DNA from: Phormidium tanganyikae FI6-MK23
GTDB taxonomy: Bacteria; Cyanobacteriota; Cyanobacteriia; Leptolyngbyales; Leptolyngbyaceae
Reading direction: 5' to 3'
Assembly: GCA_019359175.1 (NCBI GenBank)
Contig: JAHHHU010000002.1
Location: 310,001-374,000, forward strand
Length of the DNA: 64,000 nucleotides
The position numbers and the translations under genes are program-made. Below are positions 1 through 64,000 of the stretch, one piece after another; the stretch's first letter is position 1, and each line of letters opens with the position of its first letter. Below the pieces are notes generated by a model. The model made no database searches, had not been told where the DNA came from, and worked only from the letters and a program-made list of their open reading frames with translations.

Positions 1-1
1 G

Positions 2-1171
2 ATCGAGGGAGATGCAGCCCGTGTGAGAGAAACGGGATTTTCGGTACGATCGCTGTTTCAAATCTTGCGATCGCTGCCGACGCAAAAGATTCTTGTTTTG
101 CTCGATATCAATCGTTCCTCGGCTGTCTCTAACGAAAAAGTGGGCGCTCAAACGGCAACCCTAGCGCGTGAATATGGGATTCCAACCCTGTTATCGTGCC
201 GCCCTGAGCAGTTTTCTCACGAATCCCCCGCCCACAATCACGGGCTATTTACTCAGGCATTACTCGAAGGATTGCGATCGCATCAATGTTCAACCTTATC
301 GGCTTTAGAGGATTTTCTCAAAACACGACTCCCGGAACTCTGTGATCACAACGATCGACCGCTTCAAGATCCGGTTTTAGTCGTCTCTGATCCAGAGCAG
401 CTTTATCAAGTGATCATGCCTGTGAACTGGGCAGAGACGGAATCCTGGGTTGCAGCAGAATCGAATCCGTTCGCGATCGAAGATGATTTGTATCTCACCG
501 CAGAGAATGAGACTTCATTCGATAATTTTGTGGCGCAACCGACAATCATGGGCGCAACCGCAGAACTGTCATCCTACGAAGAGATTCCAGAGCAATTCAT
601 TCTCGATCCGGTGCAGGTCGAGCCAGAACCCGTTCCCGACTTGACGCTAGACGAGCCGATCGACGCTGATCCGACTCCGCTCGTGTCTCCCGTCCCCAAA
701 GAACCTGAAGTGCAGGATCAAATGTTTTGGGAACGGCTGCTATTCGGTGGAAGCGCGATTCTGCTCGTCTTATTGCTCGGTGTGTTGTTCCGCAACTGGT
801 CAGCCTTTGTCGGCGGTCAGCAGACTGCAAAAACCACAACGCCCGAAGCGATCGCGTCTCCAAGCCCTGCCGCTACTCCATCCGCGCAGATTTTGAATGA
901 AGCTCGATCTCTGATCAAACCGACCCTAGCTTCTGATGCAAGTAAGGCAATCGATCGCGCCCGCACGATTCCAGCCAGTGATCCGCTTTACGCTCAAGCG
1001 CAGCAAGATATCGATCGCTGGAGCCGCAATATTCTAGACATTGCCCGCCAACGAGCCGTACAGAAAGAATTTCAGCAAGCGATCGCAGCCGCACAACTCG
1101 TTCCCAAAGATCGCCCTCAAGTTTACGCTGATGCCCAGAAAGCAATTCAGCAATGGCGGAAAGCGCGTTAA
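2..1171 (+). CDS. Caspase-like (C14) protein, catalytic Cys replaced, 5' end outside window
   Basis: The frame is open to the left edge, so the true start lies outside; the first in-window start is GTG at 23. Numbering from that GTG, residues 20-130 look like the C-terminal half of a caspase/metacaspase fold: a beta strand ending in LLDINRS, then a stretch ending GLFTQALLEGL as in the p10-like part. The Asp-x-Cys of active caspases reads Asp-Ile-Asn here (Asn30), so the protein is probably a proteolytically dead pseudo-caspase. An acidic, Pro-rich linker (about 130-235) leads to one membrane segment (about 240-260). A Thr/Pro/Ala-rich stretch and a helical tail (about 295-380) follow. The family call is inference from pattern; the membrane segment is plain. 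Confidence 0.7.
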   Translation: MEGDAARVRETGFSVRSLFQILRSLPTQKILVLLDINRSSAVSNEKVGAQTATLAREYGIPTLLSCRPEQFSHESPAHNHGLFTQALLEGLRSHQCSTLSALEDFLKTRLPELCDHNDRPLQDPVLVVSDPEQLYQVIMPVNWAETESWVAAESNPFAIEDDLYLTAENETSFDNFVAQPTIMGATAELSSYEEIPEQFILDPVQVEPEPVPDLTLDEPIDADPTPLVSPVPKEPEVQDQMFWERLLFGGSAILLVLLLGVLFRNWSAFVGGQQTAKTTTPEAIASPSPAATPSAQILNEARSLIKPTLASDASKAIDRARTIPASDPLYAQAQQDIDRWSRNILDIARQRAVQKEFQQAIAAAQLVPKDRPQVYADAQKAIQQWRKAR

Positions 1172-1234
1172 AAATTCGCTGGCATCACCCGCTAGACTAG
1201 AGAAGTAGATTCGACTCAATCACGAGGAGAAAGC

Positions 1235-1480
1235 ATGATTAACCCGGATCAAGTTGAGGCAATGATCAAATCAGGATTGCCAGATGCCCAAGTTACGGCA
1301 GTCAGCCCCGATGGTGAACATTTTGAGGTGACGGTGATCTCCTCTGCCTTTGCTGGAAAACGGCGCGTTCAACAGCACCAACTTGTATACGGGACTGTTC
1401 AGCAAGCGATGGCATCGGAAGCAATCCATGCGCTTTCCCTTAACACCTTCACGCCCGAAGAATGGGCAACGAAAAACTGA
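1235..1480 (+). CDS. bolA: BolA family protein
   Basis: An 81-residue protein covering the whole BolA fold. BolA proteins pair with monothiol CGFS glutaredoxins to bind or hand over [2Fe-2S] clusters and to signal iron status in the cytoplasm. The stretch HFEVTVISSAFAGKRRVQQH matches the core beta-alpha region of the family, with a conserved His after it (HQLVY). An AGGAG sequence seven bases before the ATG supports the start. The CGFS glutaredoxin gene follows 25 bp downstream, the standard cyanobacterial pairing, so the two are probably co-transcribed. Confidence 0.93.
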   Translation: MINPDQVEAMIKSGLPDAQVTAVSPDGEHFEVTVISSAFAGKRRVQQHQLVYGTVQQAMASEAIHALSLNTFTPEEWATKN

Positions 1481-1505
1481 CGTTTCTTTACCCCCTTAAA
1501 TTCCT

Positions 1506-1829
1506 ATGACTACAGCAGCCCAAGATCGAATTAACACCCTGCTCAACACCAGCAAAATCGTTGTGTTTATGAAGGGCAGCAAGTTAATGCCTATGTGCGG
1601 GTTTTCTAACAATGTCGTGCAAATCCTCAACACGCTCGGTGTTCCATACGAAACCGTAGACGTGCTGGAAGATGCCGAAATCCGCCAAGGCATCAAAGAG
1701 TTCTCGAACTGGCCCACAATTCCCCAGGTGTATATCAATGGGGAATTTATCGGCGGCTCGGACATCATGATCGAAATGTACCAGAAAGGCGAACTGCAAC
1801 AGCTTGTAGAAGTTGCGCTCGCTTCCTAA
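1506..1829 (+). CDS. grxD: Monothiol glutaredoxin, Grx4/CGFS type
   Basis: A 107-residue single-domain monothiol glutaredoxin. The CGFS active site is at residues 31-34, the TIPQVY-like segment reads [11 protein letters not shown] (about 69-79), and the GG-D glutathione-binding turn follows (GGSDIM). Proteins of this class assemble and pass on [2Fe-2S] clusters, with glutathione and BolA as partners. It sits directly after bolA and ends just before a perfect palindromic terminator. Length and motifs are normal for cyanobacterial Grx3/Grx4-type proteins. Confidence 0.95.
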
Positions 1830-1839
1830 TTCCAATAAA

Positions 1840-1863
1840 GAAGGGGCGCGATCGCGCCCCTTC
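1840..1863. terminator. Bidirectional palindromic terminator between grxD and the convergent DUF6761 gene
   Basis: A perfect 24-bp palindrome, GAAGGGGCGCGA and its complement, centred on a HIP1 octamer. It lies 10 bp after the grxD stop and 5 bp after the stop of the opposing gene, so it can serve both transcripts. Confidence 0.7.
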
Positions 1864-1867
1864 ACAC

Positions 1868-2110
1868 TTATCGATAATCAGGTTCTGGCATCACACTCTC
1901 AAAATTAGACGGATCGTAGATGTAGCGGGTGATCTCCTCCTCTAGGCGGTTGATTTGGTATGGCTCCAAAACGCTTGACTGTCTCAGGGCTGCCAAATAG
2001 CCGTCTAAATAAAGTCGCATATCATCGTATCGGTAGCCCCGGTTCCAGAGTTCGACAAGGGCATCAGAGAGGCGTTGGTAGTAACGAATTGTCAAAGAAT
2101 CTTGCAGCAT
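1868..2110 (-). CDS. Conserved cyanobacterial protein, DUF6761 type
   Basis: About 80 residues, highly charged and Tyr-rich, with the conserved block DALVELWNRGYRYDDMRLYL, then a segment LEPYQINRLEEEITRYIYD and an acidic C-terminus. This resembles a small family restricted to cyanobacteria whose function is not known. The frame stays open upstream to 2221. I chose the ATG at 2110 because family members usually begin MLQD and because AGG lies just upstream; ATG at 2146 is the alternative. It converges on grxD across a shared palindrome. Confidence 0.78.
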   Translation of the reverse strand: MLQDSLTIRYYQRLSDALVELWNRGYRYDDMRLYLDGYLAALRQSSVLEPYQINRLEEEITRYIYDPSNFESVMPEPDYR

Positions 2111-2352
2111 ATACCTATCGACAGAAGAATGGATGCCGTTTGACATCAGACTCACAGTGCTATTACCTAACCTTAACATTTCTACTCGGAATCTCTCGGT
2201 TTGTATCGAAATTCTACCCATCTAAATACCGATCTGAATATTGAGAAATGGATTGTAGAGCAAACCCGTTAAAGCTGAGTAGCACCCGTTACAAATCGAA
2301 TGGATTAAGCTTTGATACCCTTATCTCAAGCATTTTGAGGATAATAGCCCCT

Positions 2353-3129
2353 GTGGGAGCCATTCACATACAAATCGTTGAGGGAAATCCGCACCTGCGA
2401 TCGCTGCTGGGGTGGCATCTTCAGCAGGCGGGCTACCAAGTTCACCAATCCGCTGATTTGCACCAGGCGCGAGAAGTGTTTTCGCTGCGGCAGCCGAATC
2501 TAGTCATTCTCGATTCTGAGATGCCGACGGGAGACGGCTTGGAGTTTTGCCGCTGGCTTCAACAACAGCAATGTTTAATTTTGATGCTGTCAGCGCGGGC
2601 AGCGGAATCGGATATTGTCGAAGGATTGCGATCGGGGGCGGATGATTATCTAAAGAAGCCGTTCGGGATGCAGGAGTTTCTGGCACGAGTGGAAGCGCTG
2701 ATGCGCCGACAACGGGTAGCGGCTCCACCGATCAATCTCGATTTTGGCGATCTGAAGATTGATCTGGTGCATCGTCGGGTGCGGTTTAAGGGAGATCTGA
2801 TCGAGCTAACGCCGCAGGAGTTTAGTTTGTTGTATGTGCTGGCGCAGGCGGGCGGATCGGCGTTGAGCCGGGCGGAATTGCTTCAGCGTGCTTGGCCCGA
2901 TGAGATTGATAATCCTCGGACGGTTGATACTCATGTGCTTTCGCTGCGGAAGAAAGTCGAGATCGATCCGCGTCAGCCGAATTTGATTCAGACGGTGCGG
3001 AATGTGGGGTATCGGCTGAACCTTGAGATTTTGAATGCGATCGCGCCTATTCAGAATGGTCATGTGGCTCGAAAACCTGCGGCGGCTCCGATTTCTCGGA
3101 TGGCTTCGGCTCCACATCCTCGGCTTTGA
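2353..3129 (+). CDS. OmpR/PhoB-family response regulator
   Basis: Two-component response regulator: an N-terminal receiver domain (about 1-120) and a C-terminal winged-helix DNA-binding domain (about 130-225), plus a short Ala/Pro-rich tail. The phospho-acceptor Asp lies in VILDSEMPTGDG, the conserved Ser/Thr in MLSARA and the Lys in DYLKKPF. The acidic pocket reads VEGN where most receivers have two acidic residues (VEDD/VDDD), so Mg2+ binding may be altered. The open frame starts at an ATG at 2248, but its first 35 residues look non-conserved; the GTG at 2353 fits the family start better. No partner kinase is adjacent. Confidence 0.85.
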   Translation: MGAIHIQIVEGNPHLRSLLGWHLQQAGYQVHQSADLHQAREVFSLRQPNLVILDSEMPTGDGLEFCRWLQQQQCLILMLSARAAESDIVEGLRSGADDYLKKPFGMQEFLARVEALMRRQRVAAPPINLDFGDLKIDLVHRRVRFKGDLIELTPQEFSLLYVLAQAGGSALSRAELLQRAWPDEIDNPRTVDTHVLSLRKKVEIDPRQPNLIQTVRNVGYRLNLEILNAIAPIQNGHVARKPAAAPISRMASAPHPRL

Positions 3130-3132
3130 GGG

Positions 3133-3267
3133 CCTACTGTGTACACATAAGTCGTTTATCGCTTCGTTCCAATCGGCTTCTGCCCCCTAAATCCCCCAGA
3201 ATGGGGGATTTAGGGGGCGAGAGGTATAGGCAATAACGGATCAATTGACTTGTGTGTACACGGTAGG
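3133..3267. repeat. MITE-like palindromic element, copy A (135 bp)
   Basis: A non-coding element with 20-bp terminal inverted repeats (CCTACTGTGTACACATAAGT at 3133-3152, its imperfect complement at 3248-3267, 18 of 20 matching). The core palindrome at 3182-3218 contains CCCCCTAAATCCCCC and its complement. A second copy of exactly the same length lies inverted at 10931-11065. It carries no ORF. It starts four bases after the stop of the response regulator gene. A miniature inverted-repeat transposable element is the most likely explanation. Confidence 0.8.
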
Positions 3268-3274
3268 CTGTGAG

Positions 3275-3314
3275 GGGAGGGGGAGAAATCAACCGTGATT
3301 TTGCTCCCCCTCCC
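3275..3314. terminator. Strong GC-rich hairpin between convergent genes
   Basis: GGGAGGGGGAG at 3275-3285 pairs perfectly with CTCCCCCTCCC at 3304-3314, extended inside by AAATCA/TGATTT. It lies between the response regulator (+) and the opposing gene ending at 3335 (-). There is no clear T-run, so termination is inferred from position and stem strength. Confidence 0.5.
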
Positions 3315-3334
3315 TTAGTATTTGCCTAACGAAC

Positions 3335-3787
3335 TTACCAATTGTCAAAGTCGTCCGATCGAAACATGCCCCAATTTACCGCTTCTTTATCTGAGCAAGT
3401 TTCTACGCCTTCCCCGACTCCATACGGGTGCATGGCACAAACGAACAGGCTATCACCGTAATACTGTCCGTGAAAGTTGCGGCAACCGACGCAGGCAGGA
3501 TGCTGCTTTAACATTGGCTCAACGGTTTGCGTCATGGGCTGCGTGATTTCTTCGATCGCGCCTCCGATGCCAAAATAAGCTTCTAAAATCGGACTCACCA
3601 ACACCGTGATCGACTGCTCAACTTCATCCACAAACGTCGTATTCAGATGCGTAGAAACCTCTTCGGAAAACTCGACCCACCCATTCATCGCTTCGGTGAC
3701 ATCTTGAGCGACATCGAGAAAAAAACCTTCGACTTGATCCGCGATCGTTTCTAACATTTCAAACCAGTCCTTTTGCCAATCGTTCAT
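3335..3787 (-). CDS. Conserved cyanobacterial protein with four-cysteine motif
   Basis: A 150-residue protein. The N-terminal two thirds (1-90) are predicted helical and acidic without membrane segments. The C-terminal third holds four cysteines: C99 and C102 in CVGCRNFHGQ, C117 in CAMHPYG and C131 in TCSD. The CxxC-x14-C-x13-C spacing is suited to a metal or Fe-S site. I recognise it as a protein conserved among cyanobacteria but know no function for it. It is transcribed alone, convergent with the response regulator. Confidence 0.8.
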   Translation of the reverse strand: MNDWQKDWFEMLETIADQVEGFFLDVAQDVTEAMNGWVEFSEEVSTHLNTTFVDEVEQSITVLVSPILEAYFGIGGAIEEITQPMTQTVEPMLKQHPACVGCRNFHGQYYGDSLFVCAMHPYGVGEGVETCSDKEAVNWGMFRSDDFDNW

Positions 3788-4024
3788 AACAGTTATCGCC
3801 GGGAGAGTTGCACAAAATAAAGCCGTATAAATCGGTCTGACTTGCTGAGACTCGATCGCCCAAATCGACCTTCAGCCGTGATCATAGCTCGAATGTTTGC
3901 GGCATAACTATGAAGGAATTTTACGCTTTTCGTGTTTGGATAAATTGAACTGCTGCTTTCGTTAGAGGGCAACTCGAATTGAGGTTGCTAGGCTAAAAAT
4001 AGCTTTCAAGATTAGGAGTTTGAA

Positions 4025-4204
4025 ATGAATCGCGCTGTGATGTCGCTTTTAGTAATGGCGCTGCTGGTCGTATTAGTGATTTCGCCGTTTTCAGCATTGG
4101 CGATGTTGATGATGTTTTTATTGGTGGGGGGAATTGCGGGGACGATTACGTCGATGGTTCATGTGGTGCTGCACCATAATCCCCCAGAACGATCGGATTC
4201 GTAG
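4025..4204 (+). CDS. Small hydrophobic membrane protein (59 aa)
   Basis: A short reading frame: MNRAVMSLLVMALLVVLVIS followed by a second hydrophobic stretch (about 24-42) and a short polar tail ending HHNPPERSDS. A strong Shine-Dalgarno AGGAG (4014-4018) lies six bases before the ATG, and a hairpin follows at 4247-4280. The strong RBS, codon use like the neighbours and a downstream hairpin argue that it is a real gene. It probably spans the membrane once or twice. No family is recognised. Confidence 0.65.
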   Translation: MNRAVMSLLVMALLVVLVISPFSALAMLMMFLLVGGIAGTITSMVHVVLHHNPPERSDS

Positions 4205-4246
4205 AAAACTTACAGCGCGATCGGGATCATCGCGGTCTAAAGTAAT

Positions 4247-4280
4247 AAGTGAGCAATCCCACTTTTAAAATTGCTCACTT
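4247..4280 (+). terminator. Stem-loop after the small membrane protein gene
   Basis: AAGTGAGCAAT (4247-4257) and its exact complement ATTGCTCACTT (4270-4280) enclose a 12-base loop, followed by AAAGCTATTTT. Probable terminator for the 59-residue ORF; the T-run is short. Confidence 0.5.
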
Positions 4281-4347
4281 AAAGCTATTTTAAAAGCCCG
4301 GTAGAATTTAGAGCCATTTTAAGCGCGAAATCCCGTGAGTTGATCCC

Positions 4348-5160
4348 ATGAAGTCTTACTTAGCTGCCGCTGTACAAATGAATAGCTTGCCTGATCTGCA
4401 CAAGAATCTGGCGCAAGCGGAAGAATTGATCGATCTCGCCGTTCGACGGGGTGCAGAGTTGGTCGGGCTGCCTGAGAATTTTTCGTTTTTAGGAGATGAG
4501 GAAGCGAAGCTTGCACAAGCCGATGCGATCGCAGTTGAGAGCGAGAAGTTTCTCAAAACAATGGCGCAACGGTTTCAGGTGACAATCTTGGGCGGCGGTT
4601 ATCCGGTTCCAGTCCAGCAAGGCAAGGTTTTCAATACTGCGCTGCTAGTCGCTCCCAATGGTCAAGAACTTGCTCGGTATGAGAAGGTGCATCTTTTTGA
4701 TGTGAATTTGCCTGATGGCAATACTTACCGCGAATCGGCAACGGTGGTCGCAGGCACAAGAGTACCGCCGATTCATCCCTCTAAAGAGCTTGGCAACATT
4801 GGTTTATCGGTGTGCTATGACGTGCGTTTTCCAGAGCTTTACCGTCAGATGACGCAGTTGGGCGCAGAGGTTCTGTTTGTTCCTGCTGCATTTACGGCGC
4901 ACACTGGAAAAGATCACTGGCAGGTGTTGTTGCAGGCAAGAGCGATCGAGAATACTTGCTATGTCATCGCACCCGCACAAACCGGACGACACAATTCACT
5001 GCGGCAATCTCACGGTCACGCGATGGTGATTGATCCGTGGGGAGTAATTTTGGCAGATGCGGGAGAAATGCCAGGAGTGGCGATCGCGGAAATTATCCCC
5101 GCTCGACTAGAACAAGTCCGACGACAAATGCCTTCACTCCAACATCGGGTGTTTATCTAG
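4348..5160 (+). CDS. Carbon-nitrogen hydrolase, Nit1/Nit2-type amidase
   Basis: A 270-residue nitrilase-superfamily enzyme with the complete Glu-Lys-Cys triad: E43 in LPENFSF, K113 in YEKVHLFDV and C156 in SVCYDVRFPEL. The closest recognisable group is Nit1/Nit2, cytoplasmic amidases that repair deaminated glutathione or hydrolyse omega-amides such as alpha-ketoglutaramate. The HxFDV and YDVRFPELYR signatures fit that branch rather than true nitrilases or N-carbamoylputrescine amidase. It stands alone between a small gene and a pseudogene. The exact substrate cannot be read from sequence. Confidence 0.88.
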   Translation: MKSYLAAAVQMNSLPDLHKNLAQAEELIDLAVRRGAELVGLPENFSFLGDEEAKLAQADAIAVESEKFLKTMAQRFQVTILGGGYPVPVQQGKVFNTALLVAPNGQELARYEKVHLFDVNLPDGNTYRESATVVAGTRVPPIHPSKELGNIGLSVCYDVRFPELYRQMTQLGAEVLFVPAAFTAHTGKDHWQVLLQARAIENTCYVIAPAQTGRHNSLRQSHGHAMVIDPWGVILADAGEMPGVAIAEIIPARLEQVRRQMPSLQHRVFI

Positions 5161-5187
5161 TTTGGTGCGATCGCACAAGTCTCGAAC

Positions 5188-6063
5188 TCATTTGCCTGCA
5201 TCGGTTGTGCTGTAATCAGTTCGATTTCGCCTGAAGCAGGATTGCGCTGCCAAGAAGTAGCTTCTACTAAGGTTTGAAGTTGGGGCGATCGTGCTGGCAG
5301 TAGTGGTGATGTTGCTCAAATTTCTGAGTAAGAGTAAGTCGCTTGTGATGTCAATGTTGCCGCCACTGCCAGCATTCACTTCAGCATTGAGTTGGGCCTT
5401 CTGACTAAGCCGAACGGTTTGTGATCGAATGCTTAAGTTTCCTGCTCGACCTGTGCCGCTGTTGCTTGCCGTAATGATGGCTCGATCGCGTAAATCTAAA
5501 CGCTGCGTATTGATGGTGATCGAGTCTGCATCAGAGCTTCCTTCTCGTGCTGAAATTCGGCTAGGCAGTTGTAGCGTCTGATCAAGTCCTGCGACTTCTC
5601 CCGTTGAAGCATCGATTTCAAGGTTGCCTGCTCGACCGTTGCCTAAGTTAGAAGCAGAAATCTGTCCGCCGTTGAGAACCTGTAAGAGATCGGCAAAAAT
5701 TTGCAGCGTTCCGGCATCTCATTTCGCTGAACCTAACATTTCAGTTTGAATTCCACTCAATGCGCCAGAGCTATCCTTGACCATGCCATCAATCAGAATA
5801 TTTGTGGCACGAATCGTTAAGTCCCCGCCGTTTCCAGTAGAGCCATCTAAAGCAGAAGTTGCAATATATCCACCGTTCAATAGATTTAACTGCTGCGTTT
5901 CTAGCAGAATGCTGGCTGCATTCCCGCTCGACCGGGGTTGGACACCAGAGAGAAGACCTATGTGATAGAGAAAGGAACTGACAACGCCATCTTCATCGGT
6001 CTGAACTGCCAGAAATGAGCAATTGCAATTCGTTCGACCAGCATTGATCTCAATTGCATTCAT
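5188..6063 (-). pseudogene. Remnant of a filamentous-haemagglutinin-like exoprotein gene
   Basis: On the minus strand a single frame runs from about 6063 to 5188 with one in-frame TGA at 5721-5719. Both sides carry the same beta-helix repeat pattern: GVQPRSSGNAASILLETQQL and GNGGDLTIRATNI before the stop; AGTLQIFADLLQVLNGGQIS, GRAGNLEIDAS and GSGGNIDITSD after it. These are typical of large cyanobacterial two-partner-secretion or S-layer-like exoproteins of 800 residues or more. The N-terminal secretion domain and the C-terminus are missing, and the last 40 codons look like junk. It is therefore a truncated, broken gene. The region otherwise holds nothing else. Confidence 0.8.
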
Positions 6064-6130
6064 TTTCTCTTTGAAATAAACGTTAAGAAGTTTGTACGAT
6101 AGGGAAGATTTTTGGTCACTCCCTCGAAAT

Positions 6131-7519
6131 ATGATCAACTCCCTTTCCTGGTTCAACTCGTTTGGTTCTCCGCCGTCCCTCCTAGCCGCCGCCGAAGCAG
6201 AAACCGGTTCTCTCGTGCTGGCAAGCGTTTTGTTGAGTTTAGTCGTCGTCTATTTCGCTAGTAAGATTGGCGGTGAAATTTGCGCTCGGCTCGATTTGCC
6301 CTCGGTGTTAGGCGAACTGGTCGCGGGTGTGGTAGTCGGCGTGTCGGCGCTGCATATCCTCGTGTTTCCCAGTGCCGATTTTGATGCGAGTCGATCGCTG
6401 ATTATGCAAGCGCTGCAAATGACCGCGCATCTCAGTCCAGAATCGCTCAACCTCGTGTTTGAAACGCAGAGTGAAGTGATCTCTGTATTGGCAGAAATCG
6501 GCGTGGTGATTCTGCTGTTTGAGATTGGCTTGGAGTCGGATTTGAAGGAACTGATTCGGGTCGGATGGCAAGCTGCGATCGTGGCTTGTGTCGGGGTCGC
6601 GGTTCCGTTTGCACTCGGTACAGGCGGGCTGATGACGATTTTCAATGTGCCTGCGGTTCCGGCGATTTTTGCGGGAGCGGCTCTTACCGCAACCAGTATC
6701 GGCATTACAGCGCGGGTCTTGTCGGAATTGCAGCAAATCAGTTCTAAAGAAGGGCAAATCATCATCGGGGCGGCAGTGCTAGATGATGTCTTGGGGATTA
6801 TTGTGCTGGCAGTAGTCGCAGGGCTGGCGAAGACTGGAGAAGTGCAAGTAACGAGCGTGATTTATCTGATCATTAGCGCGGCTGTGTTTTTAATTGGGAG
6901 TCTGTGGCTTGGACGGCTTTTCAGCCCGTTCTTTGTGACGCTGGTGAATGAACTGAGAACGCGCGGACAACTGCTCGTTAGCGCTTTGATTGTGGCGTTT
7001 GTGCTGGCAGACATTGCGGCAGTGATTCAGCTAGAGGCGATTCTGGGTGCGTTTGCCGCAGGGTTGATTTTGGCAGAAACCGAAAAGCGAGCGGAACTCG
7101 AAGCCCAAATTAAGCCGATCGCGGATATGCTTGTCCCCGTCTTTTTCGTCGTGGTCGGTGCGAGAACTGATGTCAGCGTATTAAATCCATTCGATCCTGC
7201 CAATCGGGAAGGGTTAATTATGTCGGGCTTTCTGGTCGTGGTTGCGATTTTGGGAAAAGTTGTCACGGGCTTTACGCTGTTCGGTCAACCGGAGCTAAAT
7301 CGACTCGCGATCGGGGTTGGGATGATTCCACGGGGCGAAGTTGGGCTAGTGTTCGCGGCGTTTGGAACGAGTACAGGAATTCTCTCGGATGCGTTGCAGG
7401 CAGCGATCATTGTCATGGTGATTCTTACGACTTTTGTTGCGCCGCCGTTGTTGAGAGTGGTGTTTCCTCAAACTGATTCCGTAGCCGCACCCACCTTAAG
7501 TAGCGTTGATGACATCTGA
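6131..7519 (+). CDS. nhaS3: Na+/H+ antiporter, CPA2 family (NhaS3/NapA-like)
   Basis: About 462 residues with some 12-13 membrane segments of the cation:proton antiporter-2 family. The double-Asp motif that carries ion binding reads GAAVLDDVLGI. Other family landmarks are the LLFEIGLE turn, the MIPRGEVGLVF segment and the VGARTDVSVL region. Among cyanobacterial antiporters this layout is closest to NhaS3, a Na+(K+)/H+ antiporter important for thylakoid ion balance; that assignment is by family resemblance. The frame opens at 6092, but the ATG at 6131 gives the better N-terminus. A good terminator follows at 7568. Confidence 0.85.
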   Translation: MINSLSWFNSFGSPPSLLAAAEAETGSLVLASVLLSLVVVYFASKIGGEICARLDLPSVLGELVAGVVVGVSALHILVFPSADFDASRSLIMQALQMTAHLSPESLNLVFETQSEVISVLAEIGVVILLFEIGLESDLKELIRVGWQAAIVACVGVAVPFALGTGGLMTIFNVPAVPAIFAGAALTATSIGITARVLSELQQISSKEGQIIIGAAVLDDVLGIIVLAVVAGLAKTGEVQVTSVIYLIISAAVFLIGSLWLGRLFSPFFVTLVNELRTRGQLLVSALIVAFVLADIAAVIQLEAILGAFAAGLILAETEKRAELEAQIKPIADMLVPVFFVVVGARTDVSVLNPFDPANREGLIMSGFLVVVAILGKVVTGFTLFGQPELNRLAIGVGMIPRGEVGLVFAAFGTSTGILSDALQAAIIVMVILTTFVAPPLLRVVFPQTDSVAAPTLSSVDDI

Positions 7520-7567
7520 GCAAAAAACTATGCTGGAATTCAGGCATCCATACTAGAATGCTCTAGC

Positions 7568-7600
7568 CCAAACCTAAAAAGCCTGACTTTTTGGGTTTGG
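7568..7600 (+). terminator. Terminator after the antiporter gene
   Basis: CCAAACCTAAAAAG (7568-7581) pairs with CTTTTTGGGTTTGG (7587-7600) with one mismatch around a five-base loop. Confidence 0.6.
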
Positions 7601-8036
7601 AATGCCGTTGTTTCACGCTTTGAATTTTATGCAACTGCTATTTCCCAGAAACTCGATCGCAGATTTAAGAAACTCGATCGTGCTTTTTTGCGTCCCCGAC
7701 AACGAAGGAGACAACACTATTTCTCAGATGAATTGAGCAAATTTTCCAGATATCAGGAACGAGCTTGAGGATATTAGGTCAGTCGATCCGGTACGCTTGA
7801 TTTTGCTTCGATTCGTTAGATAAAAACAGTTGAATTTTTGTGATGAATACTGGCGCAAATCCTTTCGTTTGGCTGAACAGGTATTCATCGATCGTGGGTG
7901 AGAGAGGATGCAAGCTCAATTTTGATGCTCAGATCTGTTGGCAAAGTCTGACGATTTTGCGGCTCGATTTTGACTGTCAAATCACAAGAAATGTTTGCCG
8001 AAAAATAGCGGCACGACGCATAAAAGGAGAGAAAAG
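7601..8036. other. Gene-free stretch upstream of amiC
   Basis: No convincing coding frame or RNA gene. The only structure is a 13-bp direct repeat AGAAACTCGATCG at 7647-7659 and 7668-7680. It probably holds the amiC promoter and leader. Confidence 0.5.
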
Positions 8037-9881
8037 TTGGAACGCGGTCTTCAGTCTACCAGTGCAAAAAAGTCTAAAAGAAGATTCTATTTCCGGACTT
8101 ACTTTTTGCTCTGTTCATTCTACTTTTTGCTATTCACCTTTCCGGCTCAAGCAGCAAGATTGCAAGCTTGGCGATTGAGTCCAACCCAAAATCAATTGGA
8201 GTTTTCGACCGATGACGGAGTGCAACCGAGAGCGCAACTCCTCAGTGATCCAACTCGCTTGGTAATCGATTTACCTGACGTGACCTTCGGACGACCGCAA
8301 GTGACAGAAACTTATAGCGGTGCGGTGAGATCGATTCGCGTCGGGCAGTTCGATCAGGCAACGACTCGCATGGTGGTGGAATACGCGCCCGGATACACGA
8401 TCGACCCAAGCCAAATCCGCTTCCAAGGCAGAACGGCAAATCAGTGGGCAGTCCAGTTACCGACTCCAACAGTGTCAGGGATTGGAACGCCACCGATCGC
8501 ACAACCCCCCGTCACGCAACCGCCGATCGCACAATTGCCGCCCGTCTCAGGAGTTCGCACCTCGATTCAAAGCCTTCAGGCAACCGGGGATGGGTTCTTT
8601 CTCCGCACAACGGGCGCGGCTCCAGAGATTCGATCGCTGAGATCGACCGATCGCCGCCAAATGTTCATCGACATTTTCGGAGCAACGATCTCTCCGAACC
8701 TTTTCCCACGCGATCTTCCGGCGAATGTTAACGGTGTTTCTCGCGTTCAGATCACCCAGTTCTCCCCCAATGCCGTTCGCCTGACGCTAATCCTGTCGCC
8801 AGAAAGTGCAAACTGGCAAGCGAGTGCAAGTCCGTCCGGTGGATTGGTCGTTCTTCCTCAATCGATCGGATCAACTCCGGGCGGACAGCCTCCTGTATCG
8901 CAAACTGCGATCGTGCAATCGGTCGAACTGGATGCGAATCGGCAGTTAATCATTCGAGGAAATCAGCCGCTCAACTACTCGGCAGGTTGGGATCGGGCTT
9001 CGGGAGCGTATCGGGTGTTAGTGCGATCGGCGCGGACTGATGCTAGTTTCAGAGGACCTCAACTCCCCGCAGGCAGTCCATTATTGCAGGCGCGAGTCCG
9101 ACAAGACGGAAATGATGTTGCAATCCTGCTCACGCCCGCCTCTGGGGTGCAGTTTGGCGAAATTGTGCAAAACAACTCACAGCAGTTAGTTTTACCCTTA
9201 CGTCGGGGACTGTTCCCGGTTGTGCCACCCGCTACCACGCCACCCACGACCACACCACCCACGCCAATTCCACCCGGTCGAAACCCGATTCCAGTTCCAC
9301 CCACAACCAATCCGAATCCGATTCCCCCGCGTGTTCCGAATGGTCGTTTGGTCGTGGTCGTCGATGCTGGACATGGAGGTCCTGATCCGGGAGCAGTCGG
9401 CATTAGGGGCATTCAAGAAAAAGAAATCGTGCTAGATATCAGCCGCCGAGTACAGGCAAATTTAGAGCGTGGAGGCGTTCAGGTCGTAATGACCCGTAGT
9501 GCTGACATTGACTTAGATCTTCAGCCGCGCGTCGATATCGCACAACGGGCAAATGCAACTGTGTTTGTGAGTATTCACGCGAATTCAATCAGTCTCAGTC
9601 GCCCCGATGTCAACGGACTAGAAACCTACTATTTCCAGAGCGGTTTGGACTTGGCACGCACGATCCACCGCAACGTTTTACAAGGAACAGGAATCGAAGA
9701 TCGGGGCGTTCGGAGTGCCCGATTCTACGTTTTGCGGCGTACCTCGATGCCTTCTGTTCTCGTTGAAGTCGGATTCGTTACGGGTCGAAACGATGCGGCT
9801 CGGTTGTCAGATTCTTCGTATCGTCAGCGGATGGCAGACTCGATCGCACGCGGCGTTCTCGAATATTTGGGACGACGTTAG
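8037..9881 (+). CDS. amiC: N-acetylmuramoyl-L-alanine amidase with AMIN domains
   Basis: A secreted peptidoglycan amidase that splits septal wall during cell separation or makes nanopores in septa of filamentous strains. I take TTG at 8037 as start because AGGAG stands seven bases before it; the open frame extends to ATG 7995. The new N-terminus has basic residues (KKSKRR), a hydrophobic core and a signal cleavage site at AQA-A. Two to three AMIN-type beta domains follow (about 40-390), then a Pro/Thr-rich linker. The Amidase_3 domain (about 435-614) has the zinc ligands His in DAGHGG, Glu in EKEIVLD and His in SIHAN, and the catalytic Glu in LVEVGFV. murI follows, so the pair forms a cell wall cluster. 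Confidence 0.94.
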   Translation: MERGLQSTSAKKSKRRFYFRTYFLLCSFYFLLFTFPAQAARLQAWRLSPTQNQLEFSTDDGVQPRAQLLSDPTRLVIDLPDVTFGRPQVTETYSGAVRSIRVGQFDQATTRMVVEYAPGYTIDPSQIRFQGRTANQWAVQLPTPTVSGIGTPPIAQPPVTQPPIAQLPPVSGVRTSIQSLQATGDGFFLRTTGAAPEIRSLRSTDRRQMFIDIFGATISPNLFPRDLPANVNGVSRVQITQFSPNAVRLTLILSPESANWQASASPSGGLVVLPQSIGSTPGGQPPVSQTAIVQSVELDANRQLIIRGNQPLNYSAGWDRASGAYRVLVRSARTDASFRGPQLPAGSPLLQARVRQDGNDVAILLTPASGVQFGEIVQNNSQQLVLPLRRGLFPVVPPATTPPTTTPPTPIPPGRNPIPVPPTTNPNPIPPRVPNGRLVVVVDAGHGGPDPGAVGIRGIQEKEIVLDISRRVQANLERGGVQVVMTRSADIDLDLQPRVDIAQRANATVFVSIHANSISLSRPDVNGLETYYFQSGLDLARTIHRNVLQGTGIEDRGVRSARFYVLRRTSMPSVLVEVGFVTGRNDAARLSDSSYRQRMADSIARGVLEYLGRR

Positions 9882-9900
9882 CGCTGACATCCTCCGATCT

Positions 9901-9924
9901 GGTCTTGAGCCTCTGGGCAAGACC
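9901..9924 (+). terminator. Short hairpin after amiC
   Basis: GGTCTTG (9901-9907) pairs with CAAGACC (9918-9924) 20 bp after the amiC stop. There is no T-run, so this is a weak terminator call. Confidence 0.4.
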
Positions 9925-9938
9925 GCTTAGACTGAGAT

Positions 9939-10004
9939 GAAAGTTAGAAGCCTGAGGCTGAATGTCGAAGTACGATGGCTTCAGACTTCTGACTTCTAAC
10001 TTTC
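9939..10004. repeat. Inverted repeat between amiC and murI
   Basis: GAAAGTTAGAAG (9939-9950) and its exact complement CTTCTAACTTTC (9993-10004) flank further imperfect pairing. The arm contains ACTTCTGACTTCT-like heptad units that resemble short tandem repeats common in filamentous cyanobacteria. It may fold in the mRNA upstream of murI. Confidence 0.6.
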
Positions 10005-10023
10005 TGGTGTGAGGATTGAGAAA

Positions 10024-10881
10024 ATGAAAAACCTAGCAGAGAATTTCGGTTGCTCGCGCTCTGGCACACCGAATGGATCTGATCCGATCGGGCTTTTTGA
10101 TAGCGGGGTCGGTGGCTTGACGGTGCTGCGCGAAATGTATCGCCAATTGCCGAACGAGTCGCTATTGTATTTCGGAGACACTGCCCGCTTACCGTATGGG
10201 ACACGATCGCAGTGTGAGATCATTCAATTCGTGCGCGAGATTCTGCACTGGATGGTAGAACGCCGCGCCAAAATGGTGATCATGGCGTGCAATACGAGTT
10301 CGGCTTTAGCGATCGAGACAGTGCGCCAAGAGTTTCCCAGTTTGCCGATTTTGGGCGTGATTTTGCCGGGTGCGAGTGCCGCCGCGAGACAAGGAAAGCG
10401 AATCGGCGTGATTTCTACTCCTGCAACGGCGGCGAGTGATGCCTATCGCCAAGCTATTCTCGAAGTCGATTCGACGGCAGAAGTATGGCAGATTGGCTGT
10501 CCTGAATTTGTGCCGCTAATCGAGCAAGGTCGAATCGACGATCCCTACACTTATAAGGTCGCTCAGACTTATTTGCAACCGCTCCTCGATCGAAACATTG
10601 ACACGCTAATTTATGGCTGCACGCATTATCCGCATTTGGCTCCAGTGCTGAAGTCGATCGTGCCAAGTTCGGTGCAGTTTATTGATCCAGCGGTGTCAGT
10701 CGCAAAAGCCGCATCGCAAGAGTTGGAAATTTTGGGATTGCGGAATTTACAATCGCCGTTACCGACTCAGTTTTATGTCAGTGGTGATCCGCAACCCTTT
10801 GTAGAAGTCGCGCGGAAATGGTTGGGTCATCATACGATCGTGCAACAAGTCGCGTTGTCGGAATCTGTAGCTGTTGGTTAG
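10024..10881 (+). CDS. murI: Glutamate racemase
   Basis: About 285 residues; converts L-glutamate to D-glutamate for peptidoglycan. The two catalytic cysteines are present in MACNTSSA and YGCTHYPHL. The opening IGLFDSGVGGLTV and FGDTARLPYG segments are diagnostic. The frame begins at GTG 10009, but GAGG nine bases before ATG 10024 supports the latter. It follows amiC on the same strand after an inverted repeat, so it may share its transcript. A MITE-like element lies 50 bp downstream. Confidence 0.95.
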   Translation: MKNLAENFGCSRSGTPNGSDPIGLFDSGVGGLTVLREMYRQLPNESLLYFGDTARLPYGTRSQCEIIQFVREILHWMVERRAKMVIMACNTSSALAIETVRQEFPSLPILGVILPGASAAARQGKRIGVISTPATAASDAYRQAILEVDSTAEVWQIGCPEFVPLIEQGRIDDPYTYKVAQTYLQPLLDRNIDTLIYGCTHYPHLAPVLKSIVPSSVQFIDPAVSVAKAASQELEILGLRNLQSPLPTQFYVSGDPQPFVEVARKWLGHHTIVQQVALSESVAVG

Positions 10882-10930
10882 AACGCCTTGGAGCTTAGTC
10901 GCTTGTAAGTATGAAGCCCTTGCGTTTCAA

Positions 10931-11065
10931 CCTACCGTGTGCACACAAGTCTTTTGATCTATTCGATGCCGAGATCTTCGCCCCCTAAATCCCCCATTCT
11001 GGGGGATTTAGGGGGCAGAAGCCGACTGAAACGAAGCGATAAGCAACTTGTGCATACACAGTAGG
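10931..11065. repeat. MITE-like palindromic element, copy B (135 bp), inverted
   Basis: Same length and architecture as the element at 3133-3267 but in the opposite orientation: CCTACCGTGTGCACACAAGT at the left end, an imperfect complement at 11046-11065 (16 of 20), and the same CCCCCTAAATCCCCC palindromic core. The inverted symmetry runs further outward here, through GTTTCAA/TTGAAAC to about 10916 and 11080. It lies between murI and the convergent miaA and could act as a terminator for both. Confidence 0.8.
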
Positions 11066-11183
11066 TTGAAACGTAGGGGCTTTACGCATTCGTAAGGTAA
11101 TTATCGATCAATTTCGGCAGTTCCAAAAGGCTCTAAAAACCCTGTGAGACAGAGCTTTGCAAACTGATCGTGAAGCGTTCTTG

Positions 11184-12158
11184 TCATAATTCGCTTCGTG
11201 CATCCTCGCGGAATTGCTCAACTCGTGCCCACACCCGATCGACTAAATCCGCCGCATCCGAATCAAACCATTCGATCGAACGATCCGCCCGAAACCAAGT
11301 TCGCTGTCGCTTCGCAAACTGCCGCGTATGCAACGCCGTTAACCGCTCCGCCTCAGCAAGCGAGATCTCACCCCGCAAATACTGTCGCATCTCCGCATAT
11401 CCCAACGTATTCAACAGCGGCAACGCCTCACCGTACTTTTCACACAGCGTTTTCACTTCGGTTGCAAATCCCATTTCGATCATTTGTCCCGCCCGTTTCG
11501 CGATCCGTTGCTCTAAGAGATTGCTATCCAATGCAATCTGCAAAATTGGAAAACTCGGCGGCTCTTCTCCCTGCTGCTCAGAAATCGGGCGACCCGTCAC
11601 ATAGAACACTTCCAGCGCTCTCAACGTCCGCACCTGATCATTGGCATGAATCCGAGTCGCCGCGATCGTATCCACCTGCTGCAACATTTCATACAGCGTT
11701 CTTTGTCCCAATCGCTCAAGCTGCGATCGCAATTCCGCTTGAGGTGCGACTCGCGGGATCTTCATACCTCGCGCGATCGCCTTAATATATAGCCCCGTTC
11801 CCCCAACCAAAAACTGCACGCCGCCGCGATCGAGAATTTCTCGCGCCTGCATTTGGTAATCTGCGACTGTGAGCGTCTCGATCGGATCGCAGATATCGAT
11901 CAAGTAATGTGGTACGCGATTTTGCTCTTGTCGCGTTGGTTTTGCCGTCCCGATCGTAAATTCTCGATACACTTGGCGCGAATCGGCGCTTAAGATGATA
12001 GACTCCAAGCGCTCTGCAAGCTTGATCGCTAATCCAGACTTCCCCGTCGCCGTCGCGCCACCGATTATAATGAGTACAGGTGTATTATTTAATATTTTTG
12101 GTTCATCCTGGAAATTTTGAGTCAAAATAGACCGATCCATCCTACTTTCAAAACTCAC
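11184..12158 (-). CDS. miaA: tRNA dimethylallyltransferase
   Basis: A 324-residue enzyme that adds a dimethylallyl group to N6 of A37 in tRNAs reading UNN codons. The P-loop reads GATATGKS (about residues 34-41), followed by the DSRQVYRE motif, the GGTGLYIKA motif and the tRNA-contact segment TRQFAKRQRTWFR near the C-terminus. The first 25 residues are not conserved, so ATG 12140 or a later start is possible. It is divergent from gyrB with about 105 bp between the starts. Confidence 0.95.
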   Translation of the reverse strand: MSFESRMDRSILTQNFQDEPKILNNTPVLIIIGGATATGKSGLAIKLAERLESIILSADSRQVYREFTIGTAKPTRQEQNRVPHYLIDICDPIETLTVADYQMQAREILDRGGVQFLVGGTGLYIKAIARGMKIPRVAPQAELRSQLERLGQRTLYEMLQQVDTIAATRIHANDQVRTLRALEVFYVTGRPISEQQGEEPPSFPILQIALDSNLLEQRIAKRAGQMIEMGFATEVKTLCEKYGEALPLLNTLGYAEMRQYLRGEISLAEAERLTALHTRQFAKRQRTWFRADRSIEWFDSDAADLVDRVWARVEQFREDARSEL

Positions 12159-12264
12159 CTGAAATTGCTCTAAAACCGCTTATAAGCCATTTGTGCTATA
12201 ATTTTGATAGAATTTGCCTTTTGAAGTTTAGTTTTGCCACACACTGCCCTAAAGAACGCTTCTT

Positions 12265-14187
12265 ATGACGACAAACTACGATGCCCAACAGATCCAAGTC
12301 CTTGAAGGTCTTGAAGCGGTGCGGAAACGCCCCGGTATGTATATCGGCACTACCGGGCCGCGCGGATTGCATCACCTCGTTTATGAGGTTGTCGATAACT
12401 CGGTCGATGAAGCACTCGCGGGCTACTGTAAAACGATCGACGTTTCCATCAATGCCGATGGCTCCGTTAGCGTCACTGACGACGGACGCGGCATTCCAAC
12501 CGGAATCGTTGCCAAAACTGGTAAGTCCGGTCTTGAAACCGTGCTGACAATTTTACACGCTGGCGGGAAGTTTGGCGGCGGCGGATACAAAGTCTCTGGC
12601 GGTCTACACGGAGTTGGGATCTCGGTCGTAAACGCGCTGTCAGAATGGGTCGAAGTCACCGTCTGGCGCGATAAGAAAGCTCACGTGCAACGGTTTGAGC
12701 GGGGTATCGCGATAGGTGAAATGCAGATTCAACCCTATCCTCAAGAGAGAACGGGAACCTCTGTTACGTTTCTCCCCGACGATACGATCTTTACCGAAAC
12801 CACAAAGTTTGACTACACCACGCTTTCTGGACGCTTACGAGAATTGGCGTACCTCAACGGCGGAGTCAGAATTACCTTTATCGATCGTCGTCCCGATTCC
12901 GAACGCGAAGAAGTCTACTTCTACGAAGGTGGTATTCGCGAGTACATCTCTTACATGAACCGCGACAAGCAGCCCCTCCACGAAGAAGTGATCTTCGTTC
13001 AAGGCGAACGCAATAACATTCAGGTCGAAGTCGCGCTGCAGTGGTGTGTAGATGCTTACAACGACAACATCATCGGGTTTGCAAACAACATTCGGACAGT
13101 CGATGGTGGAACGCACTTAGAGGGATTGAAAGCGGTTCTAACTCGGACACTAAATTCGATCGGTCGCAAACGCAACAAGATCAAAGAAAACGAATCGAAT
13201 CTTGCGGGTGAGAATATTCGAGAAGGCTTAACGGCTGTGATTTCGGTGAAAGTCCCTGATCCAGAATTCGAGGGTCAAACCAAAACGAAGTTAGGAAACA
13301 GCGAAGTTCGCGGAATTGTCGATTCTCTCGTCGGTGAAGTGCTAACCGAGTATCTCGAATTCCGTCCGAACGTTTGCGATGCGATTATCGAAAAAGCGGT
13401 TCAGGCGTTCAAAGCAGCAGAAGCGGCTCGTCATGCACGAGAAATGGTACGCCGTAAATCGGTGCTAGAGTCCTCGACGCTTCCCGGAAAGCTGGCAGAC
13501 TGTGCGACGCGCGATCCGAGCGAATCAGAAATCTACATCGTGGAAGGGGATTCTGCGGGCGGAAGTGCGAAACAAGGACGCGATCGACGTTTCCAAGCCA
13601 TTCTGCCTCTGCGCGGTAAGATTCTCAACATTGAGAAAACCGACGATGCCAAGATCTACAAGAATACTGAAATTCAAGCATTGATTACAGCCCTAGGGTT
13701 AGGTATCAAAGGCGAAGAGTTCGATATGTCTCAATTGCGCTATCACCGTATCATCATCATGACTGACGCGGATGTAGACGGGGCGCATATCCGAACTTTG
13801 TTGCTCACCTTCTTCTATCGCTATCAGCGCATGATGGTTGATCAAGGCTTTGTGTACATTGCTTGCCCGCCGTTGTACAAAGTCGAGCGCGGACGCAGCC
13901 ACTACTACTGCTACAGCGATCGAGATTTACAAACCCGCTTGTCGAGCTTCCCAGAGAATGCAAGCTACAACATTCAGCGCTTCAAAGGGTTGGGTGAAAT
14001 GATGCCGCAGCAGCTTTGGGATACAACGATGAATCCTGAAACTCGCACACTCAAGCGGGTTGAAATCGAAGATGCAGCCGAAGCCGATCGTACTTTTACA
14101 GTGCTAATGGGCGATCGAGTTGCGCCGCGTCGCGAGTTCATTGAAACATACGGCTCGAAGCTGAATCTAAACGATCTAGATATCTAG
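12265..14187 (+). CDS. gyrB: DNA gyrase subunit B
   Basis: A 640-residue type IIA topoisomerase ATPase subunit that, with GyrA, introduces negative supercoils. The GHKL ATPase domain holds [29 protein letters not shown] and GLHGVG. The Toprim domain holds [16 protein letters not shown] and the metal-binding DADVDGAH, and the C-terminal [11 protein letters not shown] end is intact. Length is typical for cyanobacteria. A hairpin at 14338-14368 separates it from the convergent prfB. Confidence 0.98.
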
Positions 14188-14337
14188 ATTCAGTGTAAGA
14201 GACTTTCAAAGGACTGAAGACTTGATTTTAGTTGGCTGTTAGTCCCTTCAGTGGACTTCGTTCTGTTAGCCCCGAATTCCATTCCGGGGGCGGGTCATGC
14301 AGTGAACGACTACTTTTCAAACACCTTTCAACGATCG

Positions 14338-14368
14338 AATGCCCACTAGATAGTGTCTGGTGGGCATT
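14338..14368. terminator. Hairpin between convergent gyrB and prfB
   Basis: AATGCCCAC (14338-14346) pairs with GTGGGCATT (14360-14368), with partial pairing inside. It lies 150 bp after gyrB and 22 bp after the prfB stop and can act on both strands. Confidence 0.55.
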
Positions 14369-14389
14369 TGTGGTTTCTGTCTTAGTTTT

Positions 14390-15503
14390 CTAAGCCTCAA
14401 CCAATTGATTTTCCTGTCGCAAGCAAGCTTCAATAAACGGATCGATTTCTCCGTTCATCACATCTTGTACCGCAGTCGTTTCTAGATTGGTTCGTAGGTC
14501 TTTCACCATTTGGTAGGGATGAAATACATAGTTCCGAATCTGCATTCCCCAAGCGGCTTCCACCATATCGCCCCTGATTTCAGCGATTTCTTTGGCTCGT
14601 TGTTCTTCAGCAATGATTAGCAACTTTGCTTTGAGAATCGCTAAGGCTTTTTCTTTGTTTTGAAGCTGCGATCGCTCTTCAGTACATCGCACCGCCAGCC
14701 CAGTTGGTTTATGCGTGATTCGCACCGCAGTTTCGACTTTGTTGACGTTTTGCCCGCCTTTACCGCCAGCGCGTGAAGTTGTAATTTCGAGATCTTTATC
14801 GGGAATATCTAACTTCACCGATAGATCAATCATCGGCATTACTTCTACGCCTGCAAAACTCGTTTGTCGCTTATCGTTGGCATTAAACGGGGAAATTCTG
14901 ACGAGACGATGCGTTCCTTTCTCAGCTTTGAGGTAGCCGTAAGCATAGCGTCCATCGATTTCGAGCGTGACAGATTTGATCCCAGCTTCGTCGCCTTCGG
15001 ATATTTCCATCATGTGAACCTTGTAGCCGTGCGATTCGCCCCAGCGGGTATACATTCGCAGCAGCATTTCCGCCCAGTCTTGAGCATCGGTTCCACCTGC
15101 ACCCGCGTTGATCGTCAGGACTGCGCCTTTCGTATCGTATGTGCCGGAGAGCATTTGCTGAAGTTCCCACTGATCGAGATCGCGCTTCAGTTGATCAGTT
15201 TTGGCTTCGGCTTCTTCGAGAAGGGATTGATCGTTTTCGAGTTCGAGCAGTTCGATCGTGGCTTCAGCATCTTCGAGATCAGATTTCCAGCGATCGAACT
15301 GTTCAAGATGCGATTTGTATTCGTTTAATTCTTGTAGCGTGCTTTGCGCTTCGGTTTGGTTGTCCCAGAAATCAGGCTGAGAGGCAACTTGTTCAAGGTC
15401 TTGAATTTTGGCAGTCAGAGCAGGAACGTCAAAGATAGTCCTGGGTTTTACCCAGGCGCGAAGTGAGCAATTCGACATCCCGTTTGAGCGAGGTGGTATC
15501 CAT
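14390..15503 (-). CDS. prfB: Peptide chain release factor 2, expressed by +1 programmed frameshift
   Basis: RF2 recognises UGA and UAA stop codons. The gene starts at ATG 15503 and reads 24 codons ([10 protein letters not shown]...KTQDYL) to an in-frame TGA at 15431-15429. Skipping one base lets reading continue as [10 protein letters not shown] to the stop at 14390, giving 370 residues. The slippery site is the canonical CTTTGAC. The main frame holds the catalytic GGQ in [15 protein letters not shown]. The PxT-type codon-recognition segment was not pinned down. The hybrid kinase gene ends 11 bp upstream on the same strand. A simple ORF call would wrongly start the protein upstream in the second frame. 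Confidence 0.96.
15428..15434 (-). promoter_or_regulatory. prfB: Programmed +1 frameshift site in prfB
   Basis: On the minus strand the heptamer CTTTGAC contains the in-frame TGA stop of the first prfB frame. CAGGACTAT directly upstream offers a weak Shine-Dalgarno-like AGG. As in other bacteria, low RF2 levels slow termination at this UGA and favour the frameshift, so RF2 regulates itself. Confidence 0.93.
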
Positions 15504-15514
15504 ACAGTTTTCGA

Positions 15515-18500
15515 TTAATATAGTACCCTTGATTGTAGCGATTGTGGTACGGATTCGACCGGGTTTTTGAGCAAAGTCGTCGCGATCGACAAGAGTTGCT
15601 CTGGCTCGATCGGTTTGGCTAGGTGGACTTGAAATCCTGCTTTGATCGCACGTTGTTGATTTGAACCGCCTGCATAGGCAGTGAGCGCGATTGCAGGCGT
15701 TGAAATCGATTTTGCTCGAATTTGCTGAAGCAATTCATACCCATCTAGCTCTGGCATTCCAATATCACTGACAACGAGATCGAATGGGGTTTCGCTCAAT
15801 TTTTGCAGTGCTTCCAGACCAGAGGAGGCTGTTAAAACGGAGGCTCCTGATTCTCTTAGAACGAAAGCTGCTAATGCATTGGAATCGAGATCGTCATCAA
15901 TGACGAGAATGCTGTAGCCTTGCAGGGATTGTTCGATCGGAGTTGTTTCTTCTGGAGTGTCGATCGTGCGGTTGACGACGGGCAATTTGACTGTAAACGT
16001 TGCGCCTTGTCCTTCGCCCGCACTGTGTACCGTCACGATGCCGCCATGTAGTTCGGTGAGATATCGCACGATCGCGAGTCCTAATCCCAAGCCGCCAAAG
16101 GTGCGGGTCGATGAGCCATCTTCTTGCCGGAAATAGTCAAACACATACGGCAGAAAGTCCGGCTGAATGCCTTTCCCGTTGTCGCTGACTTGGAGATGAG
16201 CGAAGTCAGCGATCTCGGTGAGCGAAACCACGATCGAGCCGTTCGCAGGTGTGAATTTCACAGCATTCGAGAGTAAGTTCCAGATAATCTGCTGAAGTCT
16301 TCCTGCATCTCCGATCACAGGCTTTGCAGCGTTAATTTGAGTTTGAATTTGTAGAGATTTCGCGTCTGCTGCGAGTTGAACGGTTTCGATCGCGGCTGAA
16401 ATCGTTTCGCTCAAATCCACAGGATCTTGTGCGAGATGCAGCTTTCCTTGCAAAATCCGCGAGACATCGAGCAGATCGCCGATCAGTTGAGTTTGCAGTT
16501 TTGCATTGCGCTCGATCGTTTCAAGGGCGTGCTGGGATTGAGTCGGATTACATTTGCCCATTCGTAGGAGTCTGACCCAACCTAAAATCGGATTCAGCGG
16601 GGTTCGCAACTCGTGAGACAACACCGCGAGAAACTCATCTTTGAGACGATTGGCGCGTTCTGCTTCTTGGCGTGCCACTTGTTCCTGTTGGAGAATGCGA
16701 TCGCGTTCTTGTTCGAGATGAATGCGATCGGAGATATCTGTGAGCATTCCACCAATTTTTGTGACTGTTCCCGGTTCATTTACATAAACCGTTCCGCGAT
16801 CTTCCACCCACAGAATTTCTTGGTTGTCTGGGCGAATGACTCGAAATTGAGAAACATAGTTACCGCCCTCCATTATTGCAGCGGCGATAGTCGATCGATG
16901 GTTGAGCAAATCTTCCGGATGGATGATCGATTCGGCTTTTTGTCCGGTTGTGATTAAGTCTTCGGGCGCGATGCCTAAAATTTCAGCGGCATTGCTCGAT
17001 TTCATTGCTTCATCAGTTTGAGCATCCCAATTCCACGCCACAATCCGACCTGCTGCTAATGCTCCTTTCAATCGTTCTTTGCTTTGGATGAGTGCTAGTT
17101 CGGTTTGTTTCTGCTCGGTAATGTCTGCGACGAATGCGGAGATGCCTGCGGGGGTTGGATAGATGCGATGCTGAAACCAGCGATTCCAAGTCGGATAAAA
17201 GAATTCAAATTCTACGACCGTTTGATCGTGCATTGCTCGGTGATACTGGCGATGAAACTCAGTGTCAACCAAGTCGGGGAAGACATCCCAAATACATCGA
17301 CCGAGAAACGTCTCTTCGAGCATTCCAGACAGTTCAATTGAGGCTTGATTGCTGTAGACGTAGCGCCAATCTCGATCGAGAACAATAAACGCATCTCGAA
17401 TGCTGTGCAAAATCGTTTCCACCTGAGCCTGAGCGACTTCAGCTTGCGATCGCAGCGTTCGTTCTCGATCGGTGGTTTCCTTGCGCAACCGTGAAAGCTT
17501 CAGAGTCGATTCGACCCGTGCGATCAGTTCCCGTGCCGAAAACGGTTTTACTAAATAGTCATCGGCTCCGGCTCCTAAGCCTTCTACGCGAGCCTCTTCG
17601 CCTGCTCGCGCGGATAGTAAAATGATCGGAATTTCTTGCGTTTCAGGCTGCGATCTCAGTTCTTGCAAGAGTCTAAACCCGTCGAGATTCGGCATCATCA
17701 CATCGCTGAGAATCAAATCCGGCGGAGAACGACGAACCACGTTAAGTGCATCAATTCCATCGATCGCAGTTTCAACGGAATAAGACTGAACTAATAATCG
17801 TTTGAGATAATCTCTCAGATCAGCATTGTCATCTACAACGAGAATGCGAGTGGGACGACTGGAACCATCAGAACTAGAAACCGCAAAACTATCATTCTCA
17901 ATGCTTACCTCGCCCTCACCGTCTGTATTCCAGCGCAATGCTTCCTGCACAAACGCATCCGCGCGAACCGTTGTCGATCGTAGCGTTCCATCTCGATCGA
18001 CTTGTTCCCTCGGCAAATGAGCATCCCCTAGCGGAAGTTTCACCGTAAACGTTGATCCGACCTCGACTTGGCTCGATACAGAAATCGTTCCACCATGCTG
18101 ATCGACTAGCTCTTTCACCAACGCCAATCCGATCCCTGAGCCTTCGTAACTGCGCGATCGCGTTCCGCTTACCCGATGGAATCGCTCAAACAATCGTGGC
18201 AAGGCTTCTGATGGAATTCCAACACCCGTATCATGAATGCTAAGTTCAACAGAATCACCAACGCGGCGAAACACAACTTCGATTTCACCTTCAAACGTAA
18301 ACTTAAACGCATTTGAGATTAGATTGAGAACAATCTTTTCCCACATTTCTCGATCGACATAAACTCGATCATCGCCTTCGCAATTCACAATCAACCGCAG
18401 TCCCACACGCTCGATCATGGTACGAAACACACTCGCCAATTCTGCGGTAAAGGTCGATAGCTCGATCGGTTGATACACTGCCTGAACTCGTCCCGCTTCA

Positions 18501-19771
18501 ATCCGCGAAAAATCCAGCAGCGTATTGACCAGCTTCAGCAATCTCAATCCGTTTCGATGCGCTGTTTCCAACTGCGATCGATGTTCCAACGGCTCGATTT
18601 CTAGAACTTCCTCAAGCGGATTCAGCATCAACGTTAACGGGGTGCGAAACTCGTGTGAAACATTGCTGAAAAACTCAGTTTTCGCTCGATCGAGTTCTGC
18701 TAATGCTTCCACTCGTTTTCGTTCTGCCTCATACGCATCTGCATTCGCGATCGCGGTTCCGATGTGTCCCGCTGCCATCTCGAAAAAGTTGCGATAGTTC
18801 TCATTCAATGCCCGCCCCGGATTCACTCCAACGACCAAAAGCCCGCTGAGTGTTTCCTGCCCCGATGCCCACACAGGCAAAACTAACGCCTGTTGCAGCG
18901 GAGTTGCCAATATCCCAGCAGGAATCTCTCCAAACTGTTGAGCTAAATTCTCGATCAGAATCGGTTGACGTTGTGCAATTGCATCTTCAAGCTTCCAAAA
19001 CGAATCAGTTAGCGAAAAGGATACTTTTGTCTTAGCTTCTAGCGTTGCACCCTCCGCACTCACGCTGTAAATCGCAGCAAATGGAACATCCGCTAGATTG
19101 TTCGCTAAAGTCTCGATCGCAATTTCGCAAGCTTGCTTGATTGTTTTTGACTCTCCCACCTGCGCTGCTAAGTCTCGTAACGTCGCCAGTCGTCGTTCTC
19201 CAATCACACGATCGGTTGTTTCCGTCACCGCTGTGAACGCACCGCCCACCTCGCCGGATTCTAGAAAAATCGGGCTATACGAGTAGGTAAAGTAGGTTTC
19301 TTCTAGATACCCATAGCGATACAACTGCAACAACAAATCATCAGACCAAGTTGCTTCCCCAGTATCCAAAACGCTGTGCAACTGTGCGCCTAATACATCC
19401 CAAGTTTCCGCCCAAACTTCATGACCAGGACGACCCAATGCCGCTGGATGCTTATTTCCTAGAATCGGCAACCAGGCATCGTTGTAGAGCAAAGCTAGCT
19501 CTTTTCCCCACCAAATCACCATCGGGAAGCGAGAGTTTAAACAGATGCTCAGTGCGGTGCAGAGATTCGGCGACCAATGTTCGATCGCACCGAGTGAAGT
19601 ATCTGCCCAGTTGTGCGATCGCATCAACTGCGCCGTCTGGCTATTTCCTGAAAAAATTCGGGCTAACAAATCGGATCGAAATTTGCTGGGCATCGTCACT
19701 TTAACCTTCGTCCGTCTAGATCTCACACCAGCGATCGCGCTTTGAGAACTCTGAGCGAATGTGTCGGACAT
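15515..19771 (-). CDS. Large hybrid sensor histidine kinase/response regulator, two kinase cores
   Basis: A 1418-residue soluble multi-sensor kinase. In order: PAS-like sensor (about 60-195), GAF (about 205-345), HisKA with H373 in NVSHEFRTPL, HATPase (to about 590), a receiver domain with Asp in LILSDVMMPNLDG, two PAS domains (about 780-1020), a second HisKA with His in VLSHELRTPL, a second HATPase, and a terminal receiver with Asp in LVVSDIGMPELDG. Both kinase cores and both receivers keep their key residues, so an internal His-Asp-His-Asp relay is possible. There are no membrane segments, so the signal is cytoplasmic. ATG 19693 is an alternative start. No output regulator is adjacent. Confidence 0.9.
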   Translation of the reverse strand: MSDTFAQSSQSAIAGVRSRRTKVKVTMPSKFRSDLLARIFSGNSQTAQLMRSHNWADTSLGAIEHWSPNLCTALSICLNSRFPMVIWWGKELALLYNDAWLPILGNKHPAALGRPGHEVWAETWDVLGAQLHSVLDTGEATWSDDLLLQLYRYGYLEETYFTYSYSPIFLESGEVGGAFTAVTETTDRVIGERRLATLRDLAAQVGESKTIKQACEIAIETLANNLADVPFAAIYSVSAEGATLEAKTKVSFSLTDSFWKLEDAIAQRQPILIENLAQQFGEIPAGILATPLQQALVLPVWASGQETLSGLLVVGVNPGRALNENYRNFFEMAAGHIGTAIANADAYEAERKRVEALAELDRAKTEFFSNVSHEFRTPLTLMLNPLEEVLEIEPLEHRSQLETAHRNGLRLLKLVNTLLDFSRIEAGRVQAVYQPIELSTFTAELASVFRTMIERVGLRLIVNCEGDDRVYVDREMWEKIVLNLISNAFKFTFEGEIEVVFRRVGDSVELSIHDTGVGIPSEALPRLFERFHRVSGTRSRSYEGSGIGLALVKELVDQHGGTISVSSQVEVGSTFTVKLPLGDAHLPREQVDRDGTLRSTTVRADAFVQEALRWNTDGEGEVSIENDSFAVSSSDGSSRPTRILVVDDNADLRDYLKRLLVQSYSVETAIDGIDALNVVRRSPPDLILSDVMMPNLDGFRLLQELRSQPETQEIPIILLSARAGEEARVEGLGAGADDYLVKPFSARELIARVESTLKLSRLRKETTDRERTLRSQAEVAQAQVETILHSIRDAFIVLDRDWRYVYSNQASIELSGMLEETFLGRCIWDVFPDLVDTEFHRQYHRAMHDQTVVEFEFFYPTWNRWFQHRIYPTPAGISAFVADITEQKQTELALIQSKERLKGALAAGRIVAWNWDAQTDEAMKSSNAAEILGIAPEDLITTGQKAESIIHPEDLLNHRSTIAAAIMEGGNYVSQFRVIRPDNQEILWVEDRGTVYVNEPGTVTKIGGMLTDISDRIHLEQERDRILQQEQVARQEAERANRLKDEFLAVLSHELRTPLNPILGWVRLLRMGKCNPTQSQHALETIERNAKLQTQLIGDLLDVSRILQGKLHLAQDPVDLSETISAAIETVQLAADAKSLQIQTQINAAKPVIGDAGRLQQIIWNLLSNAVKFTPANGSIVVSLTEIADFAHLQVSDNGKGIQPDFLPYVFDYFRQEDGSSTRTFGGLGLGLAIVRYLTELHGGIVTVHSAGEGQGATFTVKLPVVNRTIDTPEETTPIEQSLQGYSILVIDDDLDSNALAAFVLRESGASVLTASSGLEALQKLSETPFDLVVSDIGMPELDGYELLQQIRAKSISTPAIALTAYAGGSNQQRAIKAGFQVHLAKPIEPEQLLSIATTLLKNPVESVPQSLQSRVLY

Positions 19772-19831
19772 AGCTTATTATTTGCGACGAGACAGAAAAT
19801 CGTATCCGCCCTGAGAGCGATCCTTCGCAGA

Positions 19832-20053
19832 TTAAAGCCAATGCCCGATTAGAATAAACGGCGACCAATAGAACGGATGCTGATAGTTTGGATCTTTCAG
19901 CAGTTTTAATTGTGCTTGTCGTAGAGATTCAGCTTTACTCATATTTTGCTTTTGCTGAGACAACGATCGATAAAATTCCGTCATCAAGTCCGCTGTAGAG
20001 TTGTCGTTCACTGACCACAAGGTTGCTAAGGTACTCCGCGCTCCCGATCGCAC
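19832..20053 (-). pseudogene. C-terminal remnant of a CHAT-domain protein gene
   Basis: Seventy-three codons ending ...FYWSPFILIGHWL, preceded by GARSTLATLWSVNDNSTADL and a KAESLRQAQLKLL segment. This is the highly conserved C-terminal end of cyanobacterial CHAT (caspase-HetF-associated TPR) proteins, which are normally 700-1200 residues. The catalytic His/Cys part and the TPR repeats are absent. The homology stops at about 20053, exactly where a remnant of an unrelated gene begins on the other strand. Confidence 0.8.
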
Positions 20054-20055
20054 TG

Positions 20056-20427
20056 CTAATCCCTATGGGTACCAGGCGGGCGATCAGTGTTTGATGCAGG
20101 TGGCTCAAACTCTACAGCGGAGGGTGCGGCGTTTGGATCTGGTGGCACGTTACGGTGGCGAAGAATTTGCGGTCATTTTGCCAGGAACTTTGATCGGGGC
20201 AGCAACACGAGTAGCAGAACGAATCTTAAAGCGCATAAGAGAGATGAATCTGCCTCACTAGAGGTCTAAAGTGAGTGAGTATAGAGCGATCGAAGTTTCA
20301 GCTACTCGACGGAACGATTCATTACTTAGTAGAGCGGGCGGATAAAGCGTTGTATCAGTCGAAATTAGATGGACGCGATCTCTGTACGGTTAAAGAAATT
20401 GAGTGGGTTCTGTCTTTAGAACAATGA
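20056..20427 (+). pseudogene. C-terminal remnant of a diguanylate cyclase (GGDEF) gene
   Basis: From about 20056 the plus strand encodes NPYGYQAGDQCLMQVAQTLQ and RYGGEEFAVILPG, the central and active-site parts of a GGDEF domain. The frame ends in a stop at 20261. The domain's C-terminal signature (ADKALYQSKLDGRDLCTV) reappears in another frame at about 20341-20394, ending at 20427. So the remnant lacks the N-terminal part and has at least one frameshift. It is not functional as read. Confidence 0.82.
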
Positions 20428-20478
20428 CAGCGATGAAATAAATTTGATAGCTGATAGGGGTGATTCGCAATTATCTTT

Positions 20479-21459
20479 ATGCAGCAGATTTTATTTATTG
20501 AGCTATTGGGTGGGATTGGAGATGTTTTGATTGCCCTATCTGCAATTCAATCATTAGCACGAAGTCATGCTCAGGCAAAGATGACTGTGTTAACGTTTGC
20601 ACCGGGCGGATCATTGCTAGAAACTGATCCACTGATCGATCGAGTTATCTATGCCGAGAAAGGAAACGTCAGAAAAGCGATCGAGCAACTCCTAAGTCAG
20701 CAAAAATTCGATTTGATTGTTTCAGATACAAACTACGATCGCATTGATGAATTGATTTGTGATCGTGCTGACCGAGTAGTGACGAATCTCTGGCGATCTC
20801 CACCTCTAAATCAGTTCGTTAGCGATCGGTTTCTTGAAATTTTATTATCCGAAAGCTTAATCATAGAATCTGCGATCGCTCCTCCCAAACTGTATCTAAC
20901 TTCTGAAGAGTACCAAACTGCAAGAGAGAAACTCGCTGATTTAGCGCGTCCGATCGTGGTTTTTTGCCCGGATGCTGGAATGAGAATTAAGCGCTGGGAT
21001 GAGCGAAATTTTATCGAACTAGGGCAGAAATTGGAAGCTTCGATCGTAGTTTTAGTTGGTTCCGATCGAGAACAAGCTGTATTCGTTTCAAACAGGATTC
21101 CCAATGCAAAATTATGGGAGTTAGGAACGCTTAGAGAGTTAGCTGCAATGCTGTCTCAGACAGATTTAATGATCGCTGGAGACACAGGAGCAGCGAGAAT
21201 TTCAGCAGCGGTTGGAACCCCAACGATTACACTATTTGGAGCATCTTGGTATGAACGATACGGACAACCGAAACCGCACGTTAATTTACAAGGATACTTG
21301 AACTGTCCAGAACGCAGAATCGAGAATTTTACAGTCCAATCGTGTTGGTATAGTGGCAAATGTCCGATCGCGGATTGGGCGACTTGCGTAGATGAAATTT
21401 CTATCGATCGAGTGATGGCAGCCGCAGTCGAATTGCTGGAAGCTCAAAAAGTTCGATAA
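20479..21459 (+). CDS. Glycosyltransferase family 9 (heptosyltransferase-like), first of four
   Basis: A 326-residue GT-B transferase of the ADP-heptose:LPS heptosyltransferase type. Signs are the N-terminal LLGGIGDVLIALSAIQSL, and in the C-terminal domain the sugar-nucleotide site MIAGDTGAARISAAVGTPTITLFG. Four cysteines near the C-terminus (for example NCPERR, SCWYSGKCP) are unusual and may hold structure together. It opens a run of four transferase genes on one strand with no gaps; the next start follows its stop directly. The sugar donor cannot be told from sequence. Surface polysaccharide or LPS core synthesis is likely. Confidence 0.85.
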   Translation: MQQILFIELLGGIGDVLIALSAIQSLARSHAQAKMTVLTFAPGGSLLETDPLIDRVIYAEKGNVRKAIEQLLSQQKFDLIVSDTNYDRIDELICDRADRVVTNLWRSPPLNQFVSDRFLEILLSESLIIESAIAPPKLYLTSEEYQTAREKLADLARPIVVFCPDAGMRIKRWDERNFIELGQKLEASIVVLVGSDREQAVFVSNRIPNAKLWELGTLRELAAMLSQTDLMIAGDTGAARISAAVGTPTITLFGASWYERYGQPKPHVNLQGYLNCPERRIENFTVQSCWYSGKCPIADWATCVDEISIDRVMAAAVELLEAQKVR

Positions 21460-22512
21460 ATGAAAAACTTTGTGTTATCTCATCCTTGGACATCGGTTAG
21501 AAATTTGCTGGTGATGCGGTTGGACAATATTGGTGATGTGATCATGACCAGCCCAGCACTGCGATCGATTAAAGCGAATTTGCCAGAAGCGAGAATTACG
21601 TTGATGGCAAGTCCGGGAGGCTCGATCGCGGCTCCATTGTTGCCGTGGGTGGATGAGGTCTTATCTTGGCGGGTGTTGTGGCAAGATTTGGGGCGATTAG
21701 CCTTCGATCCAGCACGAGAGTGGGAGCTAGTTACAAAATTGCGCGGGTTTGATGCTGTGATGATCTTCACGAGCTTTAATCAATCTCCGCATCCTGCCGC
21801 CTTTGTCTCGTGTTTGGCAGGAATTCCTCTAAGGCTAGGAGAATCGAAGGAGACGGGCGGAATGATGTTAACTCACGAAGTTTCTGCTGCACCGGATGAA
21901 CTCCATCAAGTTGAACGAAATTTGCGGTTGATTGAATCCGTCGGGTTTGAGGTACACGATCGCTCTCTTTCGATTCAACATTCTAACCTCAAACTCATTG
22001 ATTCACCTTACATTGTGCTGAATCCTTGGACAAGTTGCCAATCACGTAACTATGATGCGAAACGATTCGCGATCGCAGCGAGACAGCTTGCAGAGATTAC
22101 AGGCTGGAAAATCGCTGTAACAGGCGTGGAGAAAGATCGCGATCGAGCTGGAATTGTCCTAGAAGTATTGGGCGACACTGCAATTGATCTCATTGGCAAA
22201 ACAAGTTTATCGGAGCTTGCAGCTTTAATCGCGAATGCAGAATTGATGTTAAGTAACAATACTTCAACCATGCACATTGCAGATGCCACCAGAACACTGA
22301 GCGTCATTCTGTTCGCTGGAACCGAGCTTGAATGTCAGTGGCAACCGCGTGATTGTGTTGCTCGATTGTTGCGTCAACCGACAGAGTGCCATCCTTGCTA
22401 TGCGTTTCAGTGTCCTTATCAATTAGAGTGCTTGGACATCGAACCGGGTGAAATTGTGCGATCGAGTTTAGAACTTCTAGAGAAAGATCAAAAATGCCTC
22501 AAGTTGCTTTAA
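21460..22512 (+). CDS. Glycosyltransferase family 9, second of four
   Basis: A 350-residue GT-9 relative of the preceding gene: N-terminal VMRLDNIGDVIMTSPALRSI, a C-terminal LMLSNNTSTMHIADATRTL donor-site segment where most members read G-D/N-S/T-G-x-x-H, and a Cys-rich end (ECHPCYAFQCPYQLEC). The start codon directly follows the previous stop and the 3' end overlaps the next gene by 19 bp, so translation is coupled. The tandem pair is probably an old duplication that has diverged in acceptor use. Confidence 0.85.
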   Translation: MKNFVLSHPWTSVRNLLVMRLDNIGDVIMTSPALRSIKANLPEARITLMASPGGSIAAPLLPWVDEVLSWRVLWQDLGRLAFDPAREWELVTKLRGFDAVMIFTSFNQSPHPAAFVSCLAGIPLRLGESKETGGMMLTHEVSAAPDELHQVERNLRLIESVGFEVHDRSLSIQHSNLKLIDSPYIVLNPWTSCQSRNYDAKRFAIAARQLAEITGWKIAVTGVEKDRDRAGIVLEVLGDTAIDLIGKTSLSELAALIANAELMLSNNTSTMHIADATRTLSVILFAGTELECQWQPRDCVARLLRQPTECHPCYAFQCPYQLECLDIEPGEIVRSSLELLEKDQKCLKLL

Positions 22513-23687
22513 TTGCTGGAACCTATTTACCCGATCGCTGTGGGGTGGCTCACTATACAGCACGACTGCGATCGGAGTTAGACGTTGAAACGACTGTTCT
22601 AACGACTGTGGAAGCCGCCAAGACAGCAAACGATTCAAGTGTGTTAGGCGTTGTAGAAGATTGGAACTTACAGAACTTACCCGCACTCGTTCAAGCCGTC
22701 CATCAAACTAAAGCAGACATTCTACACATTCAGCACGCCGCAGGGACTTATGGATTCGATCGAGCAATCTTTCTATTGCCAATCCTTCTCCGTGCTACAG
22801 GCTGGCATAAGCCAATTGTCACAACAGCACACGAATATGGCTGGTGGGAGTGGCAGCCAAAATGGATTTCACCACAACTTTTAGAGAGCCTAAAACAATG
22901 GGGACAGCAGCATCAATGGTGGGATCGCGAAGATGGTTTTTTGCTCACTCAAAGTGCTGCAATCATCACCACAAATGATGAGGCTAAAAAGGTGATTATC
23001 GATCGATTACCCAGGGCGAAAGTACATCGAATTCCAATTGGTGCAAACATTGAAGTGATTGAATGTAGATCAGCGAGACAAAAGTTACTTGAGCAATGTG
23101 GTTGGCCTGAGGATGTGATTGCGATCGTGTTTTTCGGTTTCCTTCATCCTGTGAAAGGACTAGAAACATTGCTCTCAGCCTTCCAGAATGTTGTTCAACA
23201 ACAGCCACAAGCGCGATTAATTCTGATTGGAGGTGTTGAAAGTTTAGCTCTGCGGGGTGAAGATGCAAAACAATACTGGAACAAGCTAGAAACTATTATT
23301 GCTAACTTGCAGCTCAACGGTAAAGTTCATATGACTGGATATGTTCCGGGTGATGTCGCCTCAGTTTATCTGTCGGGTGCTGATATCGGAGTTCTGCCGT
23401 TTAATCATGGTGTCACGCTCAAAAGCGGCTCATTGTTAGCACTAATGGCGCATCAATTACCTGTGATTGCGACTCGATCGACTGATCTAAATCTGAGCAA
23501 TTTCGTCAAACAGATTCCGCCGCGCGATGATGATGCGTTGACGGATGCGTTATTAGTGCTAATCCAAGATTCGTCAGAACGCGATCGCTTATCGCAGCAA
23601 GGCTACCAATTCGCTCAACAGTTCAACTGGAAAACGATCGCGCAATCCCATCTAGACATTTATCGATCGGTGTTGTCTCATGCTTAA
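22494..23687 (+). CDS. Glycosyltransferase family 4 (GT1-type), third of four
   Basis: A 397-residue GT-B transferase. The N-terminal acceptor domain includes DRCGVAHYTARL and a His-rich IQHAAGTYGFD. The C-terminal donor domain includes FFGFLHPVKGLETLL, GYVPGDVASVYLSGADIGVLP and the KSGSLLALMAHQLPVIAT segment. Typical retaining transferases have E-x7-E in the last region; here it is less clear (HGVTLKSGSLL), so activity is probable but not certain. It overlaps both neighbours (19 and 8 bp). Confidence 0.82.
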   Translation: MPQVALIAGTYLPDRCGVAHYTARLRSELDVETTVLTTVEAAKTANDSSVLGVVEDWNLQNLPALVQAVHQTKADILHIQHAAGTYGFDRAIFLLPILLRATGWHKPIVTTAHEYGWWEWQPKWISPQLLESLKQWGQQHQWWDREDGFLLTQSAAIITTNDEAKKVIIDRLPRAKVHRIPIGANIEVIECRSARQKLLEQCGWPEDVIAIVFFGFLHPVKGLETLLSAFQNVVQQQPQARLILIGGVESLALRGEDAKQYWNKLETIIANLQLNGKVHMTGYVPGDVASVYLSGADIGVLPFNHGVTLKSGSLLALMAHQLPVIATRSTDLNLSNFVKQIPPRDDDALTDALLVLIQDSSERDRLSQQGYQFAQQFNWKTIAQSHLDIYRSVLSHA

Positions 23688-24747
23688 AGTTGTAGTCTAT
23701 ACCGACTCTGAAGGGATTGGTGGCGCAGAAATTAGCTTAGGTCATTTAGTTGCAACTACATCGACTGATATGACTGTAGTAGGTGTTTCTGAAACGGTGG
23801 TGAATGCTATTGCAAAAGATTATCCCAAGATTGTTCTTCCCAAGAATCTTTTCTCACATTGGTCTATATTTCACCAATTACAACCCGATATCATTCACAT
23901 CAATCTCTGTACCCCCTGGGCGTGCGCGATCGCGTTAACCGCAGCGTTGATAATTCCGAATACTAGAATTGTTCGCGTTGATCAATTGCCACTTAGAACC
24001 ACAGATGCGATCGAGCTTTGGCGGACTCGATTTTTATCTTTGCGAGTCGATGCCCATGTCGCAGTCGGAAAAGCCAGCGCTCAACGAATGGAGGACTTCT
24101 ACGCATTGGGTCGCAATTCTGTGATTTCGATTCCGAACGGTGTGCCGGATGTGGGAGAACCGCGATCGACAACAACAGGAACAATGACAGTCGGAAGCAT
24201 TGGGCGATTAGATGCAATGAAGGCGCATGAAATTTTATTGAAAGCGATCGCTAAAGTTGAAAATGTCAACGCTGTTATTTTAGGAGAAGGAACAGAGCGA
24301 TCGAACTTAGAACAATTGGCGATCGATTTAGGCATTCAAGACCGAGTTCAGCTTTTGGGCTGGGTAGAAAATCCGCGATCGTATCTCTCACAATTTGATG
24401 TCGTGGCGATGCCGTCTCGCTCAGAAGGATTTCCGTTAGCAATGGTCGAAGCAATGTTAGCCGCGCGTCCAGTGATTGCAACACGAGTCGGAAGTATGCC
24501 CGAAGCGGTGATCGATGGAGTGACGGGATGGCTGATCGAGAAGAATGATGTCAATGGGTTGGCAGAAGCTTTAAAGCGATCGCGGGATGATGTTGCGTTC
24601 AGGCTTAAACTTGGTCAACAAGCAAGACAAATGGCATTAGCGCAATTTGCAGTAGAAGCAATGACGAAGCAATATGAACAACTGTGGCAGGAATTGAGAG
24701 GAAAAGCGCGATCGCCAAGATTTCGAGTTCCGCGCCCGAAAGACTAG
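23680..24747 (+). CDS. Glycosyltransferase family 4, fourth of four
   Basis: A 355-residue GT-B transferase. The donor domain has GSIGRLDAMKAHEILLKA, LLGWVENPRSYLSQFDVVAMPSRSEGFPLAMVEAM and RVGSMPEAVIDGVTGWL. The E-x7-E motif of retaining GT4 enzymes is intact (EGFPLAMVE). It starts eight bases inside the previous gene and ends the cluster; pcrA follows 100 bp later with its own start region. Together the four genes could build one side chain of an exopolysaccharide or LPS. Confidence 0.87.
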   Translation: MLKVVVYTDSEGIGGAEISLGHLVATTSTDMTVVGVSETVVNAIAKDYPKIVLPKNLFSHWSIFHQLQPDIIHINLCTPWACAIALTAALIIPNTRIVRVDQLPLRTTDAIELWRTRFLSLRVDAHVAVGKASAQRMEDFYALGRNSVISIPNGVPDVGEPRSTTTGTMTVGSIGRLDAMKAHEILLKAIAKVENVNAVILGEGTERSNLEQLAIDLGIQDRVQLLGWVENPRSYLSQFDVVAMPSRSEGFPLAMVEAMLAARPVIATRVGSMPEAVIDGVTGWLIEKNDVNGLAEALKRSRDDVAFRLKLGQQARQMALAQFAVEAMTKQYEQLWQELRGKARSPRFRVPRPKD

Positions 24748-24849
24748 AACCCGAAGATTGGGCGGTGATACGTACTATTTCTTTCCCCACGTTCCAAGCT
24801 GAGATACGATACCCTATCTATGGAGTAGATTTATGCGATCGTACCTCTT

Positions 24850-27186
24850 ATGACTGTTGATTTTCTGAGCCATCTTAATCCGTCTCAAAGGCAAGCCGTC
24901 CAGCATTTTTGTGGCCCGTTGCTGGTGATCGCTGGTGCGGGTTCAGGAAAGACGCGGGCATTGACCTATCGAATTGCCAATTTGGTGCTGAAACATCGCG
25001 TCGATCCAGAAAACATTTTGGCGGTGACATTTACCAATAAAGCCGCGCGGGAAATGAAAGATCGAATCGAGCGATTGTTTGCCGAACAGCAGGCATTAAG
25101 CGAACATGGGAAGCCGTTAGAATCGCTGCCCGGTCATGTGCAAACAAAGCTACGATCTCACGTCTACAAAACAATTACCAAAGATCTTTGGATCGGCACG
25201 TTTCACGCGCTTTGCTGCCGGATTTTGCGCTTTGATATTGAGAAGTTCCAGGACGAAAAGGGACGGAAATGGACGCGGTCGTTTTCGATCTTCGATGAGT
25301 CTGATGCTCAAAGCTTAGTGAAAGACATCATCATCAATCAATTGAATATTGATGATAAGAAGTTCGATCCGCGATCAGTTCGTTATGCAATCAGCAACGC
25401 GAAAAATAAAGGATTATCGCCGCGAGATTACGAAAAAGAGCAATCCAATTTCAAAGGAAAAGTGATTGCAAATGTCTACAGTATGTATCAGGATAAACTC
25501 GCTGAAAATAATGCAGTTGATTTTGATGATTTGATCTGGATTCCGGTGCAATTGTTTCGGCAAAATGAGCAGATTCGAGCCTATTGGCACAAACGCTTTA
25601 GACATATCTTGGTCGATGAATATCAAGATACGAATCGCACACAATATGATCTCATTCGGTTGTTAGCAACGAATGGAGAGTCAGCGAGCCGATTTGAGGA
25701 GTGGGACTATCGCTCTGTATTCGTTGTGGGCGATGCCGATCAATCGATTTACTCGTTTCGGATGGCAGATTTCACCATTCTGATGGGCTTTCAACAGGAC
25801 TTTGGCGATGGCTTGCCTGATGACGATACGCGGACAATGGTAAAGCTCGAAGAGAATTATCGATCGACAGAAAACATTCTCCAACTCGCCAATGAACTGA
25901 TCGAAAACAATACCGAACGAATCGATAAAATTCTCAAGCCGACTCGCGGACAAGGCGAACCTAATTTCTGTTATCGCGCTCAAGATGAGATCGAAGAAGC
26001 GGAATTTGTTGTGCAACAAATGCGGCGGTTAGAAGCAGTAAACTCCGATTTACATTGGGGAAAATTCGCGATTCTCTATCGCACAAATGCCCAATCGCGT
26101 GCATTTGAAGAAATTCTAGTGCGATGGGGCGTGCCTTATAAAATCGTGGGCGGTTTGCGATTCTACGATCGTAAAGAAATCAAAGATGTCCTCGCTTATC
26201 TCAGAGCGATCGCGAATCCCGCTGATACGCTTAGTCTTTTACGAGTGATCAATACGCCACGTCGAGGAGTGGGCAAAACCACGATCGAAGGTCTGCAAAA
26301 AGCTTCGATCGAACTCGGTGTTCCGCTATGGGAAATTCTCAGCGATGAAACCTCGATCAAAACATTAGCAGGACGCTCTTCGAGAGGGGTGATTCAGTTC
26401 GCACAGATCATTCAGAAATGGCGATCGCAAATCGATTCAATCAGCGCATCTGAACTGGTTCAAGGTGTACTTGAAGACTCCGGTTACATTGCCGATTTGA
26501 AATCTCAAGGCACAGATGAAGCCGAAGATCGCTTACAAAACGTGCAGGAATTGTACAACGCAGTACTGCAATTTGAAGAAGAAAACGAAGACGATAAAAG
26601 CTTGATTGGTTTCTTAGCCAATGCGTCCTTAGCTTCGGATCTAGATGACACCGAAGAAGAAGCGACGAAAGTTTCGCTGATGACTTTGCACTCCTCAAAA
26701 GGGTTAGAGTTCCCGATCGTATTTCTCGTCGGTTTGGAGCAAGGCTTATTTCCGAGCTATCGATCGCTCGATGATCCCGCCGCGATCGAAGAAGAACGTC
26801 GGCTCTGTTACGTCGGCATTACTCGCGCTCAAGAACGCCTCTTTCTCTCTCACGCCCGCGAACGTCGGCTCTACGGAAATCGCGAACCCGCCAGCCCTTC
26901 GTTGTTCTTGGGAGAAATGCCGCGCGAACTGATGGACAGCAACACCAAAGCTGCAATTCCCACCAAGTTCACTGCCAAGCCTGCCTCAAAAGCTGCGCCC
27001 GTTCTGGTCGATACCGATTGGAGCGTGGGAGATCGCGTCATGCACAGCCAATTCGGAATCGGCGAAATCACTAACGTTTTTGGCAGTGGCAGTAAAGCAA
27101 CCCTGGCAATTCGATTTGATAACCTAACCGGAATGAAACGAAAGATTCTGCCGATCGCCGATCGCGCTTTAACCTCGATCGATTAA
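24850..27186 (+). CDS. pcrA: ATP-dependent DNA helicase, UvrD/PcrA family
   Basis: A 778-residue superfamily 1A 3'-5' helicase acting in excision repair and replication restart. Motif I is GAGSGKTRALTYRI, Ia AVTFTNKAAREM, II VDEYQDTN, III VVGDADQSIYSFR, IV-V LMTLHSSKGLEFPIVF and VI LCYVGITRAQERL. The C-terminal Tudor-like segment (DWSVGDRVMHSQFGIGEI) that contacts RNA polymerase in PcrA is present. It is complete and ordinary in length. Confidence 0.95.
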   Translation: MTVDFLSHLNPSQRQAVQHFCGPLLVIAGAGSGKTRALTYRIANLVLKHRVDPENILAVTFTNKAAREMKDRIERLFAEQQALSEHGKPLESLPGHVQTKLRSHVYKTITKDLWIGTFHALCCRILRFDIEKFQDEKGRKWTRSFSIFDESDAQSLVKDIIINQLNIDDKKFDPRSVRYAISNAKNKGLSPRDYEKEQSNFKGKVIANVYSMYQDKLAENNAVDFDDLIWIPVQLFRQNEQIRAYWHKRFRHILVDEYQDTNRTQYDLIRLLATNGESASRFEEWDYRSVFVVGDADQSIYSFRMADFTILMGFQQDFGDGLPDDDTRTMVKLEENYRSTENILQLANELIENNTERIDKILKPTRGQGEPNFCYRAQDEIEEAEFVVQQMRRLEAVNSDLHWGKFAILYRTNAQSRAFEEILVRWGVPYKIVGGLRFYDRKEIKDVLAYLRAIANPADTLSLLRVINTPRRGVGKTTIEGLQKASIELGVPLWEILSDETSIKTLAGRSSRGVIQFAQIIQKWRSQIDSISASELVQGVLEDSGYIADLKSQGTDEAEDRLQNVQELYNAVLQFEEENEDDKSLIGFLANASLASDLDDTEEEATKVSLMTLHSSKGLEFPIVFLVGLEQGLFPSYRSLDDPAAIEEERRLCYVGITRAQERLFLSHARERRLYGNREPASPSLFLGEMPRELMDSNTKAAIPTKFTAKPASKAAPVLVDTDWSVGDRVMHSQFGIGEITNVFGSGSKATLAIRFDNLTGMKRKILPIADRALTSID

Positions 27187-27202
27187 TCGATACACTGAAC
27201 CT

Positions 27203-27901
27203 ATGGTGATTCACTCCTCGAAAACTCAGTTGTCTGTGCCGCCGTTAGAAAATGGTGATCGTTTATCGCGCCGAGAATTCGAGCGCCGTTATGCCGCTGC
27301 TCCTCACGTCAAAAAAGCCGAACTGATCGAAGGAGTTGTGTACGTGGCAGCAGCATTACGATTTAGAAGTCATGGTCAACCGCATGGAAACTTGATCATC
27401 TGGTTGGGAGGCTACAAGATTGCCACATCGGGCGTGGAACTAGCAGACAACACGACGGTACGACTCGATCGCGATAATGACCCTCAACCCGATGTAGCGC
27501 TGTTCATTGAGCCTGAGTACGGCGGGCAAGTACGAATTTCAAGTGATGACTACATTGAAGGCGCACCAGAACTGATCGCGGAAGTGGCGGCAAGTAGCGC
27601 AGCTTACAATTTGGGCGACAAGAAAAAGGCGTATCGTCGCAACGGAGTTCGAGAATACATTGTTTGGCAAATGTTTGAAAACAAGCTCGATTGGTTTGTG
27701 CTGCAAGACGATGAATACGTGACGCTGTTGCCAGATGAGACGGGCATTATTCGCAGTCGAGTTTTTCCAGGACTGTGGCTCTCGATCGAGGCTCTTCTCA
27801 ACGGCGATATGCTGCAAGTCATGGCAATTTTGCAGCAGGGGCTAAATTCACCTGAGCATCAAGCTTTTATTCAAGAACTGAGCGGAAAACTAACCGACTA
27901 A
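27203..27901 (+). CDS. Uma2 family (DUF820) restriction-endonuclease-like protein
   Basis: A 232-residue protein of the Uma2/DUF820 family, greatly expanded in cyanobacteria. The PD-(D/E)xK-like core is visible: PDVALF after a short strand, then PELIAEVAASSAAYNLGDKK, where E-V and the following K complete the site. The fold is nuclease-like, but the biological role of the family is not established. It starts 16 bp after pcrA and overlaps the convergent NarL-type regulator by 12 bp. Confidence 0.85.
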   Translation: MVIHSSKTQLSVPPLENGDRLSRREFERRYAAAPHVKKAELIEGVVYVAAALRFRSHGQPHGNLIIWLGGYKIATSGVELADNTTVRLDRDNDPQPDVALFIEPEYGGQVRISSDDYIEGAPELIAEVAASSAAYNLGDKKKAYRRNGVREYIVWQMFENKLDWFVLQDDEYVTLLPDETGIIRSRVFPGLWLSIEALLNGDMLQVMAILQQGLNSPEHQAFIQELSGKLTD

Positions 27902-28612
27902 TCCCGATCGCAATGCTCTTACGGCTGCCTGAGTTCGATCATCCGCACACAGCTTATTCAGAATGTTCCGAACGTGCGTCTTCACCGTTCCGACTGTGAT
28001 GTAAAGCTTTTCTGCGATCGCCGCATTGCTACAGCCATCCACGATCAGTTGCAACACTTCTAATTCGCGTTCAGTCAGCGGATACGCTTCGATGATTTGG
28101 TTGTATTCTGACTCAGTTGCCGTAATCGAAACTTGCTGGGCTTCGAGTATTGCACTGTTTTGGGAAGCCGTTGATTGAGACTGCCGCAAAACCACACGCG
28201 CGATCGCGGGATCAATCCAGGAATTTCCTTCTTGAGTAACGCGCAGCGCATCGACCAACTGATCCAGACTGACATCTTTCATACAGTAAGAGTCCGCACC
28301 CGCCGCAAACGCTGCGAGAACCGTATCTTCTTGATCTTGTAGGGTTAAGATTAAAACTTTTGTATTAGGCTGATCTTCCATCGTCGCTTGTGCTTGACGG
28401 AAACGGCGAGTCAGTTCAATCCCATCAATATCCGGTAAGCCAATATCCACGATCGCAACATCGGGCTTCAGGTTGGTCAGCATCTTTAGCCCGTCGGTTC
28501 CATTTGCCGCTTCTCCCACGACCTGAAACCCCGGTCTTTGCTGCAACGCTGTTTTCATGCCGACCCTGGTTAAGTCATGGTCTTCAATCAGCGTGATCCG
28601 AATGTCATTCAT
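27890..28612 (-). CDS. NarL/LuxR-family response regulator
   Basis: A 240-residue response regulator. The receiver domain (1-125) has the paired acids in LIEDHDLTR, the phospho-acceptor Asp in VAIVDIGLPDIDG and Lys in YCMKDVS. The LuxR-type helix-turn-helix (about 175-235) reads LTERELEVLQLIVDGCSNAA and VGTVKTHVRNIL. All residues for phosphorylation are present. No partner kinase is adjacent. The 3' end overlaps the Uma2 gene by 12 bp. Confidence 0.92.
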   Translation of the reverse strand: MNDIRITLIEDHDLTRVGMKTALQQRPGFQVVGEAANGTDGLKMLTNLKPDVAIVDIGLPDIDGIELTRRFRQAQATMEDQPNTKVLILTLQDQEDTVLAAFAAGADSYCMKDVSLDQLVDALRVTQEGNSWIDPAIARVVLRQSQSTASQNSAILEAQQVSITATESEYNQIIEAYPLTERELEVLQLIVDGCSNAAIAEKLYITVGTVKTHVRNILNKLCADDRTQAAVRALRSGLVG

Positions 28613-28908
28613 ATGAAAGAACTCCCACAGTGTTTAGAAAATATCAGAATTGCATAGAAATATATCGATGCCTCGTACAGTTTTTGAGGCGACCACTAAT
28701 CACAAATCCATATAGGGGTAGTCAATTTTATTCTGCTTTAAACATAGTCATAAACTTGATGTTCTGTTGTACAACCTGTGGCATAAAACTTAGGTCAGAT
28801 TTTTGCAGATTGGGCGATTTGACTATCTTGCGACGGTTGAAAATCAGGCGATCGATGAGATCGAGAAAAATAAGCTTTTCATAAACTGTAATCATTCAAT
28901 CTCCTTTT
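28613..28908. other. Gene-free AT-rich stretch upstream of the NarL-type regulator
   Basis: No supported ORF, RNA gene or strong hairpin. It is more AT-rich than its surroundings and probably holds the promoter of the regulator. Confidence 0.5.
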
Positions 28909-28996
28909 AACGCCAGTTCGACAGAAGTGGCTTGCTCCGTTTGGGAATCCAGGAAGCCGCTTGCAACGAAGCGAAAAAACTCGTCGAACTGACGTT
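28909..28996. repeat. Short inverted-repeat element (88 bp)
   Basis: AACGCCAGTTCGAC at 28909-28922 and its complement GTCGAACTGACGTT at 28983-28996 (13 of 14) bracket an element whose inner arm carries AACGAAGCGAAAAA. The same inner motif is found near the ends of the 47113-47297 element and inside the 135-bp MITE-like copies, so it may be a diverged or deleted relative. Confidence 0.6.
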
Positions 28997-29011
28997 CTTT
29001 TAGAAAAACTA

Positions 29012-29055
29012 AACCCATTCATTGATTCGTTTGAGAACGAATCAATGAATGGGTT
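29012..29055 (-). terminator. Rho-independent terminator of trpE
   Basis: A perfect 20-bp inverted repeat (AACCCATTCATTGATTCGTT and its complement) with a four-base loop; on the minus strand it runs into TAGTTTTTCT. It begins 29 bp after the trpE stop. Confidence 0.85.
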
Positions 29056-29083
29056 CATTTGAAAACTAATTTCAGAACCGTCT

Positions 29084-30616
29084 TCACCCTTGCAAACAGC
29101 GAATCGCCTCCAAAAGTCCTCGCGCCTTACTTAGCGTTTCCTGATATTCGCTCTCTGGCACAGAATCCGCGACCAGTCCCGCGCCTGCCTGCACTTGAAC
29201 GGTATGCTTTCCATCGCCTCGATCGCGCACTACCATCGTCCGAATTGCGATCGCGCTATTCAGTTGCCCTTCAAAATCGTAGTACCCATATGCCCCCGAA
29301 TACACGCCACGCCGACAAGGTTCCAAATTGTGAACAATCTCCATCGCTCGAATCTTCGGCGCACCGCTGACAGTTCCCGCCGGAAATCCGGCTTTGAGTA
29401 AATCCCACGCTGTTTTATTTGGGTCTAACTGTCCGACTACATTACTGACAATGTGCATCACATGAGAATAGCGCTCGATCACCATCAATTCATCGACTTT
29501 CACGGTTCCATTGATGCAAACCCGCCCTAAATCATTGCGTCCCAAGTCTACTAACATGACGTGCTCTGCGACTTCTTTTGGATCAGCCAATAAGTCCTGT
29601 TCTAATGCCAAATCTTCCGCGTGAGTTTTGCCGCGTTTGCGAGTTCCAGCGATCGGGCGAACTGTCGCGATCTTCGGTTCAGTTGGATCAATCGATCGCT
29701 CTGCTTTCACCAACACTTCTGGACTCGATCCAATAATCTGCCAATCTTTAAACTGAAAATACGCCATGTACGGTGAGGGATTGATCAATCTCAGCGATCG
29801 ATATAAAGCGAATGGCTCTCCGACAAATTCTGAAGACAATTGCTGCGAGATCACAACCTGAAAAATATCGCCCGCTTTAATGTGAGCCTTTGCGGTTTCG
29901 ACATTCGCGCAGTATTGTTCTTTGGTCGTATTACTTGTCCAAGAAATTGCAGAATCACTACTTGCAGGCGGCTTCCATGAGAGTAATCGAGCTTTTTCCG
30001 ACAGCGGCGACTTGAGTTTATTCACCAGTTGCGTCACGCGATCGCAGGCTTGCTGATATGCCGCTTCTACATTGGTATTCGGATCGCGCAAATCTGCATA
30101 AGCGATCGCCCAAATTTTCCGCTTCACTTGGTCAAAGATCAACACCTGATCGATCTGCATCCACAATCCATCGGGCAAATCGCTCTCAGTCGCCTCGTAG
30201 ATCGGAACACGCGGTTCAATCCAGTTGATCAGTTCATACCCCCAAAACCCGAACAGTCCGCCGATTCCCGGTGGCAATTCTGGCAGTTTCACCGGCTGAT
30301 ACGGTGCCAAACATTCCGACAACGCCGCAAAGGGATCACCTTCAAAAACTTTCTGAGTTCCGTCACGCTGCGTTTGAGTTGTGCGATCGCCTTTCGCTTC
30401 CAAAACCCACAGCGGATCGCAGCCTAAGAAACTATATCGCCCGATCGTTTCTCCACCTTCGACTGACTCCAGCAAAAAACTATAAGGCTGCCCATCACAA
30501 ACGCGATACCACGCTGAAACGGGCGTATCCAAATCGGCAACCCATTCTTGATAGACCGGGATAAAATTTCCTTGCTGTGCGAGTTCGTTGAATTTAGAAA
30601 AATCTGGAAAAATCAT
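29084..30616 (-). CDS. trpE: Anthranilate synthase component I
   Basis: A 510-residue chorismate-using enzyme that makes anthranilate with the TrpG glutaminase, the first step of tryptophan synthesis. The N-terminal lobe (IGRYSFLGCDPLWVL) and the chorismate-binding C-terminal domain are intact: GDIFQVVISQQLSSEF, RPIAGTRKRG, VMLVDLGRNDLGRV, TVSGAPKIRAMEI and AYGYYDFEG. The LLES motif involved in tryptophan feedback reads SFLLESVEGGE (about 46-56). trpG is not in the window, so the gene is unlinked, as is usual in cyanobacteria. It ends in a very strong terminator. Confidence 0.95.
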   Translation of the reverse strand: MIFPDFSKFNELAQQGNFIPVYQEWVADLDTPVSAWYRVCDGQPYSFLLESVEGGETIGRYSFLGCDPLWVLEAKGDRTTQTQRDGTQKVFEGDPFAALSECLAPYQPVKLPELPPGIGGLFGFWGYELINWIEPRVPIYEATESDLPDGLWMQIDQVLIFDQVKRKIWAIAYADLRDPNTNVEAAYQQACDRVTQLVNKLKSPLSEKARLLSWKPPASSDSAISWTSNTTKEQYCANVETAKAHIKAGDIFQVVISQQLSSEFVGEPFALYRSLRLINPSPYMAYFQFKDWQIIGSSPEVLVKAERSIDPTEPKIATVRPIAGTRKRGKTHAEDLALEQDLLADPKEVAEHVMLVDLGRNDLGRVCINGTVKVDELMVIERYSHVMHIVSNVVGQLDPNKTAWDLLKAGFPAGTVSGAPKIRAMEIVHNLEPCRRGVYSGAYGYYDFEGQLNSAIAIRTMVVRDRGDGKHTVQVQAGAGLVADSVPESEYQETLSKARGLLEAIRCLQG

Positions 30617-30801
30617 AGAAGCTTAGGACAACCGTACAGTTAGGATACAGGCTTTTTTGGAACTTTTCGATCGCTTACTTGAGCAATCGAATGATGGGGC
30701 AGTCTGTATCTGCATTTGTTCCACGATTGCAAAAGAAGTAGAGATTGAGATCTACTCATTCTTTATAGAATCCACAGTATTTTCGTTTACAAACAGCAAG
30801 A

Positions 30802-30842
30802 GGAGCCAAACTTTAACCGAGTGGGCTAAAATCTGGCTCCTA
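30802..30842 (-). terminator. Candidate hairpin after psaD
   Basis: AGGAGCCA (30802-30809) pairs with TGGCTCCT (30835-30842) about 35 bp after the psaD stop. There is no clear T-run. Confidence 0.4.
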
Positions 30843-30877
30843 AAGGCACGATCGACAAACTGCCGACGAACTGAGAT

Positions 30878-31300
30878 TTAAGGATCGTAAGGTTTACGAC
30901 CGCTGAACTTCAGCTTGGCGGGTTCGTGGTTCGATCCGATGTTCCGTGGCACGCTATTCACCGAGACACGGCCGGGATTGACCTTCTCAGGGAAAACACC
31001 ATCATTGGGGTGCAGATACTGGATTTCGCCATCAGGGAAAATGCGATAGACCTTGTAATTGGTGATTTTGAACTTCGTGCGAAGTTGTCCACCTAATGCA
31101 AGACAGTGTTCCTTGCGGGCTAAATACAGCAAGTTGTCGCCTTGGCGCATCTTGGCTGCACCACCCATGGGCATTTCAAAGACTTGCTCTTTGGGGCTGC
31201 TCCAGGTGATGGCGTATTTCTCTTCGATTAGGGCTTTGGTCAGCAGTCCACCCGTACTGCCGCCGAACAAAGGTGCTTGTCCTGTAAGAGTTTCTGACAT
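30878..31300 (-). CDS. psaD: Photosystem I subunit II (PsaD)
   Basis: A 140-residue stromal-side photosystem I subunit that docks ferredoxin and stabilises PsaC. Diagnostic segments are [50 protein letters not shown] and [14 protein letters not shown]. The basic C-terminus [12 protein letters not shown] is normal. The frame runs nine codons further, but the ATG at 31300 gives the family N-terminus MSETLTGQ. It is monocistronic, with about 80 bp to the upstream kinase gene. Confidence 0.97.
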
Positions 31301-31380
31301 AGGTCTCGCTCTAAACGTTTTTGGCATCGTATCATCGGGCGTTTACAGGTTTAACGAATCCGTAACAGTTGTTAATAGGC

Positions 31381-33366
31381 TTATCCGGTTGTTCTTCTCC
31401 GACGGGTCGCAGCAGAGCGTTTTGTTTCCCCGGATGGCACGATCGGGATTGTAAAGTGAAATTCACTGCCGTGATCTTTGCCGTTTGATTCTGCCCAGAT
31501 GCGTCCGCCCCAGTTGGTGATAATTTGGCGACAGATGGCGAGTCCGAGTCCGGTTCCGCCTGTGGTGCGGCGGAGTGCGCCTTCTTCTTGATAAAAGCGA
31601 TCGAATACCGTTTCCAGTCGATTTTCTTCGATGCCGCGTCCGGTATCTGCGATCGTCACTTCAATCATTGCACCTTCGTTGCGCTCTGCTTGAATCGTGA
31701 CTCTGCCCTGAGCCTCGGTGAATTTACAAGCGTTGTCGAGCAGTTTGGTGAGAACTTCGACCAGCCATTCGCCATCGACTTGAACGAGCGGCAGTTCGGT
31801 GGAAAGTTGGGTCACGATTTGCGGTAGAGCTGTTGACATTCTGCGGGCTTGCAGACTGCTTAACGCTAGTTCGACACATTCCCAAAGCGGCTGCGGTTCG
31901 ATTCTCCACTCGACTCGTCCGCTTTCAAGCCGCGACAAAGTGAGGAAGTCTTGGATCAGTTTCCGCATTCGTTCCCCGTCGGCTAGGGCGGAATTTAGCA
32001 TCACTTGCCGCAAATCTTGAGACATATCCGGTTCGCTAGCAAGGCTTTCTAGACACACTTGGATCGTCGAAAGCGGGGTGCGAAGTTCGTGTCCGGTAAT
32101 GGCGATCAAATTGCTGCGAGTGCGATCGAGGGCTTCTAACTGCTGATTGAGATCTTCTAAGTTCGCAAACGATTCGGCTTGAATCAAAGCGACTCCTACT
32201 TGAGTCGCGATCGCTTCAACCATTTCGACTTCATCGTGTTCTAGAACGTGCGGAGTCGTGCCGCAATAATGCAATTCAACCGCACCTAAAAGCTGGTTTT
32301 GGTGTAGCACCGGAACCATTAGCCACGATCGAATATCCCATTCTTCGGTAAGGGATTTTAGAGTGCGATCTCCATCTTTGATCATCGAGAATCGCGCGTC
32401 GGTTTGCGTGTCTTGAATAAAGACGGCTTCTTGTCGCTGAACGACTTCTTCAAACAGCGGATTTCCTTGCAGTGTCCAGGTTCGACCTGAAAGCGAAGGA
32501 ACCGGATTGAGTAAGTATTCGTGCTGCAAAATTGCAGAAGAATCGTTCGATGTGCAGCGATAGATTAAACAGCGTCCCGCCCCTAAAACTTTTCCCAATT
32601 CTTCTGCGGCAACGTTGAGAATTTCATGCGGATCAAGCGATCGACGAACTGCCGCCGTAATTGAATTCACCAGGCGTTCTTTACGCTCCTTTTCTGCGAT
32701 CGAGCGGTAAGCTTTTGCGAGTTTGTACTGTCCGGCTTGCAGATAGGTGACTAAGCGATCGGCAAACGGAGCCGGATCGACTTGATTAATTGCCGCGATC
32801 GGGCCTGTCGCAATCTGCGCCAACATCGGAGCAATCTTAGTTCTGAGTTCTGGGCGATATTGCAAAATTCGATTCAGCAAGATCTCAGCGGATTTGAGAA
32901 CGATCGTGCGATCGAATGTCCAGATTCCTTCAAACCGCCGCGCTTGATCGACGTGCAGCGGCGGTGCGCTTTGGGTTTCGGAACTGAGATCGCGCTCTCG
33001 ACAAATCAGGCAAGAAGCGTACTGTTCGCCCATGACGACGAGATGCCATTCCTCGCTTAACCCGTCTCCAGGTTCAAACGCGATCGTTTCGTAATGCTCT
33101 GAACGATTGGTAAAATCTGTTTCTGGAGCCGCGAGGACGTAGACTTGATCGGTACGATCAGAGATTCTGAGATACCGATGTGCTTCTTGTCGATAAAAGC
33201 GTTCGCGCTGAAAGCTTGCAATCACAAGCGGATGATCATTGCCTGCTAAAACCTGGTCTTCCATCGCGTGTGACAATGCGGTGAGGGAAGACTTGAAGTA
33301 GATTTGAGGTCGCACCTGGGGAAGCGCTTTGAGCAGTGTCTCCAGGACTGAATCAGGAATGATCAT
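31381..33366 (-). CDS. DICT-GAF sensor histidine kinase
   Basis: A 661-residue soluble kinase. An N-terminal DICT sensory domain (about 1-150: IASFQRERFYRQEAHRYLRI, EWHLVVMGEQYASCLICRER) is followed by a helical linker and a GAF domain (about 230-400). HisKA carries His in AITGHELRTPL, and the HATPase has N, G1 and G2 boxes (LLDNACKFTE, DTGRGIEE, GTGLGLAIC). DICT domains occur in cyanobacterial kinases and diguanylate cyclases and are thought to sense light or redox; that role is inference. No response regulator is beside it. Confidence 0.88.
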   Translation of the reverse strand: MIIPDSVLETLLKALPQVRPQIYFKSSLTALSHAMEDQVLAGNDHPLVIASFQRERFYRQEAHRYLRISDRTDQVYVLAAPETDFTNRSEHYETIAFEPGDGLSEEWHLVVMGEQYASCLICRERDLSSETQSAPPLHVDQARRFEGIWTFDRTIVLKSAEILLNRILQYRPELRTKIAPMLAQIATGPIAAINQVDPAPFADRLVTYLQAGQYKLAKAYRSIAEKERKERLVNSITAAVRRSLDPHEILNVAAEELGKVLGAGRCLIYRCTSNDSSAILQHEYLLNPVPSLSGRTWTLQGNPLFEEVVQRQEAVFIQDTQTDARFSMIKDGDRTLKSLTEEWDIRSWLMVPVLHQNQLLGAVELHYCGTTPHVLEHDEVEMVEAIATQVGVALIQAESFANLEDLNQQLEALDRTRSNLIAITGHELRTPLSTIQVCLESLASEPDMSQDLRQVMLNSALADGERMRKLIQDFLTLSRLESGRVEWRIEPQPLWECVELALSSLQARRMSTALPQIVTQLSTELPLVQVDGEWLVEVLTKLLDNACKFTEAQGRVTIQAERNEGAMIEVTIADTGRGIEENRLETVFDRFYQEEGALRRTTGGTGLGLAICRQIITNWGGRIWAESNGKDHGSEFHFTIPIVPSGETKRSAATRRRRTTG

Positions 33367-33599
33367 TGATATTTTAATTACCCGACAACTGTCGGATCTC
33401 CAGCAGGTCGAGGAGATAAGATCGTGGATTGTCCAGCCTACGACCTAGACCCTAGTAGAACTTCGTTTACGGAAGTAAAATTAACTTCCTCAGACATTGT
33501 AAAGGTTTGCGGGATCGATCGTGGATTCGTGTTTTGTTTCTTAACCCACAAAAACTCTCGATCGTTGTAAAGGGGAATATCCGCGATCGCCAAATTGAA

Positions 33600-35081
33600 T
33601 TAGCGATCGGTTTTTAACACCCGATAGAGGCTCTGATAGCGATCAAACTGTTCGTTGTACACAAGCTGTCTGGTTGGCTCGATCGCAGCTTCGATCGGAG
33701 GCAATTTCTCTATCAGAGTCTCAAAATCTGCATACCATCCAATTCCGACCATTGCAACGATCGCAGCCCCGTAAGCGGCTCCTTCTGCTGCACTCGGCTG
33801 AACCAATCGCACTTGTAAGACATCAGCTACAATATGCCGCCAGAAGAGCGAATTCGCACCGCCCCCTGTCGTTACAAATTCATCCAGCATTGTTAAGGGT
33901 CGAATCACCTCAAACGCAGCCCGCAAACTGAAAGCAACGCCTTCTAACACGGCACGGACTAAATGCGATCGTTGATGAGCGAGAGAAAGCCCGATCCAAG
34001 CTCCTCGTGCATCGGGATCGAGATATGGACTGCGTTCACCCGATAAATGAGGCAAAAATATCAAATCTTCTGAGCCAACGGGCGCAGTTGCAGCAAGATC
34101 GCTCAGTTGTTCATAGGTCAACTCTGGCGCACAGGTTTCTCGATACCATCGCAGTGATCCAGCGGCTGATAAAGTCACACCGAGAAGATGATAGCCGCCA
34201 TCGACATGACAGAATAGATGCACTCGTCCTTCTGGGTCAGGGGTCGGCTGTGTCAGCGGCGCAAGAATCACGCCAGAGGTTCCGAGACTCAGACTCCCGC
34301 GCGAAGTGTGATTCGAGAGAATGCCTAATCCGATCGCGGCTGCCGCATTGTCTCCACCCCCTGCAACGATCGGAAGTCTCACAGGTAAGTGAGTGAGGTT
34401 TGCCATTTCAGCGGTGAGATGTCCAACAACATCGGTAGACTTGACCACAGCGGGGAAAAGATTCGGAGAAAGCCCGATCGCGGAAAGGATATCAGTATCC
34501 CATTGTCGATCGCTTAAATTGAGACATCCCACACCGGACGCATCCGAAGGCTCAGTAAACTGATTTCCGGTTAGAGCAAAGCCTAAATAATCTTTAGGTA
34601 ACAGGACAGTATGAGTTCGATCAAACGCTTCTGGTTCTTGATGTTTAAGCCATAGCAGTTTAGGTAGCTGAAATCCCGTAACCGCACGATTCCCCGTTCG
34701 CTGGATCAATTCATGTCGCGGAATATTCGCTTCAATTTCCGCGACTGCATCTTTTGTACGCTGATCATTCCACAAGATAGCAGGTCGGATGACAGCACCC
34801 GATCGATCAAGTGCTGTCATCCCGTGCATTTGACCGGATAGTCCTAATGCAACAATCTCAGCATTCTGTAGCTTCAAGGCAATGTCTTGAAGCACAGCAA
34901 TACTCGCTTTTACCCAATCGTCTGGGTGCTGCTCTGTCCAGCCTGGACGGGGCGTATAAAGCGGGTAAGCTTGGCTAGACTGAGCGACGAGGCGACCTTG
35001 ACGATCGACTGCGATCGCTCGAACGCCGCTCGTCCCCAAATCCAAGCCCAGCACAATCGATTGAGTGACTTTATCTTTCAC
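33600..35081 (-). CDS. xylB: Xylulokinase (FGGY family)
   Basis: A 493-residue sugar kinase that phosphorylates D-xylulose to xylulose 5-phosphate. N-terminal [15 protein letters not shown], the substrate segment [10 protein letters not shown] with ILWNDQRT, and C-terminal ATP-site segments [13 protein letters not shown] and [11 protein letters not shown] identify the XylB branch. It is the last gene of the minus-strand polyol operon and starts 11 bp inside the dehydrogenase gene. The product enters the pentose phosphate pool and Calvin cycle. No fructokinase is present in the operon. Confidence 0.93.
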
Positions 35082-36576
35082 GGTCTACAGAGAATTGAGT
35101 GAGTGTCGCTCTGACTCCAGTTTCAGATAGATGCCGTAAAGCATTTGAAGTTGTTTCTACAAATCGCGAAGATTGCGGTAAATCATCACCAAACACTTCA
35201 TTTAAGCTAAGCAAAGGACGTAGATCAGTTTTAGCCTTGTGCGCTCTCTCAGCCAGCACATCAGATAGAGGATCTTCAATGTTGATCGCGTTTCCTTGTT
35301 CGTCTTGTCCTATTAGACATCGGAACCAAGCTGCGATCGTCAAACTAAGATAGTCGATCGTGCCGCCTTGTTGAAGCTTTTCGCGCAGTGAACCAAGGAG
35401 AAACTTAGGATTTTTCGCAGAACTATTGTGACAGAGACGAGATAAGCGATCGCGAATTTTGGGATTTTCAAATCGCTCGATCAACGTCTGCTTATAATCT
35501 GCTAAATCCACTCCCGCAACAGGTTGAAGCGTTGGTGTCACTTCTTCCATTAATGCCGAGATCGCCTCTCTACACTGCGAATCCGCCATCACTTCATGCA
35601 CATAGGTATATCCCAACAATGTGCCCAGATAGCCGATCAGCATATGGCTAGCATTCAGCAATCGAATCTTGATCAACTCATACGGATGAACATCTGCCGT
35701 GAACTGAACCCCGACCGTTTCTAAATCAGGTCTACCCGCGCAGAACTGATCTTCGATCACCCATTGAGTAAAAGGCTCTGCAATCACTGGAAAATCATCC
35801 TCAATGCCAAATTTTTCTGCAACGAAAGTACGATCGCTATCAGTCGTCGCAGGCGTAATGCGATCGACCATACTATTTGGAAATGCTCCCTGCTCAGAAA
35901 GCCATTGTCCTAAAGCTCGATCGCGGAGTTCTGCAAACGCAGTCAGCATTTTTCGGGTGATGTCGCCATTGCCTTGTAAGTTGTCACCGGACTGAACTGT
36001 AAAGGGAGGCAAGCCTTGTTTGTATCGTTGCTCAAGTGCTGCCGCTAAAAAGCCGTAAGTTCCAATCGGCTGATCTGGATGCTGTAAGTCATGCTGAATC
36101 GTAGGATGATCGACTTCTAGTTCGCCGCTTCCTTCGTTGTAGTAGTAGCCGCTTTCAGTAATCGTCAGCGTTACAATGCGACAATCAGGAGATGCCATCG
36201 CAGCAATGACGGACTGTGGATCTTCCGGTGCGAATAGATAGCGATCGATTGATCCAATAATGCGGGCGCGATCGTCGTTAGGCGATCGTTCCACTAAAGT
36301 ATAGAGATGGTCTTGAGACTTGAGTGCATCTCGCATCCGGCGATCTTGCTCTAGCAGTCCAATCCCACAAATCCCCCAACGAAAATCGGCAGTTTGATCA
36401 AAATAGTTGTCCAAATACAATGCTTGATGCGATCGATGAAACCCGCCAACCCCGATATGAACAAATCCATTTTTGAGAGAATGTCGATCGTAACGGGGAA
36501 GGCGAATTGTATCTGATAAATGAGATAAAGCTGCTTCGTTCAGCTTAGTGATTGGGTGGCTCTGGGTATGGCTCAT
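35071..36576 (-). CDS. mtlK: Mannitol 2-dehydrogenase (long-chain polyol dehydrogenase)
   Basis: A 501-residue NAD-dependent long-chain dehydrogenase that oxidises mannitol to fructose; relatives also take D-arabitol to D-xylulose and D-sorbitol. The nucleotide-binding segment is [18 protein letters not shown] (about 39-56); the catalytic lysine is K303 in [12 protein letters not shown], with the conserved Asn and His following. Other family marks are [12 protein letters not shown] and [13 protein letters not shown]. It overlaps the ATPase gene upstream by four bases and xylB downstream by 11, so translation is coupled. The xylB neighbour suggests that arabitol is a true substrate. Confidence 0.94.
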
Positions 36577-37682
36577 GTAGGCGTGAGAGAATGACGACGG
36601 TGTTTAGTGACTGCTTCACCTTGATTATCGAACAAATGGCAAAACTCGCCATCAATTTGAAGAAAAACGTGATCGTGCAATCGGCTTAGATTCGCTCCAT
36701 CGGTTCGCACGACGACACTTTCTCCACCCGCAATCTGAACATACAGATACGTTTCTCCTCCTAACTGCTCCACGACAACCACTTCACCATTTAGGGTTGC
36801 GGAAGTGCGATCGAGTTTCAGATGTTCTGGGCGAATTCCCAAGGTTGCAGAAGCGCCAACTGATAGCGTACCAGACTGTACGGGAATTGTGACCGTTGCA
36901 TTATTCGACAGTTTTACCGTTGTTCCTGAGCTATTCACTGAGGCAACGGTCACCGGAATAAAGTTCATTTTCGGTGAACCAATAAAGCCTGCAACAAATA
37001 AATTGTGAGGATGATGGTATAGCTCCATCGGCGCTCCAACTTGCTCAACAATGCCATTTTGCAAGACCACAATCTTATCGGCCAGCGTCATCGCTTCAAT
37101 CTGATCGTGCGTCACATAAATCATTGTGGTTTGCAAGCTGTCATGCAGTCGAGCAAGTTCAATCCGTGTCTGCACCCGTAAAGCCGCATCTAAGTTGGAA
37201 AGCGGTTCATCAAACAAGAATACTTTCGGATTTCGCACTAAGGCACGCCCGATCGCGACTCGCTGCCGCTGTCCGCCCGATAGTTCTCTCGGCTTACGAC
37301 TGAGCAACGGTTCTAGCTGTAGAACACGGGCTACATCGCGAGTTCGCTGATCGCGCTGTGCTTTCGGTACACCTGCTAGACGAAGACTAAACGCCATATT
37401 GTCCGCAACACTCATGTGAGGATAAAGCGCGTAAGTCTGGAACACCATTGCTAATCCGCGCTCTGCTGGAGAAACATCATTCGCTAGCTGTCCATTGATC
37501 AAAAGTTCGCCCGATGTAATTTCTTCAAGCCCAGCAATCATGCGTAAAAGCGTCGATTTGCCGCACCCAGAGGGCCCAACAAACACCACAAATTCTCGAT
37601 CGTGGACATCGAGATCAATGCCTTTAATGATCTCCGTATCATCGAACTGTTTCCGAATATTTCTCAGTGTGATAGTTGCCAT
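36573..37682 (-). CDS. smoK: Polyol ABC transporter ATP-binding protein (MalK/SmoK type)
   Basis: About 369 residues. Walker A is GPSGCGKST, the Q-loop is in VFQTYALYPHMSV, the signature LSGGQRQR, Walker B VFLFDEPLSNLD and the H-loop YVTHDQ. A C-terminal MalK-type OB-fold regulatory domain (about 235-365) is present. The frame extends ten codons upstream through non-ATG starts; ATG 37682 gives the normal N-terminus MATITLRNI and places the gene 13 bp after the permease. Gene names are assigned by analogy with the smo operon of Rhodobacter. Confidence 0.92.
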   Translation of the reverse strand: MATITLRNIRKQFDDTEIIKGIDLDVHDREFVVFVGPSGCGKSTLLRMIAGLEEITSGELLINGQLANDVSPAERGLAMVFQTYALYPHMSVADNMAFSLRLAGVPKAQRDQRTRDVARVLQLEPLLSRKPRELSGGQRQRVAIGRALVRNPKVFLFDEPLSNLDAALRVQTRIELARLHDSLQTTMIYVTHDQIEAMTLADKIVVLQNGIVEQVGAPMELYHHPHNLFVAGFIGSPKMNFIPVTVASVNSSGTTVKLSNNATVTIPVQSGTLSVGASATLGIRPEHLKLDRTSATLNGEVVVVEQLGGETYLYVQIAGGESVVVRTDGANLSRLHDHVFLQIDGEFCHLFDNQGEAVTKHRRHSLTPT

Positions 37683-37695
37683 GAGAGGTTCTTGA

Positions 37696-38520
37696 TTATT
37701 TGACTGCACCAAACGTTAAGCCGCGAACCAGTTGCCGCTGACTGAGCCAACCAAAGATTAAAATCGGAGCGATCGCTAATGAGGAAGCTGCCGATAGTTG
37801 CGCCCAAAACAATCCTTGCGGACTAGAAAATGACGCAATAAACGCGGTTAAGGGAGCCGCATTCGTGGTAGTTAAATTCAGGCTCCAGAATGCTTCATTC
37901 CAAGACAAGATGATTGAAAGCAAGCCCGTCGAGGCAATTCCAGGAAGCGCTAAAGGCAACAACACATGAAAGAATTCTTGCTTTACAGTCGCTCCATCCA
38001 TACGATCGGCTTCGAGAATTTCTTTCGGGACATCTTTGAAAAAAGTGTAAATCATCCAAACTACGATCGGTAAATTGATCAAGGTGTAGATCAGGATTAA
38101 ACCGATATGTGTATCTAAGAGCCCAGAATTCCGAAACAGTAGATAGATAGGAACTAGCACACCGACAGACGGCAGCATTTTTGTCGATAGCATCCAGAGT
38201 AAAGTGCTGCGAGTTCGCTTCGTGGGAAAGAATGCCATCGCATAAGCAGCAGGGACAGCAAGCACTAAAGCGATTAGGGTCGATACGACAGAAATGATGA
38301 TGCTATTCAAGGCAAAGGCGAAATAGTTCGATCGATCTTGAATCGATGCGTAATTTTCCAGCGTAGGCTGAAAAAATAGCTGAGGTGGAACTGAAACCGC
38401 TTCCGCTTCGGTTTTGAAGCTAGTCAGAAACATCCAGAAGATCGGAAAAAATAGCACGATCGCAGCAAACCAGCCTAGAAACGTCAAAAATAAGCGGTGA
38501 TAGAGTTTACGACGGCTCAT
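37696..38520 (-). CDS. smoG: Polyol ABC transporter permease (MalG/SmoG type)
   Basis: A 274-residue inner-membrane permease with about six membrane segments, starting with WFAAIVLFFPIFWMFLTSFK typical of the MalG branch. The EAA loop that docks the ATPase reads ILEADRMDGATVKQEFFHVLLP. It lies two bases after the upstream permease gene and forms the transmembrane heterodimer with it. Confidence 0.92.
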   Translation of the reverse strand: MSRRKLYHRLFLTFLGWFAAIVLFFPIFWMFLTSFKTEAEAVSVPPQLFFQPTLENYASIQDRSNYFAFALNSIIISVVSTLIALVLAVPAAYAMAFFPTKRTRSTLLWMLSTKMLPSVGVLVPIYLLFRNSGLLDTHIGLILIYTLINLPIVVWMIYTFFKDVPKEILEADRMDGATVKQEFFHVLLPLALPGIASTGLLSIILSWNEAFWSLNLTTTNAAPLTAFIASFSSPQGLFWAQLSAASSLAIAPILIFGWLSQRQLVRGLTFGAVK

Positions 38521-38522
38521 GA

Positions 38523-39431
38523 TTAGATATCCAAACTACGAGAAACAACACGCATCAGAAAAATCGCCACAATGTTTGCTAACACCACCGCAATCAATCC
38601 AGCGGCTGAAGCTCCTCCAACATCAAACTCAAACAAAGCTCTGATGTAAATGAAGTAGGCTAAGTTTGTCGTTGCCAGTCCAGGCCCGCCAGAGGTCGTT
38701 ACAAAGATTTCTGCAAAGATTGTCAAAAAGAAAATCGTTTCAATCATTGCCACGACTGCGATCGCTCTTCCTAAATGTGGCAGTGTGATGTACCGAAAAA
38801 GCGCGATCGATTTTGCGCCATCCATTCTTGCCGCTTCGATCTGTTCATCATCTAGCGATTGAATCGCAGTCAGCAAAATCAACAATGCAAACGGTAACCA
38901 CTCCCAAGACACAATCAGGATTACAGAGAACATCGGAAAATCAGCAAACCAATCGATCGCGCCGAGTCCGAGCGATCGAGTAACGTAGGCAAACAATCCG
39001 TTAACTGGGTGCATTAATAGGTTTTTCCAAACCAAAGCACTCACAGTCGGCATCACGAAAAAAGGCGAGATCGCCAACAATCGAGCAATGCCCCGCCCGA
39101 AAAAGTCCTGATTAAACAACACCGCAAGAAGCGTACCGAATGCGATCGTAATTCCCAACACTGAGCCAACTAGCACGATCGTGTTAAAAATCGAAATCCA
39201 CAGCGATGGATTGCTCAAGAGTGCAGTGAAGTTTGCAAGTCCCGCAAAGCTATTATTAGCCTGGTTCAGTAAGTTATAGCGCTGGAGTGAAAACCATACC
39301 GTCATTACTAACGGCACGATCATCCAAAGCAACAGAACAATCACAGATGGCGCAAGCAGCGGTAGTGTCGAGACCTGTCGTGTAGTAGATGTTTTTTTGC
39401 GAGGCGGCTTCGCAACTAGTGTAGAAGACAT
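38523..39431 (-). CDS. smoF: Polyol ABC transporter permease (MalF/SmoF type)
   Basis: A 302-residue permease with about six membrane segments after a short basic N-terminus (KPPRKKTSTTRQ). The EAA loop reads QIEAARMDGAKSIALFRYITLP. Its partner permease starts two bases after its stop. A stem-loop at 39498-39528 separates it from the binding protein gene, the usual arrangement when the binding protein is made in excess. Confidence 0.92.
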   Translation of the reverse strand: MSSTLVAKPPRKKTSTTRQVSTLPLLAPSVIVLLLWMIVPLVMTVWFSLQRYNLLNQANNSFAGLANFTALLSNPSLWISIFNTIVLVGSVLGITIAFGTLLAVLFNQDFFGRGIARLLAISPFFVMPTVSALVWKNLLMHPVNGLFAYVTRSLGLGAIDWFADFPMFSVILIVSWEWLPFALLILLTAIQSLDDEQIEAARMDGAKSIALFRYITLPHLGRAIAVVAMIETIFFLTIFAEIFVTTSGGPGLATTNLAYFIYIRALFEFDVGGASAAGLIAVVLANIVAIFLMRVVSRSLDI

Positions 39432-39497
39432 AGTTTAGCAAGATGAACTGAATAAAGATTGTTTCGAGAACGTCTCAATGTTGCAGAATACTTGAAT

Positions 39498-39528
39498 TGC
39501 CCTCATTTCCAAATCAGGAATGAGGGCA
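39498..39528 (-). terminator. Intercistronic stem-loop after the binding protein gene
   Basis: TGCCCTCATT and its complement AATGAGGGCA flank a short loop between the binding protein and permease genes, with no T-run. It more likely stabilises the upstream message or attenuates read-through than fully terminates. Confidence 0.6.
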
Positions 39529-39543
39529 TCTTTCAACTACGCT

Positions 39544-40902
39544 TTAGGCTTTGATATAGCCCGCGCGTTTCATCGCCTCTTGTGTGCTGTTCTGTGCCTG
39601 CTCAAGTGCTTGATCTACAGAAACCTGCTTCGTCAACGCAGCAGCGAGCGTCTGTCCCACCTGAGTCCCGATCGCTTGGAACTCAGGAATCGCGACATAC
39701 TGAATGCCCTTGTATGGAACCGGATTCACGGTCGGCTTGCTAGGATTTGCCGACTCGATCGCGCTAAGTGCCACAGGAGCAAACGGAGCCGCTTTTTGAT
39801 AGTTGGGATTATCATAAGTAGATTTTCTCGTTCCAGGAGGTGCTAGCACCCAGCCTTTCCGTTCAGCGACTAACTGGACATACTGCTTGGAAGTTGCCCA
39901 CTCTACAAATTTCTGAGCTGCTTCAGGAGATTTGGTCGTCGAAGGAATCGCCAGCGACCAAGCCCAAAGCCAGTTTGAACCGTTTGGAGTCGTTGCGATC
40001 GGAGCACGTGCAAACCCGACTTTATCTGCAACTTGGGAAGTCTTCGGATCAAAGACTTTTCCGGCTGCCGAAGTTGCATCGACCCACATTCCACACTTAC
40101 CCGATGAGAACAATGCTAAGTTCTCGTTGTAGCCATTAGAACTTGCACCTGGAGGGCCATATTGAGTGAGCAAATCAACATAGTAGTTCAGCGCATTCTT
40201 CCAAGGAGGTGTGTTTAAAGTTGGATTCCAGTTGGTATCAAACCACTGCCCACCAGAGGTATTTACAAGCGTAGTGAAGTAAGCTACGTTTTCACCCCAG
40301 CCTGGTTTTCCTCTCAGACAAACACCATACACGCCTTGACTGGGATTGTGGATCTTACTTGCCCACTCTCTAAGCTGTGTATAGGTCGGCTGTTGCGGAA
40401 CTGTAATTCCTGCATTCTGGAATAAATCCTTCCGGTAAAAGAACATACTACTTTCAGCATAGAAAGGCAGTGCATAAAGCTTACCATCCGTTGAAAGGGC
40501 ATCTCTTAACGGCGGCAAAATGTCGTTTACATCGTAGTCAGCGGGCAAGTTATCAAGTGACTTGATCCAACCTTGTTTCGCCCAAATCGGGGTTTCATAG
40601 GTTCCGATCGTCATCACGTCAAACTGTCCGCCTTTGTTAGCGATATCATTCGTCACCCGTTGACGCAGCACATTTTCTTCCAGCACCACCCATTTAAGCT
40701 GTGTATCTGGATTGGCTTGTTCAAACTCTTTAGAAAGCTCCTGCATGATCACCATGTCGTTGTTATTGACGGTTGCGATCGTGACAGTGCTTTTACGATT
40801 TGCTTGTGAGCCTCCTCCACCCGAACAAGAGTAAAGCTGCACTAGCAAAATGCCCACAAAAAACATCGCCAGCATTTTGGCGAAGCGGAATTGCCGCATC
40901 AC
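39544..40902 (-). CDS. smoE: Polyol ABC transporter substrate-binding lipoprotein (SmoE type)
   Basis: A 452-residue periplasmic binding protein of the MalE-like (cluster B) family. The N-terminus is a lipoprotein signal with lipobox LYSC and C26 as the lipidated residue, followed by a Gly/Ser linker. Family segments include FDVMTIGTYETPIWAKQGW, LPFYAESSMFFYRKDLF, GVYGVCLRGKPGWGEN and GSNWLWAWSLAIP, which resemble sorbitol/mannitol binders rather than maltose binders. It is the first gene of the minus-strand polyol operon, read from the shared divergent promoter region. Confidence 0.92.
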   Translation of the reverse strand: MMRQFRFAKMLAMFFVGILLVQLYSCSGGGGSQANRKSTVTIATVNNNDMVIMQELSKEFEQANPDTQLKWVVLEENVLRQRVTNDIANKGGQFDVMTIGTYETPIWAKQGWIKSLDNLPADYDVNDILPPLRDALSTDGKLYALPFYAESSMFFYRKDLFQNAGITVPQQPTYTQLREWASKIHNPSQGVYGVCLRGKPGWGENVAYFTTLVNTSGGQWFDTNWNPTLNTPPWKNALNYYVDLLTQYGPPGASSNGYNENLALFSSGKCGMWVDATSAAGKVFDPKTSQVADKVGFARAPIATTPNGSNWLWAWSLAIPSTTKSPEAAQKFVEWATSKQYVQLVAERKGWVLAPPGTRKSTYDNPNYQKAAPFAPVALSAIESANPSKPTVNPVPYKGIQYVAIPEFQAIGTQVGQTLAAALTKQVSVDQALEQAQNSTQEAMKRAGYIKA

Positions 40903-40964
40903 GGTGTTATGGCTCCTTTATTGTTGAAAAAATCGAATTACAAGTTTTATTTTTTGTTCAAGCC

Positions 40965-40980
40965 TTGAGCAATTGCTCAA
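40965..40980. promoter_or_regulatory. Candidate operator of the polyol locus
   Basis: A perfect 16-bp palindrome TTGAGCAATTGCTCAA in the 157-bp region between the divergent binding-protein and dehydrogenase genes. Position and symmetry suit a SorC-family regulator, whose gene lies two genes away. The binding is inference. Confidence 0.55.
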
Positions 40981-41059
40981 TAATTAGAATAATAGCTAGC
41001 TTTATGCTGACTTATGAGGGCTAGCAACATATGTTTATAAGCTGATAGGAACAAAAATC

Positions 41060-41860
41060 ATGGCAACCGCAACATACAATTTTTCTAATAAAACAATTCT
41101 AATCACAGGTGGCGCGGGTGATATTGGACGCGCTACGGCTCACCGTTTTGCTTCAAATGGAGCAAATATTGCTCTGCTCGATCTCAATACTACAAAGATG
41201 GCAGAGGTCGCAATCGAACTAAAAGAGTACAACACAAAGATTGCTGCTTTAACTTGCAATTTGACCGGCTCTGATGATGTCGATCGAGCTTTTGCAGCCG
41301 CGATCAAACAATTCGGAATCGTCGATTATGTCTTTAATAACGCAGGCTATCAGGGCGCGTTTGCAAAAACTGACGAGTATCCAGAAGATGATTTTCAGAA
41401 AGTGATCGAGATTAATCTGGTTGGAGCTTATCGAGTGCTAAAAGCTGCGGCGCGGTGTCTAAAACAATCGGGTGGAGGCGCGATCGTTAATACCGCCAGT
41501 TATGCAGGAGTGGTTAGCCCTCCCAATATGCTTGCTTATGGCGCTTCTAAGTTTGCCGTGATTGGAATGACACAAACCGCTGCAAAGGACTTAGCTCCCC
41601 ACAAAATTCGCGTGAATGCGTTGTCACCTGCACTAATCGGCCCTGGCTATATGTGGACGAGGCAAACCGAACTACAAGCCGCAACCCAGTCGCAATACTT
41701 TGATGCTGACCCAAAAATTGTAGAACAGCAAATGATCGCCTCAGTTCCAATGCGTCGCTTAGGAAGCTTGGAGGAAGTTGCTAACGGAGTCGCTTTTCTT
41801 ATGAGCGATGAAGCAAGCTACATCACAGGATTTAATCTTGAGATCACCGGAGGGCATTAG
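41060..41860 (+). CDS. smoS: Short-chain polyol dehydrogenase (SmoS-like SDR)
   Basis: A 266-residue classical SDR. The cofactor motif TGGAGDIG is at 17-24, Asp41 at the end of the second strand favours NAD, and NNAG is at 93-96. The catalytic residues S147, Y160 and K164 (YGASK) are intact. In this context it most likely oxidises sorbitol (to fructose), xylitol or a similar polyol, as SmoS does in the Rhodobacter locus; the exact substrate is inferred. AGGA stands nine bases before the ATG. It is divergent from the transporter operon and precedes the regulator on the same strand. Confidence 0.85.
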   Translation: MATATYNFSNKTILITGGAGDIGRATAHRFASNGANIALLDLNTTKMAEVAIELKEYNTKIAALTCNLTGSDDVDRAFAAAIKQFGIVDYVFNNAGYQGAFAKTDEYPEDDFQKVIEINLVGAYRVLKAAARCLKQSGGGAIVNTASYAGVVSPPNMLAYGASKFAVIGMTQTAAKDLAPHKIRVNALSPALIGPGYMWTRQTELQAATQSQYFDADPKIVEQQMIASVPMRRLGSLEEVANGVAFLMSDEASYITGFNLEITGGH

Positions 41861-41929
41861 CAAGTTCTCCGAGCAAAAAATCTACTTTCGGGCATATATT
41901 TAGAAAAGGCTTTGCTGAATAGGTGAACG

Positions 41930-42895
41930 ATGAAAGAGTCTTTAGAGCGCTACGACCGTAAATTGGATCTTGCTGCTCATGCGGCTTGGCTCTATTACAT
42001 CGGCGAGAACACTCAAGAGGAAATTGCGACAAAGCTCAAAGTTTCGCGTCAGATGGCGCAGCGTTTGATTGCTCTTGCGGTGAGTGAAAAACTGATCAAG
42101 TTTCGCTTGGATCATCCTTTGAGTGAATGTATTGCGATCGCGGAAGCACTACGCGATCGATTTGAACTGTCTTTGTGCGAAGTTGTTCCTGCCTGTGGTC
42201 GCGATACATTTAACGGTATTGCAGTGTGTGCAGCCACTCATTTAGAGACTTACTTAGTTGCAAAAACTCCGACAGTTCTGGCGTTTTCAACTGGGCGAAC
42301 TCTCCGATCGATGGTCGAGCAGATTCCACCGATGAATCAGCCTCAGCACAAAATTGTTTCGATTCTGGGAAATCTCTCGCACTACGGTCGGGCGGGTCGT
42401 CACGAAGTTGTGATGCACTTATCCGATCGCGTTGGCTCACAAGCTTATCCGGTTCCCACTCCAGTCGTCGCAACGAACATTGAAGAACGAGAGCTTTTAC
42501 AAACACAGCGATCGTTTATTACTGTTAAAGCACTGGTCAACCAAGCAAAAGCAACCTTTGTCGGTGTGGGACAGATTGATTGGAATGCACCTCTTCATCA
42601 GGACGGATTTATCGATGATCACGAAGTTACCGAATTAATCGAGTTAGGTGCAGTGGGAGAAATCGCGGGATGGGCTTACGATCGACAAGGTATTCTAATC
42701 GAGGGTGGCACAAACGATCGAGTCGCGGGTGTTCCCCTCGAACAGTCAACACAGCGGCTTGTGATTGGGGTTGCAGGTAGCTTGCAGAAGGTAGAGACAA
42801 TTCTGGCAGCACTTCGAGGTAAATTGGTCACAGGGCTGATTACAGATGATACTGCCGCGCAAGCTATTCTTTACAGCGCTGATGCGCGAGATTAG
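41930..42895 (+). CDS. SorC/DeoR-family sugar-responsive transcriptional regulator
   Basis: A 321-residue regulator. A helix-turn-helix at about 28-51 (TQEEIATKLKVSRQMAQRL) precedes a SorC-type sugar-phosphate-binding domain: VLAFSTGRTLRSMVEQIP, GAVGEIAGWAYDRQG and the C-terminal LRGKLVTGLITDDTAAQAIL. The ligand of the family is usually a phosphorylated sugar, so xylulose 5-phosphate or a relative is a candidate inducer. AGGTGA just before ATG 41930 is a good ribosome site. It follows the SDR gene by 69 bp and probably controls the whole polyol locus. Confidence 0.9.
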   Translation: MKESLERYDRKLDLAAHAAWLYYIGENTQEEIATKLKVSRQMAQRLIALAVSEKLIKFRLDHPLSECIAIAEALRDRFELSLCEVVPACGRDTFNGIAVCAATHLETYLVAKTPTVLAFSTGRTLRSMVEQIPPMNQPQHKIVSILGNLSHYGRAGRHEVVMHLSDRVGSQAYPVPTPVVATNIEERELLQTQRSFITVKALVNQAKATFVGVGQIDWNAPLHQDGFIDDHEVTELIELGAVGEIAGWAYDRQGILIEGGTNDRVAGVPLEQSTQRLVIGVAGSLQKVETILAALRGKLVTGLITDDTAAQAILYSADARD

Positions 42896-42997
42896 GACGA
42901 GTACATTCTTCCTCTATGAAGAGGTTGGACAACGCGAACCTTTCTAAAGTGAAATCGATCGCGGTTCGTCGTCCTGATCAATTTCAATCATTAATTT

Positions 42998-44047
42998 ATG
43001 AATATTCCGGTTTCTCCTTGGGCGTTGATGTCAGAAACCTGCTTCAAGGTGCTTCCAACGGTTCGCAAAAATTTGAACCATTGGAAGCTTCAGGCACAGA
43101 AAATCCCTAATTTAGAACTGCGTCATCAAGCTTTAGCAAGTCTCTCAGACAAACAGTTTCACTGTGAAGGAGGTGCTATCTACGGATTGCTTGCCAAAAG
43201 TCACTGGCGCGAAGCCATTCAATTCATTGTGGCGTATCAAACCATTAGTGACTATCTCGATAATTTATGCGATCGTAGTACTTCGCTCGACCCCGAAGAT
43301 TTTCGCGCTCTGCATGAATCTTTGAGCGATGCCCTTACGCCAGAAGCTCCAGCTAAGAACTACTACCGATTGCGAGACGATCAAGACGATGGCGAATACT
43401 TACAGAACTTAGTTAGGACTTGTCAGAACATTTTAGGCAAGCTACCGAACTATCCGAACATTGCGTCAGTGCTGCACGAACTTGCAAGCTACTACTGCGA
43501 TTTACAAGTGCATAAGCACGTCAAAGTAGAAGAACGAGTTCCCCGATTAAAGCTGTGGTTTGCTTTGCACCAAAACCGTCTGCCTGAAATGCAATGGTAC
43601 GAGTTTTCTGCTTGCGCTGGATCGACGCTTGGGATTTTTTGTTTGGTTGCTTACGCATTCCAGCCAGATTTATCAGAGACTTTCACTCATCAAGTTAAAG
43701 AGAGTTACTTTCCTTGGGTGCAGGGATTGCACATCTTGTTAGATTACTTGATCGACCAAGAAGAGGATCGGCTGCATGGTGATTTGAATTTTTGTTTTTA
43801 CTACACCAGTCCCGACGAGATGACCGAGCGATTCAAACACTTTATCCACCATGCAAAGAGTAGCGTCGCCCAATTGCCCCATGCTCAGTTCCATCAGTTG
43901 ATCAATCAAGCATTGTTGGGCGTTTATTTGTCAAACAAGAAGGTTAGAAAACAGCCGATCGTTCAAAATATCGCTAAACAACTAATCGAGTCGGGCGGAA
44001 GTCCAGCCTCGTTTTTCTTTAAAAGTCGCCTACTTCTATCTCACTAA
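42998..44047 (+). CDS. DUF2600 / YtpB-like terpene (tetraprenyl-beta-curcumene) synthase
   Basis: A 349-residue all-helical protein resembling Bacillus YtpB, a class I-like large terpene synthase that cyclises heptaprenyl diphosphate. Matching features are LPTVRKNLNHW near the N-terminus, SDKQFHCEGGAIY, the Asp-rich DYLDNLCD (85-92), RLRDDQDDGEYL (about 125-136) and the second metal site DYLIDQEEDR (249-258) followed by GDLNF. All metal-binding acids are present. The substrate in a cyanobacterium is unknown. No prenyltransferase gene is beside it, though ispF lies 1.2 kb away. Confidence 0.85.
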   Translation: MNIPVSPWALMSETCFKVLPTVRKNLNHWKLQAQKIPNLELRHQALASLSDKQFHCEGGAIYGLLAKSHWREAIQFIVAYQTISDYLDNLCDRSTSLDPEDFRALHESLSDALTPEAPAKNYYRLRDDQDDGEYLQNLVRTCQNILGKLPNYPNIASVLHELASYYCDLQVHKHVKVEERVPRLKLWFALHQNRLPEMQWYEFSACAGSTLGIFCLVAYAFQPDLSETFTHQVKESYFPWVQGLHILLDYLIDQEEDRLHGDLNFCFYYTSPDEMTERFKHFIHHAKSSVAQLPHAQFHQLINQALLGVYLSNKKVRKQPIVQNIAKQLIESGGSPASFFFKSRLLLSH

Positions 44048-44149
44048 TTAGAGAAGCTTTGGTCTATCCATAGAGGGTTGCTTCGATTTGGGAATTTCTT
44101 TTAATCTCAGCACAACCTATTTCATTGTTCCCAAAGAGCAAATTTCGCT

Positions 44150-45265
44150 ATGTTCATGCCCCTTGATTTTCTACTGCGATCGCTAGCAGGGTTGCTATCT
44201 GTTGCCTTGCTGGGCGGTGGTGCTTACATTCTTCGGCAGTGGTACGAGGGGGAATTGGTCAGCGATCGCTGGTTATATCTGAGTATCGGACTTTTGCTTT
44301 GGTCATTTTTGGGCTTTTTACCGATGCTGCTGCTGCGTCGGGCTGGACGCGATGAACCAAAACCCAATCGCGCGAAACAGGTTAAATACCTAAGCCGACC
44401 AGATGGCAGCGAAATTCGGGTTGAATTCTATGGAGCAGAACACGCTCCACCGTTGATTCTTACTCACGGATGGGGGCCGGATAGCACTGTCTGGTACTAC
44501 GCCAAAAAGCAGCTTGTTGATCAGTTTCGCGTGATTGTATGGGATCTACCGGGGTTGGGCAAGTCTAAGAAACCGAAAAACCGGGACTACTCTCTAGAAA
44601 AATATGCTCGTGATCTCGATGCGGTGCTGACATTAGTTGGAGATCAGCCTGCGATTTTACTCGGACACAGCATGGGAGCGATGATCCAGCTAACATTCTG
44701 CCGATTGTTCCCGGAACGGCTCAAACAACGAGTAGCAGGCTTGATCTTAGCGGATGGGACTTATACAAATCCGCTCAGAACTACAGTCCTCAGTAAACTG
44801 CTGCTGGCATTGCAGAAGCCTTTGCTAGAGCCGCTGCTGCATTTAGCGATCGTACTTTCTCCCCTGCTGCATCTCACCAGTTGGTTGAGCTATCTAAACG
44901 GTACGACGCTACTAACGACGGAGATTTCCGGGTTCACAGGCAGAGAAACGCGGGGACAGCTCAATTTCTCTAGCTTGATAGGCATCAAAGCACCGCCGGG
45001 AATCTTGGCGCGAGGCGTTCTAGCGATGTTGAAGTTTGATGAGACTGCAACCTTATCGCAAATCTCGGTTCCGGCGCTAGTCGTAGTAGGTCAGTCGGAT
45101 ATTGCAACCCGATCGATCGCCAGCGATCGTATGAGTCGCGAAATTCCTCAAGGCGAACTCAAAATCCTATCCCCAGGCGGACACATGGTACTAATGGAAC
45201 GGAATCTACAGTTTGCAGAGATCGTTCAAGCATTCAGCCATTCTTGCCTGAGTTTAAGACGGTGA
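44150..45265 (+). CDS. Membrane-anchored alpha/beta hydrolase
   Basis: A 371-residue protein with two N-terminal membrane segments (about 8-28 and 42-62) and a cytoplasmic or periplasmic alpha/beta hydrolase domain. Oxyanion region is [13 protein letters not shown]; nucleophile S174 lies in LLGHSMGA; an Asp in [11 protein letters not shown] and the His in [11 protein letters not shown] complete the triad. Substrate unknown; lipid or ester hydrolysis is plausible. Its 3' end overlaps the convergent ispF by 12 bp. Confidence 0.85.
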
Positions 45266-45742
45266 AGCTTGTTCGAGTAGCACAACAGCATGAGCCACGA
45301 TCGCATCTTCGCTCCCGACTGCATCCATTTTTTCATTGGTTGTTGCTTTGACTCCAACACAATCGGGAGCGAGATTCAGAGCGGTTGCTAATCGCGATCG
45401 CATTGCTTCAATGTGTGGCTTCAATTTCGGACGTTCTGCAACGATCACCGAATCAATGTTGCCGATTTTCCAGCCTTTATCTTGAATCAATCGATGAACT
45501 TGTTCGAGTAAAACAATGCTGTCGGCTCCTGCCCATTTTGGATCAGTGGGCGGGAAATAGTGCCCAATGTCGCCTAAGCTAAGTGCCCCAAGCATTGCAT
45601 CCATAATGGCGTGAGTCAGAACATCGGCATCACTGTGACCGAGTAACCCGGTTTCATGTTCAATCTTGATGCCGCCTAGAATCAGATCCCGTCCGCTGAC
45701 GAGGCGATGAATGTCGTAGCCGTTCCCAATGCGAATTGCCAT
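45254..45742 (-). CDS. ispF: 2-C-methyl-D-erythritol 2,4-cyclodiphosphate synthase
   Basis: A 162-residue MEP-pathway enzyme that cyclises CDP-methylerythritol 2-phosphate on the way to isoprenoids. The zinc ligands are D10 and H12 (GYDIH) and the His in [14 protein letters not shown]. Other signatures are [14 protein letters not shown] and VKATTNEKM. Complete and normal length. The last 12 bp overlap the hydrolase gene tail to tail. Confidence 0.97.
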
Positions 45743-45845
45743 AAGTCGAAGAAATCACTGCGATTTTCAGAATATCTTAGTGCGAGATTGAATCTCGACG
45801 ATCCTAAATCCGATATGATCAAATCAATCCATTTCTGTTTATCGC

Positions 45846-46265
45846 ATGGCTCCGCTTCCAGAATATCGCCCGAAACAACTCTCACTTGGCCCGTTAGAAG
45901 CTGAGATTCTTCGGATCGTTTGGGAACTCGAAACGGCGACGGTCAAAGATGTTCACGATCGCATTTTGGCTGATCCCGATCGAGAACTTGCCTACACCTC
46001 AGTCACAACGGTTCTAAATCGATTGGTGAAAAAAGGCTGGCTTGCCTGCAACAAACAGAATCGATCGTTCACTTGGTCTGCGATCATTTCACGATCTGAG
46101 GCAAAAGCAATTCAAGCAATGGAACAGCTTAATCAGTTCTTAGCGGTGACGAATCCCGATGTCGTTGCCGCATTTGCGGATAGTTTGGATCAAGCAAGTT
46201 GTGATCAGCTTGACGCGATCGCGCAACGTCTCAAAGCCGTCCGTCAAGCGCGGGAGAAACAATAA
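45846..46265 (+). CDS. BlaI/MecI/CopY-family transcriptional repressor
   Basis: A 139-residue winged-helix repressor. The N-terminal part (LGPLEAEILRIVWELETATV, TSVTTVLNRLVKKGWL) is the DNA-binding domain, and the C-terminal helices (about 85-139) form the dimer. In the classical system a BlaR1/MecR1 membrane peptidase cleaves it to switch on target genes. Here the stop codon overlaps the start of an M56-type peptidase gene (TAATG), so the pair is translationally coupled. Confidence 0.92.
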   Translation: MAPLPEYRPKQLSLGPLEAEILRIVWELETATVKDVHDRILADPDRELAYTSVTTVLNRLVKKGWLACNKQNRSFTWSAIISRSEAKAIQAMEQLNQFLAVTNPDVVAAFADSLDQASCDQLDAIAQRLKAVRQAREKQ

Positions 46266-47107
46266 TGCACTTATCTCTGCTGCTCATTTCTGTAAGTGTT
46301 GCGATCGTGTTTCGGTTTGCGTGGAAAGCGAGATCTTCGGATTGGAATACTCGCTGGCAGTGGGCGTTGGGGGCGTTTCTATTTTCGCCGCTGTTGTTGA
46401 TGACCAGTGCGATCGCGATTCTCTGTATGGGCCCTCGCGGTCAAATGGTACGCGCTTGGGAAGGGTGGGGGAGTTATGGAATTGCGATCGTATTCCTAAG
46501 TTTAGGAACAGTTCTCTTGATTCAGTTGGCAATGCAGGCACAGCGATCGCTTCAGAAGATCCATCAATTGCCACCAGAAACGATTCTTTCAACACCTGTA
46601 CGATTGATAGAGCAATCGACTCCGTATATTGCTCAGATCGGGTTATGGAATCCTGAGTTAGTGATTAGCGAAGGGCTGTTAGACACGCTAGATGAAGCAC
46701 ATTTGCAAGTCGCTCTAACACACGAAAAAGCACATCGCCATTATCGAGATACCTTCTGGTTTTTCTGGTTGGGTGGATTGCGCCGCTTGACTGCATGGTT
46801 GCCGAATACTGAAGCGCTTTGGCAAGAGTTGATTCTGCTCAGAGAACTCCGCGCCGATCGATGGGCAGCACAGCAAACCGATGGATTGTTGTTAGCAGAA
46901 GCATTGTTATCGATCGTGTCTGCATCACAAGTTGAATCTGAACCTTGGATAGCAGCGTTGAGCGATTCCGCACCTCAAACCCGGTTAAATGAGCGAATTG
47001 ATGCGCTATTAGATGAATCGGAGTCTTTGCCAGGAAAGAGCTTTGCGGTCTGGATTTGGTTATCGATCGTATTGATTCCGCTGTGCGTCGTCCCGTTTCA
47101 TTTCTAA
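46265..47107 (+). CDS. M56/BlaR1-like membrane metallopeptidase lacking the sensor domain
   Basis: A 280-residue membrane protein with about four membrane segments. The zinc peptidase motif HEKAH is at 153-157, and the third ligand is probably E194 in ELRADRW. Unlike BlaR1 and MecR1 it has no penicillin-binding sensor domain after the last membrane segment, so the signal must differ. It is coupled to the BlaI-type repressor. No beta-lactamase gene is adjacent, so the regulated target is unknown. Confidence 0.87.
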   Translation: MHLSLLLISVSVAIVFRFAWKARSSDWNTRWQWALGAFLFSPLLLMTSAIAILCMGPRGQMVRAWEGWGSYGIAIVFLSLGTVLLIQLAMQAQRSLQKIHQLPPETILSTPVRLIEQSTPYIAQIGLWNPELVISEGLLDTLDEAHLQVALTHEKAHRHYRDTFWFFWLGGLRRLTAWLPNTEALWQELILLRELRADRWAAQQTDGLLLAEALLSIVSASQVESEPWIAALSDSAPQTRLNERIDALLDESESLPGKSFAVWIWLSIVLIPLCVVPFHF

Positions 47108-47112
47108 CGTAA

Positions 47113-47297
47113 AGTTCAACCAGTTTTCTCGCTTCGTTTAGAACTGCTTCAGCCCCCTAAATTCCCCATTCTGGGGGACTTTGAGAAACGGGGCTTTCGA
47201 GATATATGCAAGGATTTTTTGAGTTTCAAAGTCCCCAAATTTGGGGGATTTAGGGGGCACGATCCGATGGCAACGAAGCGAAAAATTTCGTCGAACT
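47113..47297. repeat. Imperfect inverted-repeat element related to the MITE-like copies (185 bp)
   Basis: Ends carry AGTTCAACCAGTTTTCTCGC and, inverted, an AGTTCGACGAAATTTTTCGC version, both followed inward by TTCGTT and then by CCCCCTAAATTCCCC or CCCCCTAAATCCCCC. The core has a second nested hairpin (AAAGTCCCC with GGGGACTTT). It shares core and TCGCTTCGTT subterminal motif with the 135-bp elements but has different termini. It also lies where a terminator for the M56 gene would be expected. Confidence 0.65.
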
Positions 47298-47343
47298 CAT
47301 ATCCAATTTGAAAATTCAGCGTTGCGGGGTGTGCTGCCTCACC

Positions 47344-48399
47344 CTAGCGCGTTTGCTGCAATTTCTCAGCAATATATTCACCCACCGCAGTTTCAGAGCA
47401 TTTTTCTTGCCACCAGCGTAATGCTGCTTGATGTTTGCTTTCTAAAAGTTCTCGATCGCTTAATAGTTCCAACACTACTTTCATTTCACGCCAATCTCTG
47501 ACTTGAATTGCAGGTGACCCATCGTAGAACCACCGTGGAGGTAAGCTTTCTGTGATGATTAAACAACCACATCGCATCGCCTCAAAAAATCGAAACGTCT
47601 CAAACGAAGTTCCGCGTGGCACAAGGCAAACTTTTGTATTCATCATTTTCTCAGAATAGCTTTTCGCATCTGCACTTTTTGTCGGATCGTAGCTAACCAC
47701 AAAACCTTCAGTTACAGATAACTCAACGCTAATTTCAGGTTGAGTTTTTTTGATGCGATCGATATTCGCTAACATCTGACTGCGAGAAAGACTTTTTGGG
47801 GTTTTTATCCAATACTTCAATGACCATTTAGAACGAGGTCGATGAACAACGCTACCCGCAAAAAACACATCAGTACCACGCTCAAGAATCGGCTTGACTG
47901 GCAACTCAACTAAGTTGCTATAACCCAGTGGGATATCATAAATTGGCGAAGTTTTTCTGCGTCTCAATCTGTAGAATGAATGGTTTATCCATCGAGATGA
48001 ATTAACAATTTGATTTCCAATAAACTGCGTGAACGTCAACAAGTTTAGATAAGAAGGTTGCAGTAGATTGAATCCAGAGCTCGAATTGATTCCATAGCAT
48101 TTAAAAACGGCTCGTACTTTGTGAAAGTATTTTGGAATTCGACTCCATTCATCACCGATCACAACTGCAACAACATTCTCACCATACGAAGGAAGACGAT
48201 CGATATCTCGCGTGAAATAAAACACAAGATTCTCAATTTCTAATTTCTGCTGCATTGCTTCAAAGACTTTGCCGAAATACTCTCCACAATCTCCACCCTG
48301 AAAAGCTTCGTTAGATTCTGGGGGATTCCAAGCGATCGGCTGTGCATCTGACTCCAATCTCAAATTCCAGATATAAAACTTGTTCGGTGAGCTAGGCAT
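47344..48399 (-). CDS. Exostosin-like glycosyltransferase
   Basis: About 351 residues. The C-terminal half shows the exostosin/GT47-type block: KVCLVPRGTSFETFRFFEAM, RCGCLIITESLPPRWFYDG and IQVRDWREM. A central FFAGSVVHRPRSKW resembles the start of the donor domain. The frame extends to a TTG at 48435 that overlaps the upstream gene; the ATG at 48399 is the more likely start. Role: probably transfer of a sugar to an exopolysaccharide. It is adjacent to a glycosidase-like gene on the same strand. Confidence 0.78.
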   Translation of the reverse strand: MPSSPNKFYIWNLRLESDAQPIAWNPPESNEAFQGGDCGEYFGKVFEAMQQKLEIENLVFYFTRDIDRLPSYGENVVAVVIGDEWSRIPKYFHKVRAVFKCYGINSSSGFNLLQPSYLNLLTFTQFIGNQIVNSSRWINHSFYRLRRRKTSPIYDIPLGYSNLVELPVKPILERGTDVFFAGSVVHRPRSKWSLKYWIKTPKSLSRSQMLANIDRIKKTQPEISVELSVTEGFVVSYDPTKSADAKSYSEKMMNTKVCLVPRGTSFETFRFFEAMRCGCLIITESLPPRWFYDGSPAIQVRDWREMKVVLELLSDRELLESKHQAALRWWQEKCSETAVGEYIAEKLQQTR

Positions 48400-48418
48400 A
48401 AATTTCTTATTCGTACTC

Positions 48419-49693
48419 TTAGATCGACAATTCAACGATTAGAATATGATCTGGAACTGCAAGCGGAATTGAATTAGCCGAACCGAAACTCTGAATCGGA
48501 GAAGCGCTCTGAAGCGGAGCATATAGTTTAGCGGTTCTCACTCTGTTAGGCAGTTTGAGAATGAGATTCCGATTTGGATTTTTAAGCTCAATTTTTTTGT
48601 CACGATTCCAACAGCTTTTCGCTTGCCAAATCAGCAAATCAAATGTGCCATTGCCTTTCTGAAGCAGCAGTGTTTCAATGTTCGCTGTATCTCCGCTCAA
48701 ACTGTAGTTTAATTTTGAAGGAGAGAAGCTTGTACTCTTATCGTCAAGAACAGAAATAAAATTTTTAAGCGACTGATAAGCGAGTTTTTCTGAAAGATTT
48801 TGGCGCAATAATCCCCACTTTGCTCCATCTCCTCCATCAACCATTTGAAACAAGGTTGTTTTCGGAATGCCGCGCTTAAAAAACCAAGCAAACATTCGAG
48901 GGCTGTACTTCGCTTGCACTGTTTCACTCGGCTGATTCCATCCAGATTCGGTTGCCCAAACTTGCCGACTCGAACTTGTTTTTTGGGCTTCTCGAATCCA
49001 GACATCCACATAACGTCCATTTGGCGGAGATTCATCCCAGAAACTCTCTGGTCTTAGCTCTCCAGCGTAAGGATGAATATTTGCTCGATCGACAGATTGA
49101 CTAACATTCAACAGATTCTTATAGGTATCAAATGGAGATGCCATTGAAGGGCCAAGAATCGGCAGAGACTTCATACTAGGTCGCGATCGAATCTGACGCG
49201 CCATCTCAGTCGTATAGTTTCGCAGCGTATTCCATTTGTTGCGATCGCCTGTGGCATCGTATTCGTTCGGACCTTCGATCGCGATCAGTTCATTTTCGTA
49301 GCCGCGATAGCGATCGAGACTCTGCTTAATTCCGTTCGTATCAAGTACGCCATCTTTGCGCGTATCTATCCAGCCAATGCCTTTTAGACCATAGTTCTTG
49401 AACGAATTCGCGTGGTATCCTCGATAAAATCGCACTCCCAATCGCTTGATCTTCGTCAAGACTGCATCGGGATTTTGCCCTTCTGCGCCCCCACCTGATG
49501 TCACCCAGAAATGAGTCGCAACCCCGATACTTTCGACAAAATCGTTGGCTCGAACCGCGCGTTCTACATTCGCACTACTGATCGGCGTAACGGCGAGTCC
49601 GAACGCAAGCATACAAAGAACGCCCAAGCCGAGTAGACGACGTTGAACAGAGAAGTCAGCAATCCGAAGCCAGATCTGTTTAAGCTTTATCAT
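48419..49693 (-). CDS. Glycoside hydrolase-like (clan A TIM barrel) exported protein
   Basis: About 424 residues after a membrane anchor or uncleaved signal (LGLGVLCMLAFGLAVTPISS). The barrel carries two candidate catalytic glutamates in the classical clan A places: IAIEGPNEYD (acid/base, Asn-Glu) and VWATESGWNQP (nucleophile). A beta-sandwich-like C-terminal part follows (about 320-424). The family number cannot be fixed by eye. A longer start at ATG 49759 is possible. Together with the downstream exostosin-like gene it suggests modification of a surface polysaccharide. Confidence 0.72.
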   Translation of the reverse strand: MIKLKQIWLRIADFSVQRRLLGLGVLCMLAFGLAVTPISSANVERAVRANDFVESIGVATHFWVTSGGGAEGQNPDAVLTKIKRLGVRFYRGYHANSFKNYGLKGIGWIDTRKDGVLDTNGIKQSLDRYRGYENELIAIEGPNEYDATGDRNKWNTLRNYTTEMARQIRSRPSMKSLPILGPSMASPFDTYKNLLNVSQSVDRANIHPYAGELRPESFWDESPPNGRYVDVWIREAQKTSSSRQVWATESGWNQPSETVQAKYSPRMFAWFFKRGIPKTTLFQMVDGGDGAKWGLLRQNLSEKLAYQSLKNFISVLDDKSTSFSPSKLNYSLSGDTANIETLLLQKGNGTFDLLIWQAKSCWNRDKKIELKNPNRNLILKLPNRVRTAKLYAPLQSASPIQSFGSANSIPLAVPDHILIVELSI

Positions 49694-49813
49694 CGTTTGA
49701 AAGCAATCAAGGCGCTTAGTCAGCGATCTTAGCAGGATTCGATAGTTTGCAACTCGCATATGGAGAATAATACGATCGTAGTTCCATAGATGGATTCTCG
49801 CGTTTCACTGTTC

Positions 49814-50206
49814 CTAAAGAGAACTGATGAGATTTACGACTCGTGTTTTCACTTCGTCTCGTACTCGTCGAAAAACGTCGATCGACTCTCCCTCCGGATC
49901 ATCCAATTGCCAATCTTCAAACACCTCTCGTAATACCCATTCTTTCGGTAAATTAACCCCACATCCGCAAAGCGAAATTACCACATCATAAGCTTCCGGC
50001 TCAAATTCACTTAGCGCCTTAGAAGCTTGATGGCTGACATCAATTCCGATTTCTGACATGACTTGAAAGACGATCGGATCAATCTGACTCGCTTCGAGTC
50101 CTGAGCTAGTCACGGCAACTTTATCTTTTCCCAAAGCTTTCGCGAATCCTTCTGCCATCTGCGATCGACGAGAGTTCTTCTTGCACACAAACATCACTCG
50201 TTTCAT
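49814..50206 (-). CDS. arsC: Arsenate reductase, Synechocystis ArsC type
   Basis: A 130-residue low-molecular-weight phosphatase-like arsenate reductase. The P-loop CKKNSRRS starts at C8, and the redox pair C80 and C82 lies in SLCGCGVNLP, the same arrangement as in Synechocystis ArsC, which uses glutathione and glutaredoxin. It reduces arsenate to arsenite in the cytoplasm. It overlaps the upstream aquaporin gene by four bases, so arsenite export through that channel is the evident partner step. Confidence 0.94.
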   Translation of the reverse strand: MKRVMFVCKKNSRRSQMAEGFAKALGKDKVAVTSSGLEASQIDPIVFQVMSEIGIDVSHQASKALSEFEPEAYDVVISLCGCGVNLPKEWVLREVFEDWQLDDPEGESIDVFRRVRDEVKTRVVNLISSL

Positions 50207-50901
50207 CCAACCATCTCCTTAAATTCATTAGAAAGATACCGATAAACCAAAACTGCTAACTGTGCGCCCAAAATCGGTGCAATCCAGTACAGCCAATGAT
50301 GTTGCCAGTTCCAACTCACCAGCGCAGGCGCAAACGATCGAGCAGGATTCATACTTGCGCCCGTGATTGATCCCATACAAGCCGCTTCCAAACCGACCGT
50401 TAAGCCGATCGCAATTCCAGCAAAACCGATTGGGGCACGTCGATCTAAACCTGATCCCAAAATCACTAGCATCAAAATGAAAGTCAGAACTGATTCTAGA
50501 ATGAACGACTGTTGCCAATTTCCATTCAGTGGAAGGGTTGCACCTAAATCCGCCACAACACCAAACGATAGAACGAGCAGTATCGATGCTGTCACTGCGC
50601 CTAGAACCTGCGCCAGAATGTATGGCAAAACTCGATCGCTTTTGAAAAATCCACTACTCCAAAACGCCAACGTCACTGCTGGATTAAAATGTGCGCCGCT
50701 GATATGTCCAAGACTGTAAATCAATGCCGCCACGATCGCGCCAAATACAAAGCTGACTCCAAGATGCGTCACTGCACCTTGACTCACATGATTTACAATC
50801 ACAGCCCCCGTTCCCGCAAATACCAGCGCAAATGTGCCAATGAATTCTGCAAGAATTTCTCTTGAATGAATTGCGATCGACGATCGCTTCTGTTTCTTCA
50901 T
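50203..50901 (-). CDS. aqpS: Aquaglyceroporin (MIP family), arsenite channel candidate
   Basis: About 232 residues with six membrane segments and both NPA boxes (HFNPAVTLAFW and SMNPARSFAPAL). It takes the place that the ArsB pump holds in Synechocystis. In Sinorhizobium meliloti the homologous AqpS lets arsenite leave down its gradient after reduction by ArsC; the same role is inferred here from the aqpS-arsC/arsR layout. The frame begins at a TTG in the operator; the ATG at 50901 is the likely start. It is divergent from arsR. Confidence 0.88.
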   Translation of the reverse strand: MKKQKRSSIAIHSREILAEFIGTFALVFAGTGAVIVNHVSQGAVTHLGVSFVFGAIVAALIYSLGHISGAHFNPAVTLAFWSSGFFKSDRVLPYILAQVLGAVTASILLVLSFGVVADLGATLPLNGNWQQSFILESVLTFILMLVILGSGLDRRAPIGFAGIAIGLTVGLEAACMGSITGASMNPARSFAPALVSWNWQHHWLYWIAPILGAQLAVLVYRYLSNEFKEMVG

Positions 50902-50919
50902 ATTGATCAAAATCAATAT
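50900..50919. promoter_or_regulatory. Inverted-repeat operator at the aquaporin start
   Basis: ATATTGAT and its exact complement ATCAATAT are separated by four bases (CAAA). The repeat abuts the aquaporin start codon in the 63-bp divergent region, and an ArsR-type repressor is encoded opposite. Binding is inferred. Confidence 0.65.
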
Positions 50920-50947
50920 TCTTAAGCATCGATATTCTGGCAGAGCG

Positions 50948-50965
50948 TATTGATATATGTCAATA
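50948..50965. promoter_or_regulatory. arsR: Second inverted-repeat operator at the arsR start
   Basis: TATTGA and TCAATA flank a six-base spacer directly before the arsR start. It shares the TATTGA half site with the first operator, which suggests autoregulation. Confidence 0.55.
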
Positions 50966-51303
50966 TGAAAGCTATGAAACGATCGACAACTCCTCTTCCC
51001 TGCTGTCCGCCTTTACTTAGAGGCAAACTCACACCCGACGAAGCGACGCAGTTAGCCGTAATCTTTCGGGTATTGGGTGAACCTGCGCGTTTGCAACTTT
51101 TGAATCTGATTGCAGCTCAACCGACTCAAGAAGTGTGTGCCTGTGAGCTAGTCGAGACATTAGGACTCGCACAGCCTACTGTGAGTCACCATCTTAAAGT
51201 AATGTACGAAGCAGGCTTGTTAGAAAAAGAGCGCCGCGGAACTTGGATTTACTACCGGATTGTGCCGGAACGACTTACAGCATTGCGAGATGTGCTGTCT
51301 TAA
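50965..51303 (+). CDS. arsR: ArsR-family metalloid-responsive repressor
   Basis: About 112 residues of winged-helix repressor. The recognition part reads LAQPTVSHHLKVMYEAGLL, preceded by the metal-site-like EVCACELVETL with two cysteines; a further CC pair is near the N-terminus (TPLPCCPPLL). Arsenite binding to the cysteines would release the operators. The frame opens at a TTG at 50950; ATG 50965 or 50974 are the credible starts. The 3' end overlaps convergent lpxD by four bases. Confidence 0.92.
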   Translation: MKAMKRSTTPLPCCPPLLRGKLTPDEATQLAVIFRVLGEPARLQLLNLIAAQPTQEVCACELVETLGLAQPTVSHHLKVMYEAGLLEKERRGTWIYYRIVPERLTALRDVLS

Positions 51304-52334
51304 GATTCATCCAGGCGTTTCTGAATCTGTTTAATCGTCTGATACATTTCGTGTAACCGACTGTATAGGATTGAAGATCTCAAGAACGCTTTATGTTCAA
51401 GAGCGGGATAGCCTGACATCGTTTTTCCAGGTTCTACACTGGCAATAATTCCTGCTTTTGCGGAAGCGATCGAGCCATCGCCCATTTTCGATTCATTCCC
51501 GACTCCGACCTGTCCCGCTAAAATTACACGATTTCCGATCGTCGAACCGCCCGCAATTCCCACCTGTGCCGCAAACGCGCAGGCTTCACCGACTTTCACA
51601 CCATGTCCAATCTGGACTTGGTTATCGATCTTCGTATTGCGTCCGATTCGAGTTTCTCCGACTGCGGGACGATCGATCGTCGAATTACATCCCACTTCGA
51701 CCCCATCTTCCAACACCGTGTAGCCTGACTGTTCCATTTTCAGCCAGCCTTCGCGAGTCGGCACAAAGCCAAACCCTTCTGAACCGATGACCGCACCTGC
51801 ATGAATCACACAGTCTGCACCGATTTGCGCTCGTTCGTGGATCACGGATTTAGCATGAAGAACAGTACGATCGCCAACGCTAGCACCCGGATAAATGATC
51901 ACACCCGGATGAATACAAACGCGATCGCCAATCTTAACGCCAGAGTTAATCACAGTGTAAGCACCAATGAAAACATCAGCACCAATCTGAGCCGAAGGAT
52001 CGATCACTGCGGTCGGATGAATCTGAGGCGAAGGTTTGTAGGGTTGGTAAAAAAGCGCGATCGCTTGAGCAAACACAAGACGCGGCTGGGGTGTAATGAT
52101 CCAAGCTAGATTGAGATCGATTGCGGCTGCTTGTAACTTCTCATTTGCAGGTAAAATCACTGCGCTTGCTTGAGTCACTTCCAGTTCTGCGAGATATTTC
52201 GTGCTTTCTGCATAAGTGAGCGTGTTCGGAACCGAATCTGCGATCGCGCTCACGCCCGCAATTTCTAAATCTGGCGTTTCACTGCTGCTCGTTACCAATT
52301 TACCTAACTTTTCGACCAGATCCTTGAACTTCAT
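51300..52334 (-). CDS. lpxD: UDP-3-O-acylglucosamine N-acyltransferase
   Basis: A 344-residue trimeric left-handed beta-helix acyltransferase that adds the second acyl chain in lipid A synthesis. The N-terminal uridine-binding domain (1-100) precedes many hexapeptide repeats (for example IHPTAVIDPSAQIGADVFIG), and the catalytic His lies in IDNQVQIGHGVKVG. The ATG follows the rlmD stop immediately, with GGAGG before it, so translation is coupled to rlmD. Its presence shows a lipid A pathway. Confidence 0.94.
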   Translation of the reverse strand: MKFKDLVEKLGKLVTSSSETPDLEIAGVSAIADSVPNTLTYAESTKYLAELEVTQASAVILPANEKLQAAAIDLNLAWIITPQPRLVFAQAIALFYQPYKPSPQIHPTAVIDPSAQIGADVFIGAYTVINSGVKIGDRVCIHPGVIIYPGASVGDRTVLHAKSVIHERAQIGADCVIHAGAVIGSEGFGFVPTREGWLKMEQSGYTVLEDGVEVGCNSTIDRPAVGETRIGRNTKIDNQVQIGHGVKVGEACAFAAQVGIAGGSTIGNRVILAGQVGVGNESKMGDGSIASAKAGIIASVEPGKTMSGYPALEHKAFLRSSILYSRLHEMYQTIKQIQKRLDES

Positions 52335-53729
52335 TCACACCTCCACCCGTTTCAAAAAAGCTGCACACTCCACATGAGCGGTCTGCGGGAAAAAGTCCGC
52401 AGGTTGAACTCGTGTGAGTTGATAAGCGTTGTCTGCACACAGCAATTTTAGATCCCGCGCGAGTGTTGCCGCGTTACAACTGACGTAAACGATTTGTTTA
52501 GGTTTCTGTTGCCGTAGTGTTTCCAAAACACTTGCGTCACAGCCTTTACGCGGCGGATCGAGCATAACTAAATCCGGTTGAACGGAGAGCGATCGTAAAA
52601 CCGTTTCGACGGCTCCGATTTCAAACGTGACATTCTCGATTCCGTTTAGCGTCGCGTTTTGCTGCGCTTGCTCGATCGCTTCGGGTTGGATTTCGATCCC
52701 GATCGCAGTTTTGACTCGTTTCGCGATCGGTAGAGTCATTGTTCCAATGCCGCAATACGCATCGACGAAAATTTCATCGCCCTGTAAGTCCAACTCTTCC
52801 AAGATGTTCAACATCAACGCTTCAGCCTGTTCGGTATGCACTTGGAAGAACGTATCCGCTCGAATGTGAAAGGTCAAACCCGCAAATTGTTCGCTGAGAA
52901 AAGGTTGACCCGCGATGCAATAGGTTTCTGCGCCAAAGATTGCATTTGTGCGATCGGGTTGCAGATTCACTGATACGCCAACCAGATTCGGATAGCGTTG
53001 CAGCCATTCCTGCGCCTGAGCTTCCAAATTCGGCAACTCCGGATCAGCCGTAACTAAGGTAAGCAATACTTCACCCGTCCGCTGTCCAACTCTCAGAGAT
53101 AGATGCCGTACTTGTCCCCGATGATACTTCTCATCGTAAACTCGCCATCCTTGCTGCTGAATATCCTGTTTCACCTCAGCCAAAAACGGATTCAACCGCT
53201 CATCCTGAATCGGGCATTGATTCAGATTCACAATTTGATGCGTTCCTTTTTGGTAATAGCCTGCTTGCACTTGTCGGTGTTGCGACATTGCCAATGGATA
53301 CGCGGCTTTGTTGCGATAGTGCAGCGGTTCGCTGACGTTGAGAACTTCATCGATCGACACTTGCTTAAATCCACCAATCCGCTCTAATGCCTGAACGACT
53401 TGATTCCGTTTCGCCTCGCGCTGATATTCATAATCGACGTGCTGCCACTGACACCCGCCACACTTATCCGCCACAATACAACCCGGTCGAATCCGATGTG
53501 GAGACGCTTCGATCAGTTCATACAGCTTTGCGTGAGCGAAATTCGGCTTGACGTGCATCAAACGGACTAGAGCGCGATCGCCCGTCACGGTATCGGGCAC
53601 AAACACAACGCGCGATCCCGCTCGTCCAACGCCATCACCTCGATCGCTTAAATCCGTGATCGTCACTTCGATCAGTTCGCCTTGTTTCCATGTGGTATCA
53701 AACGAAACTGTCTCTAACTCTGAGGGCAC
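52335..53729 (-). CDS. rlmD: 23S rRNA (uracil-C5)-methyltransferase, RumA/RlmD family
   Basis: A 464-residue SAM-dependent enzyme. A TRAM domain (about 10-65) is followed by an Fe-S cluster region (CIVADKCGGCQWQH plus a later Cys in LNQCPI). The methyltransferase domain has the SAM motif FVDAYCGIGTMTLPIAK, the DPPRKGCD loop and the catalytic Cys in IVYVSCNAATLARDL. Whether it modifies U1939, U747 or both (RlmCD type) cannot be decided by eye. It is directly joined to lpxD. Confidence 0.92.
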   Translation of the reverse strand: MPSELETVSFDTTWKQGELIEVTITDLSDRGDGVGRAGSRVVFVPDTVTGDRALVRLMHVKPNFAHAKLYELIEASPHRIRPGCIVADKCGGCQWQHVDYEYQREAKRNQVVQALERIGGFKQVSIDEVLNVSEPLHYRNKAAYPLAMSQHRQVQAGYYQKGTHQIVNLNQCPIQDERLNPFLAEVKQDIQQQGWRVYDEKYHRGQVRHLSLRVGQRTGEVLLTLVTADPELPNLEAQAQEWLQRYPNLVGVSVNLQPDRTNAIFGAETYCIAGQPFLSEQFAGLTFHIRADTFFQVHTEQAEALMLNILEELDLQGDEIFVDAYCGIGTMTLPIAKRVKTAIGIEIQPEAIEQAQQNATLNGIENVTFEIGAVETVLRSLSVQPDLVMLDPPRKGCDASVLETLRQQKPKQIVYVSCNAATLARDLKLLCADNAYQLTRVQPADFFPQTAHVECAAFLKRVEV

Positions 53730-53781
53730 AACAATTTACCAATTTTTAGGTCTGTTCTATTCTGACGTTTGTTTGGCAAAT

Positions 53782-54915
53782 CTACCGCACATAAGCCAGT
53801 TTAGATTTCTCTAAAACGTTCTCATAATAGTTCTGCAATTGCTTCGTTGCCGCTGACCAGCTCCAGCGTTCTGCTTCAGAACGGGCGTTTTGTCTGAGTG
53901 TTTCGCGTTCTTCGGTGCGAGAGAGTAAGAATTGAGTCGCAGCGATCGCGCCCTCCTCATCAGTTGGATCAAACAAATACCCATTCACGCCATCTTCGAC
54001 AATATCGGGAATGCCGCCCGATCGTGCTGCCACAACCGGACATCCCGCCGCCATCGCTTCAAGTAAAACGAGTCCGAGTGTTTCAGTCCGAGAAGGAAAC
54101 ACAAACGCATCCGAGGACGCAAACGCAGACGCGAGTTCTTGACCACCGAGATAGCCCACAAAATTCGTATTCGTTCCGGCGAAATGCTTCTCTAAAGTTT
54201 GGCGATTGGGTCCGTCGCCGACTAATGCCAGCCGAGCATCGGGAATCGATTCGAGGACGGTTTTAATCCGATCGACTTCTTTTTCCGCAGATAATCGTCC
54301 AACATAGAGCAACAAAGGCGCTTCGGGATGACCTTGAGAAAGACGCGATCGCATTTCTAAACTCGCTAAATGCGGCTGAAACGTCTCAGTATCAACCCCT
54401 CGCTGCCAAAGATTCACCCGCTCGATTCCATGCTCTGTCAACGTCTGTATCATTGCAGTTGACGTACAAAGATTGATCTCAGCTTGGTTATGTCCCGCTT
54501 TGAGCAATTCCCACAGAACGCCTTCTAATGCTCCTAAACCATAGTGCTGAAGATACTCTGGCAAATGAGTGTGATAAGACGCGACTAATGGAATGCTGTA
54601 GAGCTTACTGTAAAACAGTCCTGCTAATCCCAAAACAGCAGGATTCACAATATGAATCAGATCAGGTTTGAAACGAGAAAGTTCATCCCCGATCGCAGGT
54701 CGCGGTAATGCTAACTTCAACTCCGGATACAACGGCAGCGGAAATCCTGAAACGCCATAGATCTTTGCGCCTTTGTACTCGGTTAAACCTCCATCGGGCG
54801 AGAAGATCAGCACTTCGTTACCCTGTCTTTGAAGGTGATCAACAGTATGCTTTAACCGAGTCACGATACCATCAACTTTCGGAAGAAACGTTTCTGTAAA
54901 TAGAGCAATTCGCAT
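53782..54915 (-). CDS. sqdX: Sulfoquinovosyltransferase (SQDG synthase), GT4 family
   Basis: A 377-residue retaining GT-B transferase that moves sulfoquinovose from UDP-sulfoquinovose to diacylglycerol, making the thylakoid sulfolipid SQDG. Segments TETFLPKVDGIVTRL, VASYHTHLPEYLQHYGLG, YVGRLSAEKEVD and FVFPSRTETLGLVLLEAMAAG (with E-x7-E) match SqdX. The upstream gene on the same strand is sqdB, which supplies the donor. A strong terminator lies between the two genes, so sqdX may have its own promoter. Confidence 0.93.
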   Translation of the reverse strand: MRIALFTETFLPKVDGIVTRLKHTVDHLQRQGNEVLIFSPDGGLTEYKGAKIYGVSGFPLPLYPELKLALPRPAIGDELSRFKPDLIHIVNPAVLGLAGLFYSKLYSIPLVASYHTHLPEYLQHYGLGALEGVLWELLKAGHNQAEINLCTSTAMIQTLTEHGIERVNLWQRGVDTETFQPHLASLEMRSRLSQGHPEAPLLLYVGRLSAEKEVDRIKTVLESIPDARLALVGDGPNRQTLEKHFAGTNTNFVGYLGGQELASAFASSDAFVFPSRTETLGLVLLEAMAAGCPVVAARSGGIPDIVEDGVNGYLFDPTDEEGAIAATQFLLSRTEERETLRQNARSEAERWSWSAATKQLQNYYENVLEKSKLAYVR

Positions 54916-54971
54916 ATCGCTAGGCAGACTTAAACATTATATTGTGTGAGTTAGGTATCTTACCTGACCCC

Positions 54972-55003
54972 AAAAAAAGCGATGATCTTAAAACCATCGC
55001 TTT
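54972..55003 (-). terminator. Rho-independent terminator between sqdB and sqdX
   Basis: On the minus strand AAAGCGATG and CATCGCTTT form a stem with a ten-base loop, followed by a run of T residues. It begins about ten bases after the sqdB stop. Confidence 0.8.
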
Positions 55004-55013
55004 CTCAGTTCAA

Positions 55014-56171
<1,158 letters not shown>

Positions 56172-56335
56172 TCAATCTTTTCTGCGGATACTTTGCCAAA
56201 TCTACCAGGTTTCGGCACTCAGAAGATCGCGATTCGCAACGACTTAGCGCGAATTACTAATTGTAATCTTCCGATTCGCGCAAATATCTATCTAACGGCT
56301 TAAGTTTGATTGTTCTACCGTGTATTCAAAATCAC

Positions 56336-56926
56336 TTAAGCCTGCACTTCATCCGCAAAGCTCGCCCATCGCACAAATTCAAATGCCCCCGCAACCGATC
56401 CCCAAACTTGCTCATCGGTTTCCGGATCGCGTCCTCGATCGATGCTAGTAAACCGCTCTCCATCAATCTCAAATTCACTATCTAAATAAGTCTCTTGCCC
56501 TTTCCGAGTCACCATACAAGCTTTTCCAGGCTCCACTTGCCCTTTAAAGCTGCTTCCCGTCCATTCTACTACCATGTTACAGCCCGGAAGCTTTTCCAAA
56601 TGATCCGCTGTCAATTCTTTCAGCCGATTCAGATCGCGCGAAGCTCCATAGAACTTTTGTTCATCGCGCACTTGATAGTTTTCGATTTCGAGTCGATCGT
56701 TTTGCTCAACGATCTTCAACACCCGCAACCGATATGGATCGTTCAGCATATAATCGTATGCCTGCTCGATAAAAAATCCGACACCACCTAGTACATCGAT
56801 TGACAATGGACGCATACACACGCGAATGTGAGCATACATCGGCGGATTCTCAAACGCCTGGAGTTGATTGCTAAAATCCGCTGCCATCCAACGCGCCAAA
56901 GTTGCAATATCGGTAGAGTGTGTCAT
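56336..56926 (-). CDS. cpcT: Phycobiliprotein chromophore lyase CpcT/CpeT
   Basis: About 196 residues of calycin-fold lyase that attaches phycocyanobilin to the beta subunit of phycocyanin (Cys-153 site in studied strains). Matching segments are ARWMAADFSNQLQAFENPP, HIRVCMRPL, FFIEQAYDYML and PYRLRVLKIV, with CNMVVEW and a conserved Cys in KACMVTRKGQETYLDSEF. The frame runs 16 codons further up; ATG 56926 gives the usual N-terminus MTHSTDIATL. It confirms a phycobilisome-bearing host. Confidence 0.93.
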   Translation of the reverse strand: MTHSTDIATLARWMAADFSNQLQAFENPPMYAHIRVCMRPLSIDVLGGVGFFIEQAYDYMLNDPYRLRVLKIVEQNDRLEIENYQVRDEQKFYGASRDLNRLKELTADHLEKLPGCNMVVEWTGSSFKGQVEPGKACMVTRKGQETYLDSEFEIDGERFTSIDRGRDPETDEQVWGSVAGAFEFVRWASFADEVQA

Positions 56927-56978
56927 GTCGTTTCGCAAAATCTGGATTTTATTGTACGGTGTTCGGGACAGCAAAAAA

Positions 56979-58124
56979 TCATCCTTTTAGTCCGTTGAGT
57001 CGAAAGAGTAAAAATTGCGTAATTTGCCCCAAATTATTGAAATTATCATCGCTCACGAGAACGAGCGTATGCGACCCATCCGGCAACCGTCCGCCGATCG
57101 TCATTCCTTCCAAGTTATCGAGCCGAATTCCCAACTGATTGAGGTCTTGCAGCAATTCCTTTCTCGCAGGCTGTACTTTCGCGCCGCGCAATGTTCCGAA
57201 CGAAGAAGTATCGCTGGCAGTTCCAGTTTCAACCTGAAAAAGCTTGATCCGAAATCCACTTAAACCGAATGATCGCTCTAAGCTGAGAAAATGTCCACCT
57301 TGATCGATCGACAAAAATTCACTCAATCCATGATCGATCGCGCCTGTCGGTTTCGGATCTAGCGGATAAGCGTGTTCGGAAATAATCGTCGATCGCGTTC
57401 CAATAATCTGATAATGCAGAAATCGATTCAGTAAGCTTTCTTTCGTATTCGGCAATTCGAGATCTTGAACTAAGGGAGACTCTATCGCACTAAACAAACG
57501 AAACGGTTCAGCAGCGGGAGCCGTCGAAGCCCCAGAATTCAACGTCAACGATTCAAATCCCCGATTATCCTGAATTCCACGAGTTTGCCCAACGATTTTC
57601 GCATCCGGCAAATACGATTCGGGTAAGGTTAATTTCCGCTTCAATTTCCCCGTTTGGAGGTCAAACTCTCCAATGAATGGCGGAACCTCTTCTTTCACCG
57701 CTCCTTCACTCGAAATAAACACAGAGTTAAGCGGAGAAAGCGCAATTCCTTCAGCGTCGATCGTACCTTTCTCAAACGTCTGCCCGTTCTCATCCGTCAA
57801 AGTCGTCACATTCTGAACTTCAACAGATTTGAGCGCATTCTTTTCATCAGTCTGCAATTTCAGCGTATAAAAACGGGCGGGTTGTAGATCGCTTCTATCA
57901 TCCGAAACAGCGTAATAGAGATCCTTTTTACGATCGTAAGTAATCGCTGAAAGTCCCCCAACCGTTGTGTCTTTGAACTGCTTATCGGTCAAAGTGTAGC
58001 TACCAAGAAATTCAACCGACAGCGGCAGAAACAATCGATCTTCTGCGGTCACGCGCGGCAAACTGCATCCAGTCAGCCCGATCACACAGAGAAGCATAGC
58101 GAACAAAGAAACCCAGCGACGCAT
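56979..58124 (-). CDS. Phytase-like esterase domain lipoprotein
   Basis: About 381 residues. Signal with lipobox LTGC, so it is a lipoprotein. The rest is a beta-propeller-like domain of the esterase-like-activity-of-phytase family: VGGLSAITYDRKKDLYYAVSDDRS at the start, DAEGIALSPLNSVFISSEG, RGFESLTLN and LDNLEGMTIGGRLPDGSHTLVLVSDDNF. True substrates of the family are not known. ATG 58124 is preferred to the non-conserved upstream start. It lies 52 bp upstream of cpcT on the same strand. Confidence 0.86.
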   Translation of the reverse strand: MRRWVSLFAMLLCVIGLTGCSLPRVTAEDRLFLPLSVEFLGSYTLTDKQFKDTTVGGLSAITYDRKKDLYYAVSDDRSDLQPARFYTLKLQTDEKNALKSVEVQNVTTLTDENGQTFEKGTIDAEGIALSPLNSVFISSEGAVKEEVPPFIGEFDLQTGKLKRKLTLPESYLPDAKIVGQTRGIQDNRGFESLTLNSGASTAPAAEPFRLFSAIESPLVQDLELPNTKESLLNRFLHYQIIGTRSTIISEHAYPLDPKPTGAIDHGLSEFLSIDQGGHFLSLERSFGLSGFRIKLFQVETGTASDTSSFGTLRGAKVQPARKELLQDLNQLGIRLDNLEGMTIGGRLPDGSHTLVLVSDDNFNNLGQITQFLLFRLNGLKG

Positions 58125-58235
58125 TGATCTTTCCTTGCAAATCACCGTTTTACTGTAGCGCGGGATGAGGAGCGATCGAGCTTATTTCTTGGGTTGGTAT
58201 CAGCAAAACTCACATTACAAATACTTCTGAGCCAA

Positions 58236-58349
58236 TCACTGATCAAGTAGCGCCTTAACTTCTTCGTCAGTTGGTGGCTTTGCATCGGTCTTCGCGATTC
58301 CGATTAAATTTGCGGCGATTCCTTCCAGCTTGGTGACGGATTGCGATCG
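58236..58349 (-). pseudogene. C-terminal remnant of a small antitoxin-like gene
   Basis: Reading minus from 58349, 37 codons give SVTKLEGIAANLIGIAKTDA and KPPTDEEVKALLDQ, then a stop. This looks like the C-terminus of small cyanobacterial antitoxins. An in-frame stop stands directly before it, inside the loop of the 26-bp inverted repeat, so the gene has lost its 5' part. Confidence 0.5.
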
Positions 58350-58380
58350 CTACAATCGCAATCCGTCACCAAGCTGGAAG
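58322..58380. repeat. Perfect 26-bp inverted repeat
   Basis: The arms 58322-58347 and 58355-58380 are exact reverse complements around a seven-base loop. One arm encodes part of the antitoxin-like remnant; the other is an inverted copy of it that starts three bases after the stop of the neighbouring antitoxin-like gene. It looks like a recombination scar. Confidence 0.85.
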
Positions 58381-58383
58381 CGA

Positions 58384-58560
58384 TTATTCAGCCATTGCCT
58401 CGGCTGCCAATGTTGCCAACAAATCCGGAGAACGCGCGAAGGATTTATCCCATTGCTGATCCTCTTCGAGTTCTTCTAAAATTAGTGTCGCGATCGCGTC
58501 TTGCTTTTCTGTCGGCAAGGTTTTCAGTTGGGCGATCGCCTGTTCAAGTCGCTCAGTCAT
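58384..58560 (-). CDS. Small antitoxin-like protein, possibly truncated
   Basis: A 58-residue helical, acidic protein: MTERLEQAIAQLKTLPTEKQ, then DAIATLILEELEEDQQW. This pattern is common in cyanobacterial antitoxins of RelE- or PIN-type pairs. Homologues usually continue further at the C-terminus; here the frame ends where the inverted repeat begins, so it may be cut short. No toxin gene is on the same strand beside it. Confidence 0.5.
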   Translation of the reverse strand: MTERLEQAIAQLKTLPTEKQDAIATLILEELEEDQQWDKSFARSPDLLATLAAEAMAE

Positions 58561-58706
58561 AATCAAAATCTGATTTTTTGGAGGTGACTTCGATTCTATC
58601 TTCTGGTTCGAGAATTTGCGATCGCCTTTCTGAAACCTTGTGAAAGAGAGATAATTCAGGTGTGATCTCCCGTAACATTACAGGTAGACAGAGCCATCAG
58701 AAGAAA

Positions 58707-58955
58707 ATGGAAAATGTAACAATCGATCAAGCTGAAACGAATCTCTCTGAGTTATTGTCTCGCGTAGAACTTGGAGAAGAAATCGTGATTTCAGATGATC
58801 AAGGGTTTCCGATCGCGAAGTTAGTTCCGTTTCGCACTTCATCAAATCGTCGATCGAGCTTAGGAATGGATCGAGGCAAATTTGTTGTACCAGAAGATTT
58901 CAATGATCCTCTACCGGAGGACATTCTGGCAGCTTTTGAGGGAGATGAAGCTTGA
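58707..58955 (+). CDS. phd: Phd/YefM-family antitoxin
   Basis: An 82-residue antitoxin. The N-terminal DNA-binding part reads VTIDQAETNLSELLSRVELG and EEIVISDDQGFPIAKLVPF. The acidic C-terminus (DPLPEDILAAFEGDEA) would wrap the toxin. The frame extends to a GTG at 58662, but ATG 58707 gives the typical start. Four bases overlap the PIN toxin gene, the classic antitoxin-toxin coupling. Confidence 0.88.
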   Translation: MENVTIDQAETNLSELLSRVELGEEIVISDDQGFPIAKLVPFRTSSNRRSSLGMDRGKFVVPEDFNDPLPEDILAAFEGDEA

Positions 58956-59344
58956 AACTTCTTCTAGATACTCAATGCTGGCTGTGGTGGTTCGCCCAAC
59001 CTGAGCAGTTAAGTGAAACAGTGATTGATCAGATTGCGGATGAAACGAACGAAGTATGGCTTTCAGTTGCAAGCGTTTGGGAGATTGGAATCAAATTTGC
59101 GATCGGAAAGCTTCCACTTCCTGAACCGCCCGAAACCTACTTTCCGAGTCGTATGAAGCAATTAGGTGCAGGATCGTTAGAAATTACTGCTGCTCATGCT
59201 TTGCAAGCTGCTGCATTACCTCCACATCATAAAGATCCATTCGATCGAATGCTGATCGCACAAGCTCAAATCGAAGAAATGGTGCTTGTAAGTTCGGATA
59301 CCGTGTTCAAGCGATCATTCTTAAAGCAACAAAATCCTAGATAG
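58952..59344 (+). CDS. vapC: PIN-domain toxin, VapC type
   Basis: A 130-residue PIN ribonuclease. Acidic metal ligands are visible in LLLDTQCWLWW (D6), SVWEIGIK (Glu), HKDPFDRMLIAQA (Asp) and SSDTVF (Asp). The start must be TTG 58952, because a stop lies two codons upstream in frame and the sequence then matches the usual MKLLLDT beginning. The start overlaps the antitoxin stop (TTGA). Toxin activity is inferred from the family. Confidence 0.9.
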   Translation: MKLLLDTQCWLWWFAQPEQLSETVIDQIADETNEVWLSVASVWEIGIKFAIGKLPLPEPPETYFPSRMKQLGAGSLEITAAHALQAAALPPHHKDPFDRMLIAQAQIEEMVLVSSDTVFKRSFLKQQNPR

Positions 59345-59509
59345 CGATCGCAGTTCTGAAGTGACGATAATGCGATCTCTGGCATTATGTTCTCCCTTGA
59401 ATCACTTCTCTAAATCTCTCACATTGAAAGAGAAATGGTGTTTGCCAATGCCATAACTAACAGGTACCCCTTTTGGAAAGGTACACACGAGCTTTGAAAT
59501 GTGGGCAAT

Positions 59510-60292
59510 TTATAACATTACTACATCATCAATTGCTAATAGCTCTTTCAAAAATAATAAGATGCTGCTTAATTCTGGAATTGCCACTACTGTCTCAGAA
59601 CAGACCCAGTTATTATCAGTAATACTTACAGTGTTGGTCTTACCAGGCTTAAGAACGCTTGCAACTGTTGCAACTATGGCTTTCTCTCTATCGAATGGTT
59701 TCCAGCCTATCCGCCTAATCTCTTCTTCAGAGAACTGGTTGATATATAACTCCGCCCTCTGCATGAACTCAGGATATGCAGACTTGCCACAATTGCACAG
59801 TAAAGTGTCAAGCACTCCTTGGCTGGAGTTATCTGGAAGAACGTGTAAGCCTAACCTTGGAGAATTCTTTGTAAGCACTCCGGGCTTATCAGGAAAATTC
59901 GGGAAGAATTCCTTGAACCCTGCATGATACATCTCAGCAACTTTACTAGGAGTATGCTTATCGGCATCGGCAACGATTCCAAAAGCTAGAAGCGCAGAAT
60001 GATCAATATCTGAGAGCTTAGCAGACAAATTTGTGATAAGTTTGCTTCCTTCTCCAACATATATAGCTACTGAGATGCCACTTGTATAAAGAATAGTAGG
60101 CATATCAAGCCGCATGTACAGCCTTCCAGATTTTGGAGGGTAAATGGGTACAAACTTACGCCAGAAAATGTCTAAATCAGACGTTGTATTATCAAACTTG
60201 TTGAAACCCAATAACTTGTGAAGAATCCTACATAGAAATGCCTGATCATGATTTCCCTCAACACCAATCAAAGCATACCGTTGATCTACCAT
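59510..60292 (-). CDS. DUF3226/Toprim-like protein, partner of an AAA ATPase
   Basis: A 260-residue protein whose N-terminal half shows Toprim landmarks: Glu12 in LIGVEGNHDQAFL, and the acidic pair D109 and D111 in FGIVADADKHTPS. It resembles DUF3226 proteins. It overlaps the upstream ATPase gene by seven bases, so the two are a unit. Overcoming-lysogenization (OLD) nucleases carry ATPase and Toprim in one chain, and the PARIS system splits them into two genes; the present pair has that split shape. A phage-defence nuclease role is inference. The codon use is more AT-rich than that of the neighbours, which suggests transfer. Confidence 0.72.
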   Translation of the reverse strand: MVDQRYALIGVEGNHDQAFLCRILHKLLGFNKFDNTTSDLDIFWRKFVPIYPPKSGRLYMRLDMPTILYTSGISVAIYVGEGSKLITNLSAKLSDIDHSALLAFGIVADADKHTPSKVAEMYHAGFKEFFPNFPDKPGVLTKNSPRLGLHVLPDNSSQGVLDTLLCNCGKSAYPEFMQRAELYINQFSEEEIRRIGWKPFDREKAIVATVASVLKPGKTNTVSITDNNWVCSETVVAIPELSSILLFLKELLAIDDVVML

Positions 60293-61437
60293 CGAACCTC
60301 CTGACCTAACTCCTCCCTGAGAAGCTTTAATCTATTCCAATCGTGTCTCACAACCCGCGTATGCGTTTCTCTAGGTTCCAAACGATGGAGTACTAAATCT
60401 GAATCAGATTCTGTCACATCTAAAAGCGCATCAACCGCTTCAAGACTATGAGTAGTAGCAAATAGTTGAACATCTAATTGTTTACACCATCGAACGAGCC
60501 ACTTAAAAGAGTTTTGAAGTGCTTCAGTATGTATTGTAACTTCTAGCTCATCAATCAGTAAAATTCCTCCCCGAACACTAGCTAGCTTCAAGGCTATGTG
60601 AAGTAGGCGACGAATGCCGTCACCAAACGTACTGAGTGGAGCAAGACCAAGCTTTTCGTGTTGGATGTAAGTATTGGGGCGAGAAGCTATAACATCTGAA
60701 GGTACAAGAATCTCTAAATCGATTATTCCAGCATCAACTTCCCGTAGCAAAGACACCACATCCGCTTTAAAGTTCTGGAAGCTTGCCTCAGATAAGAGCC
60801 TTAGTTGATTTACTTCTGACCTATGGGAGGATGGTGTAACAACCGATGTTTTCAAGTTCAACTGACCAGAACCAGGAAATTTGCCTATGAAATCGTCTTC
60901 CCACAATTGAAAGTTTTGCACAAAAGTCGGAGCGTCTACGAAGCTTAACTGATCAGAATCTGCATGGACTTCTAAATGGAGATCAATTCCTCGGTGAATT
61001 TCTGGGATTTCATCTTCGACTTGTTCACCTTGAGCAAGATTTCTCCTGCGCTTTCTTTCAGAAATCCGCAACCCCTCAATAACTTCATAACTCGCCTGTA
61101 ACTTTTTAACTGGATAAGAACCGTTACCATCAATGAGAAGCTTCCCTGCTTCTATCTGATCATCCTTTTCACCCAGTAAGTCGAGTTTAGGAAACAACCA
61201 TTGTATTGAATCGAGAACTGAACTCTGATTGAATCTATTTTCTTGCTCTCTTTGACGAGCTATTCTAAGCCACTCTCTAAGATCAAGAGGGTGGCAGTAT
61301 ATTGATAATCCTTCTAGTACGCTTGTCTTTCCAGAGTTATTAATTCCCACCAACAAATTAATTTGTCCGAGATGTTCCAATCGCAAATCTCGAATTCCTC
61401 TAAATTGATGAAAATGAATACTCTCTAACTTCTTCAT
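60286..61437 (-). CDS. OLD-like AAA/ABC-type ATPase
   Basis: A 383-residue ATPase of the SMC/RecF-like class. Walker A is GINNSGKTS (31-39), preceded by the N-terminal FRGIRDLRLEHLGQINLLVG typical of RecF/OLD proteins. Walker B reads GGILLIDELEVTIH, and the switch His is in QLFATTHSLEAV. The signature-like part is LSTFGDGIRRLLHIAL. It is the first gene of a two-gene operon with the Toprim-like gene. Lying beside toxin-antitoxin genes, it probably belongs to a mobile defence island. A relation to the rbc genes downstream is unlikely. Confidence 0.85.
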   Translation of the reverse strand: MKKLESIHFHQFRGIRDLRLEHLGQINLLVGINNSGKTSVLEGLSIYCHPLDLREWLRIARQREQENRFNQSSVLDSIQWLFPKLDLLGEKDDQIEAGKLLIDGNGSYPVKKLQASYEVIEGLRISERKRRRNLAQGEQVEDEIPEIHRGIDLHLEVHADSDQLSFVDAPTFVQNFQLWEDDFIGKFPGSGQLNLKTSVVTPSSHRSEVNQLRLLSEASFQNFKADVVSLLREVDAGIIDLEILVPSDVIASRPNTYIQHEKLGLAPLSTFGDGIRRLLHIALKLASVRGGILLIDELEVTIHTEALQNSFKWLVRWCKQLDVQLFATTHSLEAVDALLDVTESDSDLVLHRLEPRETHTRVVRHDWNRLKLLREELGQEVRW

Positions 61438-61536
61438 GCGCTCAGTCTATCCTATATTTGTTGCTCCTGCGACATGATGTAAGCCCTATTTTGTCAAGAA
61501 AAGTTTGGTTGCTATTGATTAATCTTTTCACCAGAA

Positions 61537-61561
61537 AAGGAGATGGATCACCCACCTCCTT
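61537..61561 (-). terminator. Terminator candidate of the rbc operon
   Basis: On the minus strand AAGGAG and CTCCTT, with GG/CC inside, form a stem about 36 bp after the rbcS stop, followed by TTC. The T-run is short. Confidence 0.5.
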
Positions 61562-61596
61562 CAAAAACGATCGCAGAAAAACCTGCGAATCAAAAA

Positions 61597-61953
61597 TTAG
61601 TAGCGATAGCCGCCGCCGCTGTTACCAGAAGAACCAGGCTTGTGAACGATAAAGCTCATCACCTGACATTGTTTGATGTTGTCAAACGCCACCACGCGGA
61701 TATAGCAATTGCCATACTCAGAGCGACACTGTTGCACTTCGTTCAGCACTTCTTGAGGAGAAGTCGCATTGAACAAAGGCAACTTCCACATCGTCCAGTA
61801 GTAGATTTCCGGCGCAGAAGATTCGTTGAACTCGATGCAAGGGAAGAAACCGTTGTCGATCGTGTATTGAATCTGACGCGCGATTTGAGCATCGGTCAGC
61901 GGAGGCAGGTAGGAAAACGTTTCAAAACGCTGCTCTTTGGGTAGAGTTTTCAT
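61597..61953 (-). CDS. rbcS: RuBisCO small subunit
   Basis: A 118-residue small subunit of form IB RuBisCO. Landmarks are [40 protein letters not shown] and [15 protein letters not shown]. The C-terminus carries a Gly/Ser-rich extension ([11 protein letters not shown]), slightly longer than usual. It is the last gene of rbcL-rbcX-rbcS. Confidence 0.97.
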
Positions 61954-61969
61954 GAAGTCCTCGATAGTG

Positions 61970-62347
61970 TTAGCTTTCAGGTTCAGAATCTTGTGATTCG
62001 ATCGTCAAATCGACTTGCGTCATTCGTTCTAGCTGTTTGCGGCGTTGCTCCATGTTCGCTTGCTGCATCGACGATCGCAGCATCTCCGGCAGCACATCGG
62101 CAATTTCTTCAGCAAGATGCTCTCGCACCGTCAAAATCCGAAAAGCCAGATCCTGACGTTCGCGAAACATCGCTTCCATAAAAGCCTCACCGTCTGTAAT
62201 GCTCTCCCGTGAGGAAAACTTGTGCAGCCAGTAAGCCTTTTTCGGATCAGTTTCGTCTAGCTGAGCATAAACAACCCGGACAGCCTGATACGTCAAATAG
62301 CTAGTCAGCGTTTTTGACGTATCTTTCGCAATTCGCTTCAGATCCAT
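61970..62347 (-). CDS. rbcX: RuBisCO assembly chaperone RbcX
   Basis: A 125-residue helical homodimeric chaperone that binds the C-terminal tail of newly made RbcL and promotes L8 core formation. Matches are [18 protein letters not shown], the peptide groove residues in YAQLDETDP, and [20 protein letters not shown]. It lies between rbcL and rbcS as in most beta-cyanobacteria, 16 bp before rbcS. A stem-loop separates it from rbcL. Confidence 0.96.
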
Positions 62348-62358
62348 AAGTTGGATTT

Positions 62359-62412
62359 CAGATTTTAGATTTTAGACTTTGGACTATTGTGTAATCCAAA
62401 ATCTAAAATCTG
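62359..62412 (-). repeat. Perfect 15-bp inverted repeat between rbcL and rbcX
   Basis: CAGATTTTAGATTTT (62359-62373) and AAAATCTAAAATCTG (62398-62412) are exact complements. The arms are tandem AAAATCT-type heptads, a short-repeat type seen in filamentous cyanobacteria. The RNA stem could protect the 3' end of rbcL mRNA and lower read-through into rbcX-rbcS. Confidence 0.75.
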
Positions 62413-62426
62413 CGATCAAAAGGTCA

Positions 62427-63857
62427 TCAGACGGTATCAACGGCTTCAAACTCGAACTTGATTTCTTTCCACAGTTCACAAGCCGCAGCCAATTCAGGCG
62501 ACCAGCGACAAGCTTCGCGGATGATGTCTCCACCTTCACGCATCAAGTCACGACCTTCGTTACGAGCTTGGACGCAAGCTTCAAGGGCAACACGGTTCGC
62601 GGTTGCACCAGGCGCATTACCCCAAGGGTGTCCGAGGGTTCCACCACCGAACTGAAGCACTGAGTCATCACCGAAGATTTCAACCAGTGCGGGCATGTGC
62701 CATACGTGAATACCACCGGATGCAACTGCCATCACACCAGGCATAGAAGCCCAGTCTTGAGTGAAGTAAACACCACGAGAAGGATCGCGTTCAATGTAGT
62801 TTTCACGCAGCAAGTCGATGAAACCAAGGGTGATCGCTTTGTCGCCTTCGAGCTTACCCACAACGGTTCCGGTGTGGATGTGATCACCACCCGACATCCG
62901 CAAGCACTTCGCCAACACGCGGAAGTGAATCCCGTGATTCTTTTGACGATCGATGACTGCGTGCATTGCGCGGTGAATATGCAACAGCACACCGTTATCG
63001 CGACACCAGTGCGCCAAGGTTGTGTTCGCGGTGAAACCTGCGGTCAAGAAGTCGTGCATGACGATCGGCATTTCGAGTTCTTTCGCATACTCGGCACGCT
63101 TCAGCATTTCTTCACAGGTTGCAGCCGTCACGTTGAGGTAGTGACCTTTGATTTCGCCTGTTTCAGCTTGCGACTTGTGGATAGCATCTGCCACGAACAA
63201 GAAGCGATCGCGCCAACGTTGGAACGGTTGCGAGTTGATGTTTTCGTCGTCTTTGGTGAAGTCCAAACCGCCGCGAAGACATTCGTAAACCGCACGACCG
63301 TAGTTCTTCGCAGACAAACCGAGTTTCGGTTTGATCGTACAGCCGAGCATCGGACGACCGTATTTGTTGATTTTGTCGCGCTCAACTTGAATCCCGTGAG
63401 GAGGCCCTTGGAAAGTCTTCAAGTAAGCAACGGGAATCCGCAAATCTTCAAGACGCAACGCTTTCAGCGCTTTAAATCCGAAGACGTTACCCACCAAGGA
63501 GGTGAGCAAGTTGGTGACAGATCCTTCTTCAAACAGATCCAAAGGATATGCGATGTATGCGATAAATTGGCTATCTTCGCCACGGACAGGCTCGATATCG
63601 TAGCAGCGTCCTTTGTAGCGATCGAGATCGGTCAACAAGTCCGTCCAAACAGTCGTCCATGTACCCGTTGAGGATTCAGCAGCAACCGCAGCAGCAGCTT
63701 CTTCGGGAGGAACGCCAGGTTGAGGAGTCACCCGGAACGCTGCCAAAATATCAGTATCTTTAGGCGTGTAGTCTGGGGTGTAGTACGTTAAACGGTAATC
63801 TTGTACCCCAGCCTTATACCCAGCTTTGGACTGGGTTTTGGTTTGAGCGTAGGACAT
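62427..63857 (-). CDS. rbcL: RuBisCO large subunit, form IB
   Basis: A 476-residue catalytic subunit fixing CO2 onto ribulose 1,5-bisphosphate. Motifs intact: [19 protein letters not shown] with the catalytic Lys, [11 protein letters not shown] containing the carbamylated Lys and metal ligands, the His of HIHRAMHAV and the loop 6 [10 protein letters not shown]. The C-terminal end ([10 protein letters not shown]) is the tail that RbcX recognises. A GGGAG just before ATG 63857 supports the start. It heads the rbcL-rbcX-rbcS operon of a beta-cyanobacterium. Confidence 0.99.
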
Positions 63858-64000
63858 ATCTCCCTTCCTGTAATCAAAAACGATGGAAAACCTTGAGCAG
63901 ACATCACCAACAGTGACCAGAGAATTTCCCTGACCGATGTGGTCGGCATCAAATTACCTTGTCACTGGGGATCAGCTTGCCATTCATGATCCCATGTTTG
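63858..64000 (-). promoter_or_regulatory. rbcL leader and upstream region (partial)
   Basis: The 143 bases to the right edge are non-coding and lie directly upstream of rbcL, so they must hold its leader and possibly part of its promoter. AGGAAGGGAG before the start codon is the ribosome site. No specific regulator site is claimed. Confidence 0.5.

Follow-up and report, generated by a model that had tools for sequence, protein, structure and literature searches.

A predicted split-OLD gene pair of the PDC-M38 kind beside the rbc genes of Phormidium tanganyikae FI6-MK23

Two overlapping genes near the rbc operon of Phormidium tanganyikae FI6-MK23 raise the question whether they form a two-gene anti-phage module of the OLD/PARIS type and, if so, whether this module is distinct from the systems already described. 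The source genome (G000) is of the cyanobacterial type, with 5.74 Mb in 77 contigs; the window referred to below is the whole stretch of 64,000 nucleotides that was analyzed. The ATPase gene (60286..61437, minus strand) encodes a RecF/Rad50/PtuA-type ABC ATPase of 383 amino acids that is similar to PDC-M38A. The DUF3226 gene (59510..60292, minus strand) encodes a PDC-M38B-like protein of 260 amino acids, which is predicted to be an OLD-type Toprim protein. According to the list of open reading frames, the stop of the former and the start of the latter overlap by 7 bp (60286..60292, minus strand); the positions and the overlap given in the initial annotation were exact. The ATPase matches the Pfam families AAA_21 (2.1e-15, 58 bits) and AAA_15 (6.7e-15, 56 bits), both over the cut-off, and the second protein matches DUF3226 (PF11536) over residues 8-231 (4.1e-25). 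With two ORFs, these ATPase families and the Toprim fold predicted below, the proposed two-gene OLD-like architecture is borne out. The codon use of the pair is richer in AT, as had been claimed: GC3 is 0.326 in the ATPase gene, the lowest among the 42 non-overlapping ORFs of at least 200 amino acids in the window, and 0.368 in the DUF3226 gene, the fourth lowest of the same set.

The pair was described as lying between a lipoprotein gene and the rbc operon, and this placement agrees with the genes found: rbcL (62427-63857, minus strand), recognized by eye, is on one side, and a gene for a phytase-like protein (PF13449, 2.2e-82) is on the other. The phytase-like protein has a lipoprotein-like start, read off the sequence. 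A PIN-domain (VapC-type) toxin gene (58952..59344, plus strand) and a Phd/YefM-like antitoxin gene (58662..58955, plus strand) are neighbors that lie outside the pair. The vapC half of the phd-vapC genes proposed here is secure (PF01850, 1.7e-14), whereas the phd half is a weak match under the Pfam cut-off (PF02604, 1.2e-4). The ORF of 60 amino acids at 58384-58566, claimed as an antitoxin remnant, matched no Pfam family above the cut-off. Read-through from rbcS into the pair is not favored, because a terminator-like hairpin (61571-61588, minus strand) lies between them. No sigma-70-like promoter was found in 61300-61700.

Coupling and co-occurrence of the two genes

The junction between the ATPase and DUF3226 genes is shown by computation to be built for translational coupling. 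The Shine-Dalgarno-like AGGAGGT (60296..60302, minus strand) lies upstream of the DUF3226 start, within the GQEV codons of the ATPase tail; AGGAG is present in 20 of 20 window-type loci and the full AGGAGGT in 17 of 20. In the tail codons at the junction CAG is used in 17/17 and GAG in 19/19 cases, versus 30% and 25% over the remainder of the ATPase genes, the loci sharing ancestry; L043, near-identical to L045, was omitted from these totals. Across loci, the possible DUF3226 starts overlap the ATPase stop by 1, 4 or 7 bp.

The pairing itself is constant. From 50 fetched cyanobacterial loci 49 DUF3226 ORFs were obtained, 47 of which sit behind an ATPase gene whose Walker A is intact, overlapping it or separated from it by no more than 27 bp. 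Two loci had been fetched twice, and counted as distinct genes 45 of 47 are found behind such an ATPase. For the remaining two, the upstream ATPase is incomplete, truncated in L065 and running off the contig edge in L055, and these fragments match the ATPase profile. A search for the ATPase at 1e-20 matched five of 97 genomes (G000 included), all with an adjacent DUF3226 gene, which in G049 is broken by an insert. The pairwise identities of the ATPase and DUF3226 proteins correlate over 18 loci (r 0.70, reached in 0 of 10000 permutations), a value that includes species history; L045 was omitted from this comparison.

Broken copies were counted at 23 window-type loci where the contig spans both genes (the window, L033-L050, L052, L020, L091 and L099), which are partly non-independent, L043 and L045 being alike and likewise L038 and L091. 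L051 and L053 were left out as contig-edge pieces, the ATPase of L053 being itself broken. At five of the 23 loci the nuclease gene is broken and the ATPase gene open: in L047 a transposase-like ORF follows directly, in L049 the nuclease stops early near the contig end, in L050 and L052 it is frameshifted, and in L020 (genome G049) it is interrupted by an insertion. A broken ATPase with an intact nuclease was found at none of the 23 window-type loci; this reverse breakage exists in L065, which belongs to another subfamily. The nuclease could be costly to keep, but the pattern is only suggestive, because the available text of the PARIS report (PMC9122126) describes deletion of either gene as non-toxic. 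A simple reading of the breakage as toxin plus inhibitor is at odds with the non-toxicity of the PARIS ATPase deletion (same text).

Predicted folds and active site

The DUF3226 protein was modeled with AlphaFold2 from an alignment of 19 sequences (mean pLDDT 85.2, pTM 0.84), and the predicted fold is Toprim of the OLD type; structure prediction, named in the initial annotation as the check on this point, returned the fold. The sole Foldseek match below 0.001 was PH0156 of Pyrococcus (PDB 2P62, 2.3e-7), followed in second rank by the C-terminal regions of class 2 OLD proteins (E ~0.025). VIA-align gave Z 15.3 for 2P62 (223 residues aligned, rmsd 3.6, 17% identity) and Z 8.5-9.7 for four class 2 OLD entries from two proteins (171-176 residues, rmsd 4.8-5.3). 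Small GTPases begin at Z 6.8, below the class 2 OLD entries, and GajA (8tjy) reaches Z 6.6, which is background at the level of the small GTPases. PH0156, the closest solved structure to the model and presumably the founder of the DUF3226 family, differs in being archaeal and is described just as hypothetical. The structural match of the DUF3226 protein to class 2 OLD is only moderate (Foldseek E 0.025, Z <10).

Profile A7, which draws on several subfamilies with 19 diverse DUF3226 proteins, finds 2P62 at the sequence level (7.6e-6) and aligns with fused ATPase-Toprim OLD-like proteins so that the VEG and DxD motifs of both coincide (Prob 71, E 3.7e-5). The narrower profile A5 gave no useful match to the fused OLD proteins (Prob 1.2); against the PDB its best matches were calmodulins (0.023), with PH0156 at 0.19. 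A PDB sequence search with the single DUF3226 protein returned chance-level matches only (calmodulin, chemotaxis proteins). In three fused ATPase-Toprim proteins (619, 660 and 752 amino acids) an N-terminal AAA_15 match is followed by a C-terminal stretch that DUF3226 and OLD-like_TOPRIM both match; none of the three DUF3226 matches reaches the family cut-off, and one of the three OLD-like_TOPRIM matches exceeds its own.

Computation shows that the DUF3226 protein carries the complete OLD two-metal active-site signature, and nuclease activity is predicted. The following residues, all encoded on the minus strand, are conserved in 19/19 proteins of A7: the Toprim glutamate Glu12 (60257..60259), the second acid Asp16 (D or E; 60245..60247), Asp111 of the DxD motif Asp109-x-Asp111 (59960..59968), Asp162 (D or E; 59807..59809) in the first helix after the last strand (model helix 160-172), and the candidate catalytic lysine Lys204 of the helical part (59681..59683; model helix 199-214). 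Asp109 is conserved in 18/19, the exception being L092, in which Tyr replaces the first Asp of the motif. Glu12 and the Asp-x-Asp pair had been described as placed like those of Toprim nucleases; Glu12, Asp109 and Asp111 are also invariant in the seven proteins of alignment A2, and the predicted structure backs the placement. The available text of PMC6755086 gives E400, E404, D455, D457, T506, E508 and K562 as the active-site set of class 2 OLD, E508 lying in the helical domain's first helix. The conserved DUF3226 residues follow this order in all but T506, so that both proteins combine a Toprim and a helical part with E, E/D, DxD, E/D and K in the same succession. Residue by residue the two sets would be equivalent, as judged from order and secondary structure rather than from a superposition of coordinates.

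The ATPase model (pLDDT 77.9, pTM 0.80) has the heads of Rad50, SMC, PtuA and RecF among the matches listed (Z 16.6-19.0), and Foldseek matched it to class 1 OLD with 6.2e-10. Its motifs, which we take to be Walker A, an ABC-signature-like motif, Walker B and a switch His, are mostly invariant across 20 ATPases. In the Walker A GINNSGKT (residues 31-38; 61324..61347, minus strand) seven of eight positions are invariant, in the signature-like STFGDG (residues 269-274; 60616..60633, minus strand) G272 is invariant and D273 and G274 are conserved in at least 90%, and in the Walker B ILLIDE (residues 292-297; 60547..60564, minus strand) L294, I295, D296 and E297 are invariant. AriA, AriB and AbiL proteins are absent from the structural matches listed for either model, which is uninformative either way.

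Relation to known systems

The assignment of the pair as a split-OLD module belonging to a known candidate kind, PDC-M38, is well supported. The best match of the ATPase in PADLOC-DB 2.0 is PDC-M38A (3.8e-69, 232 bits, residues 1-382), and six PDC-M38B models match the DUF3226 protein, the best with a modest 42.6 bits (1.4e-11; PADLOC score thresholds not applied). Both components are thus matched by adjacent genes with a 7-bp overlap, and nothing tested separates the window pair from PDC-M38. PDC stands for phage-defense candidate, a putative and not experimentally validated class in the available text of PMC10855318, and PDC systems were found by 'guilt-by-embedding' (PMC10855318; PMC12988326, available parts). 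Our literature search, which had most subscription journals and preprints outside its scope, found no paper naming PDC-M38 and no experiment on this family; likewise it found no paper naming DUF3226, and so no Toprim assignment under that name.

AbiL, a system of Lactococcus origin consisting of AbiLi and AbiLii, is by sequence comparison the nearest named system to the pair. The ATPase matches AbiLi with 3.6e-33, the best value for a named system, with PDC-M38A scoring much higher. AbiLii models gave no match to the window DUF3226 protein at E 1; L102, from another DUF3226 subfamily, matches both DUF3226 (1.1e-18) and AbiLii (1.5e-13). AbiL is listed among the ATPase-Toprim defense systems in the available text of PMC12409363. 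The suggestion that the pair could be a distinct defense type is not supported, because both proteins match PDC-M38 and L102 bridges the DUF3226 family to AbiLii.

PARIS resembles the pair in having two adjacent genes for an ABC ATPase (AriA) and a Toprim nuclease (AriB), with fused forms in existence, and AriA models match the window ATPase (2.3e-17). The partner differs, being DUF3226 here and DUF4435 in AriB; this difference, pointed out in the initial annotation, was upheld, since the Pfam search of the second protein, run to E 1, returned DUF3226 alone and no DUF4435. PARIS has been called class 4 OLD (PMC10568477, available text). In OLD classes 1-3, ATPase and Toprim are in one chain, whereas two ORFs are present here. 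Gabija differs in its helicase: GajB is absent beside the pair, which has phd/vapC-like genes on one side and rbc genes on the other, and no helicase was seen next to the pair in the window or at the loci of its relatives.

Distribution, mobility and proposed role

Of 339 genomes from the cyanobacterial phylum, 65 contain the DUF3226 family (62 over the family cut-off), and among 14 control genomes only Methanocaldococcus does. Among the 97 genomes mentioned above, the DUF3226 search matches eight; the extra three compared with the ATPase count are weak and belong to a second subfamily. A search with two peptide patterns returned 21 named relatives, all from cyanobacteria. The ATPase was detected at 1e-20 in none of seven congeners. 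Viral contigs, searched with the single DUF3226 protein and alignment A2, contained no relative at the sensitivity used. Plasmids gave no match for the DUF3226 protein or the AbiLii-like L102 and none for the ATPase at 1e-15, and phages, searched with the DUF3226 query only, gave no match.

Computed across genomes, the pair is mobile, and its insertion at a variable site is supported by the interval from rbcS to the phytase-like gene, which varies within the genus: it measures 722 bp in G007, 874 bp in G005, ~3.15 kb in G003, 3.33 kb in G006 and 3.45 kb in the source genome. The contig of G002 breaks off within the phytase-like gene, and rbcS is not adjacent to that gene in G001 or G004. The sites of G005 and G007 are near-empty: the stretch 58189..61534 has no blastn match there, flanking matches stopping at 58188 (G005) or 58166 (G007) and resuming at 61535. 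The phd-vapC part also occurs in G002 and G006 (78-83%), which lack the pair, and in G024, of another genus, the match is restricted to 59566-61454 and lies at a different genomic place. Therefore the pair probably arrived on its own, as two genes and no more, and not together with the toxin-antitoxin genes. Comparison of the window with the G024 copy (L033) gave dN of 0.15 for the ATPase and 0.13 for DUF3226 and dS of 2.05 and 1.25, which are near saturation. With dN/dS of ~0.07-0.10, dS near saturation and the DUF3226 value from one method, the pair is, as far as codon substitutions tell, under purifying selection.

The surroundings of relatives were scanned with 104 ORFs at 18 named loci against PADLOC families at a threshold of 1e-10. 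Among the listed 25 of 109 matched families, none has more than two neighbor ORFs, and a type II restriction match occurs once (placed at L052 by eye). Two of the PADLOC neighbor matches are extra copies of the ATPase itself. Toxin-antitoxin-like neighbors were seen by eye at L035, L036, L040, L045 and L047; most neighbors are metabolic-looking or without assignment, by eye and among the families listed in the scan. A defense island as the usual setting is rejected on these raw counts of mostly metabolic-looking neighbors, and the survey thus lends little to the expectation that the pair sits within such islands. The flanking genes differ between most loci, which speaks against a conserved non-defense context. 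A preference for sites downstream of and co-directional with rbcS, groEL, acs or hemH was also considered and rejected, because co-direction with the upstream host gene at ~16/22 window-type loci, counted by eye, is not clearly above chance from the gene strings.

The pair is probably a horizontally mobile two-gene split-OLD module, related to AbiL and PARIS, in which the ATPase restrains the nuclease until a phage trigger arrives. We infer this restraint because of the analogy with PARIS, in which an AriA hexamer sequesters AriB and, once a phage protein is sensed, frees it as a dimer that cuts tRNA (PMC12409363, available text). By the same analogy, an oligomer of the ATPase would bind the DUF3226 nuclease and keep it inactive, and a phage-derived trigger would then free or activate it. 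The anti-phage activity would consist in the cutting of nucleic acid, with host tRNA as a candidate substrate, as for AriB, or DNA, as for class 2 OLD; the infected cell would stop growing and the spread of the phage would be blocked.

Toxin-antitoxin-like genes at the variable site in congeners, and a nuclease broken beside an intact ATPase at 5/23 window-type loci, as if it were harmful, would also suit a maintenance or addiction module in which the ATPase neutralizes a Toprim toxin and plays no anti-phage role. An ATPase would be an unusual antitoxin, plasmids and phages gave no DUF3226 match at the sensitivity used and plasmids no ATPase match at 1e-15, and in PARIS, whose single deletions are non-toxic, the authors took toxin-antitoxin action as excluded (PMC9122126, available text), so that such a module is considered unlikely. 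A RecF/Rad50-like ATPase with a processing nuclease might instead serve DNA repair or the cell cycle, as the ATPase model, closest to Rad50, SMC and PtuA heads among the matches listed, could indicate. One OLD class is indeed not defensive, namely archaeal Cran1, which serves the cell cycle (PMC12796447, available text). Such a repair or cell-cycle role of the pair is rated as improbable against the presence of the ATPase at 1e-20 in 5/97 genomes and 0/7 congeners, insertion sites that differ in most genomes, and the existence of broken copies. The same broken copies, with their inserts and frameshifts, could suggest that the window holds an island remnant in decay and without function; the reading frames of both genes are open, however, with all motifs present and the low dN/dS against the G024 copy (dS near saturation), and decay is hardly to be expected.

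For the split-OLD module of the preferred reading, a wider and speculative proposal, held with less than even confidence, is that DUF3226 is an own clade of split-OLD effectors, sister of AriB/AbiLii. In cyanobacteria it would have diversified into several subfamilies, each tied to a particular ATPase and spread as two genes alone, inserted next to housekeeping genes and not in defense islands; the trigger for some of them may be specific to cyanophages, and their targets tRNA or transcripts related to photosynthesis. DUF3226, a domain of unknown function, gains a testable role as a predicted OLD-type Toprim nuclease coupled to an ATPase, and PDC-M38, so far a catalog entry, becomes a system for which candidate catalytic residues are named. 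To our knowledge, few anti-cyanophage systems have been characterized, and the PDC-M38-type pair would be a common candidate against cyanophages.

Fused and shorter relatives of the pair

Single-chain ATPase-Toprim relatives of about 660 aa, in which the C-terminal part is DUF3226-like, are encoded in three genomes (loci L084, 1303-3285; L085, 1189-3171; and L087, 768-2741). A second, shorter DUF3226 subfamily of about 215 aa, paired with its own ATPase, is also present in three genomes (L023, 7042-8876; L024, 6143-7992; and L021, 6477-8288), two of which are the congeners G001 and G006. Immediately upstream of these second-subfamily loci, genes recognised by eye as of the groES/groEL type are located in all three genomes.

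Broken copies of the pair

The Hormoscilla locus L052 (5630-10756) contains the ATPase gene in two copies, one of them frameshifted, and a broken DUF3226 gene; a methyltransferase-like gene adjoins them, together with a possible restriction partner recognised by eye. The DUF3226 gene of G049, another genome carrying the pair, is interrupted near residue 90 by an insert of about 2.6 kb with transposase-like ORFs (L020, 6737-10131). The UBA2566 contig-edge pieces L051 and L053 likewise separate at residue 90/91.

The interval between rbcS and the lipoprotein gene

When window positions 58189-61534 were compared with loci L026-L030, the rbcS-lipoprotein interval was found to be variable within the genus. 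It is short in G005 and G007, and carries toxin-antitoxin-like genes (recognised by eye), differing between genomes, in G002, G003 and G006. A stretch of about 55 bp directly behind rbcS (window 61532-61586), which includes a terminator-like hairpin, is present twice in the G003 locus L028 (about 1300-1356 and 2101-2154), the two copies flanking a gene that appeared PIN-like by eye. This doubling around the PIN-like gene is perhaps a trace of the route by which inserts entered.
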